Assembly: GCF_003432035.1 (NCBI RefSeq)
Contig: NZ_QOHO01000050.1
Span: 1 to 64,000 of the forward strand
Direction of reading: 5' to 3'
Source: Lacrimispora amygdalina
GTDB lineage: Bacteria > Bacillota > Clostridia > Lachnospirales > Lachnospiraceae
Length of the DNA stretch: 64,000 nt
Position numbers and translations under genes: made by a program. Of this stretch, positions 1-64,000 are shown piece by piece (within the stretch, counting starts at the first letter, position 1; the number at the start of each line of letters is the position of its first letter). The notes beneath the pieces are model-generated. The model saw only the letters and a list, made by a program, of their open reading frames with translations, ran no database searches and was not told the origin of the DNA.

Positions 1-112
1 AATGATGATTGGATTATACGTAAATAATGATCTGAAATAATGGTAAAATAAAATAATTATGCCCAGTGACAGCAAAACAATAATGCCAAAGAAGTTTAAA
101 GGGGAAAGACTC

Positions 113-790
113 ATGAATAAAAAAATTTTCTTATTTTGTTTTTTGGTTATAGCTTTAACCGGCTGCTCGGATACAGGTAAATCCCCAGCTGCAGCAGAGC
201 AGCCAAAAGAAAGTCCGACTGCCGCCTTGGTTCAGGAGTCTTACGTCGGGACCAGGCAGGAAGTTTCCTGGCAGACAGCCTATAAGGACATAATCAGTCA
301 TGGGGGTGGTCATCTGCCTGATCCATATAAATTAAGGGGAGAAGATGGATTGAATCCATCGGTCTATCTGGGAATTCATGATTTTAATGGAGATGGTATT
401 CCTGAATTAATATTGGGTGATGGGATTTCTCTAAGCGTGTATACTTATGAAAATCATGGATTGAAAAAGGAAGCGGACCTTTATGAGCCGGAAGGCTGGT
501 ATATTGTTAATGAATTATACTTACAGAACAACTGTCTGATTCTTGTGAGCAATGGATCGGATGGATGCGGATATGTGGGATATACCTGGCTAAATGGTGC
601 CTATATTACAGGGACACATGATGATTACAATCCTGACCGGGCTTATTTGAATGATGCTGTGACTACATATAAAGCTTTTGATGATATATTCCATATAACT
701 AAGCTGGAAGATAACTGTAAAAAATCTCTCATTAAAAGAAACACAGAGAGCAGTGAATTTACAGGAGACTGGTCTGATGTGAAATGGTAG
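113..790 (+). CDS. Putative lipoprotein of unknown function
   Basis: The 225-residue product starts with a short basic segment and a hydrophobic stretch ending in the lipobox LTGC (Cys about residue 18), so it is probably a lipid-anchored surface protein. Residues 20-50 are a Ser/Ala/Pro-rich linker. The mature part has an acidic DFNGDGIPEL motif near residue 105, which resembles a calcium-binding FG-GAP / EF-hand-like loop. An in-frame ATG at 59 exists, but the ATG at 113 is preferred because GGGGAAAG precedes it and it puts the signal peptide at the N-terminus. No family is recognised. A terminator follows directly, so it appears to be monocistronic. Confidence 0.75.
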   Translation: MNKKIFLFCFLVIALTGCSDTGKSPAAAEQPKESPTAALVQESYVGTRQEVSWQTAYKDIISHGGGHLPDPYKLRGEDGLNPSVYLGIHDFNGDGIPELILGDGISLSVYTYENHGLKKEADLYEPEGWYIVNELYLQNNCLILVSNGSDGCGYVGYTWLNGAYITGTHDDYNPDRAYLNDAVTTYKAFDDIFHITKLEDNCKKSLIKRNTESSEFTGDWSDVKW

Positions 791-814
791 AAGAGATAAA
801 TGAGGCGGGCAGTA

Positions 815-857
815 AGTCCGGGTGGGATTCTGACGGATCCTGGTCCCGGACTTTTTT
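815..857 (+). terminator. Rho-independent terminator after the lipoprotein gene
   Basis: The arms AGTCCGGG (815-822) and CCCGGACT (845-852) form a hairpin followed by a run of T. Confidence 0.8.
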
Positions 858-904
858 GTTGATTAATTAAATAGAATAACCTAACGTTAATGGGATCAAG
901 AGAT

Positions 905-951
905 AAAATACTGAATAATACGGAGATTTCTCCTTATTATTCAGTATTTTT
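905..951. terminator. Long AT-rich hairpin
   Basis: The stem AAAATACTGAATAAT (905-919) pairs with ATTATTCAGTATTTT further right (to 950), around a GGAGATTTCTCC-like centre. A- and T-rich flanks on both sides make it a possible bidirectional terminator. The rest of 858-1028 shows no gene. Confidence 0.55.
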
Positions 952-1028
952 TACGTGATTCCATAAAGAGATAGTTTTTTATCTACAATCATATTATGCG
1001 AAAAAAATAAAAGTTCAGAAGAATTTAG

Positions 1029-1056
1029 TTTACAATATTACCCTTTTTTTCTTTTT
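1029..1056 (+). promoter_or_regulatory. Possible TcdR-type promoter of the sigma factor gene
   Basis: TTTACA at 1029-1034 is followed after 16 bases by CTTTTT at 1051-1056. This resembles the TTTACA ... CTnTTT pattern described for promoters read by the TcdR family, and it lies just upstream of a TcdR-like gene. The region is T-rich, so the -10 match could be chance. An ordinary TACAAT at 1031-1036 overlaps it. Confidence 0.35.
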
Positions 1057-1076
1057 GCCTTTTAGGAGGTAAGAAA

Positions 1077-1616
1077 ATGGGAGAAAGTGTTCATGTAATT
1101 ATTGAGGAAATAAAAAAAGGTAATAAGGAAAAATTCTTACTGATAGTAGATAAAATGACTCCGCTGATTAACAAGTATGTACGTCTTTTATACAAAGATG
1201 AAAAAGAGGACATGCACTCAGAATTTGTACTCAGTCTGCTGGAGGCCATCAATTCAATGCAATATTATAAGGAAGACGGGCAATGTGTGTACTTTTTAAG
1301 CAGAGCCCTAAAAAACAAATTCTTAGAGCAGTATAAAAAAAGCAAACAGCATTTTGATACTGAGGCTTCTGTCGAGGATGAGTTTTTTACTGAGATCAGC
1401 ATGGATCAGCCTGTCTATGATGACTGGTTGTTTCATGAAGATCTAAAAACTATGCTTTTAAAATCGGAAGGGAAACAGGCAGTTATATTGTGGGATATCG
1501 TCTTTCATGAAGAGTCGGATGCAGTAATTGCAGAGCGGCATTCGGTGTCCCGCCAATACGTGAACCGTGTCAGAAGAAATTTTTATAATCTTCTGAAAAA
1601 CAACTATTATAAATGA
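1077..1616 (+). CDS. TcdR/UviA-like alternative RNA polymerase sigma factor
   Basis: The 179-residue product has the size of the group 5 sigma factors TcdR, BotR, TetR and UviA. The N-terminal half is acidic and helical, as expected of region 2. The C-terminal part (about 135-178) has a sigma-70 region 4 helix-turn-helix around AVIAERHSVSRQYVNRVRR. A strong GGAGG precedes the ATG. The next gene, 28 bases downstream, encodes a TcdE-type holin, which matches the regulator-holin partnership of the C. difficile toxin locus. By inference it directs core polymerase to its own promoter and a small regulon. It could also be a phage-type sigma factor. Family confidence is good, target unknown. Confidence 0.75.
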   Translation: MGESVHVIIEEIKKGNKEKFLLIVDKMTPLINKYVRLLYKDEKEDMHSEFVLSLLEAINSMQYYKEDGQCVYFLSRALKNKFLEQYKKSKQHFDTEASVEDEFFTEISMDQPVYDDWLFHEDLKTMLLKSEGKQAVILWDIVFHEESDAVIAERHSVSRQYVNRVRRNFYNLLKNNYYK

Positions 1617-1644
1617 AAATTCAGATGTTACAGGAGGTGCTGCT

Positions 1645-2109
1645 ATGGAAAAAAAACTGATTTTGGAAAAAAGTGCAATGGGAATTATCAGTGCCTGGAT
1701 TATGGATCAATTCGGACTTTTATTTCCGGCTGTTTCTTTATTGACCATACTTATGATTACAGATTACATATCAGGGATGCTGGCCTCGAAAAAGGAGGCA
1801 TTGGACAACCCGGACAATAATAAGTATGGCTGGAACAGCAGGAAAAGCCGGATCGGCGTCTATAAGAAGGCAAGTTATATATTCATTATTCTGGCGGCAG
1901 TCAGTACGGATTATGTCATCTATAAATTTTCTACTGAGATCGGAATTAAATTTGAGCATAAGACAATCTTTGGATTATTGGTATCTGTCTGGCTCATAAT
2001 TAATGAATTAATTTCTATTTTAGAAAATGCAGGACGAATGGGTGCCAGATTGCCGGAATTTCTCCAAAAAGTCCTCACGGAATTACGGGGCAAAATGGAT
2101 AAAGACTAA
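1645..2109 (+). CDS. TcdE-like phage holin family membrane protein
   Basis: The 154-residue protein has about three membrane segments (around 12-45, 73-92 and 108-130) and a charged C-terminus, as in the Phage_holin_4 (TcdE/UtxA) family. Family hallmarks visible are the LLTILMITDYISGMLAS segment, the polar stretch with Asn/Ser/Lys (GWNSRKSRIG), and the C-terminal NELISILENAGRMGARLPEFL. The family makes membrane pores for phage lysis or, with clostridial toxins, protein release. No endolysin or phage structural gene is nearby, which argues for a release role rather than a prophage. It is probably cotranscribed with the sigma factor gene, and converges with agrB 9 bases away. Confidence 0.8.
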   Translation: MEKKLILEKSAMGIISAWIMDQFGLLFPAVSLLTILMITDYISGMLASKKEALDNPDNNKYGWNSRKSRIGVYKKASYIFIILAAVSTDYVIYKFSTEIGIKFEHKTIFGLLVSVWLIINELISILENAGRMGARLPEFLQKVLTELRGKMDKD

Positions 2110-2118
2110 AAAGACAGT

Positions 2119-2700
2119 TCAATCCTTCCGGGGAGTATTCCCGCCGGTGAATTTGGATAATATCAGGGTAGATAATACTAATAAATAAACCAGCGCCTCT
2201 AAGAAAATATAGTTTTCCAGATTCAATAAGAGAAAGCTCAGCGCAGCAAGAAAGCTGATGAACAGTGTCCGGTCAGTTTTATGAGTAAATGTCTGGTTTT
2301 CATTTGCGTCAACCGGGCGGTTAGGATGATCGACAGCTCCTGTGAGTTTGATCAGTACCATAAAGACAAAGTACAGAAGAAACGAAACAGGAGCTTTCAG
2401 GCTGAAATATTTCACGATCAGAAGTATGACAGTCATGGTGGCACAGGAGAAAATCAGGCAGGAGTAGTAAGACTTTAAATGCAGTCCTCCATTAAAGGAG
2501 CGGAGGGGAATAAACAATATAAAGAACAGCAGGCATTCCACTTCCATATGAAGAAAAGCCGCAATACAGAGACTGCAGACAAGATTTAAAAAAAGTTCCA
2601 GAAAGCTTTGAAAACCATACAAATAAATTTCGTAGTCTTCCTTTGAGATGACTTCTTTTTTTAGAATATAATTGGTAAATGCGATGGATAGCCGTTCCAT
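2119..2700 (-). CDS. agrB: AgrB-type peptide processing membrane endopeptidase
   Basis: AgrB cleaves and cyclises the AgrD precursor in the membrane to release an autoinducing peptide. The 193-residue protein has several hydrophobic segments. It carries the catalytic pair in RSFNGGLHLKSYYSC: His74 and Cys81, seven residues apart as in S. aureus AgrB (His77/Cys84). A good AGGGGGA site precedes the start. It is the last gene of the minus-strand run LytTR regulator, kinase, agrB. The likely AgrD substrate is encoded divergently at 5440. Confidence 0.9.
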   Translation of the reverse strand: MERLSIAFTNYILKKEVISKEDYEIYLYGFQSFLELFLNLVCSLCIAAFLHMEVECLLFFILFIPLRSFNGGLHLKSYYSCLIFSCATMTVILLIVKYFSLKAPVSFLLYFVFMVLIKLTGAVDHPNRPVDANENQTFTHKTDRTLFISFLAALSFLLLNLENYIFLEALVYLLVLSTLILSKFTGGNTPRKD

Positions 2701-2716
2701 ATTAAGATCCCCCTTT

Positions 2717-4015
2717 TCATTTTCCTGGTTCTTGATATAAGATCACAACCGCTTTAAATATGTTCCCCTGAATCTGCGTGACGGCCTCACCATTGCAGGC
2801 GGCCACAGCCTGCTCGATGGAAAACAGACCAAGTCCATGATGAGCAGGATTTTTCTTAGTGGTCAGAAAATGTTTCTGACCGTCTGTGTATCGTTCCCCC
2901 TCGAAGGTATTCCAGACTACAATTGAAAGGATTCCCTTCTGATAGGACATTTCCAGTTCGATTTTTGGATGTCCGCTTTTCATTTGGCGGCAGGCTTCAA
3001 GGGCGTTTTCTAACAGGTTGCCAATAATGATGGTCAGATTTCCATTTTGGAAAGGCAGTGTAGGAGGAATAAAAATATTGGTGCAGAATTCTATATTTTG
3101 TTTCCGGGCGACTGTCGATTTATAATTTACAAGGGAATCCACTACAATATTACCGCTGCGGGATATTTCGTTTATTTTTTTCGAATCCCCCTTTTCCAAG
3201 AGTGCAGTAAGATAAGTGGCGGCATCTTCATTTTTCCCTGAATTTACCATACCAAGTATACTGATTAAGTGCTGCTTCATGTCATGGCGCAGCAGACGGA
3301 TTTCGGTATTTTGTACTTCACGTTCCTCTGCCTGCCGGCTGCAAAGCTCTAATTGCTGTTCATAGAGCATTGTCTTTTTTTGATAATCCGAACTTGCTGC
3401 CAAAGACTCAAATACCTCAAAAATAATATAATTAATAAGCAGCAGTAAAATTCCTGATATAAAAGAGAAAAGAAGCTCATTCTCAGCAGAGCTGCTGATC
3501 AGAAAGATATTATGCATAATATAAATACTTCCTGCAGGTACCATAAGCAAAATCGCCATGTACCGTATGGAAATATCACCAGTGCTTTTATGCTGCAGAC
3601 AGTGTCCGGTAATAATTGCAAAAACAAGCATTACGATTTTTGATATAATGGCTCCTGAGAGACCGGCTTTATCATCTAAATGCATCATGTTTAAGATCAT
3701 ATGTATGATAATTTCCACCAGCATCCAGATGGCACAGATCAAAAAAGAGAACAAGGCACATTTTTTCCAGCTTTCCGAATAAGAAATACTGGTTGCAAGA
3801 AAGACAAACACCATGTTGAATAAAAGTGTCAGTGCTGGTGAGATTCCGTTTTCAATGCCCAGAAACAGCTGAAAGAAATAATAGGCCACCCAGATTATAT
3901 ACGTTGTAGTTCTTTTCCAGGAGGGCGCAAAAAAAGCATTGATGCACTTACGTATGACCAAAATATAAAAAAGTGAGAGAAACGGGCTTACAACAGCGGC
4001 GGAAAGAATTTTCAT
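2717..4015 (-). CDS. agrC: AgrC-like GHKL sensor histidine kinase
   Basis: With the start at 4015 the protein is 432 residues. The first ~205 residues hold about six membrane helices, as in AgrC sensors. A coiled linker leads to the H-box LLRHDMKQHL (His about 244), an N-box (GNLLENALEAC) and a G-box (HHGLGLFSIEQAV) of the GHKL ATPase fold. This is the HPK10-type architecture of peptide-pheromone receptors. The frame stays open upstream into the regulator gene, but ATG 4015 lies two bases past that gene's stop codon and gives a membrane N-terminus, so it is preferred. It presumably binds the AgrD-derived peptide outside the cell and phosphorylates the adjacent LytTR regulator. Confidence 0.85.
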   Translation of the reverse strand: MKILSAAVVSPFLSLFYILVIRKCINAFFAPSWKRTTTYIIWVAYYFFQLFLGIENGISPALTLLFNMVFVFLATSISYSESWKKCALFSFLICAIWMLVEIIIHMILNMMHLDDKAGLSGAIISKIVMLVFAIITGHCLQHKSTGDISIRYMAILLMVPAGSIYIMHNIFLISSSAENELLFSFISGILLLLINYIIFEVFESLAASSDYQKKTMLYEQQLELCSRQAEEREVQNTEIRLLRHDMKQHLISILGMVNSGKNEDAATYLTALLEKGDSKKINEISRSGNIVVDSLVNYKSTVARKQNIEFCTNIFIPPTLPFQNGNLTIIIGNLLENALEACRQMKSGHPKIELEMSYQKGILSIVVWNTFEGERYTDGQKHFLTTKKNPAHHGLGLFSIEQAVAACNGEAVTQIQGNIFKAVVILYQEPGK

Positions 4016-4016
4016 A

Positions 4017-4757
4017 CTAATCAACACCTGCTTTCTTGCTGGCCAGATCACATAATTGCTTGCGGATTTTCTTCTGTCTGTCTTCACTGATCTGCAGTGT
4101 GGTTGATTTTCCTCCGTTTTCAATAACAAGACTGGAAAAATTCATGGTGCTGACATAATCATAATTTACAAGATAAGACTGGTGTATTCGCAGGTACCGC
4201 TGCTTGTTTCCGGCTAACTCTTTTTCCACATCGTTGAGCTTTCCGTAAAAAAACTCCTCTCTGCCATCCTTTAAATAAATATATACAATCCGGTTGCGGC
4301 TTTCAAAATAGACTACATCCTTTAACGCCACCTTTTTAATCTCTTTATTAAAGTTAAATTGAAAATAGACGTTATTTTCATTGATCCGTTCATACGCTTC
4401 TTTAAAATACCGGGAGAATTTTGCTGTGTCCAGCGGCTTGGAAAGAAAACGGAACGGCTCCACTTCAAATAATTCTTTTAGATATTGTTCGTATCCGGAG
4501 ATATAAATTAACAATGCAGTCTTATCTTTTTGCCTGATGTGGCGGGCGGCTTCTATTCCGTTCTCCTGTGACATTTCTATATCAAGAAAGATCAGGTCAA
4601 ATAAGTTACCAAGATTTACGTATTTCGTCAGCATGGAACCGTCAAAAAATACGTCGACTTCAATTTCAATACCGTTTGCCAAAGCTTCTTTCTTTATTAA
4701 TTTCTCTAACATTCCTGTAAAAAGAACGTCATCATCACAAACTGCTATTCTTAACAT
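4017..4757 (-). CDS. agrA: AgrA/VirR-like LytTR response regulator
   Basis: The 246-residue protein has a receiver domain (1-125) with acidic pocket CDDD and phospho-acceptor Asp59 in LFDLIFLDIEM. A LytTR DNA-binding domain follows (about 140-240) with the typical KDVVYFESRNRIVYIYLKDG and YLRIHQSYLVNYDYV segments. It is the first gene of the minus-strand agr operon and precedes the kinase. AgrA-type regulators bind paired 9-bp repeats; the divergent 260-base region upstream would be the natural target, but no clear box could be picked by eye. Confidence 0.9.
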   Translation of the reverse strand: MLRIAVCDDDVLFTGMLEKLIKKEALANGIEIEVDVFFDGSMLTKYVNLGNLFDLIFLDIEMSQENGIEAARHIRQKDKTALLIYISGYEQYLKELFEVEPFRFLSKPLDTAKFSRYFKEAYERINENNVYFQFNFNKEIKKVALKDVVYFESRNRIVYIYLKDGREEFFYGKLNDVEKELAGNKQRYLRIHQSYLVNYDYVSTMNFSSLVIENGGKSTTLQISEDRQKKIRKQLCDLASKKAGVD

Positions 4758-5017
4758 ACTTACCCTTCCCCATTAAAACTGTGTACTTTATTTACTTTGT
4801 TTATGCAAAAATGAAACATGTATATATGTATATCGTATGTTACCTCCCATTAATTAAAAGGGAGAAATAGGAGCTTTTGTCGCATTTTGTCTAATTAATC
4901 ATATTAAAAATTACTTGCAGGCCCGAAATTTCAACATGATGTAATTTATTCAATGGAAATATAATATTTTCTTATTGCACTAAAAATATTATATCACATT
5001 TTATGGAGGTAACAAAA
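4758..5017. promoter_or_regulatory. Divergent agr promoter region
   Basis: This AT-rich stretch separates the minus-strand agrA-C-B genes from the plus-strand membrane protein and agrD. It holds a small CTCCC/GGGAG hairpin (4844-4864) and a TATAAT (4960-4965) facing the plus-strand genes without a good -35, which would suit an activator-dependent promoter. No paired LytTR box could be assigned with confidence. Confidence 0.5.
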
Positions 5018-5338
5018 TTGAAACCCTATCTTTTTTTAATTATTTCTCTCTGTACCCTGTTTTTAATTGTAAATCTAATTCATCTGATTCTGGAAAAATA
5101 TGATAACCGAAAATCCAACAAAAAAAGTTATGTAATAAATATGATGGCCGCTGTTGTAATTTCCAATTGCATTGAGTGGAGTGAAATGCAGTTTGAAGGG
5201 AGAACTGCATTTATGGGGGAAAGTTTTATATCCCTGCTAAATCTTATTAATATACTGTTATGTCTGGTTCTGGTGCTGTTCATGCTTTTTGTTAAGAATG
5301 ACAAAGAGAGGATTCATCAGTATCAAAATCGGGAATAA
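5018..5338 (+). CDS. Small two-helix membrane protein in the agr locus
   Basis: The start is placed at TTG 5018 because GGAGG (5005-5009) lies eight bases upstream; the in-frame ATG at 5003 overlaps that site and cannot use it. The product is 106 residues with hydrophobic helices at about 4-25 and 70-95, separated by a Lys/Asn-rich loop and a polar segment, and it ends in a basic tail. No family is recognised. Its position between agrA and agrD suggests a role in, or regulation by, the quorum-sensing system, but this is inference from position only. Confidence 0.6.
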   Translation: MKPYLFLIISLCTLFLIVNLIHLILEKYDNRKSNKKSYVINMMAAVVISNCIEWSEMQFEGRTAFMGESFISLLNLINILLCLVLVLFMLFVKNDKERIHQYQNRE

Positions 5339-5392
5339 TTACGAGCAGTGTCGTTATTTTTACAACTTGTCATTATTAAGCTGCTGAACTTG

Positions 5393-5398
5393 TATAAT
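5393..5398 (+). promoter_or_regulatory. Candidate -10 box of agrD
   Basis: TATAAT lies 42 bases before the agrD ATG. The nearest -35-like hexamer, TTGTCA at 5367, has a 20-base spacer, so the promoter would be weak or activator-dependent. agrD may also be read through from the gene at 5018. Confidence 0.4.
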
Positions 5399-5439
5399 TG
5401 CATTATCTAAATTTCTTTATAATAATGGAGGTAGAAAGA

Positions 5440-5580
5440 ATGGAACGTAAAAGTAATATTGCAGCTAAATTCATGGAACAGGTAGCCAGAAAATCTGTGG
5501 AGATGGCATCTCAAAGCAGATGCATGTATATTTATCATCAGCCGAAGATGCCGGCAGAGCTTAAGAATTTTAAGAAATAG
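5440..5580 (+). CDS. agrD: AgrD-like cyclic autoinducer peptide precursor
   Basis: The 46-residue peptide starts at ATG 5440, eight bases after GGAGG. Layout is that of AgrD: an N-terminal amphipathic segment (about 4-22), a central cysteine (Cys28) in SRCMYIY, and a charged tail HQPKMPAEL. The tail aligns without gaps with the S. aureus AgrD sequence after its thiolactone core (DEVEVPKEL), which predicts a five-residue ring CMYIY after AgrB cleavage. The peptide precedes no agrB gene on its own strand; agrB lies about 2.7 kb away on the other strand. The N-terminal length of the mature peptide cannot be read from the sequence. Confidence 0.85.
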   Translation: MERKSNIAAKFMEQVARKSVEMASQSRCMYIYHQPKMPAELKNFKK

Positions 5581-5694
5581 GTATCAGGGCATTTTCTATT
5601 ACAAAATTTTCTGCCGGACATGATATCCTTTGAAAAAGTTGGCTATAATTTTAACAGGACTTCCTCAAAGGGAACCAATTATGGAGGGCAGATA

Positions 5695-6318
5695 ATGAGA
5701 ATTCCAAAACACATCGGAATCATTCCTGACGGAAACAGACGCTGGGCTGTGGAGAACGGCATAAAAAAAGAAGAAGGGTATGATAAGGGCATCTCGCCTG
5801 GTATGACCCTTTACCGGCTCTGCAGGGATCTGGGAGTGGAAGAAATGACCTTTTATGGCTTTACTGCAGATAATACCAAACGTCCTGCAGTACAGCGGGA
5901 CGCATTTTCCAAGGCCTGTGTGAAGGCTGTGGAGGTGCTGTCTAAGGAGAATGCACAGCTTCTGGTTCTTGGTAAGACTTCTTCGGCCATGTTTCCGGAC
6001 GAGTTGAAACCATATACCAAAAGGGTGTGTTTCGGTACCGGGGGAATGAAAATCAACTTCCTGATTAATTACAGCTGGGAATGGGATTTAGGACTGTCAG
6101 ACGGGTCCATAGGCCCAGCGCTTAAAACCTCCGATGTATCAAGAATGGATTTGATAATCCGGTGGGGAGGTAGGAGAAGACTTTCCGGCTTTCTTCCGGT
6201 TCAGTCCGTTTATTCGGATATGTACGTAGTCGATGATTACTGGCCGGATTTTAAAACGGATCATGTTTACAAAGCGCTGGAGTGGTACTCCAGGCAGGAT
6301 GTGACCCTGGGGGGGTAA
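5695..6318 (+). CDS. Short, divergent cis-prenyltransferase (UppS-like)
   Basis: The family condenses isopentenyl diphosphate onto allylic primers in cis. The 207-residue product (start chosen at ATG 5695 after GGAGGG) has the substrate-binding HIGIIPDGNRRWA motif with Asp12, and near the C-terminus a DLIIRWGGRRR ... QSVYSDMYVVDDYWPDF block matching the conserved RTGGE ... SELYFTDVLWPDF of UppS. Differences are notable: it is about 35-40 residues shorter than housekeeping UppS, TGGE is changed to WGGR, and the Glu that helps bind magnesium is Asp. It may make a short-chain cis-prenyl product or be a secondary enzyme. Confidence 0.75.
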   Translation: MRIPKHIGIIPDGNRRWAVENGIKKEEGYDKGISPGMTLYRLCRDLGVEEMTFYGFTADNTKRPAVQRDAFSKACVKAVEVLSKENAQLLVLGKTSSAMFPDELKPYTKRVCFGTGGMKINFLINYSWEWDLGLSDGSIGPALKTSDVSRMDLIIRWGGRRRLSGFLPVQSVYSDMYVVDDYWPDFKTDHVYKALEWYSRQDVTLGG

Positions 6319-6337
6319 AAAAAGAGAATACATCTTA

Positions 6338-6364
6338 AGGCAGCCGGGCAGGCTGCCTTTTTGT
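6338..6364 (+). terminator. Rho-independent terminator after the prenyltransferase gene
   Basis: AGGCAGCC (6338-6345) pairs with GGCTGCCT (6351-6358) and is followed by TTTTT. Confidence 0.9.
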
Positions 6365-6442
6365 AGATTAAATTATCTGAAATACTCGACCGGGGAATGT
6401 AAAAATGCACAATTTTACTCTTTATTTATTTATCATAATGCA

Positions 6443-6628
6443 CAAATTGCAGAATCTTCGATTTTGATGGATACGATCCGGTGCTTTGGTGCCAAACCAA
6501 CCTCTATATCGTACAGTAAACTGTTTACTTCCCTCCAGACCGGAGTGGTGGATGGAGCAGAGGATGCCGCTTTGGAAACCTCTCTTTATAATAAAGAGGA
6601 TCTGTGCGCAGACTGGATCAGAAACTGC
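6443..6628 (+). pseudogene. Relic of a TRAP transporter solute receptor (DctP)
   Basis: In the frame through 6485 the translation reads SSILMDTIRCFGAKPTSIS, then KLFTSLQTGVVDGAED. This is the conserved middle of DctP-family periplasmic receptors (usual form: GA.PTP..F.ELYTALQTGVVDGAEN). The frame has no start, lacks both ends of a ~330-residue protein, and meets a stop after about 60 codons. It is therefore a decayed fragment. A longer open frame over the same bases (6486-6743) is only a shadow of it. No dctQ or dctM is nearby. Confidence 0.75.
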
Positions 6629-6729
6629 TGAGCATTCTCCTTACCTTCCTGCTTGCATAAATGAACGAGCCGTAATAGAATGGATAAGAGAAATCCAAGC
6701 GGGTTTGCAAGCAGAGGAGGGAGCATGGT

Positions 6730-7743
6730 ATGATTACAATTAAGAAAATGGCGGAATTACTTGGTACCAGCACGACCACCGTTTCCAATGTCATACACGG
6801 AAAGCCGGGGGAAGTATCGCCTGTTATGGTGGAAAAGGTGAAAAAGCTGATTGAAGAGTATGACTATGTTCCAAACAGGAATGCCAGGAATCTGGCCAGA
6901 AACCGGTCCGGAATAATCGGCCTGGCGATGAAAGCCAGTGAAAATAAGTACGATAACTTTGTAAAAGATCCCTTTGCAGGGGAACTGATCGGGGCAGTGG
7001 AACGGTTTGTACGGGCAAAGGGATATTTCACCATGCTCTATGTTTCCAGTGATATAGGGGAAATTATAAGCTCGGTTTCCAGCTGGAACGTGGATGGACT
7101 GATTCTTCTTGGAATGCAGAAAGAGGATGGGGAACTGCTGAATCAAAAGATGAAAAAGCCCATGGTTTTTGTGGATGCCTATTTTGAAGACGCTTCTTTT
7201 GAGTACGTAAATGTAGGAATCGATGACAGAAAGGGGGGCAGGGAGATTACGGAATATCTCATACAGTCCGGCCACCGGAAAATCGCATTTCTGGCGGATA
7301 ACTGTATGGGAGTAGATTATCAGAGGTTTATGGGATACCGGGATGCGCTGGACAGTGCCGGTCTGCCATGGAAGGAAGACAACTTTATCAGGCTGAAACC
7401 AAGCGGTGCTGATCTATCCCTTATTTTATCCCAGGCTTATGAGCGGGTTGGGGACTTTACCGCGTTTATCTGTGCATCTGATTATTATGCGGCTTATATT
7501 TTAAATGATTTAAAGGATCGAGGAATGAAGATTCCACAAGAGCTTTCCATAGTAGGATTTGATGATAATGTCTGCAGCCGCCTGGTAAGACCTGCACTGA
7601 CGACAGTTCACCAGGACGTAACGGAAAAAAGCCGGATTACTGTGGATAAGCTGTTTCATATAATTAATGAAGAGAATTACGGAGCAAATTTTGAACAGCT
7701 TCCAGTCTTTATCGTAGAGCGTTCTTCCGTGAGAAAAATATAG
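6730..7743 (+). CDS. LacI family transcriptional regulator
   Basis: The 337-residue protein has an N-terminal LacI helix-turn-helix (2-50: TIKKMAELLGTSTTTVSNVIHG) and hinge, then a periplasmic-binding-protein-like sensor domain (about 60-330) ending in the usual VGFDDN ... LTTVHQD segment. GGAGGGAGC precedes the ATG. It lies upstream of an alpha-glucoside ABC importer with two GH13 enzymes, and a perfect 18-bp CG-centred palindrome of LacI-operator type lies ahead of that operon at 8056-8073. It is therefore the likely local repressor, released by a sugar or sugar phosphate. Confidence 0.9.
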   Translation: MITIKKMAELLGTSTTTVSNVIHGKPGEVSPVMVEKVKKLIEEYDYVPNRNARNLARNRSGIIGLAMKASENKYDNFVKDPFAGELIGAVERFVRAKGYFTMLYVSSDIGEIISSVSSWNVDGLILLGMQKEDGELLNQKMKKPMVFVDAYFEDASFEYVNVGIDDRKGGREITEYLIQSGHRKIAFLADNCMGVDYQRFMGYRDALDSAGLPWKEDNFIRLKPSGADLSLILSQAYERVGDFTAFICASDYYAAYILNDLKDRGMKIPQELSIVGFDDNVCSRLVRPALTTVHQDVTEKSRITVDKLFHIINEENYGANFEQLPVFIVERSSVRKI

Positions 7744-7770
7744 GGTTTCCTGCAAAGGGAGCCTTTTTTT
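7744..7770 (+). terminator. Terminator after the LacI gene
   Basis: GGTTTCC (7744-7750) pairs with GGGAGCC (7757-7763), with two G-T pairs, followed by seven T. Confidence 0.7.
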
Positions 7771-7877
7771 ATAATAAGAAGTTCCTCCGTTCAGCCCTGA
7801 AATAGATAGTTAATTTTTTTCTTTTATGTATATTTCTTATAAGCAACAGAATAAAATATTTACAAGTATAATATTTT

Positions 7878-7946
7878 AGAGGCGGTCAACCCCGTCTCTT
7901 TTCTATTTAATTGAAAGTTGACCTTAGTTAAACTTCTAAATAAAAT
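7878..7946 (+). promoter_or_regulatory. Promoter and hairpin upstream of the alpha-glucoside operon
   Basis: TTGACC (7918-7923) and TAAAAT (7941-7946) are 17 bases apart, a good housekeeping promoter. Just upstream, AGAGGCGG (7878-7885) pairs with CCGTCTCT (7892-7899), and GGTCAAC (7884-7890) mirrors GTTGACC (7917-7923) over the -35 box. The second repeat could be a regulator site. Nothing else is seen in 7771-8132 apart from the operator noted at 8056. Confidence 0.55.
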
Positions 7947-8055
7947 AGCCTGCTCAGGGACAGGAGTGATGAAGATAAAAAATACATATTAGAAAAAATG
8001 ATATAAAAAACTCTTGTTATATAATCCATAAAGTGCTAATATACTATGTATAGAG

Positions 8056-8073
8056 AACTTATGCGCATAAGTT
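8056..8073 (+). promoter_or_regulatory. LacI-type operator palindrome
   Basis: AACTTATGCGCATAAGTT is a perfect 18-bp palindrome with a central CG, the usual form of a LacI-family operator. It sits 60 bases before the solute-binding protein start and just downstream of -10-like TATAAT (8020) and TATACT (8040), where a bound repressor would block transcription. The likely ligand is the LacI protein encoded at 6730. Confidence 0.7.
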
Positions 8074-8132
8074 ACAATATAATTATTAAAATATCACATA
8101 TTAACAGCATATTTTATAATGGAGGGCGTATT

Positions 8133-9461
8133 ATGAAGAAATACTTATGGGTCATGGCGATGGCAGCAGCGGTAATGTCTCTTGCAGGCTGCGGGAAGAG
8201 CACGCAGTCAGATGGAACAGTGACATCGGCTGCCAGCAGTGAATCTGCAGAAAGCAAGGGGGACAGCCAGGCAAAGTCCGGCGGGCAGGCGATTCGGATC
8301 GTTAACGGAAAGATCGAAATTGATGAACCGTTAAAGGCTTTCGCTAAAAAGTATCAGGAAAAGACCGGTCAGGAGGTTGTGATTGAGTCACTTGGAGGCG
8401 GAGTTGACATCAATGGCACCATGAAGGGATATTTAGCTGCAGGCAATATGCCGGATTTATTCGTATTCGGGGGCGAAGGGGATTATCAGACCTGGAAGGA
8501 TTATATGGCAGATTTAAGCGGTGAAGAGTGGACCTCCAAAACAGAATTCGGTTTTAAATCAGAGGATGGGAAAACGGTAGGATTTCCTTATGCAGTAGAA
8601 GGCTATGGTATTACATACAATAAGGACGTTCTTGAAAAAGCAGGGGTAGATCCCGCTTCTCTCACAAACTATGATGCGTTTAAAAAGGCCTTTGAGACCA
8701 TTGATCAGAAGAAGGAAGAGCTGGGGCTGACGGCTGTATGCTCAGTTGCGGCTGAATCCGGACAGATGTACTGGTCAACAGGAAACCATCTTTTCGGCTA
8801 CTATTTATCAGGCGGCTTAAAGAGAGGAGATACCACTTATATTGATCAGCTAAAATCAGGAAAGACCGATACAGAGCGTCTGGGACAGTTTGCGGATTTT
8901 ATGAAGCTTCTGTTTGATTATTCAGATAAGAATACCCTGATATCCGGAACCTATGATGATCAGCTCGCTTTGTGGGCAAAGGGAAAGACCGCGTTCGTCA
9001 CTCAGGGGAACTGGATTGATCCTTCTCTTCCTGATTACGATGTGAAATTTGGCTGCGGAATCGCTCCTCTGGCGTTTACAAAGGAAGAGATGAAGGGAGT
9101 TCTTGCAGACTGCCCATCCTGGTGGGCTGTTTATAACAAAGGCACCAATATTGATGCATGCAAGGCATTTTTAAAAGAGCTTGCCCTGTCTGACGAAGGG
9201 CAGGAGTGTCTGGTAAGTGACTGCGGAATGATTTCCCCTTATACCACCTGTAAGGTCAGCCCCAAGACACCTTTGGCCATGAGCTTAAAAACTTATGTGG
9301 ATGCAGGCAATACCTATTCCTGGGAATGGACGAAGATGCCGGAAGGAATCTCCATGAATGCCACAGGCGCTGTGTTTGAACTGTATGCAAAAGGGGAGAT
9401 CGACAAGGACGGATTTGTGAATATGATGCAGACAGCCATTGCAGACTATGTGAAAAAATAA
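8133..9461 (+). CDS. Sugar ABC transporter substrate-binding lipoprotein
   Basis: The 442-residue product is a MalE-type family 1 solute-binding protein. It has a signal peptide with lipobox LAGC (Cys about 18), a Ser/Ala linker, then two lobes with the typical IRIVNGKIE opening, PDLFVFGG segment and GITYNKDVLEKAG motif. ATG 8133 is chosen over the in-frame upstream ATG 8046 because GGAGGGC precedes it and the signal peptide starts there. The two permeases and two GH13 glucosidases downstream suggest the ligand is an alpha-linked glucoside such as isomaltose, maltose or trehalose. No ATPase is encoded here, so a shared MsmK-type ATPase is likely. Confidence 0.9.
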   Translation: MKKYLWVMAMAAAVMSLAGCGKSTQSDGTVTSAASSESAESKGDSQAKSGGQAIRIVNGKIEIDEPLKAFAKKYQEKTGQEVVIESLGGGVDINGTMKGYLAAGNMPDLFVFGGEGDYQTWKDYMADLSGEEWTSKTEFGFKSEDGKTVGFPYAVEGYGITYNKDVLEKAGVDPASLTNYDAFKKAFETIDQKKEELGLTAVCSVAAESGQMYWSTGNHLFGYYLSGGLKRGDTTYIDQLKSGKTDTERLGQFADFMKLLFDYSDKNTLISGTYDDQLALWAKGKTAFVTQGNWIDPSLPDYDVKFGCGIAPLAFTKEEMKGVLADCPSWWAVYNKGTNIDACKAFLKELALSDEGQECLVSDCGMISPYTTCKVSPKTPLAMSLKTYVDAGNTYSWEWTKMPEGISMNATGAVFELYAKGEIDKDGFVNMMQTAIADYVKK

Positions 9462-9531
9462 CTGGGCAGGGCGGCTGAACAGCCGCCCGTATCCATATGA
9501 AACGTTAAGGCAGAGATAAAGGAGAAAGCGT

Positions 9532-10572
9532 ATGGATGGAAAAGCAAAAAAGATAAGTTCAATTCTGCCGGCAGCTGTGGGTGCTGTAATGGTTTGCTGC
9601 GGGCTGTATTCAGATTTTTACAACCGGGAATTTTGGGGAAGGGGTCCATTGCTTGCAGGGGGACTGATACTGGTCATCGCCAGTCTTTATCTGTTCCCGG
9701 GAAGGAAACACCGGGCAATTGTAAACGGTTTATTTCTGCTGCCCCTTACAGGAGCTTTCTTCATAACTGTCCTGATTCCTTTTCTGTTTGGTATTTTTTA
9801 TTCGTTTACAGACTGGAACGGGATCCGTTTTACCCAGTTTATAGGGCTTAAGAATTATGCGCAGATGTTTCATGCCCCGGATTATTTATATTCGCTGCTT
9901 ATTACATTTTTATTTACGGTTTTTAACATGGTTTCAGTTAATTTTGCGGCATTCTTTCTTGCTCTTTTATGTACCTCCGGAGTAAAGGGAAGAAATTTTT
10001 ACAGAGCCTCATTCTTTCTCCCTAATTTAATCGGGGGTATTGTCCTTGGATATGTCTGGCAGTTTATATTTAATAAAGTATTTACAAGCCTGATTGCGGG
10101 AAGTGTTTCCATGCTGACGAATCCCAATCTGGCATTTTTTGCAATTCTGATTGTCAGCACATGGCAGTATGCAGGATATATTATGATGATCTATGTCACC
10201 GGACTTCAGGGGGTTCCAAGAGACATTTTAGAAGCATCGGCTGTTGATGGGGCAGGGGCGTTAAAAACTCTCATACACATCAAGCTTCCCATGATAGCCA
10301 ATACCTTTACAGTGTGTATTTTCCTTACCCTCGTCAATTCCTTTAAGCAGTTTGATCTAAATTATGCCATTACAAACGGCGCGCCCAGCCGTATTCTGGG
10401 AGCGAAAGCAGTGGCCTCCACTGAGTTCCTGGCTCTTAATATTTATAATACGGCAATTGCCAGAAACAGATATGCGGAGGGGCAGACAAAAGCGGTGGTG
10501 TTCTTTCTTATTCTGGCGGCGGTGTCTCTGACTCAGGTATCCATCAGTAAGAAAAGGGAGGTGGAATTATGA
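9532..10572 (+). CDS. Sugar ABC transporter permease (MalF type)
   Basis: The 346-residue integral membrane protein has an extra N-terminal hairpin of two helices before the core permease fold (about 65-345). The EAA loop that contacts the ATPase is visible around DILEASAVDGAGALKTLIHIKLPM. It is the second gene of the operon, and its stop overlaps the start of the next permease by four bases, indicating translational coupling. It should form the membrane channel with the MalG-type partner. Confidence 0.9.
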   Translation: MDGKAKKISSILPAAVGAVMVCCGLYSDFYNREFWGRGPLLAGGLILVIASLYLFPGRKHRAIVNGLFLLPLTGAFFITVLIPFLFGIFYSFTDWNGIRFTQFIGLKNYAQMFHAPDYLYSLLITFLFTVFNMVSVNFAAFFLALLCTSGVKGRNFYRASFFLPNLIGGIVLGYVWQFIFNKVFTSLIAGSVSMLTNPNLAFFAILIVSTWQYAGYIMMIYVTGLQGVPRDILEASAVDGAGALKTLIHIKLPMIANTFTVCIFLTLVNSFKQFDLNYAITNGAPSRILGAKAVASTEFLALNIYNTAIARNRYAEGQTKAVVFFLILAAVSLTQVSISKKREVEL

Positions 10573-11459
10573 GAGAGAATTATGGGCGGAACAGGATTAC
10601 ATGGGACGCAAGGCAGTCAAAACGGCTTATTCCGGAGCTGATCGGTTTGTTACTGTCTCTTTTCGTGCTTTCTCCCTTTATCCTGGTAATATTCAATGCA
10701 GCCAAGAAAAGTGCGGATATTGTAATCAGTCCCATAGCGCCTCCGTCTGACTGGGGGCAGCTACTGGTCAATTTAAAAAATGTAATCGGCAATCAGAATT
10801 TCAGCTATTGGAGATCCTTTGGCAGTTCCTTGTACATAACCGCAGTCAGCCTGATTCTTCTGACCTTATTTTCCAGTATGGCGGCATGGGTGCTGGTTCG
10901 GAATAAGACAAAATGGTCACAGGTGATTTTCATGATGTTTGTGGCCTCCATGGTCATCCCGTTTCAGGTGGTGATGCTGCCCCTTCTGTCTACGTTTCGT
11001 AAGGTGTCGGAATTTACAGGGATTCCCCTTTTAAGCAGCTACACAGGAATCATTACCGCTTATCTGGGATTTGGAGGATCCTTATCCGTGTTTATTCTTC
11101 ACGGGTTTATAAAGGGAATTCCAAAGGAACTGGAGGAAGCGGCCTGGATTGATGGATGCAGTCCGGAGAATACATTTTTTCAGATCGTGTTTCCGCTGCT
11201 AAAGCCTGTGCAGATGACGGTGCTGATTCTCAACGGAATCTGGATCTGGAACGACTATCTTCTTCCGTCGCTGATGCTGGGGCTGAATGGAAGAATTAAA
11301 ACCCTTCCAGTTGCAGTGAGCAGCTTTGTAGGTTCCTATGTCAAGCAGTGGGATTTAATCCTGGCAGCAGCATTTCTCGCCATGATTCCTATTGTCATTC
11401 TGTTTTTATGCGCCCAGAGGCAGATCATACAGGGAATGGTAGAAGGGGCAATCAAATAA
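10569..11459 (+). CDS. Sugar ABC transporter permease (MalG type)
   Basis: The 296-residue protein has six predicted membrane helices and the EAA motif ELEEAAWIDGCSPENTFFQIVFPLLKP. The ATG overlaps the stop codon of the MalF-type gene. It pairs with that protein in the importer. The GH13 gene follows 16 bases later, so import and intracellular hydrolysis are in one transcription unit. Confidence 0.9.
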   Translation: MRENYGRNRITWDARQSKRLIPELIGLLLSLFVLSPFILVIFNAAKKSADIVISPIAPPSDWGQLLVNLKNVIGNQNFSYWRSFGSSLYITAVSLILLTLFSSMAAWVLVRNKTKWSQVIFMMFVASMVIPFQVVMLPLLSTFRKVSEFTGIPLLSSYTGIITAYLGFGGSLSVFILHGFIKGIPKELEEAAWIDGCSPENTFFQIVFPLLKPVQMTVLILNGIWIWNDYLLPSLMLGLNGRIKTLPVAVSSFVGSYVKQWDLILAAAFLAMIPIVILFLCAQRQIIQGMVEGAIK

Positions 11460-11475
11460 TGAAAAGGAGTCTGCT

Positions 11476-13164
11476 ATGGAACGGAAATGGTGGAAAGAGG
11501 CAGTGGTATATCAGATCTATCCCAGAAGCTTTAAAGACAGCAACGGGGATGGGATCGGAGACTTAAACGGGATCAGAGAGAAGCTTCAATATTTAAAACT
11601 GTTGGGAATTGATGTGATCTGGCTTTCACCCATTTATCAATCCCCTAATGATGATAATGGATATGACATCAGTGATTACAAAATGATTATGGATGAGTTT
11701 GGAACCATGAAAGATTTTGATGATCTTTTAAAAGAGGCCCATGAAATCGGAATCCGGATTATTATGGATCTGGTGGTGAATCACACCTCGGATGAGCATC
11801 CATGGTTTTTGGAGAGCCGGAAAAGCAGGGAGAATCCTTACCGGGATTATTATATCTGGAGAGAGGGAAAAGGAGTGGGAGTGCCGCCCAATAACTGGGG
11901 AGCCTGCTTTGGCGGCTCTGCATGGAAACTGGATGAGAATACCGGCATGTATTACCTCCATTTGTTTTCTCCTAAGCAGCCGGACTTAAACTGGGAAAAT
12001 GAGACTGTCCGAAGGGAAGTCTTTGAGATGATGGACTGGTGGTGCAGGAAAGGAATCGATGGTTTCCGCATGGATGTGATCAGCATGATATCCAAGAATC
12101 AGGCATTTCCGGACGGCGAAGTAAAGGAAGGACTTTACGGCGATTTCTCACCTTACGCAGTTCATGGACCTATGGTTCATACCTATTTAAAGGAAATGAA
12201 TGAAAAGGTTCTGTCTAAATATGATTTGATGACGGTGGGTGAGACTGCCGGGGTTACTGTGGAGGAAGCCAGAAAATATGCGGGAGCACAGGAACATGAG
12301 TTAAATATGGTGTTTCATTTTGAGCATGTGGAGGGAGACGGAGAACTGCTAAAGTGGACGGACAAAAAGCCGGATCTGCTGCGGTTAAAAAAGATTCTTT
12401 CCAGATGGCAGGAGGAATTGGGAGAAGAGGCCTGGAACAGTTTATACTGGGATAATCATGACCAGCCAAGAGCTGTATCCCGCTTTGGCGATGACAGCAG
12501 CCGTTACAGGGCTGTTTCCGCAAAGATGCTTGCAACCTGCCTTCATATGATGAGGGGGACTCCTTATATCTATCAGGGAGAAGAACTGGGAATGACCAAT
12601 TTCCCATTTACTGAGTTGACCCAGTTTAAGGATATCGAAAGTCTGAATGCCTATGGGGAACTTACCGGGAAAGGGCTGGTCAGCCATGAAAAGATGATGA
12701 GCTATTTACGGTGCAAAAGCAGGGATCATGCCAGAACTCCCATGCAGTGGGATGATGGACCGTCAGCCGGATTCACTGTTTCAGTTCCCTGGATATCGGT
12801 CAATCCCAACTATACTGAAATCAATGCAAAAAAAGAACTGGCTGATAAGAATTCCGTATTTCATTATTACAGGAAGCTGATAGAGCTGAGAAAGAAATAT
12901 GAAATAATTGTATATGGAAGCTATCAGCTGATTATGAAAGAGGATGCCAGGGTATTTGCCTACATCCGCAGTCTGCAGAGCGAGAGGCTGCTTGTGCTTT
13001 GTAATTTTTCTGATGAGGAGGCAGCCGTATCCATTCCGGAAGAATTTTTAAGAGAGGATGTAAAGTGCCTCATTGATAACTACGATAATCCTTCGTCACA
13101 AAGGCGGGGCAGACTTCTTCCTTATGAGGCGGCAGCCTATTATCTGGGGAAGGAAAAAAACTGA
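11476..13164 (+). CDS. GH13 alpha-glucosidase / oligo-1,6-glucosidase
   Basis: The 562-residue cytoplasmic enzyme has no signal peptide and begins WWKEAVVYQIYPRSF, typical of GH13 subfamily 31. The catalytic triad is readable: nucleophile Asp200 (GFRMDVISM), acid/base Glu256 (TVGET) and Asp329 (DNHDQPR), matching the classical oligo-1,6-glucosidase numbering almost exactly. It hydrolyses alpha-linked glucosides taken up by the ABC importer encoded just before it. The exact linkage preference (alpha-1,6, alpha-1,4 or sucrose isomers) cannot be fixed from sequence alone. Confidence 0.9.
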   Translation: MERKWWKEAVVYQIYPRSFKDSNGDGIGDLNGIREKLQYLKLLGIDVIWLSPIYQSPNDDNGYDISDYKMIMDEFGTMKDFDDLLKEAHEIGIRIIMDLVVNHTSDEHPWFLESRKSRENPYRDYYIWREGKGVGVPPNNWGACFGGSAWKLDENTGMYYLHLFSPKQPDLNWENETVRREVFEMMDWWCRKGIDGFRMDVISMISKNQAFPDGEVKEGLYGDFSPYAVHGPMVHTYLKEMNEKVLSKYDLMTVGETAGVTVEEARKYAGAQEHELNMVFHFEHVEGDGELLKWTDKKPDLLRLKKILSRWQEELGEEAWNSLYWDNHDQPRAVSRFGDDSSRYRAVSAKMLATCLHMMRGTPYIYQGEELGMTNFPFTELTQFKDIESLNAYGELTGKGLVSHEKMMSYLRCKSRDHARTPMQWDDGPSAGFTVSVPWISVNPNYTEINAKKELADKNSVFHYYRKLIELRKKYEIIVYGSYQLIMKEDARVFAYIRSLQSERLLVLCNFSDEEAAVSIPEEFLREDVKCLIDNYDNPSSQRRGRLLPYEAAAYYLGKEKN

Positions 13165-13179
13165 ATGGAGAAATATGAA

Positions 13180-14847
13180 ATGAATAAACAATGGTGGCAT
13201 GATAAGGTGGCCTATCAGATCTATCCGAAAAGTTTTTGCGATACCAATGGTGACGGAATCGGGGACTTAAGAGGCGTGATTTCAAAGCTGGATTATTTAA
13301 AGGAGCTTGGAATTGATATCATATGGCTTTCCCCCATATATCAGTCTCCCTTCGCAGATCAGGGATATGACATTTCTGATTATTATAAAATTGATCCCAG
13401 ATTCGGCACGATGGAGGATTTAACAGAACTGATTGCCGAGGCGAAGAAAAGGAATCTTTCTATTTTGCTTGATCTGGTGGTGAACCATTGTTCCGATGAG
13501 CATGAATGGTTTCAGAAGGCTCTCAAGGATCCGGAAGGGGAATATGGTAAGTATTTTTATATCAGGAAAGGAAGAGACGGGAAAGAGCCTACCAATATCC
13601 GGTCTTATTTTGGAGGAAGTGCATGGGAACGGATCGGAGATACCAATCTGTATTACCTTCATCTTTTTCATAAAAAGCAGCCGGATTTAAACTGGGAAAA
13701 TCCGGTTCTCCGGGGAGCAATCTACGATATGATCAACTGGTGGCTTGAAAAAGGAATTGCGGGATTTCGGATTGATGCCATCATGAATATTAAAAAGGCA
13801 CTTCCTTTTCATGATTATGCGCCGGACCGGGATGATGGACTGGCAGACTGCAGGCTGATGTTAAAAGAGAATGAAGGAGTTATGGATTTTCTAAAGGAGA
13901 TGCGGGATGCCACCTTTAAAAAATATAACGCGTTTACCGTTGGAGAAGTATTTAATGAAAAAAAAGAGGAGCTGAATGATTTCATAGGGGAAGACGGATG
14001 TTTTTCTTCCATATTTGATTTTAGCCAGACTGTGTTCGGCGCCAGTGAAAAAGGCTGGTATGACAATCAGCCTGTCACGCCGGATGATTACAGAAAATGC
14101 TGTTTTGACAGCCAGAAGAGGGCGGAAGGAATTGGTTTTCTTTCTAATATTATAGAAAATCACGATGAGCCCAGGGGTGTGAGCAGATATATTCCGGAGG
14201 GAGAATGTTCCGATGCAGCAAAGAAAATGCTTGCAACCCTATATTTTCTTTTAAAAGGAATTCCCTTCCTCTATCAGGGACAGGAAATAGGCATGGAAAA
14301 TGTTCCCTTTGACAGCATCGACCAGTTTGACGATGTTTCCACTTTGGAGGAATACCGGGTGGCACGAAGGAACGGTCTGTCACAAGAACAGGCTTTTGAA
14401 GCTGTAAAACGTTACAGCCGGGATAATGCCAGGGTCCCCTTCCAGTGGGATGACAGTGAAAACGCCGGGTTTACAAAAGGAACTCCCTGGCTTATGGTCA
14501 GTCCGGATTATCAAACCATTCATTTACAGCGCCAGTCTGCAGATCCCGATTCCGTTTTCTCCTATTATAAAAAGCTGATTGCATTAAGAAAGGCGGAGGA
14601 ATACAAAGATACCTTTGTATATGGTCAGTTTACACCTGCATTTGAAGAAAAAGAAAGAGTAATGGCTTATTATAGAACGGGAAATAATCAAAGAATTCTT
14701 GTTATTGGTAACTTTAAAATGGCTGAGCAGGAAATTGAGCTTGATAAACCATATAAAAACATTCTACTTCACAATTACCATACAGCCGGGGGGAATGGAA
14801 CCAGGCTTTTATTAAAGGGATATGAGGTTCTTGTCCTGGAATTTTAA
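13180..14847 (+). CDS. Second GH13 alpha-glucosidase
   Basis: This 555-residue paralogue lies directly downstream of the first GH13 gene. An ATG at 13165 abuts the previous stop, but ATG 13180 is preferred: GGAG lies nine bases upstream, the N-terminus MNKQWWHDKVAYQIYP then aligns with its neighbour, and the nucleophile becomes Asp199 (GFRIDAIMN). The acid/base Glu (TVGEVF) and NHDEPR are present. The two enzymes differ around the active site (VISMI against AIMNI after the nucleophile Asp), which suggests split substrate linkages. It ends the alpha-glucoside operon. Confidence 0.85.
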   Translation: MNKQWWHDKVAYQIYPKSFCDTNGDGIGDLRGVISKLDYLKELGIDIIWLSPIYQSPFADQGYDISDYYKIDPRFGTMEDLTELIAEAKKRNLSILLDLVVNHCSDEHEWFQKALKDPEGEYGKYFYIRKGRDGKEPTNIRSYFGGSAWERIGDTNLYYLHLFHKKQPDLNWENPVLRGAIYDMINWWLEKGIAGFRIDAIMNIKKALPFHDYAPDRDDGLADCRLMLKENEGVMDFLKEMRDATFKKYNAFTVGEVFNEKKEELNDFIGEDGCFSSIFDFSQTVFGASEKGWYDNQPVTPDDYRKCCFDSQKRAEGIGFLSNIIENHDEPRGVSRYIPEGECSDAAKKMLATLYFLLKGIPFLYQGQEIGMENVPFDSIDQFDDVSTLEEYRVARRNGLSQEQAFEAVKRYSRDNARVPFQWDDSENAGFTKGTPWLMVSPDYQTIHLQRQSADPDSVFSYYKKLIALRKAEEYKDTFVYGQFTPAFEEKERVMAYYRTGNNQRILVIGNFKMAEQEIELDKPYKNILLHNYHTAGGNGTRLLLKGYEVLVLEF

Positions 14848-14871
14848 ATAAAACGATTATCCATGGGATCG

Positions 14872-14932
14872 TTGACATTGGATCTATGGAGGAATATAAT
14901 GAAGTCAGGGGTATATACGTTGGTATATGCCC
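14872..14932 (+). promoter_or_regulatory. Consensus promoter with overlapping operator ahead of the MarR-like gene
   Basis: TTGACA (14872-14877), 17 bases, TATAAT (14895-14900) is a perfect housekeeping promoter. At the expected start site lies an imperfect palindrome GGGTATATAC (about 14909-14918) / GTATATGCC (14923-14931). A repressor bound there would block initiation, suggesting strong but repressible expression and probable autoregulation by the winged-helix protein encoded next. Confidence 0.75.
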
Positions 14933-14965
14933 TTTCGTTTATTATGACATAGGAGGAAAATGGTT

Positions 14966-15499
14966 ATGGGTGATAAAAAATCAGATAGTCTTCATTGTCC
15001 CTGCTGCAAACGGCATTGTCCGTTAAATGATCTTCACTGCAGCAAAGGAAAAGTCTATGCCAAATCAATAAAGAGCAAAGAAACCGCAATCGGGCAGCAA
15101 AAGGAAGCGTATGCACCGTCTTACAACAGAATTCTTCTTTTTTATAAAATTGTTTTTGACCGCCTGTTTGTCTGGAAGGAGCACGGGTCTGGCGGGAAGA
15201 AAAGCAGAGTACTTGTAATGGGATCATTGTTTCTGTCAGATCAGAAGACGGTGATGGAACTGGAAGCAGAGACTGGCATTCATGGTGATAAGCTGATGGA
15301 ATGTCTGGAAAAGCTTGATAAAAAAGAATACATTGCAAAAAAGAAAGATCCTGAGGGGGTACACCGGTATTCCCTGTCTGAGAAAGGATTAAAAGTGGCA
15401 GAAGAATCCATAAAAGAAGGAGACAGACAAGTGCTTTCCCGCTTAAGTGAGGAGGAGAAGGAGCAGCTTGAACGGCTGCTGAAGAAATTATTACCATAG
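14966..15499 (+). CDS. MarR-like winged-helix regulator with an N-terminal Cys cluster
   Basis: The 177-residue protein starts with CPCCKRHCPLNDLHC (about 9-23), a four- to five-Cys motif that could bind zinc or an iron-sulfur centre. Residues 75-170 form a MarR-like winged helix (VMELEAETGIHGDKLMECLEKLDKKEYIAKK, then YSLSEKGLKVAEE). ATG 14966 is chosen because GGAGG is nine bases upstream, against three for ATG 14960. The Cys cluster suggests metal, redox or oxidant sensing. Its promoter carries an operator-like palindrome, consistent with self-repression. Confidence 0.7.
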   Translation: MGDKKSDSLHCPCCKRHCPLNDLHCSKGKVYAKSIKSKETAIGQQKEAYAPSYNRILLFYKIVFDRLFVWKEHGSGGKKSRVLVMGSLFLSDQKTVMELEAETGIHGDKLMECLEKLDKKEYIAKKKDPEGVHRYSLSEKGLKVAEESIKEGDRQVLSRLSEEEKEQLERLLKKLLP

Positions 15500-15504
15500 G
15501 GATA

Positions 15505-15546
15505 TCTAGTTGCTTTTTTATCAATATGTGATACAATGCAACTAGA
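15505..15546 (+). promoter_or_regulatory. Promoter inside a 9-bp inverted repeat
   Basis: TCTAGTTGC (15505-15513) and GCAACTAGA (15538-15546) are perfect inverted repeats. Between and over them lie TTGCTT (15510-15515) and TACAAT (15532-15537) with a 16-base spacer. The arms cover the -35 box and the expected start site, so this looks like a two-site operator for the gene at 15598. TTGC/GCAA cores are common in MarR sites. Confidence 0.55.
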
Positions 15547-15597
15547 ATAATGAAGTTTGCGGGAATGGGAAAAACACCTGCAGCAGGAGGAATTACA

Positions 15598-16044
15598 TTG
15601 GAAATCAGGAGAAAACGGTCCGGAATAAACCGCCTGGTACTGGTATGCCTGTTTTGTGCGGCAGTACTGGTTACACAACTGAATACAGTTGAAGTGGTTA
15701 AGGGGATCGGACTTCCTGGTTTTTTTCCTGTAGGCACTATTTCCAGTGATAACCTGTACCATAAAAAATATGATGTAATGATTGAACCAAAGGATGTGCT
15801 GGAAGAGGAAACTGTGGGGGAGGTATTGCTAAACATCGCAAGCCGTTCATCCTTTAAAAGCTTAGTCCTTAATTATATATGTTTAAAGACATTTTTCTTA
15901 CTAATTCCTTTTGCTTTATGGCCGCTTCGCGCCGTTCTTTTGCAGGAAGGATATATAAGCAGAATGTTTGTGATACAATACATACATAATTCGGACGGAG
16001 AGAAAGAAGCAGCAGCAGGCAGGCTATGGCAGATTGAAAATTAA
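15598..16044 (+). CDS. Small membrane protein of unknown function
   Basis: A frame is open from ATG 15550, but the TTG at 15598 is preferred because GGAGG (15586-15590) lies seven bases upstream. The 148-residue product has a basic N-terminus, a hydrophobic helix at about 13-30, an exposed central region with an acidic EPKDVLEEETVGE stretch, and a second hydrophobic helix near 93-117. No family is recognised. It lies 20 bases before secDF and may be cotranscribed with it. Confidence 0.55.
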   Translation: MEIRRKRSGINRLVLVCLFCAAVLVTQLNTVEVVKGIGLPGFFPVGTISSDNLYHKKYDVMIEPKDVLEEETVGEVLLNIASRSSFKSLVLNYICLKTFFLLIPFALWPLRAVLLQEGYISRMFVIQYIHNSDGEKEAAAGRLWQIEN

Positions 16045-16064
16045 ATAGAAAATGAGGAAAACTT

Positions 16065-18227
16065 ATGAAGCCAGGAAAGAAAATGCTTGCTGCGATAGTT
16101 CTGATCATTGCAGCGTTTGTTTATGTTGCTCTATTTGGAGCGGGAGAAAGTATAAAGGGAATCTTTGATATGCGGTTTGGAATTGATATCAGGGGAGGCG
16201 TAGAAGCTATTTTTGAACCTCAGAACTTAGACCGCAAACCCACTGCGCAGGAGCTTGAGTCGGCAAGAGAAGTAATCGAGAGCCGTATGGACAGCCAGAA
16301 CATTGCGGACCGTGAAGTGACTGTGGACAAGGACGCAGGTTATATCATTGTACAGTTTCCTTGGAAATCAGGAGAAACAGATTTTAACCCGGAAGACGCC
16401 ATATCAGAATTAGGTGAGATGGCTGAGCTGACATTTAAAGACCCGGATGGAGCCGTTTTAATTCAGGGCAAGGATGTAGAGAAGGCCAGTCCCCAGACAA
16501 ATACTTCCAATGGAATCAAGACATATGTAGTAGCCCTCAGTTTTAACAGCAATGGGTCAAAGCTGTTTGAAGATGCTACAGGAAAACTGATCGGAAAAAG
16601 AATCGGAATTTATATGGATAATAATCTGATATCCAATCCTACGGTGCAGAATCAGATATCGGGAGGCCAGGCGGTAATCACCGGTATGAAAACCTATGAG
16701 GAAGCAAAGGCTCTGGCTGAGAAAATTAATGCCGGTGCACTTCCCTTCTCTTTAAAAACAACTAACTTTTCTACCATCAGCCCATCACTTGGAAACAATG
16801 CTCTGACAATCATGGTATATGCCGGACTGGCTGCATTTTTCGTGATCTGTCTGTTTATGATTGTATTTTACAAAATGCCTGGAGTGGTTGCATGTATTAC
16901 GCTGCTTCTGCAGATGGTGATTCAGATGCTGGCAGTCTCGGTACCCCAGTACACCCTGACTCTTCCGGGAATTGCAGGAATTATCCTGACTCTTGGTATG
17001 GCAGTGGATACTAATATTATCATTTCAGAACGTATTTCAGATGAACTGAAGAAGGGCTCCTCTGTAAAGGGAGCTGTCATTTCCGGTTATAAAAATGCTT
17101 TTTCATCTGTACTGGATGGTAATGTGACGACTGCAATCGTAGCAGTGATTTTAATGATCTTTGGATCAGGAACGATGTTGAGTTTTGGTTATACCCTGCT
17201 GGTCGGCATGATCGTAAATCTTCTGATTGGAGTTTCCGTATCCAAGCAGCTGATTCTGTCACTGATTCAGTCTGATTTCTGGAGAAATGAGAAATGGTTT
17301 AGAATCAGAAAAGATAAAAAGGTAATTCCTTTCTACCAGAAAAAATATATATTTGCAATTATTTCAGGATTTGTTATTCTGTCCGGTATTGCTGGATGCG
17401 TTTTCTATGGTGTGAAGCTGGATACCCAGTTTAAAGGCGGTGCGGTTTTGTCTTATTCCGTTTCTGAGCAGGCGGATACCGGTAAAATTCAGGAGGCAAT
17501 CGAAAAAGAGACGAAGCGTCCGGTAACGGTTCAGATAAAGGAAGATAATATGACCGGGCTAAAGCGGCTGTCTGTTACACTTGCAGGGAATGCAGGTATC
17601 TCACCGGAGGAGCAGAAGACCATAACTGATACAATCAACAGTACCATTGGAAAAAATGATGCCAGTCTTTCAGAGACTTTTGTGGTAGAACCTTATATTG
17701 GAGCAAAAGCACTTAGGAATGCGGCTATAGCTATTGTTCTGTCACTGGTATTTATTGTTGTATATGTGTGGATTCGTTTTTCCGTTATATCTGGTCTTTC
17801 TGCTGGAATAACGGCGATGATTGCTTTGGTTCACGATGTGGTTGTGGTATTATTTGCATTTGTATTGTTCCAGATTCCATTAAATGATGCATTTGTTGCT
17901 GTTGTGTTAACGATTATCGGCTACTCTATTAATGATACCATTGTGGTATATGACAGAATCCGGGAGAACAGGAAGCATGATTTAAAAATGCCGGTGGATA
18001 CACTGGTTAACGTAAGCACCACCCAGACACTGGGAAGGTCCATCAATACATCCTTTACAACGGGAATTTGTGTTTTAATTCTTATGGTGGCTTCTGTTTA
18101 TTTCCATATTGAATCCATTATGGAATTCTCACTTCCCATGTTCTTTGGTATCCTGACTGGATGCTATTCATCAATCTGTGTGGCAGGAACTCTTTGGGCT
18201 ATGTGGGAGAAGAGGAAAGGAAAATAG
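16065..18227 (+). CDS. secDF: Fused protein translocase subunit SecDF
   Basis: SecDF uses the proton gradient to help pull exported proteins through SecYEG. The 720-residue protein combines SecD (about 1-415) and SecF (about 425-715). SecD features include the RFGIDIRGGVEA opening, the periplasmic P1 region and the helix GIAGIILTLGMAVDTNIIISERI. SecF features include LDTQFKGGAVLSYSV and DAFVAVVLTIIGYSINDTIVVYDRIREN. Twelve membrane helices are expected. Fused SecDF is usual in Firmicutes. The first SecD periplasmic domain appears shorter than in E. coli SecD. Confidence 0.95.
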   Translation: MKPGKKMLAAIVLIIAAFVYVALFGAGESIKGIFDMRFGIDIRGGVEAIFEPQNLDRKPTAQELESAREVIESRMDSQNIADREVTVDKDAGYIIVQFPWKSGETDFNPEDAISELGEMAELTFKDPDGAVLIQGKDVEKASPQTNTSNGIKTYVVALSFNSNGSKLFEDATGKLIGKRIGIYMDNNLISNPTVQNQISGGQAVITGMKTYEEAKALAEKINAGALPFSLKTTNFSTISPSLGNNALTIMVYAGLAAFFVICLFMIVFYKMPGVVACITLLLQMVIQMLAVSVPQYTLTLPGIAGIILTLGMAVDTNIIISERISDELKKGSSVKGAVISGYKNAFSSVLDGNVTTAIVAVILMIFGSGTMLSFGYTLLVGMIVNLLIGVSVSKQLILSLIQSDFWRNEKWFRIRKDKKVIPFYQKKYIFAIISGFVILSGIAGCVFYGVKLDTQFKGGAVLSYSVSEQADTGKIQEAIEKETKRPVTVQIKEDNMTGLKRLSVTLAGNAGISPEEQKTITDTINSTIGKNDASLSETFVVEPYIGAKALRNAAIAIVLSLVFIVVYVWIRFSVISGLSAGITAMIALVHDVVVVLFAFVLFQIPLNDAFVAVVLTIIGYSINDTIVVYDRIRENRKHDLKMPVDTLVNVSTTQTLGRSINTSFTTGICVLILMVASVYFHIESIMEFSLPMFFGILTGCYSSICVAGTLWAMWEKRKGK

Positions 18228-18248
18228 TAAAATATCAGGCGGAGGCCG

Positions 18249-18290
18249 GGTAGTCAGTTTGTCTGACTGCCTGACTTTCGCTTTTTTTTG
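18249..18290 (+). terminator. Terminator after secDF
   Basis: GGTAGTCAG (18249-18257) pairs with CTGACTGCC (18263-18271); a T-rich run follows after CTGACTTTCGC. Confidence 0.75.
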
Positions 18291-18435
18291 TATATGATAT
18301 TGAAAAATATTATTAAAAATGTTAGAATATAGCAATAAACAAGTTGAGATATTGGATAGTAATTAAATTATTATTAAATATTAGACAACCTTGTTTGTTA
18401 AAATGATTTTTATATGATAAAGGAGGATTAAGATT

Positions 18436-18948
18436 ATGCTTAACAAAGAGATTGTTGCTAAGATAAACAAACAGATTAATTTTGAACTTTACTCCGCATA
18501 TGTATATCTGGATATATCAAATTATTATGCTGACCAGAATTTAAACGGGTTTGCAAACTGGTTTAAAATACAGACTCAGGAGGAGCGGGACCATGCCATG
18601 CTTTTCATGGATTATCTCCTTCAGAATGGGGAGAAGATCGTTCTTTCAGATGTTAAGGCCCCTTCCTTTGATTTCACCGATTTCCGCCAGCCGGCTGTGG
18701 AAGCGTTTGAACATGAGATCAAAGTGACGGCAGCCATTCACGATATTTACGGAGCAGCTTATGAATTAAAGGATTTCCGTACCATGCAGTTCCTTGACTG
18801 GTTTGTAAAGGAACAGAGTGAAGAGGAAAAGAATACGGATGAGATCATTAAGAGATACGATTTGTTCGGCAGCGATGCAAAGGGACTTTATCTCCTTGAT
18901 ACAGAACTGGCGGCCAGAGTGTATACTCCGCCGACACTGGTAATCTGA
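18436..18948 (+). CDS. ftnA: Non-haem ferritin
   Basis: The 170-residue protein stores iron as a 24-subunit shell. Ferroxidase ligands are visible: Glu in NFELYSAY (about 17), Glu/His in EERDHAM (about 50 and 53), Glu in HEIKVTAA (about 94) and the late EEQSEEEKN segment. Length and pattern match bacterial FtnA rather than Dps or bacterioferritin (no haem Met). It has its own upstream region of about 150 AT-rich bases after the secDF terminator and is followed by a terminator, so it appears monocistronic. Confidence 0.95.
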   Translation: MLNKEIVAKINKQINFELYSAYVYLDISNYYADQNLNGFANWFKIQTQEERDHAMLFMDYLLQNGEKIVLSDVKAPSFDFTDFRQPAVEAFEHEIKVTAAIHDIYGAAYELKDFRTMQFLDWFVKEQSEEEKNTDEIIKRYDLFGSDAKGLYLLDTELAARVYTPPTLVI

Positions 18949-18982
18949 TTTTACAGAGGAAGGTGATAAGATTGAAAGAAAG

Positions 18983-19036
18983 AGCAGTCTCTGCCGGAAT
19001 GTACGTAATCATTTTCCGGCAGGGACTGCTTTTTTT
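18983..19036 (+). terminator. Long-stem terminator after ferritin
   Basis: AGCAGTCTCTGCCGGAA (18983-18999) pairs with TTCCGGCAGGGACTGCT (19014-19030), followed by six T. Confidence 0.9.
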
Positions 19037-19072
19037 GATTTTTCTACATGGAAAACAGGGGGAAGGAATTTT

Positions 19073-19828
19073 ATGGAAATCATAACATTAACAGAGGAAA
19101 CTATAGGATCGGAACATATCTGCTGTGCCATCGCCGATGAAAGAGACTGCCAGGTCAGGGCAAAAAAGAACTGGCTGACTGAACGATTTTCAGATGGACT
19201 TGTTTTTAAAAAAGGAAATGTAAGGGGGAAATGTTTTATCGAATACATTCCTGCAGAAAAGGCATGGGCGCCCGTTAATGCACCGGGATATATGTATATC
19301 AATTGTCTTTGGGTATCGGGAAAGTTTAAGGGGCAGGGGTATTCCAGCCTGCTTTTAGAACATTGTATTGCAGACAGCAAAGAAAAGGGGAAAAAGGGTC
19401 TTGTGATTCTTTCTTCGAAAAAAAAGATGCCCTTTCTGTCAGACCCGGCATATTTAAGACATAAAGGATTTCAGACCGCAGACCATGCAGAACCTTATTA
19501 TGAACTGCTTTACCTGCCTTTTGAAGACGGCGGGACGAAGCCGGAATTTACACAGTCCGTAAAAGACAGAAAGCCTGGAAAAGAGGGATTTGTACTTTAT
19601 TACTCCCATCAATGTCCTTTTACAGCCAAATATGTGCCTTTGATAGAACAGATGGCGAGGGACAGGGGAATATCGTTCCACGCTCACCGGTTTGAGTCTG
19701 CAAAAGAAGCACAGGAATGTCCGGCTCCATTTACCACATACAGTCTGTTTTTCAACGGCGGATTTATTACCAATGAAATTTTATCTGAGAAAAAATTTGA
19801 AAAGATTCTGTCAGATATTGTGGATTAA
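19073..19828 (+). CDS. yoaP: GNAT acetyltransferase with C-terminal YoaP domain
   Basis: The 251-residue protein has a GNAT fold in its first ~150 residues (acetyl-CoA loop region VSGKFKGQGYSSLLLEHC) and a C-terminal YoaP-like domain (about 165-250) containing YYSHQCPFTAKYVPLIEQMA and NGGFITNEIL, as in Bacillus YoaP. The HQCPF motif resembles a thioredoxin-like Cys site. The substrate is unknown; GNAT members acetylate amines of small molecules or proteins. It precedes an AraC regulator by only 19 bases, which may be coincidental. Confidence 0.8.
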   Translation: MEIITLTEETIGSEHICCAIADERDCQVRAKKNWLTERFSDGLVFKKGNVRGKCFIEYIPAEKAWAPVNAPGYMYINCLWVSGKFKGQGYSSLLLEHCIADSKEKGKKGLVILSSKKKMPFLSDPAYLRHKGFQTADHAEPYYELLYLPFEDGGTKPEFTQSVKDRKPGKEGFVLYYSHQCPFTAKYVPLIEQMARDRGISFHAHRFESAKEAQECPAPFTTYSLFFNGGFITNEILSEKKFEKILSDIVD

Positions 19829-19847
19829 TAAAGGGGAGAAGGAGATT

Positions 19848-20774
19848 GTGGCAAAACAAAGGGAAAAGGTGGAGTTTCGTTACTATGAAATCGGGGAGGA
19901 TGAGCCGGTTCTTGCACTTTTGGGGGAAGACTGGATCCGGGAATATGGAAAAGAGATTAAGTGCCTTCACTTTCATAATCTGATGGAAATCGGTTACTGC
20001 CATTGGGGTACAGGGGAAGTGATTCTTGGTCAGGAGCATATCTGTTTTTCACCTGGCACGATTATGCTTGTGCCCCCCAGACTTCCCCATACCACAAACA
20101 GTGAAAAAGGTACCAAAAGCTACTGGGAGTGGATGTATGTTGATTTAGAAAAGATTGTTTCAGAGATGGACCGTTATGATCCCATGTTTCAAAAAAAATT
20201 GTTAAAAAGGATTCAAAGGGTGGGATATCTTCTGCCGGGAGAGGAAAATCCCGGACTTACCAGACTGATTCTTGGTGTTATGGAGGAGGCGCGCCAGAAG
20301 AAGCCTTACTACAAGGACTGCATCAGCGGCCTGCTTCGCGCGTGTCTCGCGGAATTTTTAAGGCTGTCTGATGACGAAGAACGGACCATGAGAAAAAGGA
20401 CACACAGAGCAGTCATATCGGGGGCTCTGGATTATGTGGCGGATCACTATATGCGTGAGATCAAGATCAGTCAGCTGGCAGAGGCTTCCAGTATGAGTGA
20501 GAGCCATTTTCGCCGTGTTTTTGAAGAGAGTATGGATATGAAGCCGGTTGATTACATCAATTTAATCCGGATTCAGTATGCCTGCGAGCTATTGAAAAAA
20601 ACGGAGAAATCCATGGAGGAGGTGGCTGTAGCCGTGGGATTTTTCTCAATTTCCTCTTTTAACAGGAATTTTAAAAAAGTCCTGAATATTTCTCCTTATC
20701 AATGGAAACGATCGGCAGAAAACTACGAAAGTAAACTGCTTTACTGCAGGATCAGCGCGCAAAAAGGATGGTAA
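19848..20774 (+). CDS. AraC family regulator of the beta-galactoside operon
   Basis: The 308-residue protein has an N-terminal cupin sensor (about 25-125, with HFHNLMEIGYCHWG and the PPRLPHTT segment) and a C-terminal AraC double helix-turn-helix (about 190-290: ISQLAEASSMSESHFRRVFEES ... VAVAVGFFSISSFNRNFKK). The frame is open from 19692 inside the previous gene, but GTG 19848 follows GGGGAGAAGGAG and removes the unrelated leader, so it is used as start. It lies directly upstream of an ABC importer and GH42 beta-galactosidase and probably activates them on sensing a galactoside. Confidence 0.85.
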   Translation: MAKQREKVEFRYYEIGEDEPVLALLGEDWIREYGKEIKCLHFHNLMEIGYCHWGTGEVILGQEHICFSPGTIMLVPPRLPHTTNSEKGTKSYWEWMYVDLEKIVSEMDRYDPMFQKKLLKRIQRVGYLLPGEENPGLTRLILGVMEEARQKKPYYKDCISGLLRACLAEFLRLSDDEERTMRKRTHRAVISGALDYVADHYMREIKISQLAEASSMSESHFRRVFEESMDMKPVDYINLIRIQYACELLKKTEKSMEEVAVAVGFFSISSFNRNFKKVLNISPYQWKRSAENYESKLLYCRISAQKGW

Positions 20775-20841
20775 TAGAAATTGATATGATTGAATTTGCG
20801 CATTTTATAATTGAATATAAAAAGTTTTCAACAAAAGAATT

Positions 20842-20849
20842 GGTATAAT
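20842..20849 (+). promoter_or_regulatory. Extended -10 promoter of the galactoside importer operon
   Basis: TGGTATAAT has the TGnTATAAT form of an extended -10, with no clear -35 upstream. This fits a promoter that needs the AraC-type activator encoded just before it. Confidence 0.5.
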
Positions 20850-20916
20850 GGGATTATATTCAAAAGAAATTGATCTCATAAGCCAATTTTTTTTATGAAA
20901 GAGGAGGAGTTTTGCT

Positions 20917-22236
20917 ATGAAGAAAAAAATCGTATCACTCTTACTTGCAGGAGCCATGGTTGTTTCCTTAACCGCATGCGGAAATTCAGGAACAGCCGGA
21001 CAGGCATCTGACGGAGGAAAAGAAGGAGGAGCCAAAGGTGGTAATGAACTGACTGTCTGGTGCTGGGATCCGGCATTTAATGTTTATGCCATGAATGAGG
21101 CTGCCAAGGTTTACCAGAAAGACCATCCCGATTTTAAACTGAACGTAGTGGAGACGCCCTGGGCTGATATTCAGACCAAGCTGACGACAGCTGCCACCTC
21201 CGGTAAACTGGATTCACTGCCTGATATTGTTCTTCTGCAGGACAATGCATTTCAGAAGAATGTATTAACCTATCCGGATGCATTTAAAGATTTATCAGGA
21301 AGCGGAATTGATTTTACCCAGTTTGCAAAAGCAAAAACGGCGTATTCCGTAGTTGACGGAAAAAATTACGGAGTACCGTTTGATAACGGAGCCGTAGTTG
21401 CCTGCTACCGTACCGATGTATTGGAACAGGCCGGGTATAAGGTTGATGATTTCAAGGATATTACCTGGAGCAAGTACCAGCAGATGGGAGAAGAAATATT
21501 AGCTAAGACCGGAAAACCTCTTTTATCCTGTCAGGCAGGAGAATCAGATTTAATCATGATGATGCTTCAGTCTGCAGGGGGCAGTCTGTTTGATAAAGAA
21601 GGAAAACCAAGCATGGTTGGAAATGATAAACTGAAAAAAGTTATGGAAACCTATGCTTCTCTTGTAAAAAGCGGTGTGCTGATTGAGGTTAATGACTGGG
21701 ATCAGTATGTGGGAACCCTTACCAACAGCACCGTAGGCGGAACCATCAACGGATGCTGGATCATGGCAAGCATTCAGACAGCTGAGGATCAGTCCGGAAA
21801 GTGGGCAATTACCAACATGCCTAAGTTAGAGGGGGTTGATGGAGCCACCAATTATTCCAATAACGGAGGTTCCAGCTGGGCGGTGACCTCTGCATGCAAG
21901 AATCCGGATCTGGCTTATGATTTTATGGCTAAGACATTTGCTGGAAGCACTTCCTTCTATGAGACCATTCTTCCTAAGTCCGGTGCTCTTTCCACCTATT
22001 TACCGGCTGCACAGAGCAAGGTCTATGGAGAACCTCAGGAATTTTTCGGCGGAGCGCCGGTTTATTCCACAATTACCGATTTTGCATCAAAGATTCCTTC
22101 CAACAACACCGGCGTTTATTATTATGAGGCCCGTGATGCAGTGGCAACTGCAATTACCAACGTAGTTGGGGGAGCAGATATTGATGCAGAAATTAAGACT
22201 GCAGAGGATACGGTTAATTTCGCAATGGGTAAATAG
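20917..22236 (+). CDS. Sugar ABC transporter substrate-binding lipoprotein
   Basis: The 439-residue lipoprotein has a signal peptide ending in LTACG (Cys about 21), a Gly-rich linker, then a family 1 solute-binding fold beginning LTVWCWDPAFNVYAM. GAGGAGG precedes the ATG. It delivers sugar to the two permeases encoded next. The downstream GH42 enzyme suggests a beta-galactoside or galacto-oligosaccharide, but the ligand cannot be read from sequence. It shares family but not close similarity with the binding protein at 8133. Confidence 0.9.
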   Translation: MKKKIVSLLLAGAMVVSLTACGNSGTAGQASDGGKEGGAKGGNELTVWCWDPAFNVYAMNEAAKVYQKDHPDFKLNVVETPWADIQTKLTTAATSGKLDSLPDIVLLQDNAFQKNVLTYPDAFKDLSGSGIDFTQFAKAKTAYSVVDGKNYGVPFDNGAVVACYRTDVLEQAGYKVDDFKDITWSKYQQMGEEILAKTGKPLLSCQAGESDLIMMMLQSAGGSLFDKEGKPSMVGNDKLKKVMETYASLVKSGVLIEVNDWDQYVGTLTNSTVGGTINGCWIMASIQTAEDQSGKWAITNMPKLEGVDGATNYSNNGGSSWAVTSACKNPDLAYDFMAKTFAGSTSFYETILPKSGALSTYLPAAQSKVYGEPQEFFGGAPVYSTITDFASKIPSNNTGVYYYEARDAVATAITNVVGGADIDAEIKTAEDTVNFAMGK

Positions 22237-22260
22237 TGAGTCAGGGAGGAGGCATTACCA

Positions 22261-23154
22261 GTGGGCAATTCAAAGAAAAGGTTGTCATTAGGCCAGAAGC
22301 AGAGCCTGGCAGGCTGGGCATTTTTAACTCCGGCGGTTTTATTTATCGCAGTCATGAGCTTTCTGCCTATGATTCAGGCGTTGTTTCTGTCATTTAAAAC
22401 AGGAGCGGGTGCCAATTTAAAATGGACCGGCGTAACCAATTATGTCAGAATGTTTCAGGATCCTGTGTTCATGCAGGCTTTAAAGAACAATTTCATTTAT
22501 CTGATCATACAGGTTCCGATCATGCTGATTCTGGCCCTGATCCTGGCCTCTTTGCTCAATAATAAAGATCTTCGGTTTAAGGGATTATTCCGTACGGCGA
22601 TTTTTCTGCCCTGTGCTACCTCCCTGGTATCCTATGCGGTAATCTTCCGTTCTCTGTTTGCGGTGGATGGACTGGTGAATACCGTTCTCATAAAACTTGG
22701 ATTTTTGTCAACCGGATATAATTTTCTTGGCCACGCAAACAGCGCCAGAATCGTGATTATTCTGGCACTGATCTGGAGATGGACCGGCTATAACATGGTA
22801 TTTTACCTGTCCGGCCTGCAAAATATTGAGTATTCCATTTATGAGTCGGCAAAAATTGACGGAGCTTCTCCTATACAGTCTTTCTGGGGGATTACGGTAC
22901 CGCTTTTAAAGCCAACGATTCTTCTGACAGCAATTATGTCAACCAATGGCACACTGCAGCTGTTTGATGAGTCTGTGAACTTAACCTACGGCGGGCCTTC
23001 CAATGCCACCATTACCATGTCACACTATATTTATAATGTATCGTTTAAATATGTACCGAATTTTGGGTATGCAGCATCAATGTCTTACTTAATCCTGTTC
23101 CTGGTAGCAGTTCTGGCATTTTTGCAGATGAAGGTAGGTGATAAACGTGACTAA
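22261..23154 (+). CDS. Sugar ABC transporter permease (MalF type)
   Basis: The 297-residue membrane protein starts at GTG and has six helices. The EAA loop is visible as SIYESAKIDGASPIQSFWGITVPLLKP. It lies 24 bases after the binding-protein gene and its 3' end overlaps the next permease gene. Confidence 0.9.
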   Translation: MGNSKKRLSLGQKQSLAGWAFLTPAVLFIAVMSFLPMIQALFLSFKTGAGANLKWTGVTNYVRMFQDPVFMQALKNNFIYLIIQVPIMLILALILASLLNNKDLRFKGLFRTAIFLPCATSLVSYAVIFRSLFAVDGLVNTVLIKLGFLSTGYNFLGHANSARIVIILALIWRWTGYNMVFYLSGLQNIEYSIYESAKIDGASPIQSFWGITVPLLKPTILLTAIMSTNGTLQLFDESVNLTYGGPSNATITMSHYIYNVSFKYVPNFGYAASMSYLILFLVAVLAFLQMKVGDKRD

Positions 23155-23953
23155 AGGAAAGAAGTTTCTGGCATATGGCTTTTTAACGGTCGTCTCCATA
23201 CTTTCCGTTTTTCCTCTGTACTGGATGATGGTTGCGGCTACCAACAAAAGTGTGGCCGTATCACGGGGAACCCTGATATTTGGAACGGAGCTTTTAAATA
23301 ATACGAAAAAGCTGTTTGCTTCCCAGAATGTTGGAGCGGCACTGGGAAATTCATTTAAATATTCCATTGTCATGACACTGGTTTCTCTGTTTATCTGCTC
23401 CATTGCAGGATATGGCTTTGAAATCTTTCATGACAAGGCAAAGGACCGGATCATGAGCATTATTTTACTGGCAATGATGGTTCCGTTTGCTGCAATTATG
23501 ATTCCCCTGTATCAGATGTTTTCCAGGGCGAATTTATTAAACAGCACACTTGGGTTTATTCTTCCCAGTATTTCGACTCCGTTTTTAATTATGATGTTCC
23601 GCCAGAGCGCCAGGTCTTTTCCAGTGGATATTATGGAGGCAGCGAGGCTTGACGGGTTAAATGAATTCCAGATTTTCTGTCTGATGTTCGTGCCTACCAT
23701 GCGCTCCACTTATGCAGCAGCCATGACGATTACTTTTATGAATGCATGGAACAGTTACTTATGGCCCAAAGTAATTATGTCTGATGCCGGCAGCATTACC
23801 ATGCCTATGATGGTGGCTAACTTAAAATCAGGTTATGTGACAGATTACGGAACCCTAATGCTTGCTGTACTGTTGTGCACCATTCCTACCGTGATCGTTT
23901 TCTTCCTCCTGCAGAAAAGCTTTGCGGAAGGTATTACGGGGGCTGTCAAATAA
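23147..23953 (+). CDS. Sugar ABC transporter permease (MalG type)
   Basis: The protein has six membrane helices and the EAA motif FPVDIMEAARLDGLNEFQIFCLMFVP. Two GTG codons (23138 and 23147) could start it; GTG 23147 is better spaced from the AAGGTAGG upstream and gives 268 residues. The start overlaps the stop of the MalF-type gene, indicating translational coupling. No ATPase gene follows; a shared ATPase encoded elsewhere is expected. Confidence 0.85.
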   Translation: MTKGKKFLAYGFLTVVSILSVFPLYWMMVAATNKSVAVSRGTLIFGTELLNNTKKLFASQNVGAALGNSFKYSIVMTLVSLFICSIAGYGFEIFHDKAKDRIMSIILLAMMVPFAAIMIPLYQMFSRANLLNSTLGFILPSISTPFLIMMFRQSARSFPVDIMEAARLDGLNEFQIFCLMFVPTMRSTYAAAMTITFMNAWNSYLWPKVIMSDAGSITMPMMVANLKSGYVTDYGTLMLAVLLCTIPTVIVFFLLQKSFAEGITGAVK

Positions 23954-24039
23954 GGAAAGGAAAACAAACAGGCGTGGTGGCTGGAATTCTGAAAGGGAAA
24001 TCCGGCTGCTGCGCCTGTTTTCAGAAAGGAACAGATAAT

Positions 24040-26103
24040 ATGAATCAAACTGGTATCTGGTACGGAGGAGATTATTATCCGGAGCAGTGGCTTAAGAGCC
24101 CGGATATACTCAAACAGGATATAGACTATATGAAACAGGCAGGAATTAATACAGTGACCATGGGGATGTTTGCCTGGTCCTTTCTGGAGCCGGAAGAGGG
24201 AAGATATAATTTTGGCTGGCTGAAGGAGCGGGTGGATGAACTTTATAAGAATGGGATATATACCATTATGGGAACACCTTCCGGAGCCCGCCCCAAATGG
24301 CTGTCTGACAAATATCCGGAGGTGCTGCGGGTGGATGATACCGGGCGGAGGCAGCTTTTTTCCGGTAGGCATAACCATTGTTTCACTTCTCCCGTATACA
24401 GGGAAAAGGTGAGAAAGATCAATAAGGAACTGGCGGGGCAGTTTGCCTCCCATCCCGGTATTCTTATGTGGCATATCTCCAATGAATACGGAGGGGAATG
24501 CCACTGTGCCCTGTGCCAGAAAGCCTTTCGCCTGTGGCTGAAGAAGAAATATGATTCCATTGATGAATTGAACCGCAGGTGGTGCACGGCATTCTGGAGC
24601 CATATCTACCAATCCTTTGACCAGATCGAAAGCCCGTCATCCATTGGTGAGACTATGGTTCATGGGCTGAATCTGGACTGGAAGCGTTTTGTAACCGAAC
24701 AGACTACAGACTTTGCAAAATGGGAAGTGGATGCTTTGCGGGAAGAAGGAGCAGCACAACCTGCTGCTGTAAATCTGATGTATGATTACAAAGGGCTGAA
24801 TTATCATAAATTATCAACTGCTGTAGATGTGGTTTCCTGGGATTCCTATCCGCTGTGGTATAAAGAAAAGGAGATTTTTACAGCCAGGGATAATGGCTTA
24901 CAGCATGATTTTATGAGAAGTTTAAAAATGAAACCATTTCTTTTGATGGAATCCTGCCCCAGTGCAACCAACTGGCAGGGAGTCAGCAAGCTGAAAAAGC
25001 CGGGGCTTTTAAAACTGGCGGGGCTTCAGGCCGTTGCCCATGGATCGGACAGCGTACTATATTTTCAGATTCGTCAAAGCAGGGGCTGTTCTGAAAAATT
25101 TCATGGTGCTGTGATTGACCATTACGGAGGAGATGACACCCGGGTATTTCAAGAAGTAAAGGAAGTTGGCAGGGAACTTGATTTGCTGGGAGAAATAGCC
25201 GGTACCTCTGTACGGTCTAAAGCAGCTGTTATATATGATGTGGAAAACCGCTGGGCCTTGGAAGATGCACAGGGGCCCAGAAACAAAGGACTTTTCTACC
25301 ATGAGGTATGCACAAAAATCTATTCCGCCATTAGAAAAGCCGGAATCAACGTTGATGTAATATCTATGGATGAAAACCTTGAAAAATATGATCTGGTTGC
25401 TGCTCCTATGCTTTATTTATTTCAAAAGGGCATGGAGCAGAAAATCAGGCAGTATGTCGGGAGCGGGGGCTGTTTTTTGACCACTTACTGGTCTGGGATT
25501 GTGGATGATGGGGACCGCTGCTTCCTGGGCGGTGTACCTTATGGGCTGAAAGAAGTTCTGGGGCTGCGCAGTCAGGAAGTAGATGCTTTGTTTGATGGAG
25601 AAGTAAACCATATGGTACCGGCCGGAGGGAAAGGAAAACGGTATGAATGCCGCTGTCTTTGTGATCTGGTTCAGTTAAATGACGCAGAAACTCTAATGGT
25701 TTATGAGGATGATTTTTATCAGGGGTATCCGGCGTTTACAAAGAATTCATGGGGGAAGGGAACGGCTTACTATGTCTGCGCGGATGCAGAGCAGGAGTTT
25801 TATAATGATATATTCCACAAACTCACAGAAGAAGCCGGAATAAAGCCTCTTTTAAACGGAACCATCCCGGATGAACTGGAAATAACCTCCAGAGAGTCCG
25901 CCGGGGTCGAGTATATATTTGTACAGAATTTTTCCCGTAATGAGATAATACTGGAGAAGCCGCTGCTAGAGGATTTATTACAGGGAACCATACTGACGGG
26001 AGATATAACAGACAGCGGCGGGATCAATGGTTATGGAACTGTGGTAATAAGAAGAAAGTTAACTGCTGAAATGGCTGACGGGGAGAAAAGGACAATATCA
26101 TAA
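24040..26103 (+). CDS. GH42 beta-galactosidase
   Basis: The 687-residue enzyme starts at ATG 24040 (MNQTGIWYGGDYYPEQW, the usual GH42 opening) after AAAGGA; the open frame upstream overlaps the permease gene and is not used. The acid/base Glu149 lies in HISNEYGGECHCALC, whose cysteines form the zinc site of many GH42 enzymes, and the nucleophile is Glu304 in LLMESCPS. A trimerisation domain follows (about 390-600) and a small C-terminal beta domain. There is no signal peptide, so it hydrolyses imported galactosides in the cytoplasm. It ends the importer operon. Confidence 0.92.
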   Translation: MNQTGIWYGGDYYPEQWLKSPDILKQDIDYMKQAGINTVTMGMFAWSFLEPEEGRYNFGWLKERVDELYKNGIYTIMGTPSGARPKWLSDKYPEVLRVDDTGRRQLFSGRHNHCFTSPVYREKVRKINKELAGQFASHPGILMWHISNEYGGECHCALCQKAFRLWLKKKYDSIDELNRRWCTAFWSHIYQSFDQIESPSSIGETMVHGLNLDWKRFVTEQTTDFAKWEVDALREEGAAQPAAVNLMYDYKGLNYHKLSTAVDVVSWDSYPLWYKEKEIFTARDNGLQHDFMRSLKMKPFLLMESCPSATNWQGVSKLKKPGLLKLAGLQAVAHGSDSVLYFQIRQSRGCSEKFHGAVIDHYGGDDTRVFQEVKEVGRELDLLGEIAGTSVRSKAAVIYDVENRWALEDAQGPRNKGLFYHEVCTKIYSAIRKAGINVDVISMDENLEKYDLVAAPMLYLFQKGMEQKIRQYVGSGGCFLTTYWSGIVDDGDRCFLGGVPYGLKEVLGLRSQEVDALFDGEVNHMVPAGGKGKRYECRCLCDLVQLNDAETLMVYEDDFYQGYPAFTKNSWGKGTAYYVCADAEQEFYNDIFHKLTEEAGIKPLLNGTIPDELEITSRESAGVEYIFVQNFSRNEIILEKPLLEDLLQGTILTGDITDSGGINGYGTVVIRRKLTAEMADGEKRTIS

Positions 26104-26153
26104 GAGGAATTAAAAAAGGTGGCTCAGGAGAAAGAGTCAGTTTTGGAATAGGC

Positions 26154-26195
26154 AACAGCCCTGAAACTGTTTTTATATCGTTTCAGGGCTGTTTT
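26154..26195 (+). terminator. Terminator after the GH42 gene
   Basis: AACAGCCCTGAAAC (26154-26167) pairs perfectly with GTTTCAGGGCTGTT (26180-26193), followed by T and A. Confidence 0.9.
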
Positions 26196-26302
26196 ATGAT
26201 ATACTGTCTGGGAATAATCATAAAAAACAGATAGAAAATGGACACCGTCTTTTACTTATAGTAAAATGGACCAAACAGGATAAACAGAAGGAAGGAATCC
26301 GT

Positions 26303-28183
26303 ATGGGAAAGATTGCGTTGCTTGTTTCCAGAGAAGAGATGATTTATCAGGCGCATAATATTCTTCAGGAGAAAAACCATGAGATCGGGGAAATGAGGGT
26401 AATTAAGACAGAGGATGCGGTTTCTGAAGCCCGCCAGTCCATTGCGAACGGTGCGTCTATCATCATCGCAAGAGGTCTTCAGGCTTCTCTCATGAAGCAG
26501 TACACTGACATTCCTGTAGTGGAAATCGTCATAACTGCCCAGGAGATGGCTCTGTTAGTGAGCAGGGCAAAGCAGATTCTAAAAAAGGACAATCCGGTCC
26601 TTGGTGTGGTGGGATTTAAAAACATGTTTTGTGACATGTCTTATTTTGATATCATTTATGGAATTGAAATGCGGACTTATTTTGCAGAAAAAGGGGATCT
26701 TCTGGAGGATATGGCGAGACAGGCAGTCCGTGACGATGTGGATTTGATCATTGGAGGGGATACGGCTGTGGGGATTGCAGGAGAGAGCGGTATCCCTTCC
26801 CTGTTTTTGTCCAACACAGAGGATTCCATGAGAAACGCCCTGTCTATGGCGGAAAGTGTCGATTATGCCATGGGCGTGGAAAAACGCAATGCTGCCCAGA
26901 TCGAGACGCTTCTGGATTATTCTTTTAACGGAGTGGCGAGGCTTGATGCGTCCGGAAGTATTGTGGATATCAACGCAATCATGGAAGACATTCTGGAGAA
27001 AAAGAAGGAGGAAGTTCTTTTAAGACCGGCGGGTGAGGTGTTCCCTGAACTTTTGGGCGAACCCTTCCGCCAGGTGCTGGAATACGGAAAAGAATCCTAT
27101 TCCCTCTTTATGGAGATCAGCCGGACCTCTGTGTTTGCCATTGTGGCGCCGGTGGTGATTGAAAAAAAGGTAGAGGGAGCCATACTCACCTGTCATCGCA
27201 TGAAACGAAAACAGCATAAGGGGCTGGAGGTAAAGGGAAAAAGTCAGTTAAGAGGAGCAGGAGCACTGGGGGAATTCGGGGATCTTTTACAGGAATCGAA
27301 GAATATGCAGGACTGTCTGCGCCTTGCCAAGCTGTATGCCCTTACGGAAAAGGCGGTTTTCATTACCGGCGAGCCGGGAACAGAGAAGCAGCTTCTGGCT
27401 CAGTGTATTCATAATGCCGGGCTTCATAAAGACGGACCCTTTGTCAACGTATCCTGTGACGGGCTGGGAGAAGAGGCACAGTATGACATGATATTTGGGG
27501 ATAAGGGCGCAGCTGCCCAGGCTAAGGGAGGGTCCCTGCTGATCGAAGATATACAGGCTTTAACGAAAGCAAACCAGTACAGGCTTTACCAGCTGATCCG
27601 CCATAAGCACAGGCTGGGAAGAGAAGGGCAGCGGTATGCCGGAGCAGAGGTCAGAATTATGGTGACAGGGACGGTTCCTTTATCTGAACTTGTTAAAAAG
27701 CAGGATTTCCGGAAAGAACTGTATTATCTTCTTGAGGGATTGACGGTCACCATTCCTCCCTTAAGAGAACGGAAAGAAGACCTGGAGTTTAAGATAAGGG
27801 AAACAATCAGGGACTGCTGTGAACATTACTCCAGGTTTCATGTGCTGACAAAAGGCGCCTGTAAAGTGCTGCTTGATTATCCATGGAAAGGCAATTTGAT
27901 CCAGGTGGAGAATTTTTGTGAACGACTGATACTGACAGCGGAAAAGAGGAGTCTTGACGAAGCTGCGGTGGAAGATCTTCTCACTGAAATGTATCCAGAT
28001 GAAAGCAGTGTGGAAAAAGAAGACCCCGTTATAAAAAATGCAGAAGTTCCATACCCCCTGGAAGCCGGTGAAATTAAGAATACACTTTTAAAACTGGGAG
28101 GAAACCGGGAAAAAACAGCGAAGGAGCTGGGAATCAGCAAGGCAACATTATGGAGAAAAATGAAAAAATATCATCTGGAATGA
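26303..28183 (+). CDS. PrpR-N domain regulator with degenerate AAA+ domain (paralogue A)
   Basis: The 626-residue protein has an N-terminal PrpR-type sensor (about 1-185, with IIIARGLQASLMKQ), a PAS-like segment (about 200-300), an AAA+ domain of the sigma-54 activator type (about 330-545) and a C-terminal Fis-type helix-turn-helix (about 590-626, ending TAKELGISKATLWRKMKKY). The Walker A reads GEPGTEKQ in place of GETGTGKE, and the GAFTGA loop that contacts sigma-54 is missing. It may therefore act without sigma-54 or without ATP hydrolysis. It lies upstream of the tartronate semialdehyde reductase cluster and is probably its regulator. Confidence 0.85.
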   Translation: MGKIALLVSREEMIYQAHNILQEKNHEIGEMRVIKTEDAVSEARQSIANGASIIIARGLQASLMKQYTDIPVVEIVITAQEMALLVSRAKQILKKDNPVLGVVGFKNMFCDMSYFDIIYGIEMRTYFAEKGDLLEDMARQAVRDDVDLIIGGDTAVGIAGESGIPSLFLSNTEDSMRNALSMAESVDYAMGVEKRNAAQIETLLDYSFNGVARLDASGSIVDINAIMEDILEKKKEEVLLRPAGEVFPELLGEPFRQVLEYGKESYSLFMEISRTSVFAIVAPVVIEKKVEGAILTCHRMKRKQHKGLEVKGKSQLRGAGALGEFGDLLQESKNMQDCLRLAKLYALTEKAVFITGEPGTEKQLLAQCIHNAGLHKDGPFVNVSCDGLGEEAQYDMIFGDKGAAAQAKGGSLLIEDIQALTKANQYRLYQLIRHKHRLGREGQRYAGAEVRIMVTGTVPLSELVKKQDFRKELYYLLEGLTVTIPPLRERKEDLEFKIRETIRDCCEHYSRFHVLTKGACKVLLDYPWKGNLIQVENFCERLILTAEKRSLDEAAVEDLLTEMYPDESSVEKEDPVIKNAEVPYPLEAGEIKNTLLKLGGNREKTAKELGISKATLWRKMKKYHLE

Positions 28184-28361
28184 AATTAAAGTGAAATGAT
28201 AATGATACGAAAATGAAACAATAGATAATTTGTATAAAGAAAGTCCCTCCATTCGTTAATTCCGCCCATAGCAGAACCTCTGATTATTATCTATAATCAC
28301 AGCAGAGATGGGAAGTACCCATCGGTCACTGTAAACAGAATGAAAAAGTGAGGGAAAGCAT

Positions 28362-29252
28362 ATGAAAATTGGATTTATCGGTTTGGGAATTATGGGAAGA
28401 CCTATGGCAAAGAACCTGTTAAAGGCAGGTCATGAATTAGTTGTATTTGATTTTAATAAAGAAGCAGTAGCAGATCTGGTTTCAAACGGTGCAGCTTCCG
28501 CTGAAACCGGAAAAGATTTAGCTTCCCAGTGCGGCGTTGTGATCACCATGCTGCCAAATTCTCCACATGTAAGAGCGGCAGTTTTAGGCGGGAACGGCGT
28601 AGCAGAAGGCGCAAAGCCTGGAACTGTAGTCATTGATATGAGCTCCATTGATCCAACTGAGAGCAGAGCCATCGGCGCTGAACTTGAAAAGCTTGGAATT
28701 GATATGCTTGATGCTCCGGTATCCGGCGGAGAACCAAAGGCTATTGACGGAACTTTATCTGTAATGGTGGGCGGAAAGAAAGAACTGTTTGACAAATATT
28801 ATGATATGCTTATGGTTATGGCAGGATCTGTTGTTTACGTTGGTGAGCTTGGCGCAGGAAATGTGGCAAAGCTGGCAAATCAGATTGTTGTTGCGGTTAA
28901 TATCGCAGCTGTATCAGAAGCTCTTACCTTCGCTAAAAAAGCAGGAACGGATCCGGAACTTGTATATCAGGCGATCCGCGGCGGTCTGGCCGGTTCTACC
29001 GTTATGGATGCAAAAGCACCTATGATGCTTAATAGAAACTTTAAGCCAGGTTTCCGCATTGAGCTTCACATCAAGGATTTAAATAATGCACTGAATGCAG
29101 CTCATAATGTAAGTTCTCCCGTTCCATTAACAGGCCAGTTAATGGAGATTATGCAGGGACTGAAAGCAGACGGTTTTGACAAAGAGGATCATTCCAGCAT
29201 CGTGAAGTATTACGAGAAAATTGCAAATACAACTGTAGAACCGCAAAAATAA
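28362..29252 (+). CDS. garR: Tartronate semialdehyde reductase (2-hydroxy-3-oxopropionate reductase)
   Basis: GarR reduces tartronate semialdehyde to D-glycerate with NAD(P)H. The 296-residue protein has the N-terminal Rossmann motif IGFIGLGIMGRPMAKNL, the substrate motif DAPVSGGEPKAIDGTLSVMVGG and the catalytic Lys in GNVAKLANQ of the beta-hydroxyacid dehydrogenase family. The first gene of a run with a DapA-family lyase, glycerate kinase, and nearby glucarate dehydratases, it fits the third step of the glucarate/galactarate pathway. The intergenic DNA before it (28184-28361) shows no clear sigma-54 box. Confidence 0.9.
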   Translation: MKIGFIGLGIMGRPMAKNLLKAGHELVVFDFNKEAVADLVSNGAASAETGKDLASQCGVVITMLPNSPHVRAAVLGGNGVAEGAKPGTVVIDMSSIDPTESRAIGAELEKLGIDMLDAPVSGGEPKAIDGTLSVMVGGKKELFDKYYDMLMVMAGSVVYVGELGAGNVAKLANQIVVAVNIAAVSEALTFAKKAGTDPELVYQAIRGGLAGSTVMDAKAPMMLNRNFKPGFRIELHIKDLNNALNAAHNVSSPVPLTGQLMEIMQGLKADGFDKEDHSSIVKYYEKIANTTVEPQK

Positions 29253-29276
29253 GCCGGACGGAGAGGACAAAAAAAC

Positions 29277-30176
29277 ATGAATACAGATTTTATTAAAGGC
29301 GTTATTGTGCCAATCCTTACGCCCATAGACGAAAATGAGCTGATTGATGAAGCAAAGTTAAGGGATCAGGTTGATTATGTCATTAACGGCGGTGTGCTTG
29401 GCATTCTGGCATTCGGGAGCAACGGAGAGTTCTACGCAGTGGAAGATGATGAGATGGAACGCGGGCTGAAAATCATGGTAGATCAGGCTGCCGGAAGAGT
29501 TCCCGTATACTTTGGCATCGGCGCCATCAGTACGAAAAAATGCTGCCATCTGGCTAAGATGGCGGTAGAAAACGGCGCTGCAGGCATTTCCGTTCTTCAG
29601 CCCATGTTTTTAAAGCCTACAGAAACAGAACTTTATAATCATTTTAAAACAATAGCAGAATCTGTACCGGAAACACCAATGCTGCTTTATAACAATCCGG
29701 GACGTGTGGGATATACCATGTCCGCCGGTCTGGTTGAGCGTCTGGCAAAGGAATTCGATAATATCATCGGCATGAAGGACACCAGCGGTGATATCACCCA
29801 GACAGCAGAATTCATTCGCAGAACCCGCGGAACAGACTTTAAAGTATTCGGCGGAAAGGATACACTGTTATATGCATCCATGTGCCACGGCGCAGTAGGC
29901 GGCGTATGTACAGCTGCCAACTTTATGCCGGAGCTGATTACTGATGTATACAACAAATTTGTGGCCGGTGATCTGCAAGGCTCTCTGGAAGCACAGTTTA
30001 AGTTAAACCCGGTGCGCCTTTCCATGGATCCGGCAAGCTTCCCGGTAGCGGCCAAGGATATGGCAAATTTAAGAGGAAGAAACGTTGGACTTCCCTTTAA
30101 ACCCAATGTTGCCACTCCGGAGGGACCGGTTCTTAGCCAGATCAGAAAAGAGATGGAAACAGCGGGGCTCATTTAG
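29277..30176 (+). CDS. DapA-family lyase, probable 5-keto-4-deoxyglucarate aldolase
   Basis: The 299-residue protein has the class I aldolase fold of the DHDPS/NAL family, with a GSNGEF loop at about 44-49, the catalytic Tyr in LLYNNPGR (about 139) and the Schiff-base Lys in IIGMKDTSGD (about 166). It lies 24 bases after garR and before glycerate kinase. In the aldarate pathway the step between glucarate dehydratase and GarR is a retro-aldol split to pyruvate and tartronate semialdehyde, usually done by HpcH-type GarL, which is absent here. This protein is the natural candidate. The alternative, a KDG dehydratase giving 2-oxoglutarate semialdehyde, fits the neighbours less well. Confidence 0.75.
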   Translation: MNTDFIKGVIVPILTPIDENELIDEAKLRDQVDYVINGGVLGILAFGSNGEFYAVEDDEMERGLKIMVDQAAGRVPVYFGIGAISTKKCCHLAKMAVENGAAGISVLQPMFLKPTETELYNHFKTIAESVPETPMLLYNNPGRVGYTMSAGLVERLAKEFDNIIGMKDTSGDITQTAEFIRRTRGTDFKVFGGKDTLLYASMCHGAVGGVCTAANFMPELITDVYNKFVAGDLQGSLEAQFKLNPVRLSMDPASFPVAAKDMANLRGRNVGLPFKPNVATPEGPVLSQIRKEMETAGLI

Positions 30177-30219
30177 AAATAAGAGGTCGTTACGGGAAAC
30201 ATTGATATAAGAAAGAAGG

Positions 30220-30257
30220 CAGGCTGGTGGCTGTTGATAGGCTGCCGGCCTGTTTTT
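30220..30257 (+). terminator. Terminator-like hairpin between the lyase and glycerate kinase genes
   Basis: CAGGCTGG (30220-30227) pairs with CCGGCCTG (30245-30252) with one G-T pair, followed by TTTTT. It may attenuate read-through into the kinase gene. Confidence 0.65.
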
Positions 30258-30288
30258 CGTTTCAGGCGTAAGAGGAAAGGGGCAGGCG

Positions 30289-31431
30289 ATGAAATTTTTA
30301 TTTGCATCTGATTCATTTAAAGGATCCTTATCATCTGTGGAGATTGTTGGAATCCTCACAGAAGAAGCAAAACGTATATTTCCGGATTGTGAGTGCAGCG
30401 GAGTATCTGTGGCAGATGGAGGGGAAGGAACCATAGAGGCTGTGATTGATGCTATGAATGGGCTAATCCGGACCGTATCAGTACACGGTCCGCTGATGGA
30501 AGAAACTACTGCGGTGTATGGAGTGTTTGATGGCAGCCATGCAGTGATCGAGATGGCAAAAGCTTCCGGACTTCCCATGGTTCCGTCAGAAAAGAGAAAT
30601 CCTCTTTATACCACTACCTATGGGACAGGGGAGCTGATTAAAGCTGCTTTGGATGAAGGGTACAGAAATATTGCCATTGCAATCGGCGGTAGTGCAACCA
30701 ATGACGGAGGTATGGGTGCCATGACGGCTCTTGGTGTGAAATTCCTTGATAAAGCAGGGAACCGGCTGACTGGTTACGGCGAAGATTTGGGAAAAGTGGA
30801 ACGTATTGATATAAGCGGACTTCACCCGGCTGTGAAAGAGACAGAATTTACTGTGATGTGTGACGTAACGAATCCGCTGACTGGGCAAACCGGCGCAACC
30901 TATACCTTTGGAAAACAAAAAGGGGGTACTCCTGAAATCCTTGACCGGCTGGAAAAGGATATGAAATCCTATGCAGGTAAGCTGTTTGAACTGACCGGTA
31001 TTGATGTGGACCAGATTCAGGGAACCGGAGCAGCGGGAGGGCTTGGAGCCGCTTTAAAAGTATTTCTAAATGCTAATATGAAATCAGGAATTGAAACTGT
31101 CCTGGATCTGATTCAGTTTGATGCTTTGTTAGAAGGGGTGGATTTAGTCGTTACCGGAGAGGGCAGAATGGACTGGCAGTCTGCCTTCGGAAAGGTTCCA
31201 AGCGGAATTGGTCTGCGGTGTAAAAAAAGAGGTATTCCGGCTGTTGCCATAGTAGGCGGCATGGGGGATGGAGCCGAAAAAATCTATGAATACGGAATTG
31301 AAAGCATAACTACAACCATTCAGGGAGCAATGTCCATAGAAGAGGCAATGGAGCGGTCTGTGGAACTATACCGGGGAGCGGCACAGCGCACGTTTCGTAT
31401 GCTGAGAGCCGGGATGAGTCTGAAAGGATAA
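30289..31431 (+). CDS. garK: Glycerate 2-kinase (GarK/GlxK class)
   Basis: This 380-residue enzyme phosphorylates D-glycerate made by GarR, feeding 2-phosphoglycerate into glycolysis. Family signatures are the opening FLFASDSFKGSLSS, the VSVADGGEGTIEAV segment, GGSATNDGGMGAMTALG, and the late VTGEGRMDWQSAFGKVPSGI. The length is typical. AGGGGCAG precedes the ATG. It follows garR and the lyase on the same strand, with a terminator-like hairpin in between. Confidence 0.92.
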   Translation: MKFLFASDSFKGSLSSVEIVGILTEEAKRIFPDCECSGVSVADGGEGTIEAVIDAMNGLIRTVSVHGPLMEETTAVYGVFDGSHAVIEMAKASGLPMVPSEKRNPLYTTTYGTGELIKAALDEGYRNIAIAIGGSATNDGGMGAMTALGVKFLDKAGNRLTGYGEDLGKVERIDISGLHPAVKETEFTVMCDVTNPLTGQTGATYTFGKQKGGTPEILDRLEKDMKSYAGKLFELTGIDVDQIQGTGAAGGLGAALKVFLNANMKSGIETVLDLIQFDALLEGVDLVVTGEGRMDWQSAFGKVPSGIGLRCKKRGIPAVAIVGGMGDGAEKIYEYGIESITTTIQGAMSIEEAMERSVELYRGAAQRTFRMLRAGMSLKG

Positions 31432-31443
31432 AAAGGGGAGAAA

Positions 31444-32421
31444 ATGGATGTAACCGGATTATGGTCTCTTCAGTGCATGATGTTTCTGCTCACTGGAGCA
31501 GGTGCCATATTAAAGAGGAAAGGTGTTTTAAAGGAAGCAGGAAAGACGGTGCTTACAGATGCCGTGCTGTATTTTTTTCTGCCCTGCAATATCATCAATT
31601 CCTTCCGCATGAAATTTGACAGTAAAATACTGCTCCGGTTCGGGGCAGTTCTTTTCCTGTCTGTTTTTGTACAGATAGGAAGCTATATTTTAAGCCGGAT
31701 CTTGTATAACAAAAAGCCGGATTCTGTAAAAAGGGTTCTTCAGTATGCAACCATAGTTTCAAACTCCGGGTTTTTAGGTCTACCCATTGCAGAAGGAATT
31801 TATGGTGCGGAGGGGATGATGTATGCTTCTATATTTATCATTCCCATGCGGATTATGATGTGGTCAGCAGGAATTGCATGCTTCACAGAAAGTCCTGATT
31901 TTAAGTCAGTAGTGAAAAAAATTGCATTTCACCCCTGTATTGTAGCCGTTTATATCGGCCTGTTTCTGCTTTTGTTCCAGGTGCCCATTCAGATATTAAA
32001 TGCAAATCTCATGGCTCATCTGCCCTCCGTTGTCCATACCATAACGGGTATTCTTGGTCTGGCACTTGACAGGGCCGTCCGTTCGGCGGGAAGCTGTACA
32101 ACGGCTCTGACTATGCTTTTAATCGGAATGATGCTTTCTGAGGTGAGTTTTAAAAGCCTGTTTCACCGGGATGCTCTTTTTATATCCCTTATGCGGCTGA
32201 TTATTCTGCCTTTTTTTACCCTGGCATTGTGCAGAATATTGAAGATGGAGAATTATCTTACGGCGGTCTGCGTACTGATGACCGGGATGCCGGCAGGGAG
32301 TACTTCAGCCATACTTGCGGCAAAGTATGACTGCGATTATGTATTTGCAACGAAATGTGTGGTAATATCCACACTTTTATCCATGCTTACAATTCCTTTC
32401 TGGTCCATGGGATTTTCATGA
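31444..32421 (+). CDS. AEC family transporter
   Basis: The 325-residue integral membrane protein has about ten hydrophobic helices in two five-helix halves, as in the auxin efflux carrier (AEC) family. ATIVSNSGFLGLPIAEGIYG in the first half and TGMPAGSTSAILAAKY in the second match family motifs. AEC members move malate, malonate and other organic anions. It starts 12 bases after glycerate kinase, so a role with a C3 acid or a pathway intermediate is plausible, but direction and substrate are unknown. Confidence 0.8.
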   Translation: MDVTGLWSLQCMMFLLTGAGAILKRKGVLKEAGKTVLTDAVLYFFLPCNIINSFRMKFDSKILLRFGAVLFLSVFVQIGSYILSRILYNKKPDSVKRVLQYATIVSNSGFLGLPIAEGIYGAEGMMYASIFIIPMRIMMWSAGIACFTESPDFKSVVKKIAFHPCIVAVYIGLFLLLFQVPIQILNANLMAHLPSVVHTITGILGLALDRAVRSAGSCTTALTMLLIGMMLSEVSFKSLFHRDALFISLMRLIILPFFTLALCRILKMENYLTAVCVLMTGMPAGSTSAILAAKYDCDYVFATKCVVISTLLSMLTIPFWSMGFS

Positions 32422-32460
32422 AAAATTTTCATGGTGAGAGAAGGAGAACAGGAGGAGAAA

Positions 32461-33324
32461 ATGGTAATTAGGAAACAAAGTGTTATGCTTCCGGACGGAA
32501 CTGCCGTACCGTCTCTGGGACAGGGAACCTGGTTTCTTGGAGAACGAAGAAACAGGAGGAAGGAAGAACTGGACAGCTTAAGGGCCGGAATTTCAGCCGG
32601 GATGACGCTCCTTGATACGGCTGAGATGTATGGTGATGGAAAAGCGGAGGAACTGCTTGGAGAGGCCATACAGGATTTTGACCGCAGCAGCCTGTTTCTT
32701 GTGTCCAAGGTATATCCCCATAATGCAGGCAGAAAGAATATATTTAAAAGCTGTATTAAGACACTTGAACGGCTGAATACGGATTATCTGGACTTATATC
32801 TTCTGCACTGGAGGGGAAGTATTCCTTTAAGTGAGACTGTGGAATGTATGGAGCAGCTGAAAAAAGAAGGGAAGATCAGGCGCTGGGGAGTGTCAAACTT
32901 TGATACTGCTGACATGAAGGAGTTATGGAGTGTTCCTGGAGGGAATAATTGTCAGATCAATCAGGTCCTTTATCATGTGGCTTCCAGAGGAATTGAATAT
33001 GATTTAATTCCATGGCTGGAAGAACACAAAGTTCCGGTCATGGCTTATTGTCCTCTGGCACAGGCGGGTGATTTAAAACGGGGCCTCTATGAGAATCCGG
33101 CACTGATCCGTATCGCAGATGCACATCAATGTACGGTTTCCAATATTCTTCTTGCTTTTGCAATCCGCAGCAAAAATGTGGTGGCAATACCCCGTACGGG
33201 AAATAAGGACCATGCACTTGACAATGCAAAAGCATGGGAAGTGAATCTGACACAGGACGAGCTTATAGAGATAAACCGGGCTTTCCCTGCGCCGGTGAAA
33301 AAGACGTATCTGGATATTGTGTAA
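32461..33324 (+). CDS. Aldo/keto reductase
   Basis: The start is set at ATG 32461, six bases after GGAGG; the open frame begins at 32431. The 287-residue protein is a TIM-barrel NAD(P)H-dependent reductase with the GTAEMYGDG-like segment DTAEMYGDG (Asp and Tyr), catalytic Lys in FLVSKVYPHN, His in YLLHWRG, and the cofactor-binding VVAIPRTGNKDHALDN. It is the last gene of the garR cluster and may reduce an aldehyde intermediate, though its substrate is not predictable. Confidence 0.85.
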   Translation: MVIRKQSVMLPDGTAVPSLGQGTWFLGERRNRRKEELDSLRAGISAGMTLLDTAEMYGDGKAEELLGEAIQDFDRSSLFLVSKVYPHNAGRKNIFKSCIKTLERLNTDYLDLYLLHWRGSIPLSETVECMEQLKKEGKIRRWGVSNFDTADMKELWSVPGGNNCQINQVLYHVASRGIEYDLIPWLEEHKVPVMAYCPLAQAGDLKRGLYENPALIRIADAHQCTVSNILLAFAIRSKNVVAIPRTGNKDHALDNAKAWEVNLTQDELIEINRAFPAPVKKTYLDIV

Positions 33325-33436
33325 TTTTGGTTTACTCCGTCTATCCTTTGCGAATCCAATGATTTTAAGTTGCTTGTAATAATATTATTCTGCAGTTACA
33401 ATAATAGAAATAGAAATGATGGAAGCGAGGTAGGAA

Positions 33437-35344
33437 ATGGAACGGATTGCAATTCTGCTTCCAAGGCAGACAATTTTAGAGTATGCAAATGCAGTCCTGG
33501 ATAAAGAGGGGACAAAGGTCCAGATTTTAAAAGTTGTGGAAAATTCAAGTGCAGTTTCGGAGGCTAAGGCTGCAGTGGAGGCAGGAGTCCGCGTCATCAT
33601 CGCCAGGGGGCTGCAGGCCACGCTGATTAAGGAAAATATAAATGTGCCGGTAGTAGAGATGCCCATTACTGTACGTGAAATCGGATTCATGATTCTCAAA
33701 GCCAGAAATATGCTGAAAAAAGACCACCCCTCTATCGGAATTATCGCATTTGAAAATATGTTTGAAAGCCTGGATGAACTGGACGAGCTGTTTGATTTTG
33801 AACTGCATTTTTATAAACTGACTGAGCTGGAAGAAACGAGAGGCTTAGTCAGCCAGGCGATTAAAGACGGAGTGGACTTAATTATCGGCGGAGTAAAAAC
33901 GAACCAGATTGCTTTTGAAATCGGATTTCCCAGTCTTTTTATGGAAACAGGTGAGGAATCCATCCGCAAGGCGTTTCAGATGGCAGTCCATATACTTGAG
34001 CTTGCGGAACTGGAAAACCAGAATAAGGCTCAGCTGGATACGCTTCTTGATACATCCTTCAGCGGTATTATTAAAATTAATGCTTATCAGGAGATTGTGG
34101 CAATAAACCGGGTGATCGAGCAGCTGCTGGGAAAATCATCTGCTGAGGTAATCGGTTTTCCCATTGATAAAGTATTTGACGGAATTGACGCAGAGGGCAT
34201 AGATGGAATTTTAAGCGGAAGAGAGGAGCTTTATTCCACTTCCTTTTCCATAAAGGATCAGCTGCTGATGGTGATTGGAGCGCCAATTCAATATGACGGA
34301 CATTACAGCGGAGCCATACTGACCTGTCACAAGGTACGTTCGGCAGAGCGGGGCGAAGGACAGAGTTCAGGAACTAAGCTGATGAATGGCCATCATGCTC
34401 CCCGTAATTTCTTTCACATTTTAAGAGAGTCAGGAGAAATGAAACGGTGCATCAAACAGGCAAGGTCCTATGCCATTTCCAGAAATCCGGTATTGATTTA
34501 CGGGGAAACCGGTACAGAAAAAGAGATACTTGCTGAAGCGATTCATAATAACAGTCCCCAAAAGGGAGGCCCGTTTATTGCAGTGAATGTAAGCTGTCTT
34601 TCTCCGAAAGAGCAGAAAGAGGTGTTGTTTGGCTTTGGAGAAGAGAATAAAAAAAAGCAAAAAGGAGCTTTGGAAGCAGCAGAATTTGGTACCGTATTTT
34701 TAGAAGAAGTGGACTGCTTATCCTTAGAATGCCAGTATCTGCTTTTTAAAGCGGTTCATGACCGGCTTTTCTGGGAACAGAATTCAATGATAAAACGGGT
34801 CCTGTCTGTTCGGCTGATTGCTGCTGCGGGAAAGGAACTGTCATATCTTGTAAAGCAGGGAAATTTCAGGGAAGATTTATATTTCTACCTGTCTGCTTTA
34901 AAGATCAGCCTTCCCCCGCTTCGAAAGGAGCCGGAGGAAATCCGCCGCTTTACCGGACTTTATCTCGACAAATATAATGCAGCCTATTCCAGGTATGTGG
35001 AAATCAGCGAGGCTGCGTTAAAAGTAATGGAGGAATATTTCTGGGAAGGAAATTTACTGCAGCTGGAAAGTTTTTGTGAGAGGCTGGTGTTATCAGCTCA
35101 CAGAAGAAAGGCAGAAGAGGGAATGGTGCAGAATCTTCTGCAGGAACTGTATCCGGTTATCAGGGAAGAAAACGGAATCAGCCAGACAGTAAGAAGCCAA
35201 AACCCGGAAGCTCTCCGCATAGAAATGCTTCTGGAACGCTGCAAAGGAAGAAGAACTGAGGTGGCAGAGGCAATGAATATCAGCACAACAACTTTGTGGA
35301 GAAAAATGAAGCGCTACGGAATTGGAGACTGGGATTGCAATTGA
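33437..35344 (+). CDS. PrpR-N domain regulator with degenerate AAA+ domain (paralogue B)
   Basis: The 635-residue paralogue of the regulator at 26303 has the same layout: PrpR-N sensor (1-185, VIIARGLQATLIKE), PAS-like segment, AAA+ domain (about 345-560) and Fis-type helix-turn-helix ending TTLWRKMKRYG. Walker A reads GETGTEKE, with the same Gly-to-Glu change as in paralogue A, and no GAFTGA loop is present. Walker B is VFLEEVD. It precedes the glucarate dehydratase and Tct transporter genes and is the likely regulator of that unit. Confidence 0.85.
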   Translation: MERIAILLPRQTILEYANAVLDKEGTKVQILKVVENSSAVSEAKAAVEAGVRVIIARGLQATLIKENINVPVVEMPITVREIGFMILKARNMLKKDHPSIGIIAFENMFESLDELDELFDFELHFYKLTELEETRGLVSQAIKDGVDLIIGGVKTNQIAFEIGFPSLFMETGEESIRKAFQMAVHILELAELENQNKAQLDTLLDTSFSGIIKINAYQEIVAINRVIEQLLGKSSAEVIGFPIDKVFDGIDAEGIDGILSGREELYSTSFSIKDQLLMVIGAPIQYDGHYSGAILTCHKVRSAERGEGQSSGTKLMNGHHAPRNFFHILRESGEMKRCIKQARSYAISRNPVLIYGETGTEKEILAEAIHNNSPQKGGPFIAVNVSCLSPKEQKEVLFGFGEENKKKQKGALEAAEFGTVFLEEVDCLSLECQYLLFKAVHDRLFWEQNSMIKRVLSVRLIAAAGKELSYLVKQGNFREDLYFYLSALKISLPPLRKEPEEIRRFTGLYLDKYNAAYSRYVEISEAALKVMEEYFWEGNLLQLESFCERLVLSAHRRKAEEGMVQNLLQELYPVIREENGISQTVRSQNPEALRIEMLLERCKGRRTEVAEAMNISTTTLWRKMKRYGIGDWDCN

Positions 35345-35359
35345 TTGCAATCCCTTTTT
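35331..35359 (+). terminator. Terminator after PrpR-N paralogue B
   Basis: GGGATTGCAA (35331-35340) pairs with TTGCAATCCC (35345-35354), then TTTTT. The left arm lies inside the coding end. Confidence 0.85.
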
Positions 35360-35426
35360 CATTTTCTGAAAGAATAAGAAAGATGACAAGAAAAATGGGA
35401 CAGGGTTGGTATGTCTGCCAATAGAA

Positions 35427-35450
35427 GAAGTACTTCCATACCGGTATAAT
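35427..35450 (+). promoter_or_regulatory. Candidate activator site and -10 of the aldarate operon
   Basis: GAAGTACTTC (35427-35436) is a perfect palindrome in the place of a -35 box, nine bases before TATAAT (35445-35450). TTGG ... CCAA (35406-35420) lies just upstream. This fits an activated promoter, perhaps driven by the PrpR-N protein encoded before it. Confidence 0.45.
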
Positions 35451-35493
35451 TAAGTTATGTTCAAAGATGATCTGTGATAAAGGAGAATGTATA

Positions 35494-36822
35494 ATGATAC
35501 CAGTAATAACCAAAATGGAAGTATATCCGGTAGCGGGAAAAGATTGTATGGAGCTGAATTTAAGCGGAGCTCATGCACCGTTTTTCACCAGAAACATTGT
35601 GGTTTTGTATGCAGATAACGGAGAAATGGGAGTAGGAGAGGTACCTGGAGGGAAAAAAATTACCAATGCACTTTTAGAGTGTGTTCCCATTGTAACAGGC
35701 ACAAAGATCAGTGAATATAAAAGCACGCTTTTAAAAGTGAAAGCACATTTAGATTCCAAAGGGGAATCAGACGTAAGAGGAAATCAGACGTTTGATTTAC
35801 GGACAGGAGTTCACGTAATTACAGCCATTGAAGCCCCCTGTCTTGATCTTCTGGGTAAATATTTAGGCGTTCCGGTCTGTGAGCTTTTAGGGGAAGGAAA
35901 GCAGAGAGACAGCGTGCGGATGCTGGGGTATCTGTTCTTTGTTGGAGACAGAAACAAGACGGATCTTCCATATGACTCAGAGCCGGACGCTGACTGTGAG
36001 TGGTACCGGATCCGTCATGAGGAGGCCCTCACTGCTGATCAGATCGTGGCTTTCGCAAAAGCAACCAGGGAAAAATACGGATTCCAGGACTTTAAGCTGA
36101 AAGGCGGCGTGCTTCCTGGAAATGAAGAGATGGATGTAATCCGGGAATTAAAGAAAGCATTTCCTGATGCACGTATTGATCTGGACCCCAACGGGGGCTG
36201 GCTCCTTGAAGAAGCGGTGGAATATGTAAAGGGAATGCAGGGCATTTTAACTTATTGTGAAGATCCATGCGGAGCAGAAGGGGTTTATTCCGGAAGAGAG
36301 ATTGTCAGCGAATTCCGCCGCCGCACAGGCTTCCCCACTGCAACGAATATGATTGCAACGGACTGGAGAGAGGTAGGACATTCCCTGGAATCCCAGGCAG
36401 TAGATATCATACTGGCTGATCCCCATTTCTGGACAATGAGCGGTTCCGTCCGCGTTGCACAGATGTGCCATGATTTTGGTTATACATGGGGCTCCCATTC
36501 CAACAACCATTTTGATATTTCCCTTGCCATGTTTACCCAGGTTGGAGCAGCAGTTCCGGGTGAGTACAATGCACTGGATACCCACTGGATCTGGCAGGAG
36601 GGCTTAGAGCGTCTGACAAAAGAACCTCTTAAAATCGAAAACGGCTGTATTCAGGTTCCGAAGAAGCCGGGACTCGGTATTGAAGCGGATATGGAACAGA
36701 TTAAGAAAGCCCATCAGCTGTATCTTGAGCACTGTCTTGGCGGAAGAGATGATGCCATAGGTATGCAGTATCTGATTCCCGGGTGGAAATTTAACCCCAA
36801 AAAACCCTGCCTTGTTCGTTAA
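35494..36822 (+). CDS. Glucarate dehydratase family protein (paralogue 1)
   Basis: Glucarate dehydratase removes water from D-glucarate to give 5-keto-4-deoxyglucarate. The 442-residue protein (start at ATG 35494 after AAAGGAG) is of the enolase superfamily: KxK base motif in DFKLKGGVL, metal ligands Asp (DLDPNGGW), Glu (CEDPCG) and Asn (ATNMIAT), then Asp (ADPHFW) and catalytic His in SHSNNHFD. All are present. It shares about the same architecture with paralogue 2 but has DPNGGW in place of DPNGAW and other lineage changes, so it may be the GudX-like partner or use a different aldarate. Confidence 0.88.
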
Positions 36823-36869
36823 TTTAACGGATTATTACTGTTTCTTATCGCTGCAATCGGTATTAATTA

Positions 36870-36899
36870 TTGGATTTATTGAGCGGTCATTGGTATAAT
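36870..36899 (+). promoter_or_regulatory. Promoter between the two glucarate dehydratase genes
   Basis: TTGGAT (36870-36875), 18 bases, TATAAT (36894-36899), the latter with an upstream TG (extended -10). It would allow the second dehydratase and tctBAC to be transcribed separately. Confidence 0.6.
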
Positions 36900-36965
36900 G
36901 CGTATGAAAGTAAGAGGAAGTGAAATAAAAATGTGCAATATAACCAAAGGAAGGAAATAAAAGAT

Positions 36966-38318
36966 ATGAAGTACTCAGGAACACCGGTTGTTACAGAAAT
37001 GCAGGTTATTCCGGTAGCGGGCTATGACAGCATGCTGATGACTTTGAGCGGAGCTCATGCACCCTGGTTTACCAGAAATATAGTAATTTTAAAGGACAGC
37101 GCCGGAAATACGGGAATCGGTGAGATTCATGGAGGAGATTATACCTGTGAAGCGTTAAGAAGCTGCACCCCTCTGGTAGTTGGACAGCAAATTGGAAAAT
37201 ACCGGAGTATATTAAATTCAATTCATAAAGCGTCAACCAAAGCGAAAGAGGATGACGGGGAAGGAATACAGACCCTTGATATCAGCAAGCTGAAATTCGT
37301 TGTAAAAGCGGAATGGGCCATTGAATGTGCACTTCTTGATCTTTTGGGGCAGCATTTGGGACTGCCCATGTGTGAACTTTTAGGAGAAGGAAAACAGAGG
37401 GATCAGGTTGAGACGCTGGGGTATTTATTCTATGTCAGCAAAAAAGAAAAGGCTGCACCGGAGCTTTCCTATCTGGATGAGAGTAACAGCAAAGATCCGT
37501 GGTTTCGCCTGAGGCGTACCCAGATGCTTACTCCGGAACAAATCGTAGAACAGGCAGGTGTTCTTAACGGAAAATACGGATTTAAAAACTTTAAGTTAAA
37601 GGGCGGTGTGCTTTCAGGTTCCGAAGAGATGGAAGCGGTACGGGCGCTGAAACAAGCATTTCCTGATGGCCGTATCAATATAGATCCCAACGGTGCATGG
37701 AGTTTAAAAGAGGCAATTGAGCTTTGCAGGCCAATGGAGGGAATCTTATCCTACATAGAAGATCCCTGCGGCCCGGAATCCGGTTTCTCCAGCAGAGAGA
37801 TTATGGCGGAATTTAAAAATGCCGTTAACCTTCCGGTAGCCACCAACATGATTGCAACAGACTGGAGACAGTTTTATCACTCAGCAGCATTAAAAGCGGT
37901 GGATATCGTTCTGGCAGATCCTCATTTCTGGGGATTTTCGGGAAGCGTGAGAATGGCTCAGATTTTAAATGACTGGGGGCTGACCTGGGGAAGCCATTCC
38001 AACAATCACTTTGATATCACTTTGACAGCGTTTGCCCATGTAGCAGCTGCAGCACCGGGAAATCCAACAGCACTGGATACCCACTGGATCTGGCAGGATG
38101 GGCAGAATCTCTTAAAGGATACTCCGGCTATTAAAAACGGTTACTTAGAGGTACCTGATAAACCGGGACTGGGAGTGACGATAAACATGGAGCGGGTAAT
38201 GGAGGCGAATGGGTTGTATAACAGCCTTTCCTCCCATGACAGGGATGACGCTCTGGCGATGCAGTACTTAATACCTGGCTGGAAGTATGACTGTAAAAAA
38301 CCGGCATTGGTAAGATAA
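36966..38318 (+). CDS. gudD: Glucarate dehydratase (paralogue 2)
   Basis: The 450-residue protein starts at ATG 36966 after AGGAAGG; the open frame begins at 36933. It carries the full set of glucarate dehydratase residues: [36 protein letters not shown] and SHSNNHFD. Its DPNGAW form is that of canonical GudD, so it is the better candidate for the main enzyme of the pair. It lies 17 bases before tctB and probably shares a transcript with the transporter. Confidence 0.9.
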   Translation: MKYSGTPVVTEMQVIPVAGYDSMLMTLSGAHAPWFTRNIVILKDSAGNTGIGEIHGGDYTCEALRSCTPLVVGQQIGKYRSILNSIHKASTKAKEDDGEGIQTLDISKLKFVVKAEWAIECALLDLLGQHLGLPMCELLGEGKQRDQVETLGYLFYVSKKEKAAPELSYLDESNSKDPWFRLRRTQMLTPEQIVEQAGVLNGKYGFKNFKLKGGVLSGSEEMEAVRALKQAFPDGRINIDPNGAWSLKEAIELCRPMEGILSYIEDPCGPESGFSSREIMAEFKNAVNLPVATNMIATDWRQFYHSAALKAVDIVLADPHFWGFSGSVRMAQILNDWGLTWGSHSNNHFDITLTAFAHVAAAAPGNPTALDTHWIWQDGQNLLKDTPAIKNGYLEVPDKPGLGVTINMERVMEANGLYNSLSSHDRDDALAMQYLIPGWKYDCKKPALVR

Positions 38319-38335
38319 AAGGAGGAGGACAGTCA

Positions 38336-38833
38336 ATGTTTATTAAAAAATATGGGGATATGATTGTGGGCGGATTTTTTATGATTTTATCTGCCGGAAT
38401 GATGATTATGGCGAAGATGCTGCCGAAATCAACAATTATGGAGATCGGTCCGGATTTCATGCCGATGTGCATCGGTATTGTAACCTTTGTTCTGGCGGCG
38501 GCCCTGGCATTCTTCAATCTTAAAAACCTGAAAATGAGAACAGCAGAAGCAGAAAAAATGGAAAAGGAAGATCTGGATTACAAACGAATGCTCATCAGCT
38601 TTATCCTTATTCTGGTTTATGTTTATCTGCTTCAGCCTGTTGGTTTTATTGTTACCACGATTCTTTACTTACCATTTCAGATGTATGTTCTGGCACCGGA
38701 TGAGAAAAAGACGAAAAAGGACATCGTACAGCTGGCAGTAACTTCCGTTGTATTTACCTTTATTGTATTTTTCCTGTTCCGGTATGGATTCAAGATCATA
38801 TTGCCTGCTGGTATTTTCACTATTAATTTATAG
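38336..38833 (+). CDS. tctB: Tripartite tricarboxylate transporter small subunit TctB
   Basis: The 165-residue protein has four hydrophobic helices (about 8-25, 42-62, 84-108, 128-158) in the TctB family pattern, starting MFIKKYGDMIVGGFFMILS. It forms the membrane part of the transporter with TctA, encoded 11 bases downstream. GGAGGA precedes the ATG. Confidence 0.88.
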   Translation: MFIKKYGDMIVGGFFMILSAGMMIMAKMLPKSTIMEIGPDFMPMCIGIVTFVLAAALAFFNLKNLKMRTAEAEKMEKEDLDYKRMLISFILILVYVYLLQPVGFIVTTILYLPFQMYVLAPDEKKTKKDIVQLAVTSVVFTFIVFFLFRYGFKIILPAGIFTINL

Positions 38834-38844
38834 GAGGGGAAGCA

Positions 38845-40365
38845 ATGAACGCATTAATTTCATTAGGTAACGCTTATGCTAGAATTTTTACTCCGTCTTC
38901 TCTTCTGCTTATGGCAGCAGGAGTAATTGTTGGAATTATATTTGGTTCTATACCTGGTTTATCAGCTTCCATGGCTGTGGCATTGTTTTTGCCTCTTACA
39001 TTCAGCATGTCCCCGTCCATGGGTATGAATATGCTGGTGGCGGTTTATATCGGAGGAATCTCAGGAGGTCTGATCTCTGCCATTCTACTTAACATGCCAG
39101 GTACGGCTTCCTCCATTGCAACCTGCTTTGACGGGCATCCAATGGCAAAGAACGGAGAAGCAGGAAAGGCACTGGGATATGGAATCGTATTTTCCTTCCT
39201 CGGATCTGTTTTTTCATTTATTGTTTTGACGTTCTGCGCTCCGCTGCTTGCGGATATTGCATTAAAGTTTACTCCGGCTGAGAACTTCGGCATTTCCTTC
39301 TTTGCCCTTACCATGGTTGCGGTACTGGCTTCCGGATCGATGCTAAAGGGGGTTCTTGCGGGAATGCTGGGACTGATTTTCTCACTGGTGGGAATGGCAC
39401 CCATTGATGGAACAGCACGTTTTACCTTTGGTTCCAGTTCTTTGATGGCAGGCTATGATACTCTTCCAACTCTGATCGGTATCTTCGCTATATCCGAAAT
39501 CCTTATAACAGCAGAATCCATGGGGCATGGAAAGATGGAAACCATTAAGATGAAGCCGATCAAAGGCTTCGGCTTTACCTGGAAGGAATTTGTTTATCAG
39601 ATTCCAAATGCCATTCGTTCCGCTCTTATTGGTACCGGAATCGGTATTCTTCCCGGTATCGGAGGAAGTACCTCTGGAATGCTTGCCTATGTAACTGCTA
39701 AAAACATGTCAAAGCATCCGGAAGAATTCGGAAAGGGCTGCCCGGACGGAATCGTAGCCACGGAAACAGCCAACAACGCCACAATAGGCGGAGCCATGAT
39801 CCCGCTTCTGGTTTTGGGAATTCCCGGAGACGGTGTAACAGCCATGATGCTTGGTGGATTTTTAATCCACGGCTTATCGGCAGGACCTCTTTTATTTGTT
39901 AAAAATGCAGATGTGGTATACGGAATTTTTGCAGCCTGTATGATCTGTATCACCCTGATGCTGTTAATTGAGTTCTTTGGAATTAAAGTATTTGTGCAGC
40001 TTTTGAAAATTCCAAAGCACATCCTGATGCCTCTGATCCTGGTTTTATGCTGTGTAGGTGCTTATGCCACCAACAACCGGATCTTCGACGTACAGTCCAT
40101 ACTGTTATTCGGACTGGTGGGATACTTATATCATAAGTTCAGACTGCCAACTACACCGTTTGTATTATGCTTCCTTATAGGAAAAATGCTGGAGACATAT
40201 CTCCGAAGAGGAATCATGCAGTACAAATCATTTGGAGCTTTCTTCCAGAGACCGATATTCGACGCTTTCTTTTTTGTCGCAATCGGAGTAGTGGTTTGGT
40301 CGGTTTATAAAGAATACAAGATGTACTTAATCAAAAAAGCGGGTAAGGCAACTGAACAATCATAA
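38845..40365 (+). CDS. tctA: Tripartite tricarboxylate transporter large subunit TctA
   Basis: The 506-residue protein has about twelve membrane helices and the TctA motifs FGSIPGLSASMAVALFLPLTF and GGISGGLISAILLNMPGTASSIATCFDGHP near the start, plus GIGILPGIGGSTSGMLAY and GIPGDGVTAMMLGGF in the second half. It imports an organic anion using a cation gradient with the TctC receptor. Neighbouring glucarate dehydratases point to D-glucarate or galactarate as cargo, in place of the MFS carrier GudP used by enterobacteria. Confidence 0.93.
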   Translation: MNALISLGNAYARIFTPSSLLLMAAGVIVGIIFGSIPGLSASMAVALFLPLTFSMSPSMGMNMLVAVYIGGISGGLISAILLNMPGTASSIATCFDGHPMAKNGEAGKALGYGIVFSFLGSVFSFIVLTFCAPLLADIALKFTPAENFGISFFALTMVAVLASGSMLKGVLAGMLGLIFSLVGMAPIDGTARFTFGSSSLMAGYDTLPTLIGIFAISEILITAESMGHGKMETIKMKPIKGFGFTWKEFVYQIPNAIRSALIGTGIGILPGIGGSTSGMLAYVTAKNMSKHPEEFGKGCPDGIVATETANNATIGGAMIPLLVLGIPGDGVTAMMLGGFLIHGLSAGPLLFVKNADVVYGIFAACMICITLMLLIEFFGIKVFVQLLKIPKHILMPLILVLCCVGAYATNNRIFDVQSILLFGLVGYLYHKFRLPTTPFVLCFLIGKMLETYLRRGIMQYKSFGAFFQRPIFDAFFFVAIGVVVWSVYKEYKMYLIKKAGKATEQS

Positions 40366-40383
40366 AAAAGGAGAGCAAAAACT

Positions 40384-41439
40384 ATGAAAAAAAGATTTTT
40401 GGCAACAGTAATGGCGGCGGGACTGGTTCTTGGTATGACAGCATGCGGGGGCAGCCAGACGCAGTCAACAACAGCAGCAGAGACAACAAAGGCGGCAGCC
40501 AGTTCTGAGGCAGCCACCACAAAGGGATCAGAAGCGGCCAGCTCTGAAGCAGCATCCACCTGGAAGCCAACCACCACCGTGTCCATCGTGGTTCCGGCAG
40601 GAGCCGGCGGTAACACAGACCTGTCTGCCCGTGTATTCGCAGAGTATGCAAAGAGAATGACAGGCGCTGATTTCATTGTGGTAAATGCCAATGGAGCCGC
40701 AGGTTCCGTAGCTGCAAATCAGGTTCGTTCTGCAGCAGCAGACGGACATACCTTCCTTTATGGTCACAACCTGGTAAACGTGGCAAACATTGCGGGTGTT
40801 ACGGATTATAATTATACTGCTTTTAAATTAGGACCGACGTTTGCACTTGATCCGGCACAGCAGTTCTACGCAAATCCGGAGAAGTATAAGACACTTGATG
40901 AGTTCATTCAGGCTGCAAAAGCAAATCCAGGCAAGTTAAAAGCATGTACCGAAGTAGGTGCTTATACTTACTATGAGCTGCTTGCATTTGAAAAGGTAGC
41001 AGGAATTGATCTGGATCTGGTTGACGTAGGTTCCAACTCCGATAAAGTTGCAGCCATGCTTTCCGGTCAGGTGGATTTAATGCCAGGTGCTTATATTAAC
41101 TGTAAGGATTATCTGGAAGCAGGACAGTTTGTATGCCTGGGAGCTCCGACGAAAGAGCGCTATGAATTAATCAAGGATATTCCTACTTTAACAGAGCAGG
41201 GCGTAGATTTAGTATATCCAAACTGCGAATTTTCCTTCTATTTCCCCAAGGATACATCTGATGATGTCATTGCCTGGTATGATCAGCTGGTTAAGAAAAT
41301 GACCGAAGATCCGGAAGTAAAAGAGGCAATTGCCAAAGTTGAAATGATGCCTTACTATTTAAGCTCTGCAGATTCTGAGGCAAATGACGAAAAGATTTAC
41401 AATGAGATTAAACAGATTGCAGATGATCTTGCAAAATAA
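40384..41439 (+). CDS. tctC: Tripartite tricarboxylate transporter receptor lipoprotein TctC
   Basis: The 351-residue lipoprotein has a signal peptide ending in GMTACG (Cys about 20), a long Ser/Ala/Thr linker (about 24-60), then a TctC/Bug-type binding fold opening with VSIVVPAGAGGNTDLSAR and containing VNANGAAGSVAANQV, which form the carboxylate-binding loops of the family. It is the extracytoplasmic receptor for the TctAB channel and the last gene of the aldarate operon. Confidence 0.92.
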   Translation: MKKRFLATVMAAGLVLGMTACGGSQTQSTTAAETTKAAASSEAATTKGSEAASSEAASTWKPTTTVSIVVPAGAGGNTDLSARVFAEYAKRMTGADFIVVNANGAAGSVAANQVRSAAADGHTFLYGHNLVNVANIAGVTDYNYTAFKLGPTFALDPAQQFYANPEKYKTLDEFIQAAKANPGKLKACTEVGAYTYYELLAFEKVAGIDLDLVDVGSNSDKVAAMLSGQVDLMPGAYINCKDYLEAGQFVCLGAPTKERYELIKDIPTLTEQGVDLVYPNCEFSFYFPKDTSDDVIAWYDQLVKKMTEDPEVKEAIAKVEMMPYYLSSADSEANDEKIYNEIKQIADDLAK

Positions 41440-41460
41440 TTAAATTATTACGAAGCAGGA

Positions 41461-41509
41461 CAGCCCTGGGAGTCGGTATTCATATCGACATGATCCCAGG
41501 GCTGTTTTT
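41461..41509. terminator. Bidirectional terminator between tctC and a LysR gene
   Basis: CAGCCCTGGGA (41461-41471) pairs perfectly with TCCCAGGGCTG (41494-41504), followed by five T. The LysR gene converges from the other side and ends at 41508. Confidence 0.9.
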
Positions 41510-42401
41510 AATGAAAATAGTTCTTTATGGCATTGCAGAAGCACCGGCTTGCCTGACTCTGAATCCAGTTTTTTCTTGTTACCAGGGTGTTTAATCGGGT
41601 AAGCTTTGGCTCCACGCTATAGTACGCCACATGCTCCCGGTCAGCTGCGCAGGACTCACTGATAAATGTGACGCCGATTCCCATGGCGACCATACTTCTG
41701 GTTGTGGATATGCTGTTGGTTTCACAGACTGTACTGGGGATCCAGCCGGCATTTTCCAGTACCATGTCGGTGAGGTGGCGCAGGGTGGACCCTTTTTTCG
41801 ATAACAGTATATTTTCTTCTCCGAAATTTTCTGCAAATTCCCGGATCCCTATGGGTCTGTCGGGATTTTTTTTACGGTAGGGGTGATTGATGGGGATGGA
41901 GAATAAAACCTCTTCCTCCCGCAGAATGGTTACCTGATCCGGAGAAAAAGGATCGGTTTCATTCATGGCCATGATTCCGCAGTCGATGCTTTCCTCCAGG
42001 ATCATTCTGGTAAGTCCGGGAAGATTGGTTTCTGAAATTTCGATGATAATATCCGGGTATTGAACTTTGAACGCAGGGATGATATCGGTGAGCATGGCAA
42101 GGCCGAACTGTGAGGTCACTCCTACGGTTATGTGGCCCCGGTTTTCGATATTCTGAATGTTCTGATAAAGGACATTTTTAATGGACATGACTTTTTCGGC
42201 AGCTTCTATATAAAGAGTACCTGCCGGTGTGAGCGTTAACCGGCCTTTGCTCCGGTAAAACAATGGGGTGCCCAGCTCACTTTCCAGCTTTGAGAGGTAC
42301 TGGCTTAAGGTGGATTGGGAGACAAAAAGTTCTTCGGCAGCTTTTGTCATGTTTTCTTTTTTGGCGATTGTCAGGATGTAGGTCAGATAACGGGTGTCCA
42401 T
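41508..42401 (-). CDS. LysR family transcriptional regulator
   Basis: The 297-residue protein has an N-terminal LysR winged helix (1-60: YLTYILTIAKKENMTKAAEELFVSQSTLSQYLSKLE) and a substrate-binding domain (about 90-295). It converges on the aldarate operon and is not divergent from any gene, so its target is not obvious. AGGAGGCAC precedes the start. Between its start and the transposase relic (42402-42499) only an AT-rich stretch is seen. Confidence 0.88.
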   Translation of the reverse strand: MDTRYLTYILTIAKKENMTKAAEELFVSQSTLSQYLSKLESELGTPLFYRSKGRLTLTPAGTLYIEAAEKVMSIKNVLYQNIQNIENRGHITVGVTSQFGLAMLTDIIPAFKVQYPDIIIEISETNLPGLTRMILEESIDCGIMAMNETDPFSPDQVTILREEEVLFSIPINHPYRKKNPDRPIGIREFAENFGEENILLSKKGSTLRHLTDMVLENAGWIPSTVCETNSISTTRSMVAMGIGVTFISESCAADREHVAYYSVEPKLTRLNTLVTRKNWIQSQASRCFCNAIKNYFH

Positions 42402-42499
42402 AAAAGTGCCTCCTTGTTTATGCGGTGTGTATTGGGGTTAGGGAGTGTGGTTATTACTTATTATCATATCATAACTGGGATGAATTTGCATTAAATGGG

Positions 42500-42760
42500 T
42501 TATCCTGCGAAGTAAGAATCTTTGGAACTTTTCATATGCATAAAGGTGGCGTCAATATCTGTCTTTGAATAACTGTTGCACTCTCCAAAACGGGAATGGT
42601 GCAGATCATAGAGCAGCTGCCTGTTGAGAAACCGCTGAAACATTTCCTGATAACGCTGATGAATCGTCTTTCGTTTCCCCCTGCCTTGCACCAAAGAAAT
42701 ACCGTGTTTCTGACAGTAAGAGGTTAAAAAGTCAACAAAATTCGAAATAGAAATATATAG
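42500..42760 (-). pseudogene. IS1182-type transposase relic
   Basis: The minus-strand frame reads GRGKRKTIHQRYQEMFQRFL, then RQLLYDLHHSRFGECNSYSKTDIDATFMHMK. The SYSKTD-DATFM motif is the segment before the DDE catalytic core of IS1182-family transposases (usual form RNSYSKTDHDATFMRMK). Only about 85 of some 450-550 residues remain, with a stop upstream at about 42761 and divergence after the MK. No inverted repeats could be assigned. Confidence 0.75.
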
Positions 42761-42901
42761 TCATTAGAAAATCTTGGATTTCAAGTCATACTACAATAGA
42801 TTTAGTTTAGTATTAGCGTAGAGAAAAGCCCACCGAAAAATCGACAGGCTTATTTGTGATGTTGTTTTAAGATATGAGATACGTTTTCAGGACAGCTCCT
42901 T
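42761..42901. other. AT-rich spacer between transposase relic and membrane protein
   Basis: No gene is seen. An AAGCC (42835-42839) / GGCTT (42856-42860) repeat could form a weak hairpin downstream of the minus-strand pair of genes that ends at 42902. Confidence 0.4.
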
Positions 42902-43159
42902 TTATTTATTCCCATTAAATAAAATTTTGATTAGAAAAATACCTCCTAATAATGATAGCAAAATGCCTGCTATTCTATAGTTGTTTGATATGATATTTAA
43001 ATAATTATAATTAAATTCAAGGGGTACATCTAGATTTTGCATTGTTAATAACTTTAAATCTAACTTATACTCTGCTATTTTATAGCAGTTTAATATCAAA
43101 GTGAAACCAATTGCTTCAAACATAAATGTTATAACATAGTAGAAAGGAACTTTATTCAT
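42902..43159 (-). CDS. Small two-helix membrane protein
   Basis: The 85-residue product has hydrophobic helices at about 6-27 and 60-81, joined by a loop rich in Asn, Tyr and Leu, and a short Lys/Asn tail. It follows the secreted-protein gene by 15 bases on the same strand and is probably cotranscribed. The base composition is markedly AT-rich, like its partner. No family is recognised. Pairing of an exported protein with a small membrane protein is seen in some toxin-immunity units, but nothing here proves that. Confidence 0.6.
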   Translation of the reverse strand: MNKVPFYYVITFMFEAIGFTLILNCYKIAEYKLDLKLLTMQNLDVPLEFNYNYLNIISNNYRIAGILLSLLGGIFLIKILFNGNK

Positions 43160-43174
43160 ATTTACCTACTTCCA

Positions 43175-43813
43175 TTATCTTGTTATTACTCCCAAGCCTG
43201 TTGCAACAGTAAAACCTCCTCTTCCATAATAATCACCAGAAGGTTTGCCATATACTGAATAATCATATGATTGATAAATTATATATACATCGACATACAT
43301 TCCATTAGATGTATTGTTACTTTGAGATATAGTTTTTGAGACTGTAGAAGTACATGATGACCCATATCCTAACTGTGCTGATATTTCCTTTATAGGTGCA
43401 ACCCCGACCGTGAAGGAAGCTGATTTTGAAACTTGTTTTGTATAAGTATGTGATATACTTCCCCCAGGTGAAATATAGTCAGAAGCAATGGGAAGTGAAC
43501 TCAAACTTTCTCGTGGCCCACCTGTACGTTTTATAGTGGCTCCTGTATTATACCAAGCCATTAAGTGGTTGTCATTACCTGATATTTTCTTAATTTCTAT
43601 TGGCTTAACAATATCATAAATTTCAACACTTTTAATTTCATCAGGATTAAGACCTAATGCTTTTACAATTGCTTCTTTATCACGGGATTCTACACTAACC
43701 AAATTCCCCTGTGTTGTGAGTTGTGCATTTACATTGAAACTAAACATAAGTGTGAAAGTCATAAGCATGGCAGTCAAAGTCTTATACTTTTTTTTGGGAA
43801 TAAATAATCTCAT
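43175..43813 (-). CDS. Secreted Ser/Thr-rich protein of unknown function
   Basis: The 212-residue product has a clear signal peptide (KKKYKTLTAMLMTFTLMFSFNVNAQ, cleavage probably after NVNA, here cited by its ends: residues 7-30) and no lipobox Cys. A short alpha/beta region (35-80) precedes a Ser/Thr/Gly-rich half (105-212) with alternating polar and hydrophobic residues, for example KSASFTVGVAPIKEISAQLG. This resembles beta-rich surface or aerolysin-type pore-forming stems, but no family is certain. GAGGAG precedes the ATG. Codon use is AT-rich compared with flanking operons, and an IS relic is near, both signs of transfer. Confidence 0.65.
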   Translation of the reverse strand: MRLFIPKKKYKTLTAMLMTFTLMFSFNVNAQLTTQGNLVSVESRDKEAIVKALGLNPDEIKSVEIYDIVKPIEIKKISGNDNHLMAWYNTGATIKRTGGPRESLSSLPIASDYISPGGSISHTYTKQVSKSASFTVGVAPIKEISAQLGYGSSCTSTVSKTISQSNNTSNGMYVDVYIIYQSYDYSVYGKPSGDYYGRGGFTVATGLGVITR

Positions 43814-44321
43814 TATAATCTCCTCTTTTTTAAATGTAAAGTTACTTTATTGTATTTTTCTTAATAAAAACAATGGAATCCCCCCTATCTAATAACTATA
43901 AGGCTTTGGACATAGATTAGAATCCAAACCCGCCTTTTAATATATAAAGTAAAAAATTATATAAACGGCTCTGGTCATATACTTATGCCAGATGGATTGA
44001 TAAGGATTGGATATTAATAATCATAACAGAATAACTTATACATATAGAAATTATTTATTCTTGTGTTGAAAAGGAATTGGTATTAAAAGAATATATAAAA
44101 TTACAAGTGCGAATCTCAAGTAAACATGAAATTGCAGGAAGATTCGCACTTTATTAATGGGTGAAAAGAGGTGATTTGGGATTGCTTTTGAATGGTTTAT
44201 TAAAATAAATTGCGTAATTGAAAGATAAAGTATATAATAGAGACAAAAAATGGAAAGTAATCAGATATTATTAATATAAAGTTTAGAAAAAGAACAAAGC
44301 AGGCAGAAAGTTGGAACGTTT
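43814..44321. other. AT-rich intergenic region with a perfect 12-bp inverted repeat and a promoter
   Basis: No gene is seen in these 508 bases. AAGTGCGAATCT (44105-44116) and AGATTCGCACTT (44140-44151) form a perfect stem around a 23-base loop. TTGCGT (44210-44215), 17 bases, TATAAT (44233-44238) is the likely promoter of the LacI gene at 44322. The rest is AT-rich. Confidence 0.6.
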
Positions 44322-45317
44322 ATGGCAAGTATTAAAGAAATAGCAGAAATGTCCGGCGTTGCAAAAAGCACAGTTTCCAGGTATTTAAATCAGGGATCTG
44401 TCAGTGAAAAAACAGCCGAACGAATAGAAAAAGTCATCAAAAAAACAGGATATTCTCCCAACCAGTTCGCCCAGAGTTTAAAGGCGAAAAAAACGAAAAT
44501 TATAGGAGTGATTATCCCCAGGCTTAATTCCAATGCCATGTCGGAAACGCTGCTGGGCATTGATGATGTATTGCAGATGAATGGATTCCAGATGATCATA
44601 TCCAATACCAATCAGAATATCGACAGAGAGATTGAAAGTATTTATTCTCTTGCAAAACAGAAGGTTTCCGGTATCATTCTGGCGGCTACGGTAATCACGG
44701 ATAAACATAAAAGAGCTTTTGATGAGATTTCAATTCCCATGGTTGTCATCGGCCAGCAGGTGCCCGGTGTCCCCAGCGTGATTCATGACGATTATCAGGC
44801 AGGATATTGTCTGGGAAACTATATTTTCCAGAGAGGCCACCGGTTTGTCACTTATCTTGGAATTCCTGAGACAGATATATCGGTTGGTATAAAAAGGAAA
44901 CAGGGTGTGATAAGGGCTTCCGGGGAATATGAAAACATAGTTCTTAATATAGAAGAAACTTCGTTCTCATCCCAGGATGCTGTGATTATGGCAAAGAAAA
45001 TTCTTGCAGGAAAAAATCAGCCTACTGCCATCATTGCCGCTACCGATAATATTGCGGTGGGAGTGTTAAAAGCCTGCTGCCTTCTGGATATAAAGGTCCC
45101 GGAACAGCTCTCAATCGTGGGAGTAGGGGGAGATAAGATCACGGATCTGGTATATCCTGGAATTACAACGATTAAGTTTTTCTTCAGGGAAGCCGGGGGT
45201 ACTGCAGCAAAAAGTCTGCTGAAGCTATTGGAACATGAACAAACGCAAGAAGTAATCGTTTCTCCATATGAATTAATTGAGCGATTTAGTGTTGACAAAC
45301 CACAACAGAAGAAGTAA
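44322..45317 (+). CDS. scrR: LacI family repressor of the sucrose locus
   Basis: The 331-residue protein has a LacI helix-turn-helix (1-50: ASIKEIAEMSGVAKSTVSRYLNQG) and a sugar-sensing core ending in VGVGGDKITDLVYPGITTIKF. It lies directly upstream of a GH32 sucrose-6-phosphate hydrolase and a PTS transporter. Two GGAACCGGTTCC operators sit between it and GH32. By analogy with ScrR/SacR it probably represses the operon and is released by a sugar phosphate or fructose. Confidence 0.88.
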   Translation: MASIKEIAEMSGVAKSTVSRYLNQGSVSEKTAERIEKVIKKTGYSPNQFAQSLKAKKTKIIGVIIPRLNSNAMSETLLGIDDVLQMNGFQMIISNTNQNIDREIESIYSLAKQKVSGIILAATVITDKHKRAFDEISIPMVVIGQQVPGVPSVIHDDYQAGYCLGNYIFQRGHRFVTYLGIPETDISVGIKRKQGVIRASGEYENIVLNIEETSFSSQDAVIMAKKILAGKNQPTAIIAATDNIAVGVLKACCLLDIKVPEQLSIVGVGGDKITDLVYPGITTIKFFFREAGGTAAKSLLKLLEHEQTQEVIVSPYELIERFSVDKPQQKK

Positions 45318-45330
45318 AATCCAACTATAA

Positions 45331-45342
45331 GGAACCGGTTCC
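45331..45342 (+). promoter_or_regulatory. LacI-type operator 1 of the sucrose operon
   Basis: GGAACCGGTTCC is a perfect 12-bp palindrome. Its centre lies exactly 50 bases before that of the second site, near five helical turns, which favours looping by one repressor tetramer. It also overlaps the end of a TAAGGAAC ... GTTCCTTA inverted repeat (45328-45363). Confidence 0.8.
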
Positions 45343-45361
45343 AAAAACTGAAACTGTTCCT

Positions 45362-45367
45362 TATAAT
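45362..45367 (+). promoter_or_regulatory. -10 box between the paired operators
   Basis: TATAAT lies between the two operators, with TTCCAA (45339-45344) at -35 spacing, inside operator 1. Both operators therefore overlap promoter elements or the start site of the sucrose operon. Confidence 0.6.
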
Positions 45368-45376
45368 TTCACCCAG

Positions 45377-45396
45377 TATTGGAACCGGTTCCAATA
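45377..45396 (+). promoter_or_regulatory. LacI-type operator 2 of the sucrose operon
   Basis: TATTGGAACCGGTTCCAATA is a perfect 20-bp palindrome containing the same core as operator 1. It lies just after the expected transcription start, in position to block initiation. Confidence 0.85.
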
Positions 45397-45417
45397 TTGC
45401 GGAAGTTGAGGTGATTT

Positions 45418-46881
45418 ATGAATACAGCTCATACAAAGCCAGATGGCATATCAGAAGAGGAGTATTTGGAACTGGCAAAAAAAGTTCAAAACAGTCCATG
45501 GCGGCAAAGCTATCATATACAGCCGGTTACCGGACTTTTAAATGATCCCAATGGTCTGGCCTGGTACAATGGTTTCTACCATTTGTTTTATCAATGGTTC
45601 CCCTTCGGACCTGTTCATGGAACTAAGTACTGGTATCATCTCCGTTCAAAGGACCTCATTTTCTGGGAGGACTTGGGGATTGGATTGGCACCGGACCAGA
45701 ACTTTGACAGCCATGGTGTCTACTCAGGAAGCAGTATGAAAAAGGATGGGCTTTTGTATCTGTTTTACACCGGTAATCATAGAGATGATAATTGGGTAAG
45801 GCACAGCAGCCAGTGCCTGGCGGTTATGGATGAGGAAGGCAGAATCCAAAAGGAGACTACCCCCCTGATACCAAAGCCTCCGGATGGGATTACAGAGCAT
45901 TTCAGAGATCCAAAAGTGTGGAAGGGGGAAAATGGATACCTGATGATTACAGGTGCCCAAAAGATCTCACAGACCGGAACGGCATTGATGTATCAAAGTG
46001 CTGATTTAAAGCGGTGGGAGTATCGTGGCGAGCTGTCTGTCCCATGGAAGACGAAAGCTTTTATGTGGGAATGCCCCGATTATTTTGAAGCAGACGGTTA
46101 TGGCATTTTAATGATGTGTCCCCAGGGACTGGAAACGGAAGAGTCTGGAAATTCCAATATTTACGAAGCTGGATATCTCATAGGGAATCCCATGAATGAG
46201 GACACATTGACCTTTGACGGGAACCAGTATGAAAAACTTGATTATGGTTTTGATTTTTATGCACCACAGACGTTTTTGGATCATTTGGGAAGAAGAATAT
46301 TGTTTGGCTGGATGGGGCTGCCTGAGATTTCATATCCTACGGACCGGTATGGCTGGGCCCACTGCCTGACAATTCCCAGAGAACTCACCATTGCAGACGG
46401 GCGGATAAGGCTAAATCCGGTGAAGGAAATGGAACTGCTTAGAAGTGAACTGGTGTGTGAGACCATTTTCATAGATGAGGAAAGCTACAGAGACGTAAGG
46501 TTTTATGGCAGACATTATGAACTGATGGTTCAGCTTATAAAACAGAATGCAGGAATTTTTGAGATCAGTGTAAGACAGAATAAACAGGAGCAGACAGTGA
46601 TCCGATATTCCAGTAAAGACCAGATGATTTGTGTGGACCGAAGCGCTTCCGGAGAGGCGTTTGCCAAAGACTACGGGAGTCTGCGCAAGGCGGGACTTAA
46701 GAGTGGGTTAAAAGAACTGAGGATATTTTCTGATGAATCCTCGTTGGAAATTTTTGTTAATCAGGGAGAGGTCTGTTTTTCATTAAGGATTTTCCCACAG
46801 GAGTCAGGTATTGAGACGGTATTTACAGCAAGAGAGGGTTCTGTAAAAGCAGCAATTCAAAAATGGAACCTGAAAGTCTGA
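45418..46881 (+). CDS. scrB: GH32 sucrose-6-phosphate hydrolase
   Basis: The 487-residue cytoplasmic enzyme splits sucrose-6-phosphate or related fructosides. Its five-blade propeller (about 25-335) shows the nucleophile Asp in LLNDPNGLAWYNG, the transition-state Asp in FRDPKVW and the acid/base Glu in MWECPDYF. A C-terminal beta-sandwich follows (about 350-485). GAGGTGA precedes the ATG. It is the first gene downstream of the paired operators and is followed 19 bases later by a PTS permease, consistent with uptake as sugar phosphate. Confidence 0.92.
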   Translation: MNTAHTKPDGISEEEYLELAKKVQNSPWRQSYHIQPVTGLLNDPNGLAWYNGFYHLFYQWFPFGPVHGTKYWYHLRSKDLIFWEDLGIGLAPDQNFDSHGVYSGSSMKKDGLLYLFYTGNHRDDNWVRHSSQCLAVMDEEGRIQKETTPLIPKPPDGITEHFRDPKVWKGENGYLMITGAQKISQTGTALMYQSADLKRWEYRGELSVPWKTKAFMWECPDYFEADGYGILMMCPQGLETEESGNSNIYEAGYLIGNPMNEDTLTFDGNQYEKLDYGFDFYAPQTFLDHLGRRILFGWMGLPEISYPTDRYGWAHCLTIPRELTIADGRIRLNPVKEMELLRSELVCETIFIDEESYRDVRFYGRHYELMVQLIKQNAGIFEISVRQNKQEQTVIRYSSKDQMICVDRSASGEAFAKDYGSLRKAGLKSGLKELRIFSDESSLEIFVNQGEVCFSLRIFPQESGIETVFTAREGSVKAAIQKWNLKV

Positions 46882-46900
46882 TTAAGAATGGAGTGTAATC

Positions 46901-48724
46901 ATGAGCGATAAAAATTTGGCAGAAAAGATTGTGGAAAATATAGGCGGGAAGGAAAATGTGCAGAGTCTGACCCACTGCATGACCCGGCTGCGTTTTGTTT
47001 TAAAGAATGAAGAAAAGGCAGATAAAGAAGCTCTGGAGAAGTTAGACATTATGCAGGTGGTACGGGGCGGGGGCCAGTACCAGATTGTCATCGGTACCAA
47101 TGTGAAAGATGTATATGAAGAGGTAATAAAACTGACGGGAGAAGAAGACGGCGCAGGCGGAGGAGGAAAGGAGCAAAAACTGTCAGCAAAGATCTTCAAT
47201 GTAATTTCAGGTAGCTTTACGCCCATTATACCGGCCATATTAGGCTCCGGTATGTTAAAGGCATTACTTCAGATTCTTGTGGCAGCAGGGGCAATGCAGT
47301 CAACGTCAGGAACCTATGCAATTTTAACAGCTGCTTCAAATGCAGTATTTTACTTCCTTCCCATAATTCTTGGAATAACATTTGGCACCCGCATGAATGT
47401 GAACCCTTACATATCCGGTGTTATAGGAGCAGCTCTTTTGGAGCCCAACTATACCAGGCTTTTAACGGCAGCCGGGGGGAAGACGGATTTCATGCATATA
47501 CCGGTGGTGTTAATGGACTATTCCTCCACTGTTTTCCCGGTAATACTGGCAATCTGCACTTATGTTCTCATTGACAGGCTGTTAAAAAAGATTATTCCCG
47601 GTGTATTTCAGGTGCTGTTTGTTCCCATGCTGTCTCTTATGCTTGTCGTGCCCATTACCTTAATTGTGTTTGGACCTTTTGGAATTTATACCGGCACGTT
47701 CATTTCCAATGCTCTAACAATTGCACTGGGAAAAAATGCGGTTCTTACAAACATTGTATTTGGTTTTATAGGGATTCCTACGGTTATGCTTGGACTTCAC
47801 TGGGCGTTAATCCCTGTTATTATTAATAATTTATCCACAACAGGCCAGGATTTTCTCCTTCCAACCGTTCAGGCAACAGCTTATGCAGGTGCAGGTGCGG
47901 CACTGGGCGTATTCTTTAAATCCAAAGATTTGAAATTAAAGGAACTGTCTTTCTCTGCATTTGTACCAGCTTTTTTAACAGGAATTACAGAGCCTGTTAT
48001 TTACGGAATATTCTTTAAATTCAGACGGGTGCTGATATATGCTATGTCCATGAGCGCTGTGGCAGGAGGTCTTTGCGGAATTTTTCACATATCCGCTTCT
48101 CAGCTGGCAGGAGGTATTATGGTGATTCCTTCCTATACTCCAGCTGTCAGCTTTGCAATTGCCATGACTGTGGCATTTGCGGGAACGTTTCTTCTGACTT
48201 ATCTATTTGGCTATGAATCAGCGGGGAAATCAGCCAGAAAGCCTGCCGGAACGGTTTCGTCGCCGGAAATTCTGGCGGTTGAAAAGACAATGACTGCGCC
48301 TGCAAAAGGAACGGTCGTTAAGCTTAGTCAGGTAGCAGATGAAGTTTTTTCATCAGGCACATTGGGAAAGGGAATCGGAGTGATTCCAATCAGTGATGAG
48401 ATATTTGCACCGGCAGACGGAGTGGTCGTTTCTGTTTTTCCTACAAAGCATGCAATCGGTATCAGGACGGAATTTGGAGCGGAAATGATCATTCATATCG
48501 GGATAAATACGGTAGAGCTAGATGGAAAATATTTCGAGATTTTTGTGCAGGCTGGAGACAAAATCACATCCGGCCAGGTGATTGGAAACGTGGAATTTGA
48601 CAAAGTAAAAGAGGCGGGATATGATACGACTGTAATGCTTATAGTGACAAATACAGATCACTTTCATGAGGTGAAAATAATGGAGCCGGATACCTTTAAA
48701 GATCCGGTAATCCAGGTTGTATAG
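46901..48724 (+). CDS. scrA: PTS sucrose/beta-glucoside-type transporter, IIBCA
   Basis: The 607-residue protein has IIB (about 1-85, phosphocysteine Cys26 in SLTHCMTRLRF), the membrane IIC domain (about 105-450, roughly ten helices) and IIA at the C-terminus (about 465-605) with the phosphorylated His532 in IIHIGINTVEL and the supporting His in TKHAIGI. This is the glucose/sucrose superfamily layout. The GH32 neighbour points to sucrose as cargo. It carries its own IIA, so no separate IIA is needed. Confidence 0.92.
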   Translation: MSDKNLAEKIVENIGGKENVQSLTHCMTRLRFVLKNEEKADKEALEKLDIMQVVRGGGQYQIVIGTNVKDVYEEVIKLTGEEDGAGGGGKEQKLSAKIFNVISGSFTPIIPAILGSGMLKALLQILVAAGAMQSTSGTYAILTAASNAVFYFLPIILGITFGTRMNVNPYISGVIGAALLEPNYTRLLTAAGGKTDFMHIPVVLMDYSSTVFPVILAICTYVLIDRLLKKIIPGVFQVLFVPMLSLMLVVPITLIVFGPFGIYTGTFISNALTIALGKNAVLTNIVFGFIGIPTVMLGLHWALIPVIINNLSTTGQDFLLPTVQATAYAGAGAALGVFFKSKDLKLKELSFSAFVPAFLTGITEPVIYGIFFKFRRVLIYAMSMSAVAGGLCGIFHISASQLAGGIMVIPSYTPAVSFAIAMTVAFAGTFLLTYLFGYESAGKSARKPAGTVSSPEILAVEKTMTAPAKGTVVKLSQVADEVFSSGTLGKGIGVIPISDEIFAPADGVVVSVFPTKHAIGIRTEFGAEMIIHIGINTVELDGKYFEIFVQAGDKITSGQVIGNVEFDKVKEAGYDTTVMLIVTNTDHFHEVKIMEPDTFKDPVIQVV

Positions 48725-48736
48725 GAGGGACAGTTA

Positions 48737-49576
48737 ATGAAAGTTAGAGAAATTGTTGACCGTATCATCAGGGAGACTGGGGTCACACTGGATCCGGTAA
48801 AAACCGTTGACCAGATTATTACAGGTGATCCGGATACGGAAGTTACGAGAGTTGTCACTTCGTTTATGGCTACCGTTGATGTGATTTCAGAGGCGGTCAG
48901 ACTGGGAGCCAACTTCATTATTACCCATGAACCAACCTGGTTTAACGGGAGGGATCAGAAAGAATGGCTTTTAAATGATCCTGTTTATATAAAAAAGAAA
49001 CAGCTGATTGAAGATAACCACCTTGTAATATGGCGGTTTCATGATTATATGCATGCGGTTTCTGATGACATGATTTATCTGGGCTTTGATCAGGATATGG
49101 GCTGGAGTGTTTATAGAGAAAGAAAAGAAATCAGAAAAGAGGAGAAGAATCCTCTGTTGAAAGCTCAGTTGTGTTATCAGGTTCCGGAGATAAAGCTTAA
49201 GGATCTGGTGATGAAAGTAAAGGATTCTCTGGAGGTAAAGTGTGTAAGAGTGATTGGAAACCAGGAGGGAACCTGCCGCCGCATCGGTGTACTGGCGGGA
49301 GGCGGCAGTCTGGGCCTTGGCGACGAGAAAAACACCATGGAGTTCATGCGCAGAGAAAATTTAGACACAGTCATATGCGGAGATATCACCGAATGGACGT
49401 TAAGCGCTTATATCAGAGATGCTTCTATGCTTGGGCTCGGCCATTCCATGATTATCATCGGCCATGAGAGAAGTGAGGAGTCCGGCATGAAACATCTGGT
49501 GGGCTGGCTGCAAAAACTTCTCCCGTCTGAAACTGTTATTTTTGTTGATGCAAAAGAGCCTTTTGAATATTTGTAA
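48737..49576 (+). CDS. NIF3-like dinuclear metal centre protein
   Basis: The 279-residue protein belongs to the NIF3/YqfO family of dinuclear metal-binding hexamers. Ligand motifs are THEPTWFN near residue 62, HDYMHAVSDD near 105, and a late GHERSEESGMKHL. GTP cyclohydrolase and hydrolase activities have been suggested for the family, but function remains unsettled. It starts 12 bases after the PTS gene and is probably cotranscribed with the sucrose operon, unlike the common partner trmK. Confidence 0.8.
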   Translation: MKVREIVDRIIRETGVTLDPVKTVDQIITGDPDTEVTRVVTSFMATVDVISEAVRLGANFIITHEPTWFNGRDQKEWLLNDPVYIKKKQLIEDNHLVIWRFHDYMHAVSDDMIYLGFDQDMGWSVYRERKEIRKEEKNPLLKAQLCYQVPEIKLKDLVMKVKDSLEVKCVRVIGNQEGTCRRIGVLAGGGSLGLGDEKNTMEFMRRENLDTVICGDITEWTLSAYIRDASMLGLGHSMIIIGHERSEESGMKHLVGWLQKLLPSETVIFVDAKEPFEYL

Positions 49577-49605
49577 TTTCCTTCATGTTCTTTTATTCTT
49601 CTTGT

Positions 49606-49613
49606 GATATAAT
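49606..49613 (+). promoter_or_regulatory. Extended -10 promoter of the OmpR-type regulator
   Basis: TGATATAAT is a full extended -10 (TGnTATAAT) with no strong -35. Transcription would start near 49620, which favours ATG 49670 over ATG 49625 as the gene's start. Confidence 0.6.
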
Positions 49614-49669
49614 ATTGATACGGTATGAAGATCCGGGAAGCACAGAAGAATGAAAGGGATGACGCAGGC

Positions 49670-50356
49670 ATGAGAATTTTATTAGTGGAAGATGAACCGG
49701 ATTTAAATGGGCTGATTGTAAGGAAACTTAAGCTGGAACAATACACGGTAGATTCCTGTCTCAATGGGCTTGACGGGCTGGAGTATCTTGAGATGACTTA
49801 TTATGATGCTGTCATTCTGGATACTATGATTCCAGGGGTGAGCGGTTTCGAACTGCTAAAAAAGATACGAAGCCAGGGAAAGAAGACTCCCGTGCTTATG
49901 ATGACTTCTGGCGGCACCGCTCAGGTTAAGGGCACCGATCCGGAAATATGGGCCGACGAATATCTGATGAAGCCATTTGCCTTACATGAACTTCTGACGA
50001 AAGTACGGGCAATGTTAAGGCGGTACTACGGCAATATCAGCAATATATTTGAGGTTGGTGATTTAATTGTTAACTGTGACGCACGGAGAGTAATAAGAAA
50101 TCAGAAAATCATTCCGCTTTCCGCAAAAGAATTCTCAATATTGGAATATATGATACGCAATACAGGAGTTGTACTTTCCCGTGAAAAGATCAGCCGGCAT
50201 ATATGGAATTACGATTATGATGGAGAATCCAATATGATTGATGTATACATTCGGTATTTAAGGAAGAAAATCGATGAAGGCCAGCCGGTAAAGCTGATAC
50301 ATACGGTCAGAGGCGTGGGATACGTTTTGAGGGTTCGGAGCATTTTGAGAGAATAA
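49670..50356 (+). CDS. Orphan OmpR-family response regulator
   Basis: The 228-residue protein has a receiver domain (1-115, acidic EDEPD, phospho-Asp in DAVILDTMIPG at about 51, Lys in LMKPF) and an OmpR winged helix (about 130-225, ending RKKIDEGQPVKLIHTVRGVGYVLR). The middle of the receiver, with inserted GGTAQVKGTDPEIW, departs from the usual TARD segment. No sensor kinase gene is adjacent. ATG 49670 begins MRILLVEDEPD, the normal receiver start. Confidence 0.88.
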   Translation: MRILLVEDEPDLNGLIVRKLKLEQYTVDSCLNGLDGLEYLEMTYYDAVILDTMIPGVSGFELLKKIRSQGKKTPVLMMTSGGTAQVKGTDPEIWADEYLMKPFALHELLTKVRAMLRRYYGNISNIFEVGDLIVNCDARRVIRNQKIIPLSAKEFSILEYMIRNTGVVLSREKISRHIWNYDYDGESNMIDVYIRYLRKKIDEGQPVKLIHTVRGVGYVLRVRSILRE

Positions 50357-50362
50357 AAAAAT

Positions 50363-50409
50363 GGGCAGACATCAGGTGCTTTTTAATCTGATGTCTGCCC
50401 GGTTTTTTT
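50363..50409. terminator. Bidirectional terminator between the regulator and a TetR gene
   Basis: GGGCAGACATCAG (50363-50375) pairs perfectly with CTGATGTCTGCCC (50388-50400), flanked by A and T runs. The convergent TetR gene ends at 50383, inside it. Confidence 0.92.
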
Positions 50410-50967
50410 GATTAATATGAAATTTTTTAATATACCATCGTTCATGAAATTGTCAAGGAGCCTGACCATCCTTTCTATATCAGGGTGTTCTTCCCTTGTA
50501 AAACAATACGTTATCATACCAATAATAGCCGACATCCCATACTCTAAACCGTATTCCAGTATGTACTCATCCGATTCATATGATTGAAGCAGGGGGCGCA
50601 CCAGATCTTTGTATGTATTTTTCATTTTTTCCTGAAAAGCCGGATCACCGTTTTTTCCTAATAGGACAATAAAATATTCTTTGTTTTTACTATACACCTC
50701 CACGAGATGTTTGAGGGGGAACTGCATGTACTTATTAGGTACAATTTTTTTGTGTTTTTCAATATCCGGTAAAACCGAAGATTCAATTTGCTCCAGCACA
50801 TCGTAGACATCAGTAAAATATTCATAGAATGTACTTCTGTTATAACCTGCCTTTGTTGTGATATCTTTTACTGTGATTTTTTCAATTCGTTTTTCACAGT
50901 AGATTTGCCAGAACGCATCTGCCAGGTTTTTTCTTGTCTGCATCGTTATTTCAGGCTGTTTTTTCAA
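50383..50967 (-). CDS. TetR family repressor
   Basis: The frame is open to 51156, but the start is best placed at TTG 50967, which follows AGGGGG by eight bases and gives a 194-residue protein opening with KKQPEITMQTRKNLADAFW. The TetR helix-turn-helix is at about 10-55 (KITVKDITTKAGYNRSTFYEYFTDVYDVL), followed by a helical ligand-binding domain. It is divergent from an MFS multidrug exporter and is its probable repressor. Candidate operators lie between the two genes. Confidence 0.8.
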   Translation of the reverse strand: MKKQPEITMQTRKNLADAFWQIYCEKRIEKITVKDITTKAGYNRSTFYEYFTDVYDVLEQIESSVLPDIEKHKKIVPNKYMQFPLKHLVEVYSKNKEYFIVLLGKNGDPAFQEKMKNTYKDLVRPLLQSYESDEYILEYGLEYGMSAIIGMITYCFTREEHPDIERMVRLLDNFMNDGILKNFILIKKTGQTSD

Positions 50968-50990
50968 AAAATACCCCCTTATTTTAAAAT

Positions 50991-51067
50991 CCAACATTCG
51001 AATCATAATTGTTGGTTGATGAAGAATATTAATCTCATTACAATATGATAATACAACAGATTGTTGG
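50991..51067. promoter_or_regulatory. Repeated CCAACA/TGTTGG sites between TetR and MFS genes
   Basis: CCAACA (50991-50996) with TGTTGG (51010-51015), and CAACA (51054-51058) with TGTTGG (51062-51067), give two inverted pairs with the same half-site. They lie in the divergent control region and are candidate TetR operators. Confidence 0.6.
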
Positions 51068-51137
51068 ATAAAGTAAAGCTCTCTTTCAGAATCTGATACA
51101 AAATCTTTACGAGAGCTTATTATAAGGAGGCTTTCAT

Positions 51138-52580
51138 ATGGCAGAAAGTATAGCAAGTAATTCCAGGCAGCAAAAAGAAAAGATTGATCCGATGCTGATT
51201 AAAGTATCAATAATCCTGGTGTTTGGTTCTCTTGCACCGCTGTTGGATTCCACAATGGTCAACGTGGCCATAAAAACAATAGCGGGTGAATTAAAAAGCA
51301 CAGTTTCAGTTATTCAGTGGGTCATCACGGGATATGTGCTTGCAATGGCAATAGCCGTTCCTGTTTCCGGCTGGGCGATTAATCGTCTTGGAGGTAAGCG
51401 GCTGTATGAATTTTCGCTGGTTTTATTTTTTGTGGGTTCCGTTCTTTCATCACTGTCATGGAATATAGGTACTCTGATCGTGTTTCGGCTCCTCCAGGGA
51501 ATCGGCGCAGGTTTACTAATGCCGACTATGACAAATATGCTGGTTCAAATTTCCGGGGGACGAAATATTGGGCATATGGCGTCAATTGTCAGCCTGCCCA
51601 TGCTGCTGGCACCCATCCTGGGACCGGTTCTTGGCGGGATTATCGTCAACAGCCTGGGCTGGCGCTGGATCTTCTATGTCAATATTCCGGTGACCGTCAT
51701 CGCTTTATTACTGGCTTTCTGGGGAATACCAGAAGACAGTCCTTTAAAGGAGAAACAGACTCTTGATATTGCCGGTATTCTGCTGCTGTCCCCGGCATTT
51801 GCCTTACTTATCTATGGAATTGCGCAGATAGCATCTCATGGCGGATTAAACAGCAGTTCGGTATTTGTTCCGATAGTAACAGGGCTGCTTATGATGGCTG
51901 CATTTATTTTTTACGCCTTACATACGAAGATTTCTCCGGTGCTTGATCTGCATCTGTACCAGTCACGCAATTTTTCCGCTACATCTGTTTTGCTTTTTAT
52001 GTCGGGCATTATCACAAACGGGGGTATGCTTCTGTTACCGTTATTTTATCAGCAGGTACGTGGTGAAAGCGTTCTTTACGCCGGACTTATGCTGATTCCT
52101 CAGGGAGTTGGTATGTTACTCACAAGAACCCAGATGGGAAAACTGACCGACCGTATAGGCGCGCGCCCAATCGTTATGGTAAGCCTCATAATCACGGCGG
52201 CCGGTACTCTGCCATTTGCTTTTGCTGATTCCGGAACAAATGGGATTCTGTTAGCTGCGGCGCTTCTGATACGGGGGGCTGGTCTCGGCGGAGTTTTCAT
52301 TCCACTTATGGTCTCTGCTTATGTGGGATTAAGCAGTGAGCAGATTCCTCATGCCAGTATTGCTACAAGGATACTGCAGACAATTGGCGGTGCGTTCGGG
52401 TCTGCAGTCCTTGCAACAATTGTAGAGCACCAGTTAGCCAGCCGGTCTGCATCGGGAACACAGAATGTTATAAGCGCATACAATGTTGCTTTTTGGTGGT
52501 CTGTGGGTTTCACAGTGGCTGCAGTGATTCCGACACTGTTCCTGGCGGTTCATAAACAATCAGAACAGGAGAGTAGTTAA
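51138..52580 (+). CDS. DHA2-family MFS multidrug exporter
   Basis: The 480-residue protein has about 14 membrane helices, as in EmrB/QacA transporters. Motifs visible are the LDSTMVNVAIKTIAGEL segment of helix 1 (DHA2 motif D1), the loop WAINRLGGKRLYEFSLV (motif A) and GPVLGGIIVNSLGWRWIFYVNIP (motif C). It exports cationic or amphipathic compounds by proton antiport. It is divergent from a TetR regulator, a common drug-responsive arrangement. AAGGAGG precedes the ATG. Confidence 0.92.
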   Translation: MAESIASNSRQQKEKIDPMLIKVSIILVFGSLAPLLDSTMVNVAIKTIAGELKSTVSVIQWVITGYVLAMAIAVPVSGWAINRLGGKRLYEFSLVLFFVGSVLSSLSWNIGTLIVFRLLQGIGAGLLMPTMTNMLVQISGGRNIGHMASIVSLPMLLAPILGPVLGGIIVNSLGWRWIFYVNIPVTVIALLLAFWGIPEDSPLKEKQTLDIAGILLLSPAFALLIYGIAQIASHGGLNSSSVFVPIVTGLLMMAAFIFYALHTKISPVLDLHLYQSRNFSATSVLLFMSGIITNGGMLLLPLFYQQVRGESVLYAGLMLIPQGVGMLLTRTQMGKLTDRIGARPIVMVSLIITAAGTLPFAFADSGTNGILLAAALLIRGAGLGGVFIPLMVSAYVGLSSEQIPHASIATRILQTIGGAFGSAVLATIVEHQLASRSASGTQNVISAYNVAFWWSVGFTVAAVIPTLFLAVHKQSEQESS

Positions 52581-52602
52581 GATGTCGACGATAATCTACT
52601 AT

Positions 52603-52632
52603 TTTACAGGAACAGGGATGATGCTGTATAAT
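52603..52632 (+). promoter_or_regulatory. Promoter of the GNAT gene
   Basis: TTTACA (52603-52608), 18 bases, TATAAT (52627-52632). Confidence 0.6.
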
Positions 52633-52674
52633 ATTTAATTGTAACATTAAAATAAATTCCGGGGGGGCGGTTAT

Positions 52675-53199
52675 ATGAAGGAAATAATAACAGAACGATT
52701 GGTTATACGTAAGTTTACAGAAAATGACGGTGAGGATTTATATGAGTATTTTTCCAACCCCAAAGTGTTGGAATTTGAACCATATAAGCCATATTCAAAA
52801 GAAAAGTCTTATTCAGAAGCAAAAAGGCGGGCCGGTGACGAGCGGTTTCTTGCCGTATGCTTAAAAAGCGGAAAACTCATCGGTAACTTCTATTTTGCAA
52901 AAGAAGAATTTGAAACATGGGAGGTGGGTTATGTTTTCAATGAAATGTATTGGGGGAACGGGTATGCCACAGAAGGTCTGCTTGCACTCATGAAATATGG
53001 CTTTCAAGAGCTTGGTGCAAGAAGAATGATCGCAATGTGTGATCCCCAAAATCCTCATTCCTGGAAACTTCTTGAGCGTGTAGGGATGAGAAGAGAGGGG
53101 ACGTTGCTGCAAAATGTATATTTCTTTACTGATGAGGACGGCAATCCCATATGGAAGGATACCTATGAATATGGGATTTTAAAATCTGAGTTTCAATAA
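52675..53199 (+). CDS. GNAT family N-acetyltransferase (RimJ/RimL type)
   Basis: The 174-residue protein opens ITERLVIRKFTENDGEDLYEYFSNP and has the acetyl-CoA-binding YWGNGYATEGLLALMKYGF and NPHSWKLLERVGMRREGTL motifs of the RimJ/RimL/PhnO-like GNAT_3 group. Members acetylate N-terminal or free amines, including some antibiotics and polyamines. The substrate is not predictable. It has its own promoter. Confidence 0.88.
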   Translation: MKEIITERLVIRKFTENDGEDLYEYFSNPKVLEFEPYKPYSKEKSYSEAKRRAGDERFLAVCLKSGKLIGNFYFAKEEFETWEVGYVFNEMYWGNGYATEGLLALMKYGFQELGARRMIAMCDPQNPHSWKLLERVGMRREGTLLQNVYFFTDEDGNPIWKDTYEYGILKSEFQ

Positions 53200-53209
53200 T
53201 CACCGATTG

Positions 53210-54091
53210 TCAGACGGACCATTTCCGGCCATATTCCCGGCTAAGAGTTAACAGTGCTTTTATGGCTGGAGAGATCCATTTCTTTTTATGATAAACAATC
53301 TGTGTGAAAAAAACAGGATCTGTTTCAATCAGCTTTGTTCGAAGTAATCCGCTTTCACTTTCTGCCTTTACGGTGTAATAAGGAAGGTATGAAACTCCCA
53401 GGCCGGTGGATACATACTTTTTGATTGCCTCCACATTTGACGTTTCCAGTACATTGGAAGGGACATAGTGATGCTTTTGTAAGTATCGGTCAAATTCCTG
53501 CCGGTAGCTGCATTCTTTTTCTGTATAGAGCACCATTTCCCCGGATTCGGGCAAAAAGTCGGGCTGTGTATGTCCGGCGGGTGCAACAAGGCACATTTTT
53601 TCCTCCAGAAGCAGTTCCGTATGCAGATTCTCATCCATGCACTCTGGCTGAAGGACAAAGCTGATGTCCAGCTGTCCGGCAGATAAATCTTTTAACAGCA
53701 GCTCACACGGGCTGTTGATCATACGAACCTCCACCTGTGGATAAGCAGATTTATAAGCAATGATAAGGGGGCATAAACGATATAGTGTCAGGGATTCGGG
53801 AGCCCCGATCCGCAAACAGCCCTGGGGAATGGCATCGCTTTTTCCTAACTGCTCCAGAGTATCGTACTCCCGCAATACCGAATTGGAATATTCCAGCAGC
53901 TGTTCGCCGAAGGCAGTAAGTTTCAGTGTCTTCCCTGTGCGGTCAAAAACAGGACAATTATAATAGGATTCAATGGCACCTACCTGAAAGGTCAGTGTAG
54001 ACTGGGCATATCCCAGGGCCTGGGCTGCCTTCGTATAGCTTCCCAGCTCTGCTATCTTAACCAATGTTCTTAAATTACGTATTTCTATCAA
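53210..54091 (-). CDS. LysR family transcriptional regulator
   Basis: The 293-residue protein has a LysR winged helix (1-60: NLRTLVKIAELGSYTKAAQALGYAQSTLTFQVGAIE) and a ligand-binding domain (about 88-290). It is transcribed away from an APC-type permease gene; an inverted repeat in the shared region (54162-54185) is a candidate site, so this regulator probably controls the permease, with an amino acid or related compound as coinducer. Confidence 0.88.
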   Translation of the reverse strand: MIEIRNLRTLVKIAELGSYTKAAQALGYAQSTLTFQVGAIESYYNCPVFDRTGKTLKLTAFGEQLLEYSNSVLREYDTLEQLGKSDAIPQGCLRIGAPESLTLYRLCPLIIAYKSAYPQVEVRMINSPCELLLKDLSAGQLDISFVLQPECMDENLHTELLLEEKMCLVAPAGHTQPDFLPESGEMVLYTEKECSYRQEFDRYLQKHHYVPSNVLETSNVEAIKKYVSTGLGVSYLPYYTVKAESESGLLRTKLIETDPVFFTQIVYHKKKWISPAIKALLTLSREYGRKWSV

Positions 54092-54161
54092 ATCTCATTC
54101 GCTCCTTCCGGTTCTACCCCTGCACAAAATTATGTTACCATTATTCTATCATCAATAATTC

Positions 54162-54185
54162 TGAAGTCAATCTTTAATAACTTCA
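54162..54185. promoter_or_regulatory. Candidate LysR box between the regulator and permease genes
   Basis: TGAAGT (54162-54167) and ACTTCA (54180-54185) are inverted repeats 12 bases apart, embedded in AT-rich DNA between divergent genes, the usual place of a LysR T-N11-A site. Confidence 0.5.
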
Positions 54186-54244
54186 ATTATACAAATTCAG
54201 GATTTTTTATTATGATTGATGTGATGGAAGGGAGATGTATCAGT

Positions 54245-55441
54245 ATGAAGAAAAAATTAAATGTTTTTACGGTAAGCGGGTTGATGACCGGACCGATTCT
54301 GGGCTCCGGTATTATTTTTCTGCCATCTCTGGCTTATGATATGCTGGGAGAGCATGCCATTATTGCATGGGTGATGATTATGGCACTTAATATTTTATTT
54401 GCCTATGTCTTTGCAAAGATGACAATTATTGTATCGGATAATCGGGGAATCAGTTCGATTGTCGGAGATATATTTGGCAGCAGATTTGGAACACTTGCGG
54501 CCAATTATCTTACGGCAGCCGTCTTTTTCGGACCGGTCGCCGTGGCACTTACTGCCGCGGAGTTCATCCAATCCGCTATTTCCTCTGCTTATCACGTAAG
54601 CTCATGGGTTACAGCCGGCGGGGTTCTTCTCATCTGTGCGCTGATCGTTATATCAGGGGTTTCCTTTATGGGGAAGTTTATGCTGGTATTATCCAGTATC
54701 ACAGCCTGTCTGCTGCTTGCAGGCAGTGGTGCGACTTTATTTCGTTTACCGGTTCTTACGATTCCACGCAGTCTTCCTGCACCGGGAGCCCTGGGGCACA
54801 CGCTTCTTCTTATATTCTGGGCGATTGTGGGATGGGAGATACTGGGAAATTATGTGGAAGATGTGGAAAATCCGAAACACACCATGATGCGTGCCATGCA
54901 GATAAGTTTGTCAGCAATTATCCTGGTTTATCTGCTGACAGCTTTCGCATTTCAAAACAGTCCCAGCCATTCCATGCCGGATCTGCTGATTCCGGTAGCC
55001 GGCAGATTTTCAGGAGCTGTTTTTTCCGGGCTGGCTGCAGGTCTTTGTATCTGTACCGTGTCAACCTTTACAGGGGCAGTTGTACGGCAGACTACGGTAC
55101 GTTTTGAAAATGCCGGATTACCGGAAATATTTCACCATAAATGGCTGACTGCCCTGATCCTACTGGCGGTGAATGGTATGGTGCTTTTTCTTCATGCCTC
55201 TGGGAAGCTGTCATTTCAAAGTATTGTGGGAATTGCAAATACCATGTTTATCGGAAATGCGGTTCTGGGTCTGGCAAGCGGTTTTAAACTGATTCATCAT
55301 ATCGTGATACGGATAGGAATTGGAGTTTTGCTGCTGTTGCTTTTGAGTATCTTTCTGTTTTCATCGGGATTTGCAATGGTATTATTTCTTCTGGTTACTT
55401 TTGGCAGTTTGATTTTTAACGGCAGAAAATATGGAGGCTGA
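54245..55441 (+). CDS. APC superfamily amino acid permease (YjeH-like)
   Basis: The 398-residue protein has about 11-12 membrane helices; the first carries the APC substrate-binding loop GLMTGPILGSGIIFLP. Start ATG 54245 (MKKKLNVFTVSG) is preferred over the upstream ATG 54212 for its GGGAGA site and natural N-terminus. It resembles the YjeH group of APC exporters for methionine and branched-chain amino acids, but direction and substrate are uncertain. Control by the divergent LysR protein is likely. Confidence 0.82.
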   Translation: MKKKLNVFTVSGLMTGPILGSGIIFLPSLAYDMLGEHAIIAWVMIMALNILFAYVFAKMTIIVSDNRGISSIVGDIFGSRFGTLAANYLTAAVFFGPVAVALTAAEFIQSAISSAYHVSSWVTAGGVLLICALIVISGVSFMGKFMLVLSSITACLLLAGSGATLFRLPVLTIPRSLPAPGALGHTLLLIFWAIVGWEILGNYVEDVENPKHTMMRAMQISLSAIILVYLLTAFAFQNSPSHSMPDLLIPVAGRFSGAVFSGLAAGLCICTVSTFTGAVVRQTTVRFENAGLPEIFHHKWLTALILLAVNGMVLFLHASGKLSFQSIVGIANTMFIGNAVLGLASGFKLIHHIVIRIGIGVLLLLLLSIFLFSSGFAMVLFLLVTFGSLIFNGRKYGG

Positions 55442-55470
55442 TACGCTAAAATTCCAAATACCGCTTGTGC

Positions 55471-55494
55471 TTTCTTACCTGGAGTGGTATAATG
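55471..55494 (+). promoter_or_regulatory. Promoter ahead of a possible structured RNA
   Basis: TTGTGC, 17 bases, TATAAT. The promoter faces the structured stretch below and the kinase-like gene, with transcription starting near 55501. Confidence 0.55.
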
Positions 55495-55509
55495 CTCCCA
55501 ACATATGAA

Positions 55510-55575
55510 ATGAGAGAACGATGGAGTCTCAACTGCCAGGAAGGCAGTTGCGGCTTCTTTTGCTTTTTGGACATA
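55510..55575 (+). ncRNA. Possible riboswitch-like leader (weak resemblance to the fluoride class)
   Basis: The stretch has GAGAACGATGGAGTCTC, then ACTGCC/GGCAGT hairpin arms (within AACTGCC ... GGCAGTT), then GCGGCTTCTTTTGC. The order GATGGAG, AACTGCC hairpin, then a CTTC that could pair with GGAG, is like crcB (fluoride) riboswitches, but several conserved bases differ and the loop is a base longer. A promoter lies ahead and a terminator hairpin after it. No crcB or fluoride channel gene follows. It could be a different leader RNA or a decayed one. Confidence 0.3.
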
Positions 55576-55613
55576 ATGTCCTCTCGGAGTATCCCAGCCT
55601 CTTTTTGGAGAAC

Positions 55614-55657
55614 GAGGAGGTTTTCCCCGGTAATTAGTGGGAGAGCCTCTTTTTGTT
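55614..55657 (+). terminator. Terminator hairpin in the leader upstream of the kinase-like gene
   Basis: GAGG plus TTTCCC (55614-55627) pairs with GGGAGA plus CCTC (55639-55649), with a small internal bulge, and is followed by TTTTTGTTT. It lies about 165 bases before the next start codon. The rest of 55658-55822 shows no gene; a TATGAT near 55700 may be a second -10. Confidence 0.6.
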
Positions 55658-55822
55658 TAATAAAATATGGTTTTATATAACAAAAAAAGCATGAAAAAGG
55701 TATGATATATAAAAAAGTTGTTATATGAAGTGCTGATTGTAGCTATGTAAGGTTTCTTCAAAGACCAGCTTAAGGGATGGCCGGGTGAAAAAGGCATATC
55801 TGGAACAGTAGGAGGAAGAAAT

Positions 55823-56503
55823 ATGAATGAACAGAATCAATTTTTTGCAATTGCAATAACCCGAACCTGCGGAAGCGGAGGAGGAAGCCATATAGGAAAA
55901 AAGCTGGCTGCTGATTATGGAATTGATTACTATGACAGGAAGCTTTTACGGCTGGATGCTAAGGACAGCGCAATCAACGAAACCATATTTGCAGAGGCAG
56001 ATGAAAATACGAAAAAAACATTGTTGTACGGGGCGTTTAAAAGGGTTTATAATGGAGAGAACATCCCCGCAGAAAGCGGAAACTTTTTATCAGACCAGAA
56101 TTTATTTAATTATCAGGCAAAGGTGTTGAAAGAACTGCTTACTCAGGAATCCTATGTATGTGTGGGAAGAGCTGCTGATTTTGTATTAAGACAAGAGCCC
56201 AATGTGGTGTCTGTGTATTTAGACGCTTCCTATGAGTTCAGAATAAAACGTGAGATGGAGCGGCAGGGGATAACAGAGCCGGAAGCAGAACGCTACGTTG
56301 ACCATCTGGACCGGTACCGCAATGCCTATTACCTGTACCATACCGGAAGACAGTGGAAAAATCCTCGAAATTATGACCTGTGTCTGGATACGGAAAGTCT
56401 GGGACTTGATAATTGTGCAAAACTGATTGAGGAGTATATCAGGATGAAATTTGGCATTTGCCCCGAAAAAAGGAGAGGTTATGAAAGAGCTTGCTTATTA
56501 TGA
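55823..56503 (+). CDS. Cytidylate kinase-like family protein
   Basis: The 226-residue protein has the P-loop-like opening FAIAITRTCGSGGGSHIGKKLA of the cytidylate kinase-like family, an NMP-binding helical part, and a lid region with Arg (RIKREMERQG). It is distinct from housekeeping Cmk and is widespread in Lachnospiraceae with unknown substrate. GGAGGAAG precedes the ATG. Its 3' end overlaps the start of the next gene by 23 bases, so the two are translationally linked. Confidence 0.8.
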   Translation: MNEQNQFFAIAITRTCGSGGGSHIGKKLAADYGIDYYDRKLLRLDAKDSAINETIFAEADENTKKTLLYGAFKRVYNGENIPAESGNFLSDQNLFNYQAKVLKELLTQESYVCVGRAADFVLRQEPNVVSVYLDASYEFRIKREMERQGITEPEAERYVDHLDRYRNAYYLYHTGRQWKNPRNYDLCLDTESLGLDNCAKLIEEYIRMKFGICPEKRRGYERACLL

Positions 56504-57347
56504 TGGAACAATTGCTTCACCGGAGGAACTGATGGTGCCGTTTAATGACAGAGTGCATTTTTTCGGTGACGGAGTTTATGATGCAGCGGTAGGAGGAAAT
56601 CACCGGGTCTATCTGCTGGAAGATCACCTGGACCGTTTTTATTCCAGTGCCAATGCCCTGGATATCCGGATTCCCATGGAAAAGAAGGCGCTCGGAGAAC
56701 TTTTAACAGATCTTCTTAAAAAAGTGGAGGGAGAAACTCATTTTGTCTATTGGCAGGTCACAAGAGGAGCTGCTCCCAGAAACCACGTTTATGCCAGTGA
56801 GATGACCGGTAAGCTTTGGGTCATAATCCGCCCAAACCGGCTGCGTGACCCGGAGGTTCCCATAAACCTCATTACAGCAGAGGACACCCGTTTCCTGCAC
56901 TGCAATATTAAAACCTTAAACCTTCTGCCATCTGTCATGGCATCCCAGAAGGCGGATAAACTGGGCGCACAGGAAACCGTGCTTCATAGAGGTGAGATAG
57001 TAACAGAGTGTGCCCACAGCAATGTTTCCATCCTAAAAGACGGAATTTTTCTTTCCCATCCCAATGATCAGTATATTCTGCGGGGGATTTCTAAGACTCA
57101 TATGATTGAAGCCTGCTACCGCCTCGGCATCCAGGTTTTAGAGCGCCCCTTTACCCTTACGGAGCTGATGGATGCAGACGAGGTGCTGGTGACCTCTTCC
57201 TCTAATTTCTGTCTGCATGCAAAAGAAATCGATGGCATAGCTGTAGGAGGAAATGATCCGCTTAGGTTAAAGCAGATCCAGAATGAAGTCATCGGAGAAT
57301 ATCTGACATATACAGGAAAGATGAGCTTGTTTGATGGGGATATGTAA
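56481..57347 (+). CDS. dat: D-amino-acid transaminase-like class IV aminotransferase
   Basis: The 288-residue PLP enzyme starts at ATG 56481 after AAAGGAGAGG, within the end of the previous gene. The Schiff-base Lys lies in LHCNIKTLNLLPSVMA (about 146), the pattern of D-amino-acid transaminases, and the fold-type IV segment QETVLHRGEIVTECAHSNVSIL follows. It probably interconverts D-alanine and D-glutamate for the cell wall. Branched-chain aminotransferase or aminodeoxychorismate lyase are the alternatives, less like the NIKTLNLL motif. Confidence 0.82.
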   Translation: MKELAYYDGTIASPEELMVPFNDRVHFFGDGVYDAAVGGNHRVYLLEDHLDRFYSSANALDIRIPMEKKALGELLTDLLKKVEGETHFVYWQVTRGAAPRNHVYASEMTGKLWVIIRPNRLRDPEVPINLITAEDTRFLHCNIKTLNLLPSVMASQKADKLGAQETVLHRGEIVTECAHSNVSILKDGIFLSHPNDQYILRGISKTHMIEACYRLGIQVLERPFTLTELMDADEVLVTSSSNFCLHAKEIDGIAVGGNDPLRLKQIQNEVIGEYLTYTGKMSLFDGDM

Positions 57348-57486
57348 TAAAAAGCTTCTGGAGTAGAAAAAAACAATTGAGACTGCCATGGGAAAATGGT
57401 AAAATATCAACAGGAAAGAAGGAAATGAATGGGAACGTCCGAAGGCCATAAGTTTATTAAGCTGTAAATAATGCGCAGCAGAAATA

Positions 57487-57501
57487 CTGAAAACGTTTTA
57501 G
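57487..57501 (+). promoter_or_regulatory. Possible catabolite response element
   Basis: CTGAAAACGTTTTAG contains a perfect 10-bp AAAACGTTTT palindrome and matches the CcpA site pattern except at its last two bases. It lies 19 bases ahead of the pxpA start, in position to repress. Confidence 0.4.
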
Positions 57502-57519
57502 AGAAAGGAAGCGGTGATT

Positions 57520-58275
57520 ATGGCGGTCATTGATTTGAACTGTGATTTGGGGGAAAGTTACGGAGCTTATAAGATCGGAATGGATGAAGAGGTGATTCCA
57601 TATGTTACTTCTGCTAACATTGCCTGCGGATTCCACGCTGGAGATCCCATGGTGATGGAACGGACAGTGGAACTATGCAGGGAGCATGGGGTGAGAATCG
57701 GAGCTCACCCGGGATTTCCGGATCTGGCCGGATTCGGGAGAAGGAATATGGCGCTGTCTCCGGAAGAAGTAAAAGCATCTGTGAAATATCAGATTGGAGC
57801 ATTAAAGGCATTCTGCACCGGAGCAGGAGTGCGGCTCTGGCATGTAAAGCCCCATGGTGCACTTTATAATATGGCAGCGGAGGATTATCAGCTGGCTAAG
57901 GCTGTCTGTCTTGCAGTAAAGGAGGTAGACGAAAGTCTGGTGCTTCTGGCGTTAAGCGGCAGTGAGATGATCCGTGCTGCAAAAGCGACCGGCGTATTCT
58001 GCGCAAGTGAGGTATTTGCAGACCAGGGATACCAGAGTGACGGAACTCTTGTGCCGAAAAACCAGAAGGGTGCATTGATAAAGGATGAAGATCAGGCTGT
58101 AAAACGGGTGATCCGTATGGTCAGAGAACGGAAAGTGGAAACGGTGGATGGACGGGATATTACCATTCAGGCTGATTCTGTATGTGTTCACGGAGATGGA
58201 GCCAAGACTCTGGCATTCGTGAAAAAAATCAGGGAAGGCCTTACAGCGGCAGGAATTGAAATAAAAGGATTTTAA
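57520..58275 (+). CDS. pxpA: LamB/YcsF family 5-oxoprolinase subunit A
   Basis: PxpA works with PxpB and PxpC to hydrolyse 5-oxoproline with ATP. The 251-residue protein has the family opening IDLNCDLGESYGAYKIG, ANIACGFHAGDPMVM with metal-type His, HPGFPDLAGFGRR, and VKPHGALYN. Start ATG 57520 is used because AGGAAG is eight bases upstream; GTG 57514 is too close. The partner genes pxpB and pxpC are not in the window. Confidence 0.9.
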   Translation: MAVIDLNCDLGESYGAYKIGMDEEVIPYVTSANIACGFHAGDPMVMERTVELCREHGVRIGAHPGFPDLAGFGRRNMALSPEEVKASVKYQIGALKAFCTGAGVRLWHVKPHGALYNMAAEDYQLAKAVCLAVKEVDESLVLLALSGSEMIRAAKATGVFCASEVFADQGYQSDGTLVPKNQKGALIKDEDQAVKRVIRMVRERKVETVDGRDITIQADSVCVHGDGAKTLAFVKKIREGLTAAGIEIKGF

Positions 58276-58295
58276 GAGATGGAAGAATAAAGAAT

Positions 58296-58341
58296 ATCCC
58301 CCGGAGGACCGGACAGTTATCTGCCGGTTCTTCCGGGGGAT
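58296..58341. terminator. Bidirectional terminator between pxpA and fprA
   Basis: ATCCCCCGGAGGACCGG (58296-58312) pairs with CCGGTTCTTCCGGGGGAT (58324-58341), between two convergent genes. Confidence 0.85.
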
Positions 58342-58351
58342 CGTTATGCTT

Positions 58352-59554
58352 TTAAGACATGGAATCTGCGATGGTATTGGCCAGAGCCTCGATTTCCGAC
58401 AGTTGGTCCTCTTTCAGGGAAGACTTTACTGTAATGGTCTGGTCCAGAATCGTCATGTTTTTCATTTCAGAGATGATTTCGGTCATCTTTTTGCCTGCCA
58501 TAACACCCCAGGAGCCGTTCTCAATCAGTGCAACGGTACGGTTCTGCACATTGTGGGCCTTCATATCCATAAGCAGATGCTCCATGTTGCTGAAAATGCC
58601 TGCGTTGTAGGTTGCAGATGCAAATACCAGATGGCTGCAGCGGAATGCCTCTGAGATAATATAGGATGGATGGGTTACGGAAACATCATACATTACAATA
58701 TTGCGGATTCCCCGCTCTGCAAGCCGGCAGGCAAGAATGTTGGCGGCATTCTCCGTGTTGCCGTATATGGAGCCGTAAGCGATCATAACTGCCTGCTCTT
58801 CCGGCTTGTAGCTGCTCCAGGTGGAGTACTTGTCCATGTACCAGCAGATATTGGAACGCCATACCGGTCCGTGAAGGGGGCAGAGAAGCTGAATGTCCAG
58901 GTCTGAGACTTTCTTTAACAATGCCTGAGTGTTAATACCGTATTTGCCGACGATGTTGGAATAGTATCTTCTGGAATCATCAAGCCATTCACGCTCAAAA
59001 TTCAGTTCGTCAGCAAACAGATTCCCGTTCATGGCGCCAAAGGTGCCGAATGCGTCTGCAGAAAACAGAATCTTATCTGTGGTATCATAGGTGACCATAA
59101 CTTCCGGCCAGTGCACCATGGGAGCCATATAGAAGGTGAAATTGTGTCTGCCGGTAGAGACAGTCTCTCCTTCCTTTACAATGACAGCTCTGTCATCGAC
59201 TCCGAATTCGTAAAACTGATTAATGATGGGGACGGTTTTTGCATTGCATACGACCTTTACATCAGGATATCTTCTTACCATTTCTCCTAAGGTGGCGCAG
59301 TGATCCGGTTCCATGTGATTAACAAAAATATAATCCAGATTCCGTCCGCCTAAAACTGCTTCCACATTCTCTATAAACTGTCCGGTAATGGCTCTGTCAA
59401 CCGTGTCAAACAACGCGGTTTTTTCATCCAGCAGAACGTAGGAATTATAGGCAATTCCTTTGGGAATGGGATATGCATTTTCAAACAGGGCAAGACGGCG
59501 GTCGCTTCCGCCAACCCAGAACAGATCTTCTTTTATTTTTTTGATACAGTACAT
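58352..59554 (-). CDS. fprA: FprA-type flavodiiron protein
   Basis: Flavodiiron proteins reduce oxygen or nitric oxide to water or nitrous oxide and protect anaerobes. The 400-residue protein has a metallo-beta-lactamase-like diiron domain (1-250) with ligands in NHMEPDHCATLGE, MVHWPEVM, SADAFGTFG and PLHGPVWR, then a flavodoxin domain (about 258-398) with the FMN loop GSIYGNTENAA. There is no rubredoxin domain. It has its own promoter and terminator. Confidence 0.95.
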   Translation of the reverse strand: MYCIKKIKEDLFWVGGSDRRLALFENAYPIPKGIAYNSYVLLDEKTALFDTVDRAITGQFIENVEAVLGGRNLDYIFVNHMEPDHCATLGEMVRRYPDVKVVCNAKTVPIINQFYEFGVDDRAVIVKEGETVSTGRHNFTFYMAPMVHWPEVMVTYDTTDKILFSADAFGTFGAMNGNLFADELNFEREWLDDSRRYYSNIVGKYGINTQALLKKVSDLDIQLLCPLHGPVWRSNICWYMDKYSTWSSYKPEEQAVMIAYGSIYGNTENAANILACRLAERGIRNIVMYDVSVTHPSYIISEAFRCSHLVFASATYNAGIFSNMEHLLMDMKAHNVQNRTVALIENGSWGVMAGKKMTEIISEMKNMTILDQTITVKSSLKEDQLSEIEALANTIADSMS

Positions 59555-59598
59555 GTTGCAGCCTTCCTTTCTATTGCTCGTTCTAGTATCTTGTATAA

Positions 59599-59627
59599 AG
59601 TATACTATATTTTTAATGAAATGTCAT
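59599..59627 (-). promoter_or_regulatory. Promoter of fprA
   Basis: On the minus strand ATGACA (59627-59622), 17 bases, TATACT (59604-59599), 45 bases before the start codon. Confidence 0.7.
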
Positions 59628-59741
59628 GGTCTTTTTCTATAAACATAGTAGGAATTCGTTGATTTTTTGAAACCGCACTTTTTATTAAGACAGGAAAAAT
59701 GAAACCTGCTATAATAAGGGCAAATCACGGAGGTAGAAAGC

Positions 59742-60140
59742 ATGGATGAAAAGAAAAAAATAGTCAGTAAGATCATTGATTATATTGAAGTAAACTTATC
59801 TGCACCGGAAAGACTGAATGTGGAGGAGATTGCCCGTCACGCCGGTTACTCTAAATTTCATATCAACCGGATGTTTTCTGAAGTCACGGGCTGTACCATT
59901 CACCGGTATGTTAAGGAACGCAGGCTCAGCGAGGCGGCGAGGAAACTGGTTATGGAAGAGGACTCCATCGCAAGGATCGCCCAGGATGCATTATACCAGT
60001 CCCAGCAGGCGTTTACACTGGAATTTAAAAAAGTATATGGCTGTACGCCTATGACATACAGAAAAGCAAGAATTAACAGGCAGCTGAGGCGAAAAGAGGT
60101 GGTCATGAAACACTCCCGGGCCTGGAGGTGTGCAGCATGA
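59742..60140 (+). CDS. Stand-alone AraC-type DNA-binding protein
   Basis: The 132-residue protein is only an AraC DNA-binding domain, like MarA/SoxS: helix-turn-helix 1 at about 25-50 ([25 protein letters not shown]) and 2 at about 75-100 ([25 protein letters not shown]), with a basic tail. It lacks a sensor domain, so its amount rather than a ligand may set its activity. Its TGA overlaps the ATG of the clpP-type gene, which is thus translationally coupled. TATAAT at 59710-59715 is the likely -10. Confidence 0.88.
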
Positions 60141-60727
60141 ATCTGGTTCCTTATGTTGTTGAACAGACCGGTTCTGGAGAACGCAGCTATGATCTGTTTT
60201 CCCGCCTTCTAAAGGACCGGATTATTTTTCTGGGGGAAGAGGTGAGCGATGATTCTGCAAAGCTGATTATCGCACAGCTGTTATTTCTGGAATCCCAGGG
60301 TCCGGAAAAAGATATTTCCTTTTACATTAACAGCCCCGGAGGCTCGATAACAGCCGGTCTTGCAATTTATGATACCATGAAGTTTATCCGCTGCGATGTC
60401 TCCACCATCTGCCTGGGAATGGCGGCCAGCTTTGGGGCATTTCTTCTGGCAGGAGGAACAAAAGGCAAGCGGTTTGCCCTTCCCAATGCGGAGATTATGA
60501 TTCACCAGCCCGGTATATCAGGAGGAATTGGCGGAAAAGCGGCTGATATATTTATTTTTTCGGAAAAGCTTCAAAAGGATAAGAGACGGTTAAACCGGAT
60601 ACTTGGGGAAAATACAGGCCATACTGAAGAAGAGATTGAACGGGATACGGACAGAGATCATTTTATGACAGCATCAGAGGCTAAGGATTATGGAATCATT
60701 GATGCAATTGTAGAAAAAAGAAAATAG
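60137..60727 (+). CDS. clpP: ClpP-family serine protease
   Basis: The 196-residue protease subunit (start ATG 60137, overlapping the previous stop as ATGA, with GGAGG ten bases upstream) has the full triad at standard positions: Ser98 in [11 protein letters not shown], His123 in MIHQP and Asp172. It has Met in place of the usual Gln before AAS. It is joined to an AraC-type regulator, not to clpX or tig, so it is probably an accessory ClpP paralogue rather than the housekeeping copy. Confidence 0.88.
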
Positions 60728-60737
60728 GGTTGTGATT

Positions 60738-60780
60738 AGGGGTTAATCTGAAAAAAAGGATTGAACCCCTTTTCATTTTT
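60738..60780 (+). terminator. Terminator after clpP
   Basis: AGGGGTTAATC (60738-60748) pairs with GATTGAACCCCT (60759-60770) with one bulged base, followed by TTT and a T-rich run. Confidence 0.8.
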
Positions 60781-60816
60781 TGCTACAGTAAGACTTATGG
60801 AAGGAGGCGAAAAGGA

Positions 60817-61302
60817 ATGAAGGATCAAAAAGAAACAATTCTGGTAAGCGCCTGTCTTTTAGGTGCGAACTGCCGTTATGACGGGAATAATGGAAAAAAT
60901 GAAGATGTTCTGGCACTGCTTGATCAGTATCATCTGGTCCCCGTCTGTCCGGAACAGCTGGGAGGAATGCAGACACCAAGACCTCCCGCTGAGCGCAGAG
61001 GGGAATCCGTCATCAACCAGTCAGGTCAGGATGTGACAGCCTTTTTTGTAAAAGGAGCGGAAGAAACCTTAAAGCTTGCCGAAATTTACGGCTGCAAAAA
61101 GGCTGTTTTAAAGGAGCGCAGTCCATCCTGCGGCCGCGGAATGATTTATGACGGAACTTTTTCCGGAAAAAAGATTCCCGGTAACGGGGTAACGGCAGCT
61201 TTGCTGGAAGAAAACGGAATCGAAGTGATTGGAGAGAGCGGCATTCATTCTCTGATAAACGGAGCGGATAATGAAACAGGTACAGTAAGGAGAAATTCAT
61301 GA
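60817..61302 (+). CDS. DUF523 family protein
   Basis: The 161-residue protein matches the DUF523 (YbbK-like) family with three Cys motifs: SACLLGANCRYDG, PVCPEQLGGMQTPRPPAERRG and LKERSPSCGRG. The Cys pattern suggests an iron-sulfur cluster or thiol chemistry; function is unsettled. Its end overlaps the start of the HD-domain gene, so the two are linked. Confidence 0.85.
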   Translation: MKDQKETILVSACLLGANCRYDGNNGKNEDVLALLDQYHLVPVCPEQLGGMQTPRPPAERRGESVINQSGQDVTAFFVKGAEETLKLAEIYGCKKAVLKERSPSCGRGMIYDGTFSGKKIPGNGVTAALLEENGIEVIGESGIHSLINGADNETGTVRRNS

Positions 61303-61895
61303 TGAAAACAGAGATAACGAGACAACAGGCATTGCAATTACTCATAAAATACAATCAGGAGCCCTTCCATCTTCTTCATGCGCTGACTGTGGAAGGCGTT
61401 ATGCGCTGGTATGCAAAAGAACTGGGCTGCGGGGCAGAAGAAGATTTCTGGGGACTGGCAGGACTTCTCCACGATGTGGATTTTGAGCAGTTTCCCGAGG
61501 AACACTGCACAAAAGCCCCGGAGCTTTTAAAAGAAATCGGCGCAGAGCCAGAGCTGGTTCATGCCATATGCAGTCATGGATATGGAATCTGCTCTGAGGT
61601 AAAGCCGGAACATGAGATGGAAAAGGTTCTTTTTGCATCAGATGAACTGACCGGTTTAATCGGTGCAGCGGCCAGAATGCGTCCTTCAAAAAGTGTTATG
61701 GATATGGAAGTATCCAGCTTAAAGAAAAAGTATAAGGACAAAAAGTTTGCTGCCGGCTGTTCCAGAGAAATCATTGAAACCGGTGCCGGATATCTCGGCT
61801 GGACATTAGAGGAACTATTTGAAAAAACAATACTTGCCATGCGTTCCTGTGAGGAAGAAGTGAATCGGGAGGTGGAGGCTTTGAAGGGAAAATAA
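61299..61895 (+). CDS. HD-domain phosphohydrolase-like protein
   Basis: The 198-residue protein has an HD-type metal site: His in LLHALTVEGVM, HD in AGLLHDVDFEQFP, and a following His in HAICSHGYG. AAGGAG precedes two adjacent ATGs (61299 and 61302). It ends ALKGK-stop. The last codons, G GGA AAA before TAA, form a classic -1 slippery heptamer (61886-61892), preceded by the ribosome-binding-like GGGAGGTGGAGG (61868-61879). Slippage would fuse it to the arginase-like frame that follows, which has no normal start. Confidence 0.85.
   Translation: MMKTEITRQQALQLLIKYNQEPFHLLHALTVEGVMRWYAKELGCGAEEDFWGLAGLLHDVDFEQFPEEHCTKAPELLKEIGAEPELVHAICSHGYGICSEVKPEHEMEKVLFASDELTGLIGAAARMRPSKSVMDMEVSSLKKKYKDKKFAAGCSREIIETGAGYLGWTLEELFEKTILAMRSCEEEVNREVEALKGK
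61868..61895 (+). promoter_or_regulatory. Possible programmed -1 frameshift signal
   Basis: GGGAGGTGGAGG (61868-61879) is followed seven bases later by G GGA AAA (61886-61892) and the TAA stop. The heptamer is correctly phased to the HD-domain frame. This is the arrangement of an internal Shine-Dalgarno-stimulated site as in dnaX. A stimulatory structure downstream was not clear. Confidence 0.4.
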
Positions 61896-62647
61896 AACCG
61901 GTTACCATATTTAATTTTACAGATGTTTACAAAAGACAGGATTTCTACAAAACGGTTCCTTACGACTGGGTTGACTGTACTGATTTAACCGGAGTTCATG
62001 GCTTTTGTGACAGCGTATCATTGGCTGAGATTGAGCGCAGGGCTGAAAAAACAGGGGGCAGCTTCCGGTTTCTAGACAGCGGAAATTTTCATTATGTCAG
62101 CTACGTACTGCAAAAGAACTGCAAAGAGCCTTATGATCTGGTGGTTTTTGACCATCACGCAGACCTGCTTGCTTCCAGCTTTGAGGGAATCCTCTCCTGC
62201 GGGAACTGGATCCGCCGGATACTTAAGGAAAATGATTTCTTAAAGCGTGTTATTTTAATCGGTGTGTCCGATGAGCTGGCCTGTGCAGTCAGGGAGGAGT
62301 TTAAGGACAGAGTGAAGATATATACAGAATCGGAGTTATCCGGAACTGACTGGATATCAGACTTCGCCGGACAATTGAAGGATCCTGTGTATTTATCTGT
62401 AGATAAAGATGTATTTTCTTCCAATGAACTCATCACCGACTGGGATCAGGGAAGTATGACACTGGCACAGCTTCATCAGGCATGGGAGATAATCCGCAGG
62501 AAAGAACCGGTACTGGCAGTTGATATCTGTGGGGAATATAACAGCATCAGCGGAGGAAACAGGCGGATTGAAGAGTCGGATAAACGAAACAGCCTGGCCA
62601 ATGAAAAGATATTGAAAATGTTTCTGGAAAAGAGAATTTATGCATGA
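61892..62647 (+). CDS. Arginase/ureohydrolase-family protein, start unresolved
   Basis: The frame encodes a complete-looking ureohydrolase-fold domain with metal motifs VVFDHHADLL (His-His-Ala-Asp) and YLSVDKDVF (Asp-x-Asp). N-terminal residues matching the protein's own fold (VTIFNFTDVYKRQDFYKTVPYDWVDC) begin at about 61892, upstream of the first TTG (62021). Between 61853 and 62021 this frame has no ATG, GTG or TTG. It may be made by -1 frameshifting from the HD-domain gene, start at ATA, or reflect a sequence error. The enzyme class is a guess: agmatinase, formiminoglutamase or similar. Confidence 0.65.
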   Translation: MKPVTIFNFTDVYKRQDFYKTVPYDWVDCTDLTGVHGFCDSVSLAEIERRAEKTGGSFRFLDSGNFHYVSYVLQKNCKEPYDLVVFDHHADLLASSFEGILSCGNWIRRILKENDFLKRVILIGVSDELACAVREEFKDRVKIYTESELSGTDWISDFAGQLKDPVYLSVDKDVFSSNELITDWDQGSMTLAQLHQAWEIIRRKEPVLAVDICGEYNSISGGNRRIEESDKRNSLANEKILKMFLEKRIYA

Positions 62648-62681
62648 CGATGGAAAAATATACATAATTAGAGAAAACCAC

Positions 62682-62710
62682 TTGACAGCTGGTGACAATT
62701 AAGATATTAT
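62682..62710 (+). promoter_or_regulatory. Promoter of the aspartokinase gene
   Basis: TTGACA (62682-62687), 17 bases, TATTAT (62705-62710), a near-consensus housekeeping promoter 48 bases before the start codon. No lysine or threonine leader is obvious in the short leader. Confidence 0.85.
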
Positions 62711-62758
62711 TTCCGTTAAATATGTAGATATTAACCTGTATCAGAGGAGAAAGACGCC

Positions 62759-64000
62759 ATGAAAAAAGTTGTGAAATTCGGAGGAAGCTCTTTAGCCAGC
62801 GCCAGGCAGTTTGAGAAGGTGGGAAATATCATCCGCGCAGACAAGAGCAGAAAATATGTAGTTCCATCTGCGCCGGGAAAGCGTAACGACAAGGATGAAA
62901 AGGTAACAGATCTGCTGTATCAGTGTTACGATGCGGCTGAAGCGGGAAAAAGCTACAAAAGCATTCTGGAAAAGATCAAAGACCGCTATATGGAAATTAT
63001 CAGCGGACTTTCCCTGAACATGAGCCTTGATGAGGAATTTAATACCATTGAAAAGAACTTCTTAGAAAAAGCAGGCAGGGATTATGCGGCTTCAAGAGGT
63101 GAATATTTAAACAGTCTGATCATGGCTGAATATTTGGGATTTGAGTTTATTGATGCCGCAGAGGTGATCTTTTTTGATGAGGATGGTAATTTTGAGGCAG
63201 AGCTGACAGATCAGGTGCTTTCGGAGCGTTTAAGCCAGGCTGAGGCTGCAGTTATCCCGGGATTTTACGGCTCAAAGAAGGATGGCACCATCAAGACTTT
63301 TTCAAGAGGCGGCTCCGATGTGACAGGTTCTGTAGTGGCAAAAGCGATTCATGCAGATATGTATGAAAACTGGACGGATGTATCCGGTGTTCTGGTGGCA
63401 GACCCGAGAATTATTAAGGATCCGGAAGTCATTGAAACCATTACATACAGAGAATTAAGAGAGCTGGCCTACATGGGCGCCAGTGTACTTCATGAGGATG
63501 CCATTTTTCCGGTGAGAAAAGAGGGCATTCCCATTAATATCCGTAACACGAACAAGCCGGAGGACAAGGGGACTTTAATCGTGGAAAGCACCTGCAGACA
63601 GCCGCGGTATACCATAACCGGAATCGCAGGAAAGAAAGGCTTTTGCTCCATCAATATTGAAAAAGCCATGATGAATGCAGAAGTTGGTTTTGGGAGAAAG
63701 GTGCTGGAGGTTTTTGAAAAATACGGAATCTCCTTTGAGCATATGCCTTCCGGAATTGACACCATGACTGTTTTTGTTCACCAGTCGGAGTTTGAAGAAT
63801 ATGAGCAGTCTGTTATTGCCGGAATCCACAGGGCGGTAGAGCCTGATTTCGTGGAGATGGAATCCGATCTGGCACTGGTTGCGGTTGTTGGCAGAGGTAT
63901 GAAGGCGACCAGAGGGACTGCCGGAAGAATTTTCTCTGCTCTCGCCCATTCCAGAGTCAATGTTAAAATGATCGATCAGGGCTCAAGTGAGTTAAATATC
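62759..64000 (+). CDS. lysC: Aspartokinase (cut by window end)
   Basis: Aspartokinase phosphorylates aspartate at the head of lysine, threonine and methionine synthesis. The visible 414 residues start MKKVVKFGGSSLASA after AGGAGAAAG. The kinase domain (1-285) shows KFGGSS, the IPGFYGSKKDG segment, SRGGSDVTGS and the WTDVSGV region. Two ACT domains follow (from about 300), which normally bind the inhibiting amino acid, here beginning near ITGIAGKKGFCSINI. The gene runs past the end of the window, and would be about 440 residues in full. Confidence 0.93.
   Translation, partial: MKKVVKFGGSSLASARQFEKVGNIIRADKSRKYVVPSAPGKRNDKDEKVTDLLYQCYDAAEAGKSYKSILEKIKDRYMEIISGLSLNMSLDEEFNTIEKNFLEKAGRDYAASRGEYLNSLIMAEYLGFEFIDAAEVIFFDEDGNFEAELTDQVLSERLSQAEAAVIPGFYGSKKDGTIKTFSRGGSDVTGSVVAKAIHADMYENWTDVSGVLVADPRIIKDPEVIETITYRELRELAYMGASVLHEDAIFPVRKEGIPINIRNTNKPEDKGTLIVESTCRQPRYTITGIAGKKGFCSINIEKAMMNAEVGFGRKVLEVFEKYGISFEHMPSGIDTMTVFVHQSEFEEYEQSVIAGIHRAVEPDFVEMESDLALVAVVGRGMKATRGTAGRIFSALAHSRVNVKMIDQGSSELNI

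Follow-up and report, generated by a model that had tools for sequence, protein, structure and literature searches.

How an arginase-family gene is translated when its reading frame lacks a canonical start codon near its 5' end is the question raised by one gene junction of Lacrimispora amygdalina. The window, by which we mean the whole stretch of DNA analyzed (64,000 nucleotides), carries toward its end a DUF523-like gene followed by genes for an HD-domain protein, an arginase-family protein, and an aspartate kinase-like protein. The arginase frame is -1 relative to HD and stays open over 61853-62647, and its first ATG, GTG, or TTG is a TTG at 62021, codon 44 when counted from an ATA at 61892. 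The original prediction had pointed to this missing start, to a phased G GGA AAA heptamer at the end of the HD frame, and to a Shine-Dalgarno (SD)-like sequence upstream, and had read the combination as a possible frameshift producing a fused HD-arginase protein, with an ATA start or an assembly error as alternatives. These descriptive points are confirmed from the sequence, and the features concerned are the following.

60817..61302, plus strand: DUF523-like gene, from its open reading frame and gene order; in this genome its TGA and the start of HD share an ATGA.
61299..61895, plus strand: HD-domain protein of 198 amino acids (Pfam PF01966), TAA stop at 61893-61895.
61867..61878, plus strand: SD-like sequence GGGAGGTGGAGG, with GGAGGTGG in 10/10 genomes of the clade.
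61881..61895, plus strand: mini reading frame of four codons, TTG AAG GGA AAA TAA, following the SD-like sequence and in phase with HD; TTG, a putative start, in 10/10.
61886..61892, plus strand: GGGAAAA heptamer, phased G GGA AAA; the HD frame ends AAG GGA AAA TAA.
61889..61895, plus strand: A_AAA_TAA, slip-capable tetramer ahead of the HD stop, in 10/10 of the clade.
61892..61894, plus strand: ATA, at which the arginase-family gene is proposed to start; it shares bases with the HD stop (ATAA), and L012, L044, and L046 carry ATG in the corresponding position.
61892..62647, plus strand: arginase-family protein, 251 amino acids from the ATA (Pfam PF00491, conserved residues).
61898..61969, plus strand: possible three-way RNA fold, beginning 5 nt past the A_AAA tetramer; weak in this genome.
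62021..62023, plus strand: TTG, first canonical start of the arginase frame; TTA in 9 relatives.
62759..64000, plus strand: downstream aspartate kinase-like gene, from its open reading frame and synteny, running out of the window.

The HD protein scores 22.8 bits against PF01966 and the arginase-family protein 34 bits against PF00491, each with a Pfam cut-off of 22, which places the latter in the arginase/ureohydrolase superfamily. A sequence search of solved structures returned two weak matches for the HD protein (E of 0.025 and 0.093) but nothing for the arginase-family protein. Across 13 arginase-family proteins chosen for alignment, H67, D87, H89, D91, D171, and D173 are invariant, and these we take to be the metal ligands of arginases. 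F9, W26, and G37, all among the first 43 residues, are likewise invariant among these 13 proteins. The names DUF523-like and aspartate kinase-like for the flanking genes are presumptive, the latter being assigned from the sequence.

We sampled 25 Lacrimispora genomes and found a match to the arginase-family protein in 12 of them, namely, this genome, nine relatives at 83-89% identity, G018 at 63%, and G010, which has only a remnant; 13 genomes had no match. All ten genomes that possess the HD-arginase pair, with HD directly upstream, share the same start-less junction and have ATA at the same base. Downstream of this ATA, the first canonical start lies at codon 44-93, and upstream of it an in-frame ATG, GTG, or TTG is absent from all ten. 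Loci L014-L022 are the nine relatives already counted (their coordinates agree) and not independent data. Since ten genomes agree, the assembly error envisaged originally falls away. The ten form one clade (98/100 in a tree of 27 HD genes), so that the ATA arose once on present evidence; its identity in 10/10 genomes is weak by itself because the overlapping HD stop permits only ATA or ATG. We regard the junction as a conserved start anomaly of one clade, for which an AUA start is, judging from these comparisons, more likely than a fusing frameshift.

Substitution patterns indicate that the N terminus of the arginase-family protein (codons 2-43) is translated. Over the ten genomes, dN/dS (Nei-Gojobori) is 0.053 for codons 2-43, so that the approximately 43 residues preceding 62021 belong to the protein, as originally suspected, and 0.114 for codons 44-251. 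The HD gene gives 0.070 in nine genomes and 0.098 when G024, in which HD is broken in the assembly, is included. The N-terminal constraint, the invariant residues located there, and the fact that the TTG at 62021 is not shared together show that coding begins at or before the ATA. We reject the TTG as a common start because it is TTA in the nine relatives; F9, W26, and G37, moreover, precede that codon. A start further upstream in the arginase frame is rejected as well, given that none of the ten genomes has a canonical start there and that the open stretch is merely 8-23 codons and variable in length; G003 has a CTG there and three genomes have an ATC, neither of which is shared. As a separate observation, the HD gene of G024 (L004/L094/L096) is in two pieces and its match to the kinase-like gene is partial, for which indels in the assembly may be responsible.

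Relatives outside the clade have a normal start codon. In L012 (G018, 63% identity), an ATG falls exactly on the ATA column and the start reads GGAGGTAAA ATG AAG CCG GTA; the arginase gene there adjoins the DUF523-like gene and not HD, which is found elsewhere in that genome. L044 and L046 also have ATG at the position aligned with the ATA. The order DUF523-HD-arginase recurs, with ATG starts, outside the genus in L044, L045, L046, and L049 (four genomes, three genera), and the start in L049 sits in an ATGA overlap. Further species in the genera of G070, G156, and G057 (2, 1, and 1 genomes, respectively) brought nothing new. Because of these ATG starts and this gene order, the ancestral arginase-family gene was most likely, as far as sequence comparison can tell, a separate gene with a normal start. 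The original prediction had held that normal starts near 61892 in relatives would speak against it: these exist outside the clade (L012, L044, and L046) but in none of the nine relatives inside it.

We lean, with modest confidence, toward a separate arginase-family gene that starts at AUA 61892-61894 in the ATAA overlap through low-level restart by ribosomes that have finished HD. The ATAA junction would then be an ATGA-like coupled junction with its third base changed, at which ribosomes terminating HD at the UAA would restart at the AUA with low efficiency, the strong SD-like sequence at 61867-61878 perhaps supplying extra ribosomes. The outcome would be a 251-amino-acid enzyme made at a low level and tied to HD translation. 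The ATA start, formerly an alternative, is the best fit to ATA in 10/10 genomes, to a translated N terminus, to the ATG that L012, L044, and L046 have in the same alignment column, and to the lack of any other canonical start, while initiation at the AUA, its re-initiating character, and the low yield are what we infer. In the infC frame of this genome, GGAGGT precedes an ATT, and an ATG follows four codons later; the ATT is taken to be the start by analogy with other species, and its support for the AUA reading is suggestive only.

AUA initiation has precedents in Staphylococcus aureus. There, infC displays a ribosome start peak at AUA, and AUA reporters of ccpN and citZ reached about 10% of the AUG level, with ccpN attaining up to 30% in rich medium (PMC13009471). 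The infC, ccpN, and citZ cases resemble the present one in that an AUA initiator, here a proposed one, is used in a Bacillota chromosome, and their output below that of AUG parallels the low yield inferred here; in ccpN, the non-canonical start and a strong SD are conserved between S. aureus and Bacillus subtilis. They differ in having extended SDs, that of ccpN being suitably spaced, whereas the SD here lies 19 nt off and the proposed start shares bases with the preceding stop in an ATAA (PMC13009471). Termination-reinitiation junctions of the ATGA type share the four-base stop-start overlap with the downstream gene in the -1 frame (PMC6728339), but here the third base of the start is A, and an SD-less E. 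coli reporter in which AUAA replaced AUGA made no product from the downstream gene (PMC9955659). This silent SD-less AUAA reporter and an SD that is misplaced for direct initiation are the main results against the AUA reading.

Coupled starts may do without an SD. From the end of the first GGAGG in the SD-like sequence, the distance is 8 nt to TTG 61881, 13 nt to the heptamer, and 19 nt to the ATA; a strong SD at normal spacing from the ATA is thus lacking, and a second GGAGG, 13 nt from the ATA, is present in this genome only. GGAGG occurs within 35 nt of 115 of the 441 ATG-first open reading frames of this genome, at 4-11 nt in 95 of the 115 and at 19 nt in one, the census having taken the first ATG of each frame, which is not always the true start. 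A distance of 19 nt is outside the usual spacing in this genome and makes the SD poorly positioned for ribosomes to initiate directly at the ATA. GGAGGTGG is found in 10/10 genomes of the clade, with a best duplex of about -14.5 kcal/mol against an assumed anti-SD, and its presence in all ten counts as one event, since they form one clade.

This placement suits a frameshift stimulator, for which the optimum is 10-14 nt, better than direct AUA initiation, as judged from the spacing in the sequence, and the frameshift is the chief rival of the AUA start. In it, tRNA-Lys would slip by minus one where HD ends, on A_AAA_UAA or, in two species, on GGGAAAA. The SD-like sequence upstream, perhaps together with the downstream fold, would assist the slip, and an HD-arginase fusion of ~449 amino acids would be made in addition to the short HD protein; we think this rather unlikely. 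The tetramer Z_ZZN expected at a programmed minus-one site is conserved as A_AAA, in the form A_AAA_TAA, in 10/10 genomes, and an upstream SD-like stimulator, GGAGGTGG, stands 13 nt ahead of the heptamer position in all ten, against 0/17 other HD ends (13 of the genus and 4 of other genera); plain GGAGG is present in 4/17, including L049 and L045, in which the arginase gene follows by ATG. The X_XXZ_ZZN heptamer, in contrast, is conserved in only 2/10: its position reads GGGAAAA in this genome and G003, AGGAAAA in five genomes, and ATCAAAA in three. Although both genomes outside the 8-genome subclade carry GGGAAAA, the arginase gene stays constrained in the eight without the heptamer (dN/dS of 0.057 for codons 2-43 and 0.080 for codons 44-245), and a heptamer-driven slip is therefore not what the whole clade depends on. 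The three ATCAAAA genomes alone give 0.254 for codons 2-43, from very few changes and a set too small to judge, and 0.058 for the remaining arginase codons. The alignment originally advocated thus upheld the missing start (10/10) and not the heptamer (2/10), and of the predicted fusion through G_GGA_AAA, what stands is the conserved A_AAA_UAA and the position of the SD.

The fold at 61898..61969, 5 nt downstream of the tetramer, has 95% of its cells paired, but 0 compensatory pairs among only 6 distinct sequences, and its z-scores, from +1.0 in this genome to -1.8 at best in 5 sequences, are not significant, shuffles being no worse. Among the matches (those in the 12 genus genomes named above and in 79 of 397 genomes), no in-frame HD-arginase fusion was found, since the longest open frame is 352 amino acids against about 449 for the fusion, and in L012 the arginase gene stands without HD. 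In the passages concerned of work on E. coli, GGGAAAA is among the more efficient motifs, although earlier work cited there found it inefficient; A_AA.A is the weakest of six clearly responsive tetramers, and tetramers gave 0.26-5.6% with a strong pseudoknot and barely above background without it, figures that in those passages were obtained without an SD stimulator (PMC4066793). The dnaX and IS3-type minus-one signals treated in the same passages are alike in placing an SD-like sequence 5' of a slip-capable run with a possible fold downstream; they are unlike the present junction, where the heptamer is not kept, the slip site abuts the stop, the fold is unsupported, and no fusion is known (PMC4066793). 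We consider it distinctly unlikely that the clade uses chromosomal minus-one recoding at a stop codon that requires no more than one tRNA slipping on A_AAA_UAA, the ribosome being pulled back by an SD upstream, such that the enzyme exists there only as a rare HD fusion and is free in relatives.

The same SD-like sequence might instead load ribosomes at TTG 61881 to read a minigene, TTG AAR GGA/TCA AAA UAA, from which the arginase frame would be entered by AUA restart or by a slip, so that the enzyme would begin independently of HD. The spacing of 8 nt between SD and TTG is inside the main range of this genome, and both elements are present in 10/10 genomes, but the TTG also serves as HD's own Leu codon and there is no excess conservation: the SD stretch is not unusually invariant, its 9-base invariant run being ninth of the ten longest (the longest is 15). 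We find the minigene quite improbable. Decay of an arginase gene that has lost its start and is no longer meaningfully translated would agree with the 13 of 25 genomes without a match, with the remnant in G010, and with the stop at codon 246 in G016; against it, dN/dS is 0.05-0.11 over 10 species and the conserved residues are retained, which makes decay very improbable. Transcriptional slippage is thought unlikely because the A run is only 4 bases. In L013 (G010), the DUF523-like and kinase-like genes flank an arginase-family remnant with 34 matched residues, which marks a step in the loss of the gene, and in L010 (G016) the stop at codon 246 trims the final residues of the frame.

If the AUA is the start, as we favor, the clade offers a natural AUA start that lies within a stop-start overlap and is common to all ten genomes, an arrangement that was silent in the SD-less E. 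coli reporter cited above, and the tolerance of coupled initiation for non-AUG codons becomes testable. If the slip is true instead, the junction would be a case of chromosomal recoding without a standard slippery heptamer. Gene finders limited to ATG, GTG, and TTG would begin the arginase protein at codon 44-93 in these species and lose conserved residues. Publications on this locus were absent from a literature search that left out most subscription journals, and a survey of prokaryotic frame transitions does not use the term arginase in its main text (PMC3711429).

We considered and rejected the idea that this genome uses ATA starts widely: a census of 682,329 bases (the window plus 38 stretches, about 11% of the genome) yielded no second case, laxer thresholds included. 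Of 106 junctions that passed the coding-score thresholds, 3 had their first canonical start >45 nt past the stop, and the HD-arginase junction was the only ATA among them. Laxer thresholds gave 7/156 and 8/169 delayed junctions, still with one ATA; the other delayed junctions were of -1 TTA or GTA and of +1 types. The census may miss cases because scores and thresholds were set by us and the HD-arginase case itself passed the first threshold narrowly (6.1 versus 6).

Several minor observations concern other junctions and the surroundings of the locus. At 17400-18430 of L110, one of the delayed junctions, a +1 junction, has no canonical start for 193 nt in its second frame and resembles a single gene interrupted by a shift of frame. 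Another +1 junction, at 18945 of the window, was seen at laxer thresholds only, with its start delayed (127 nt, 293 codons). At 60128-60727 of the window, the frame of a presumed ClpP-like protease subunit has a GTG start overlapping the frame of a presumed AraC-type regulator. Between the arginase-family and aspartate kinase-like genes, 62682-62710 reads, by eye, as a near-consensus sigma-A-type promoter (TTGACA, 17 nt, TATTAT), and a similar promoter-like sequence comes after HD in several relatives without the arginase gene.
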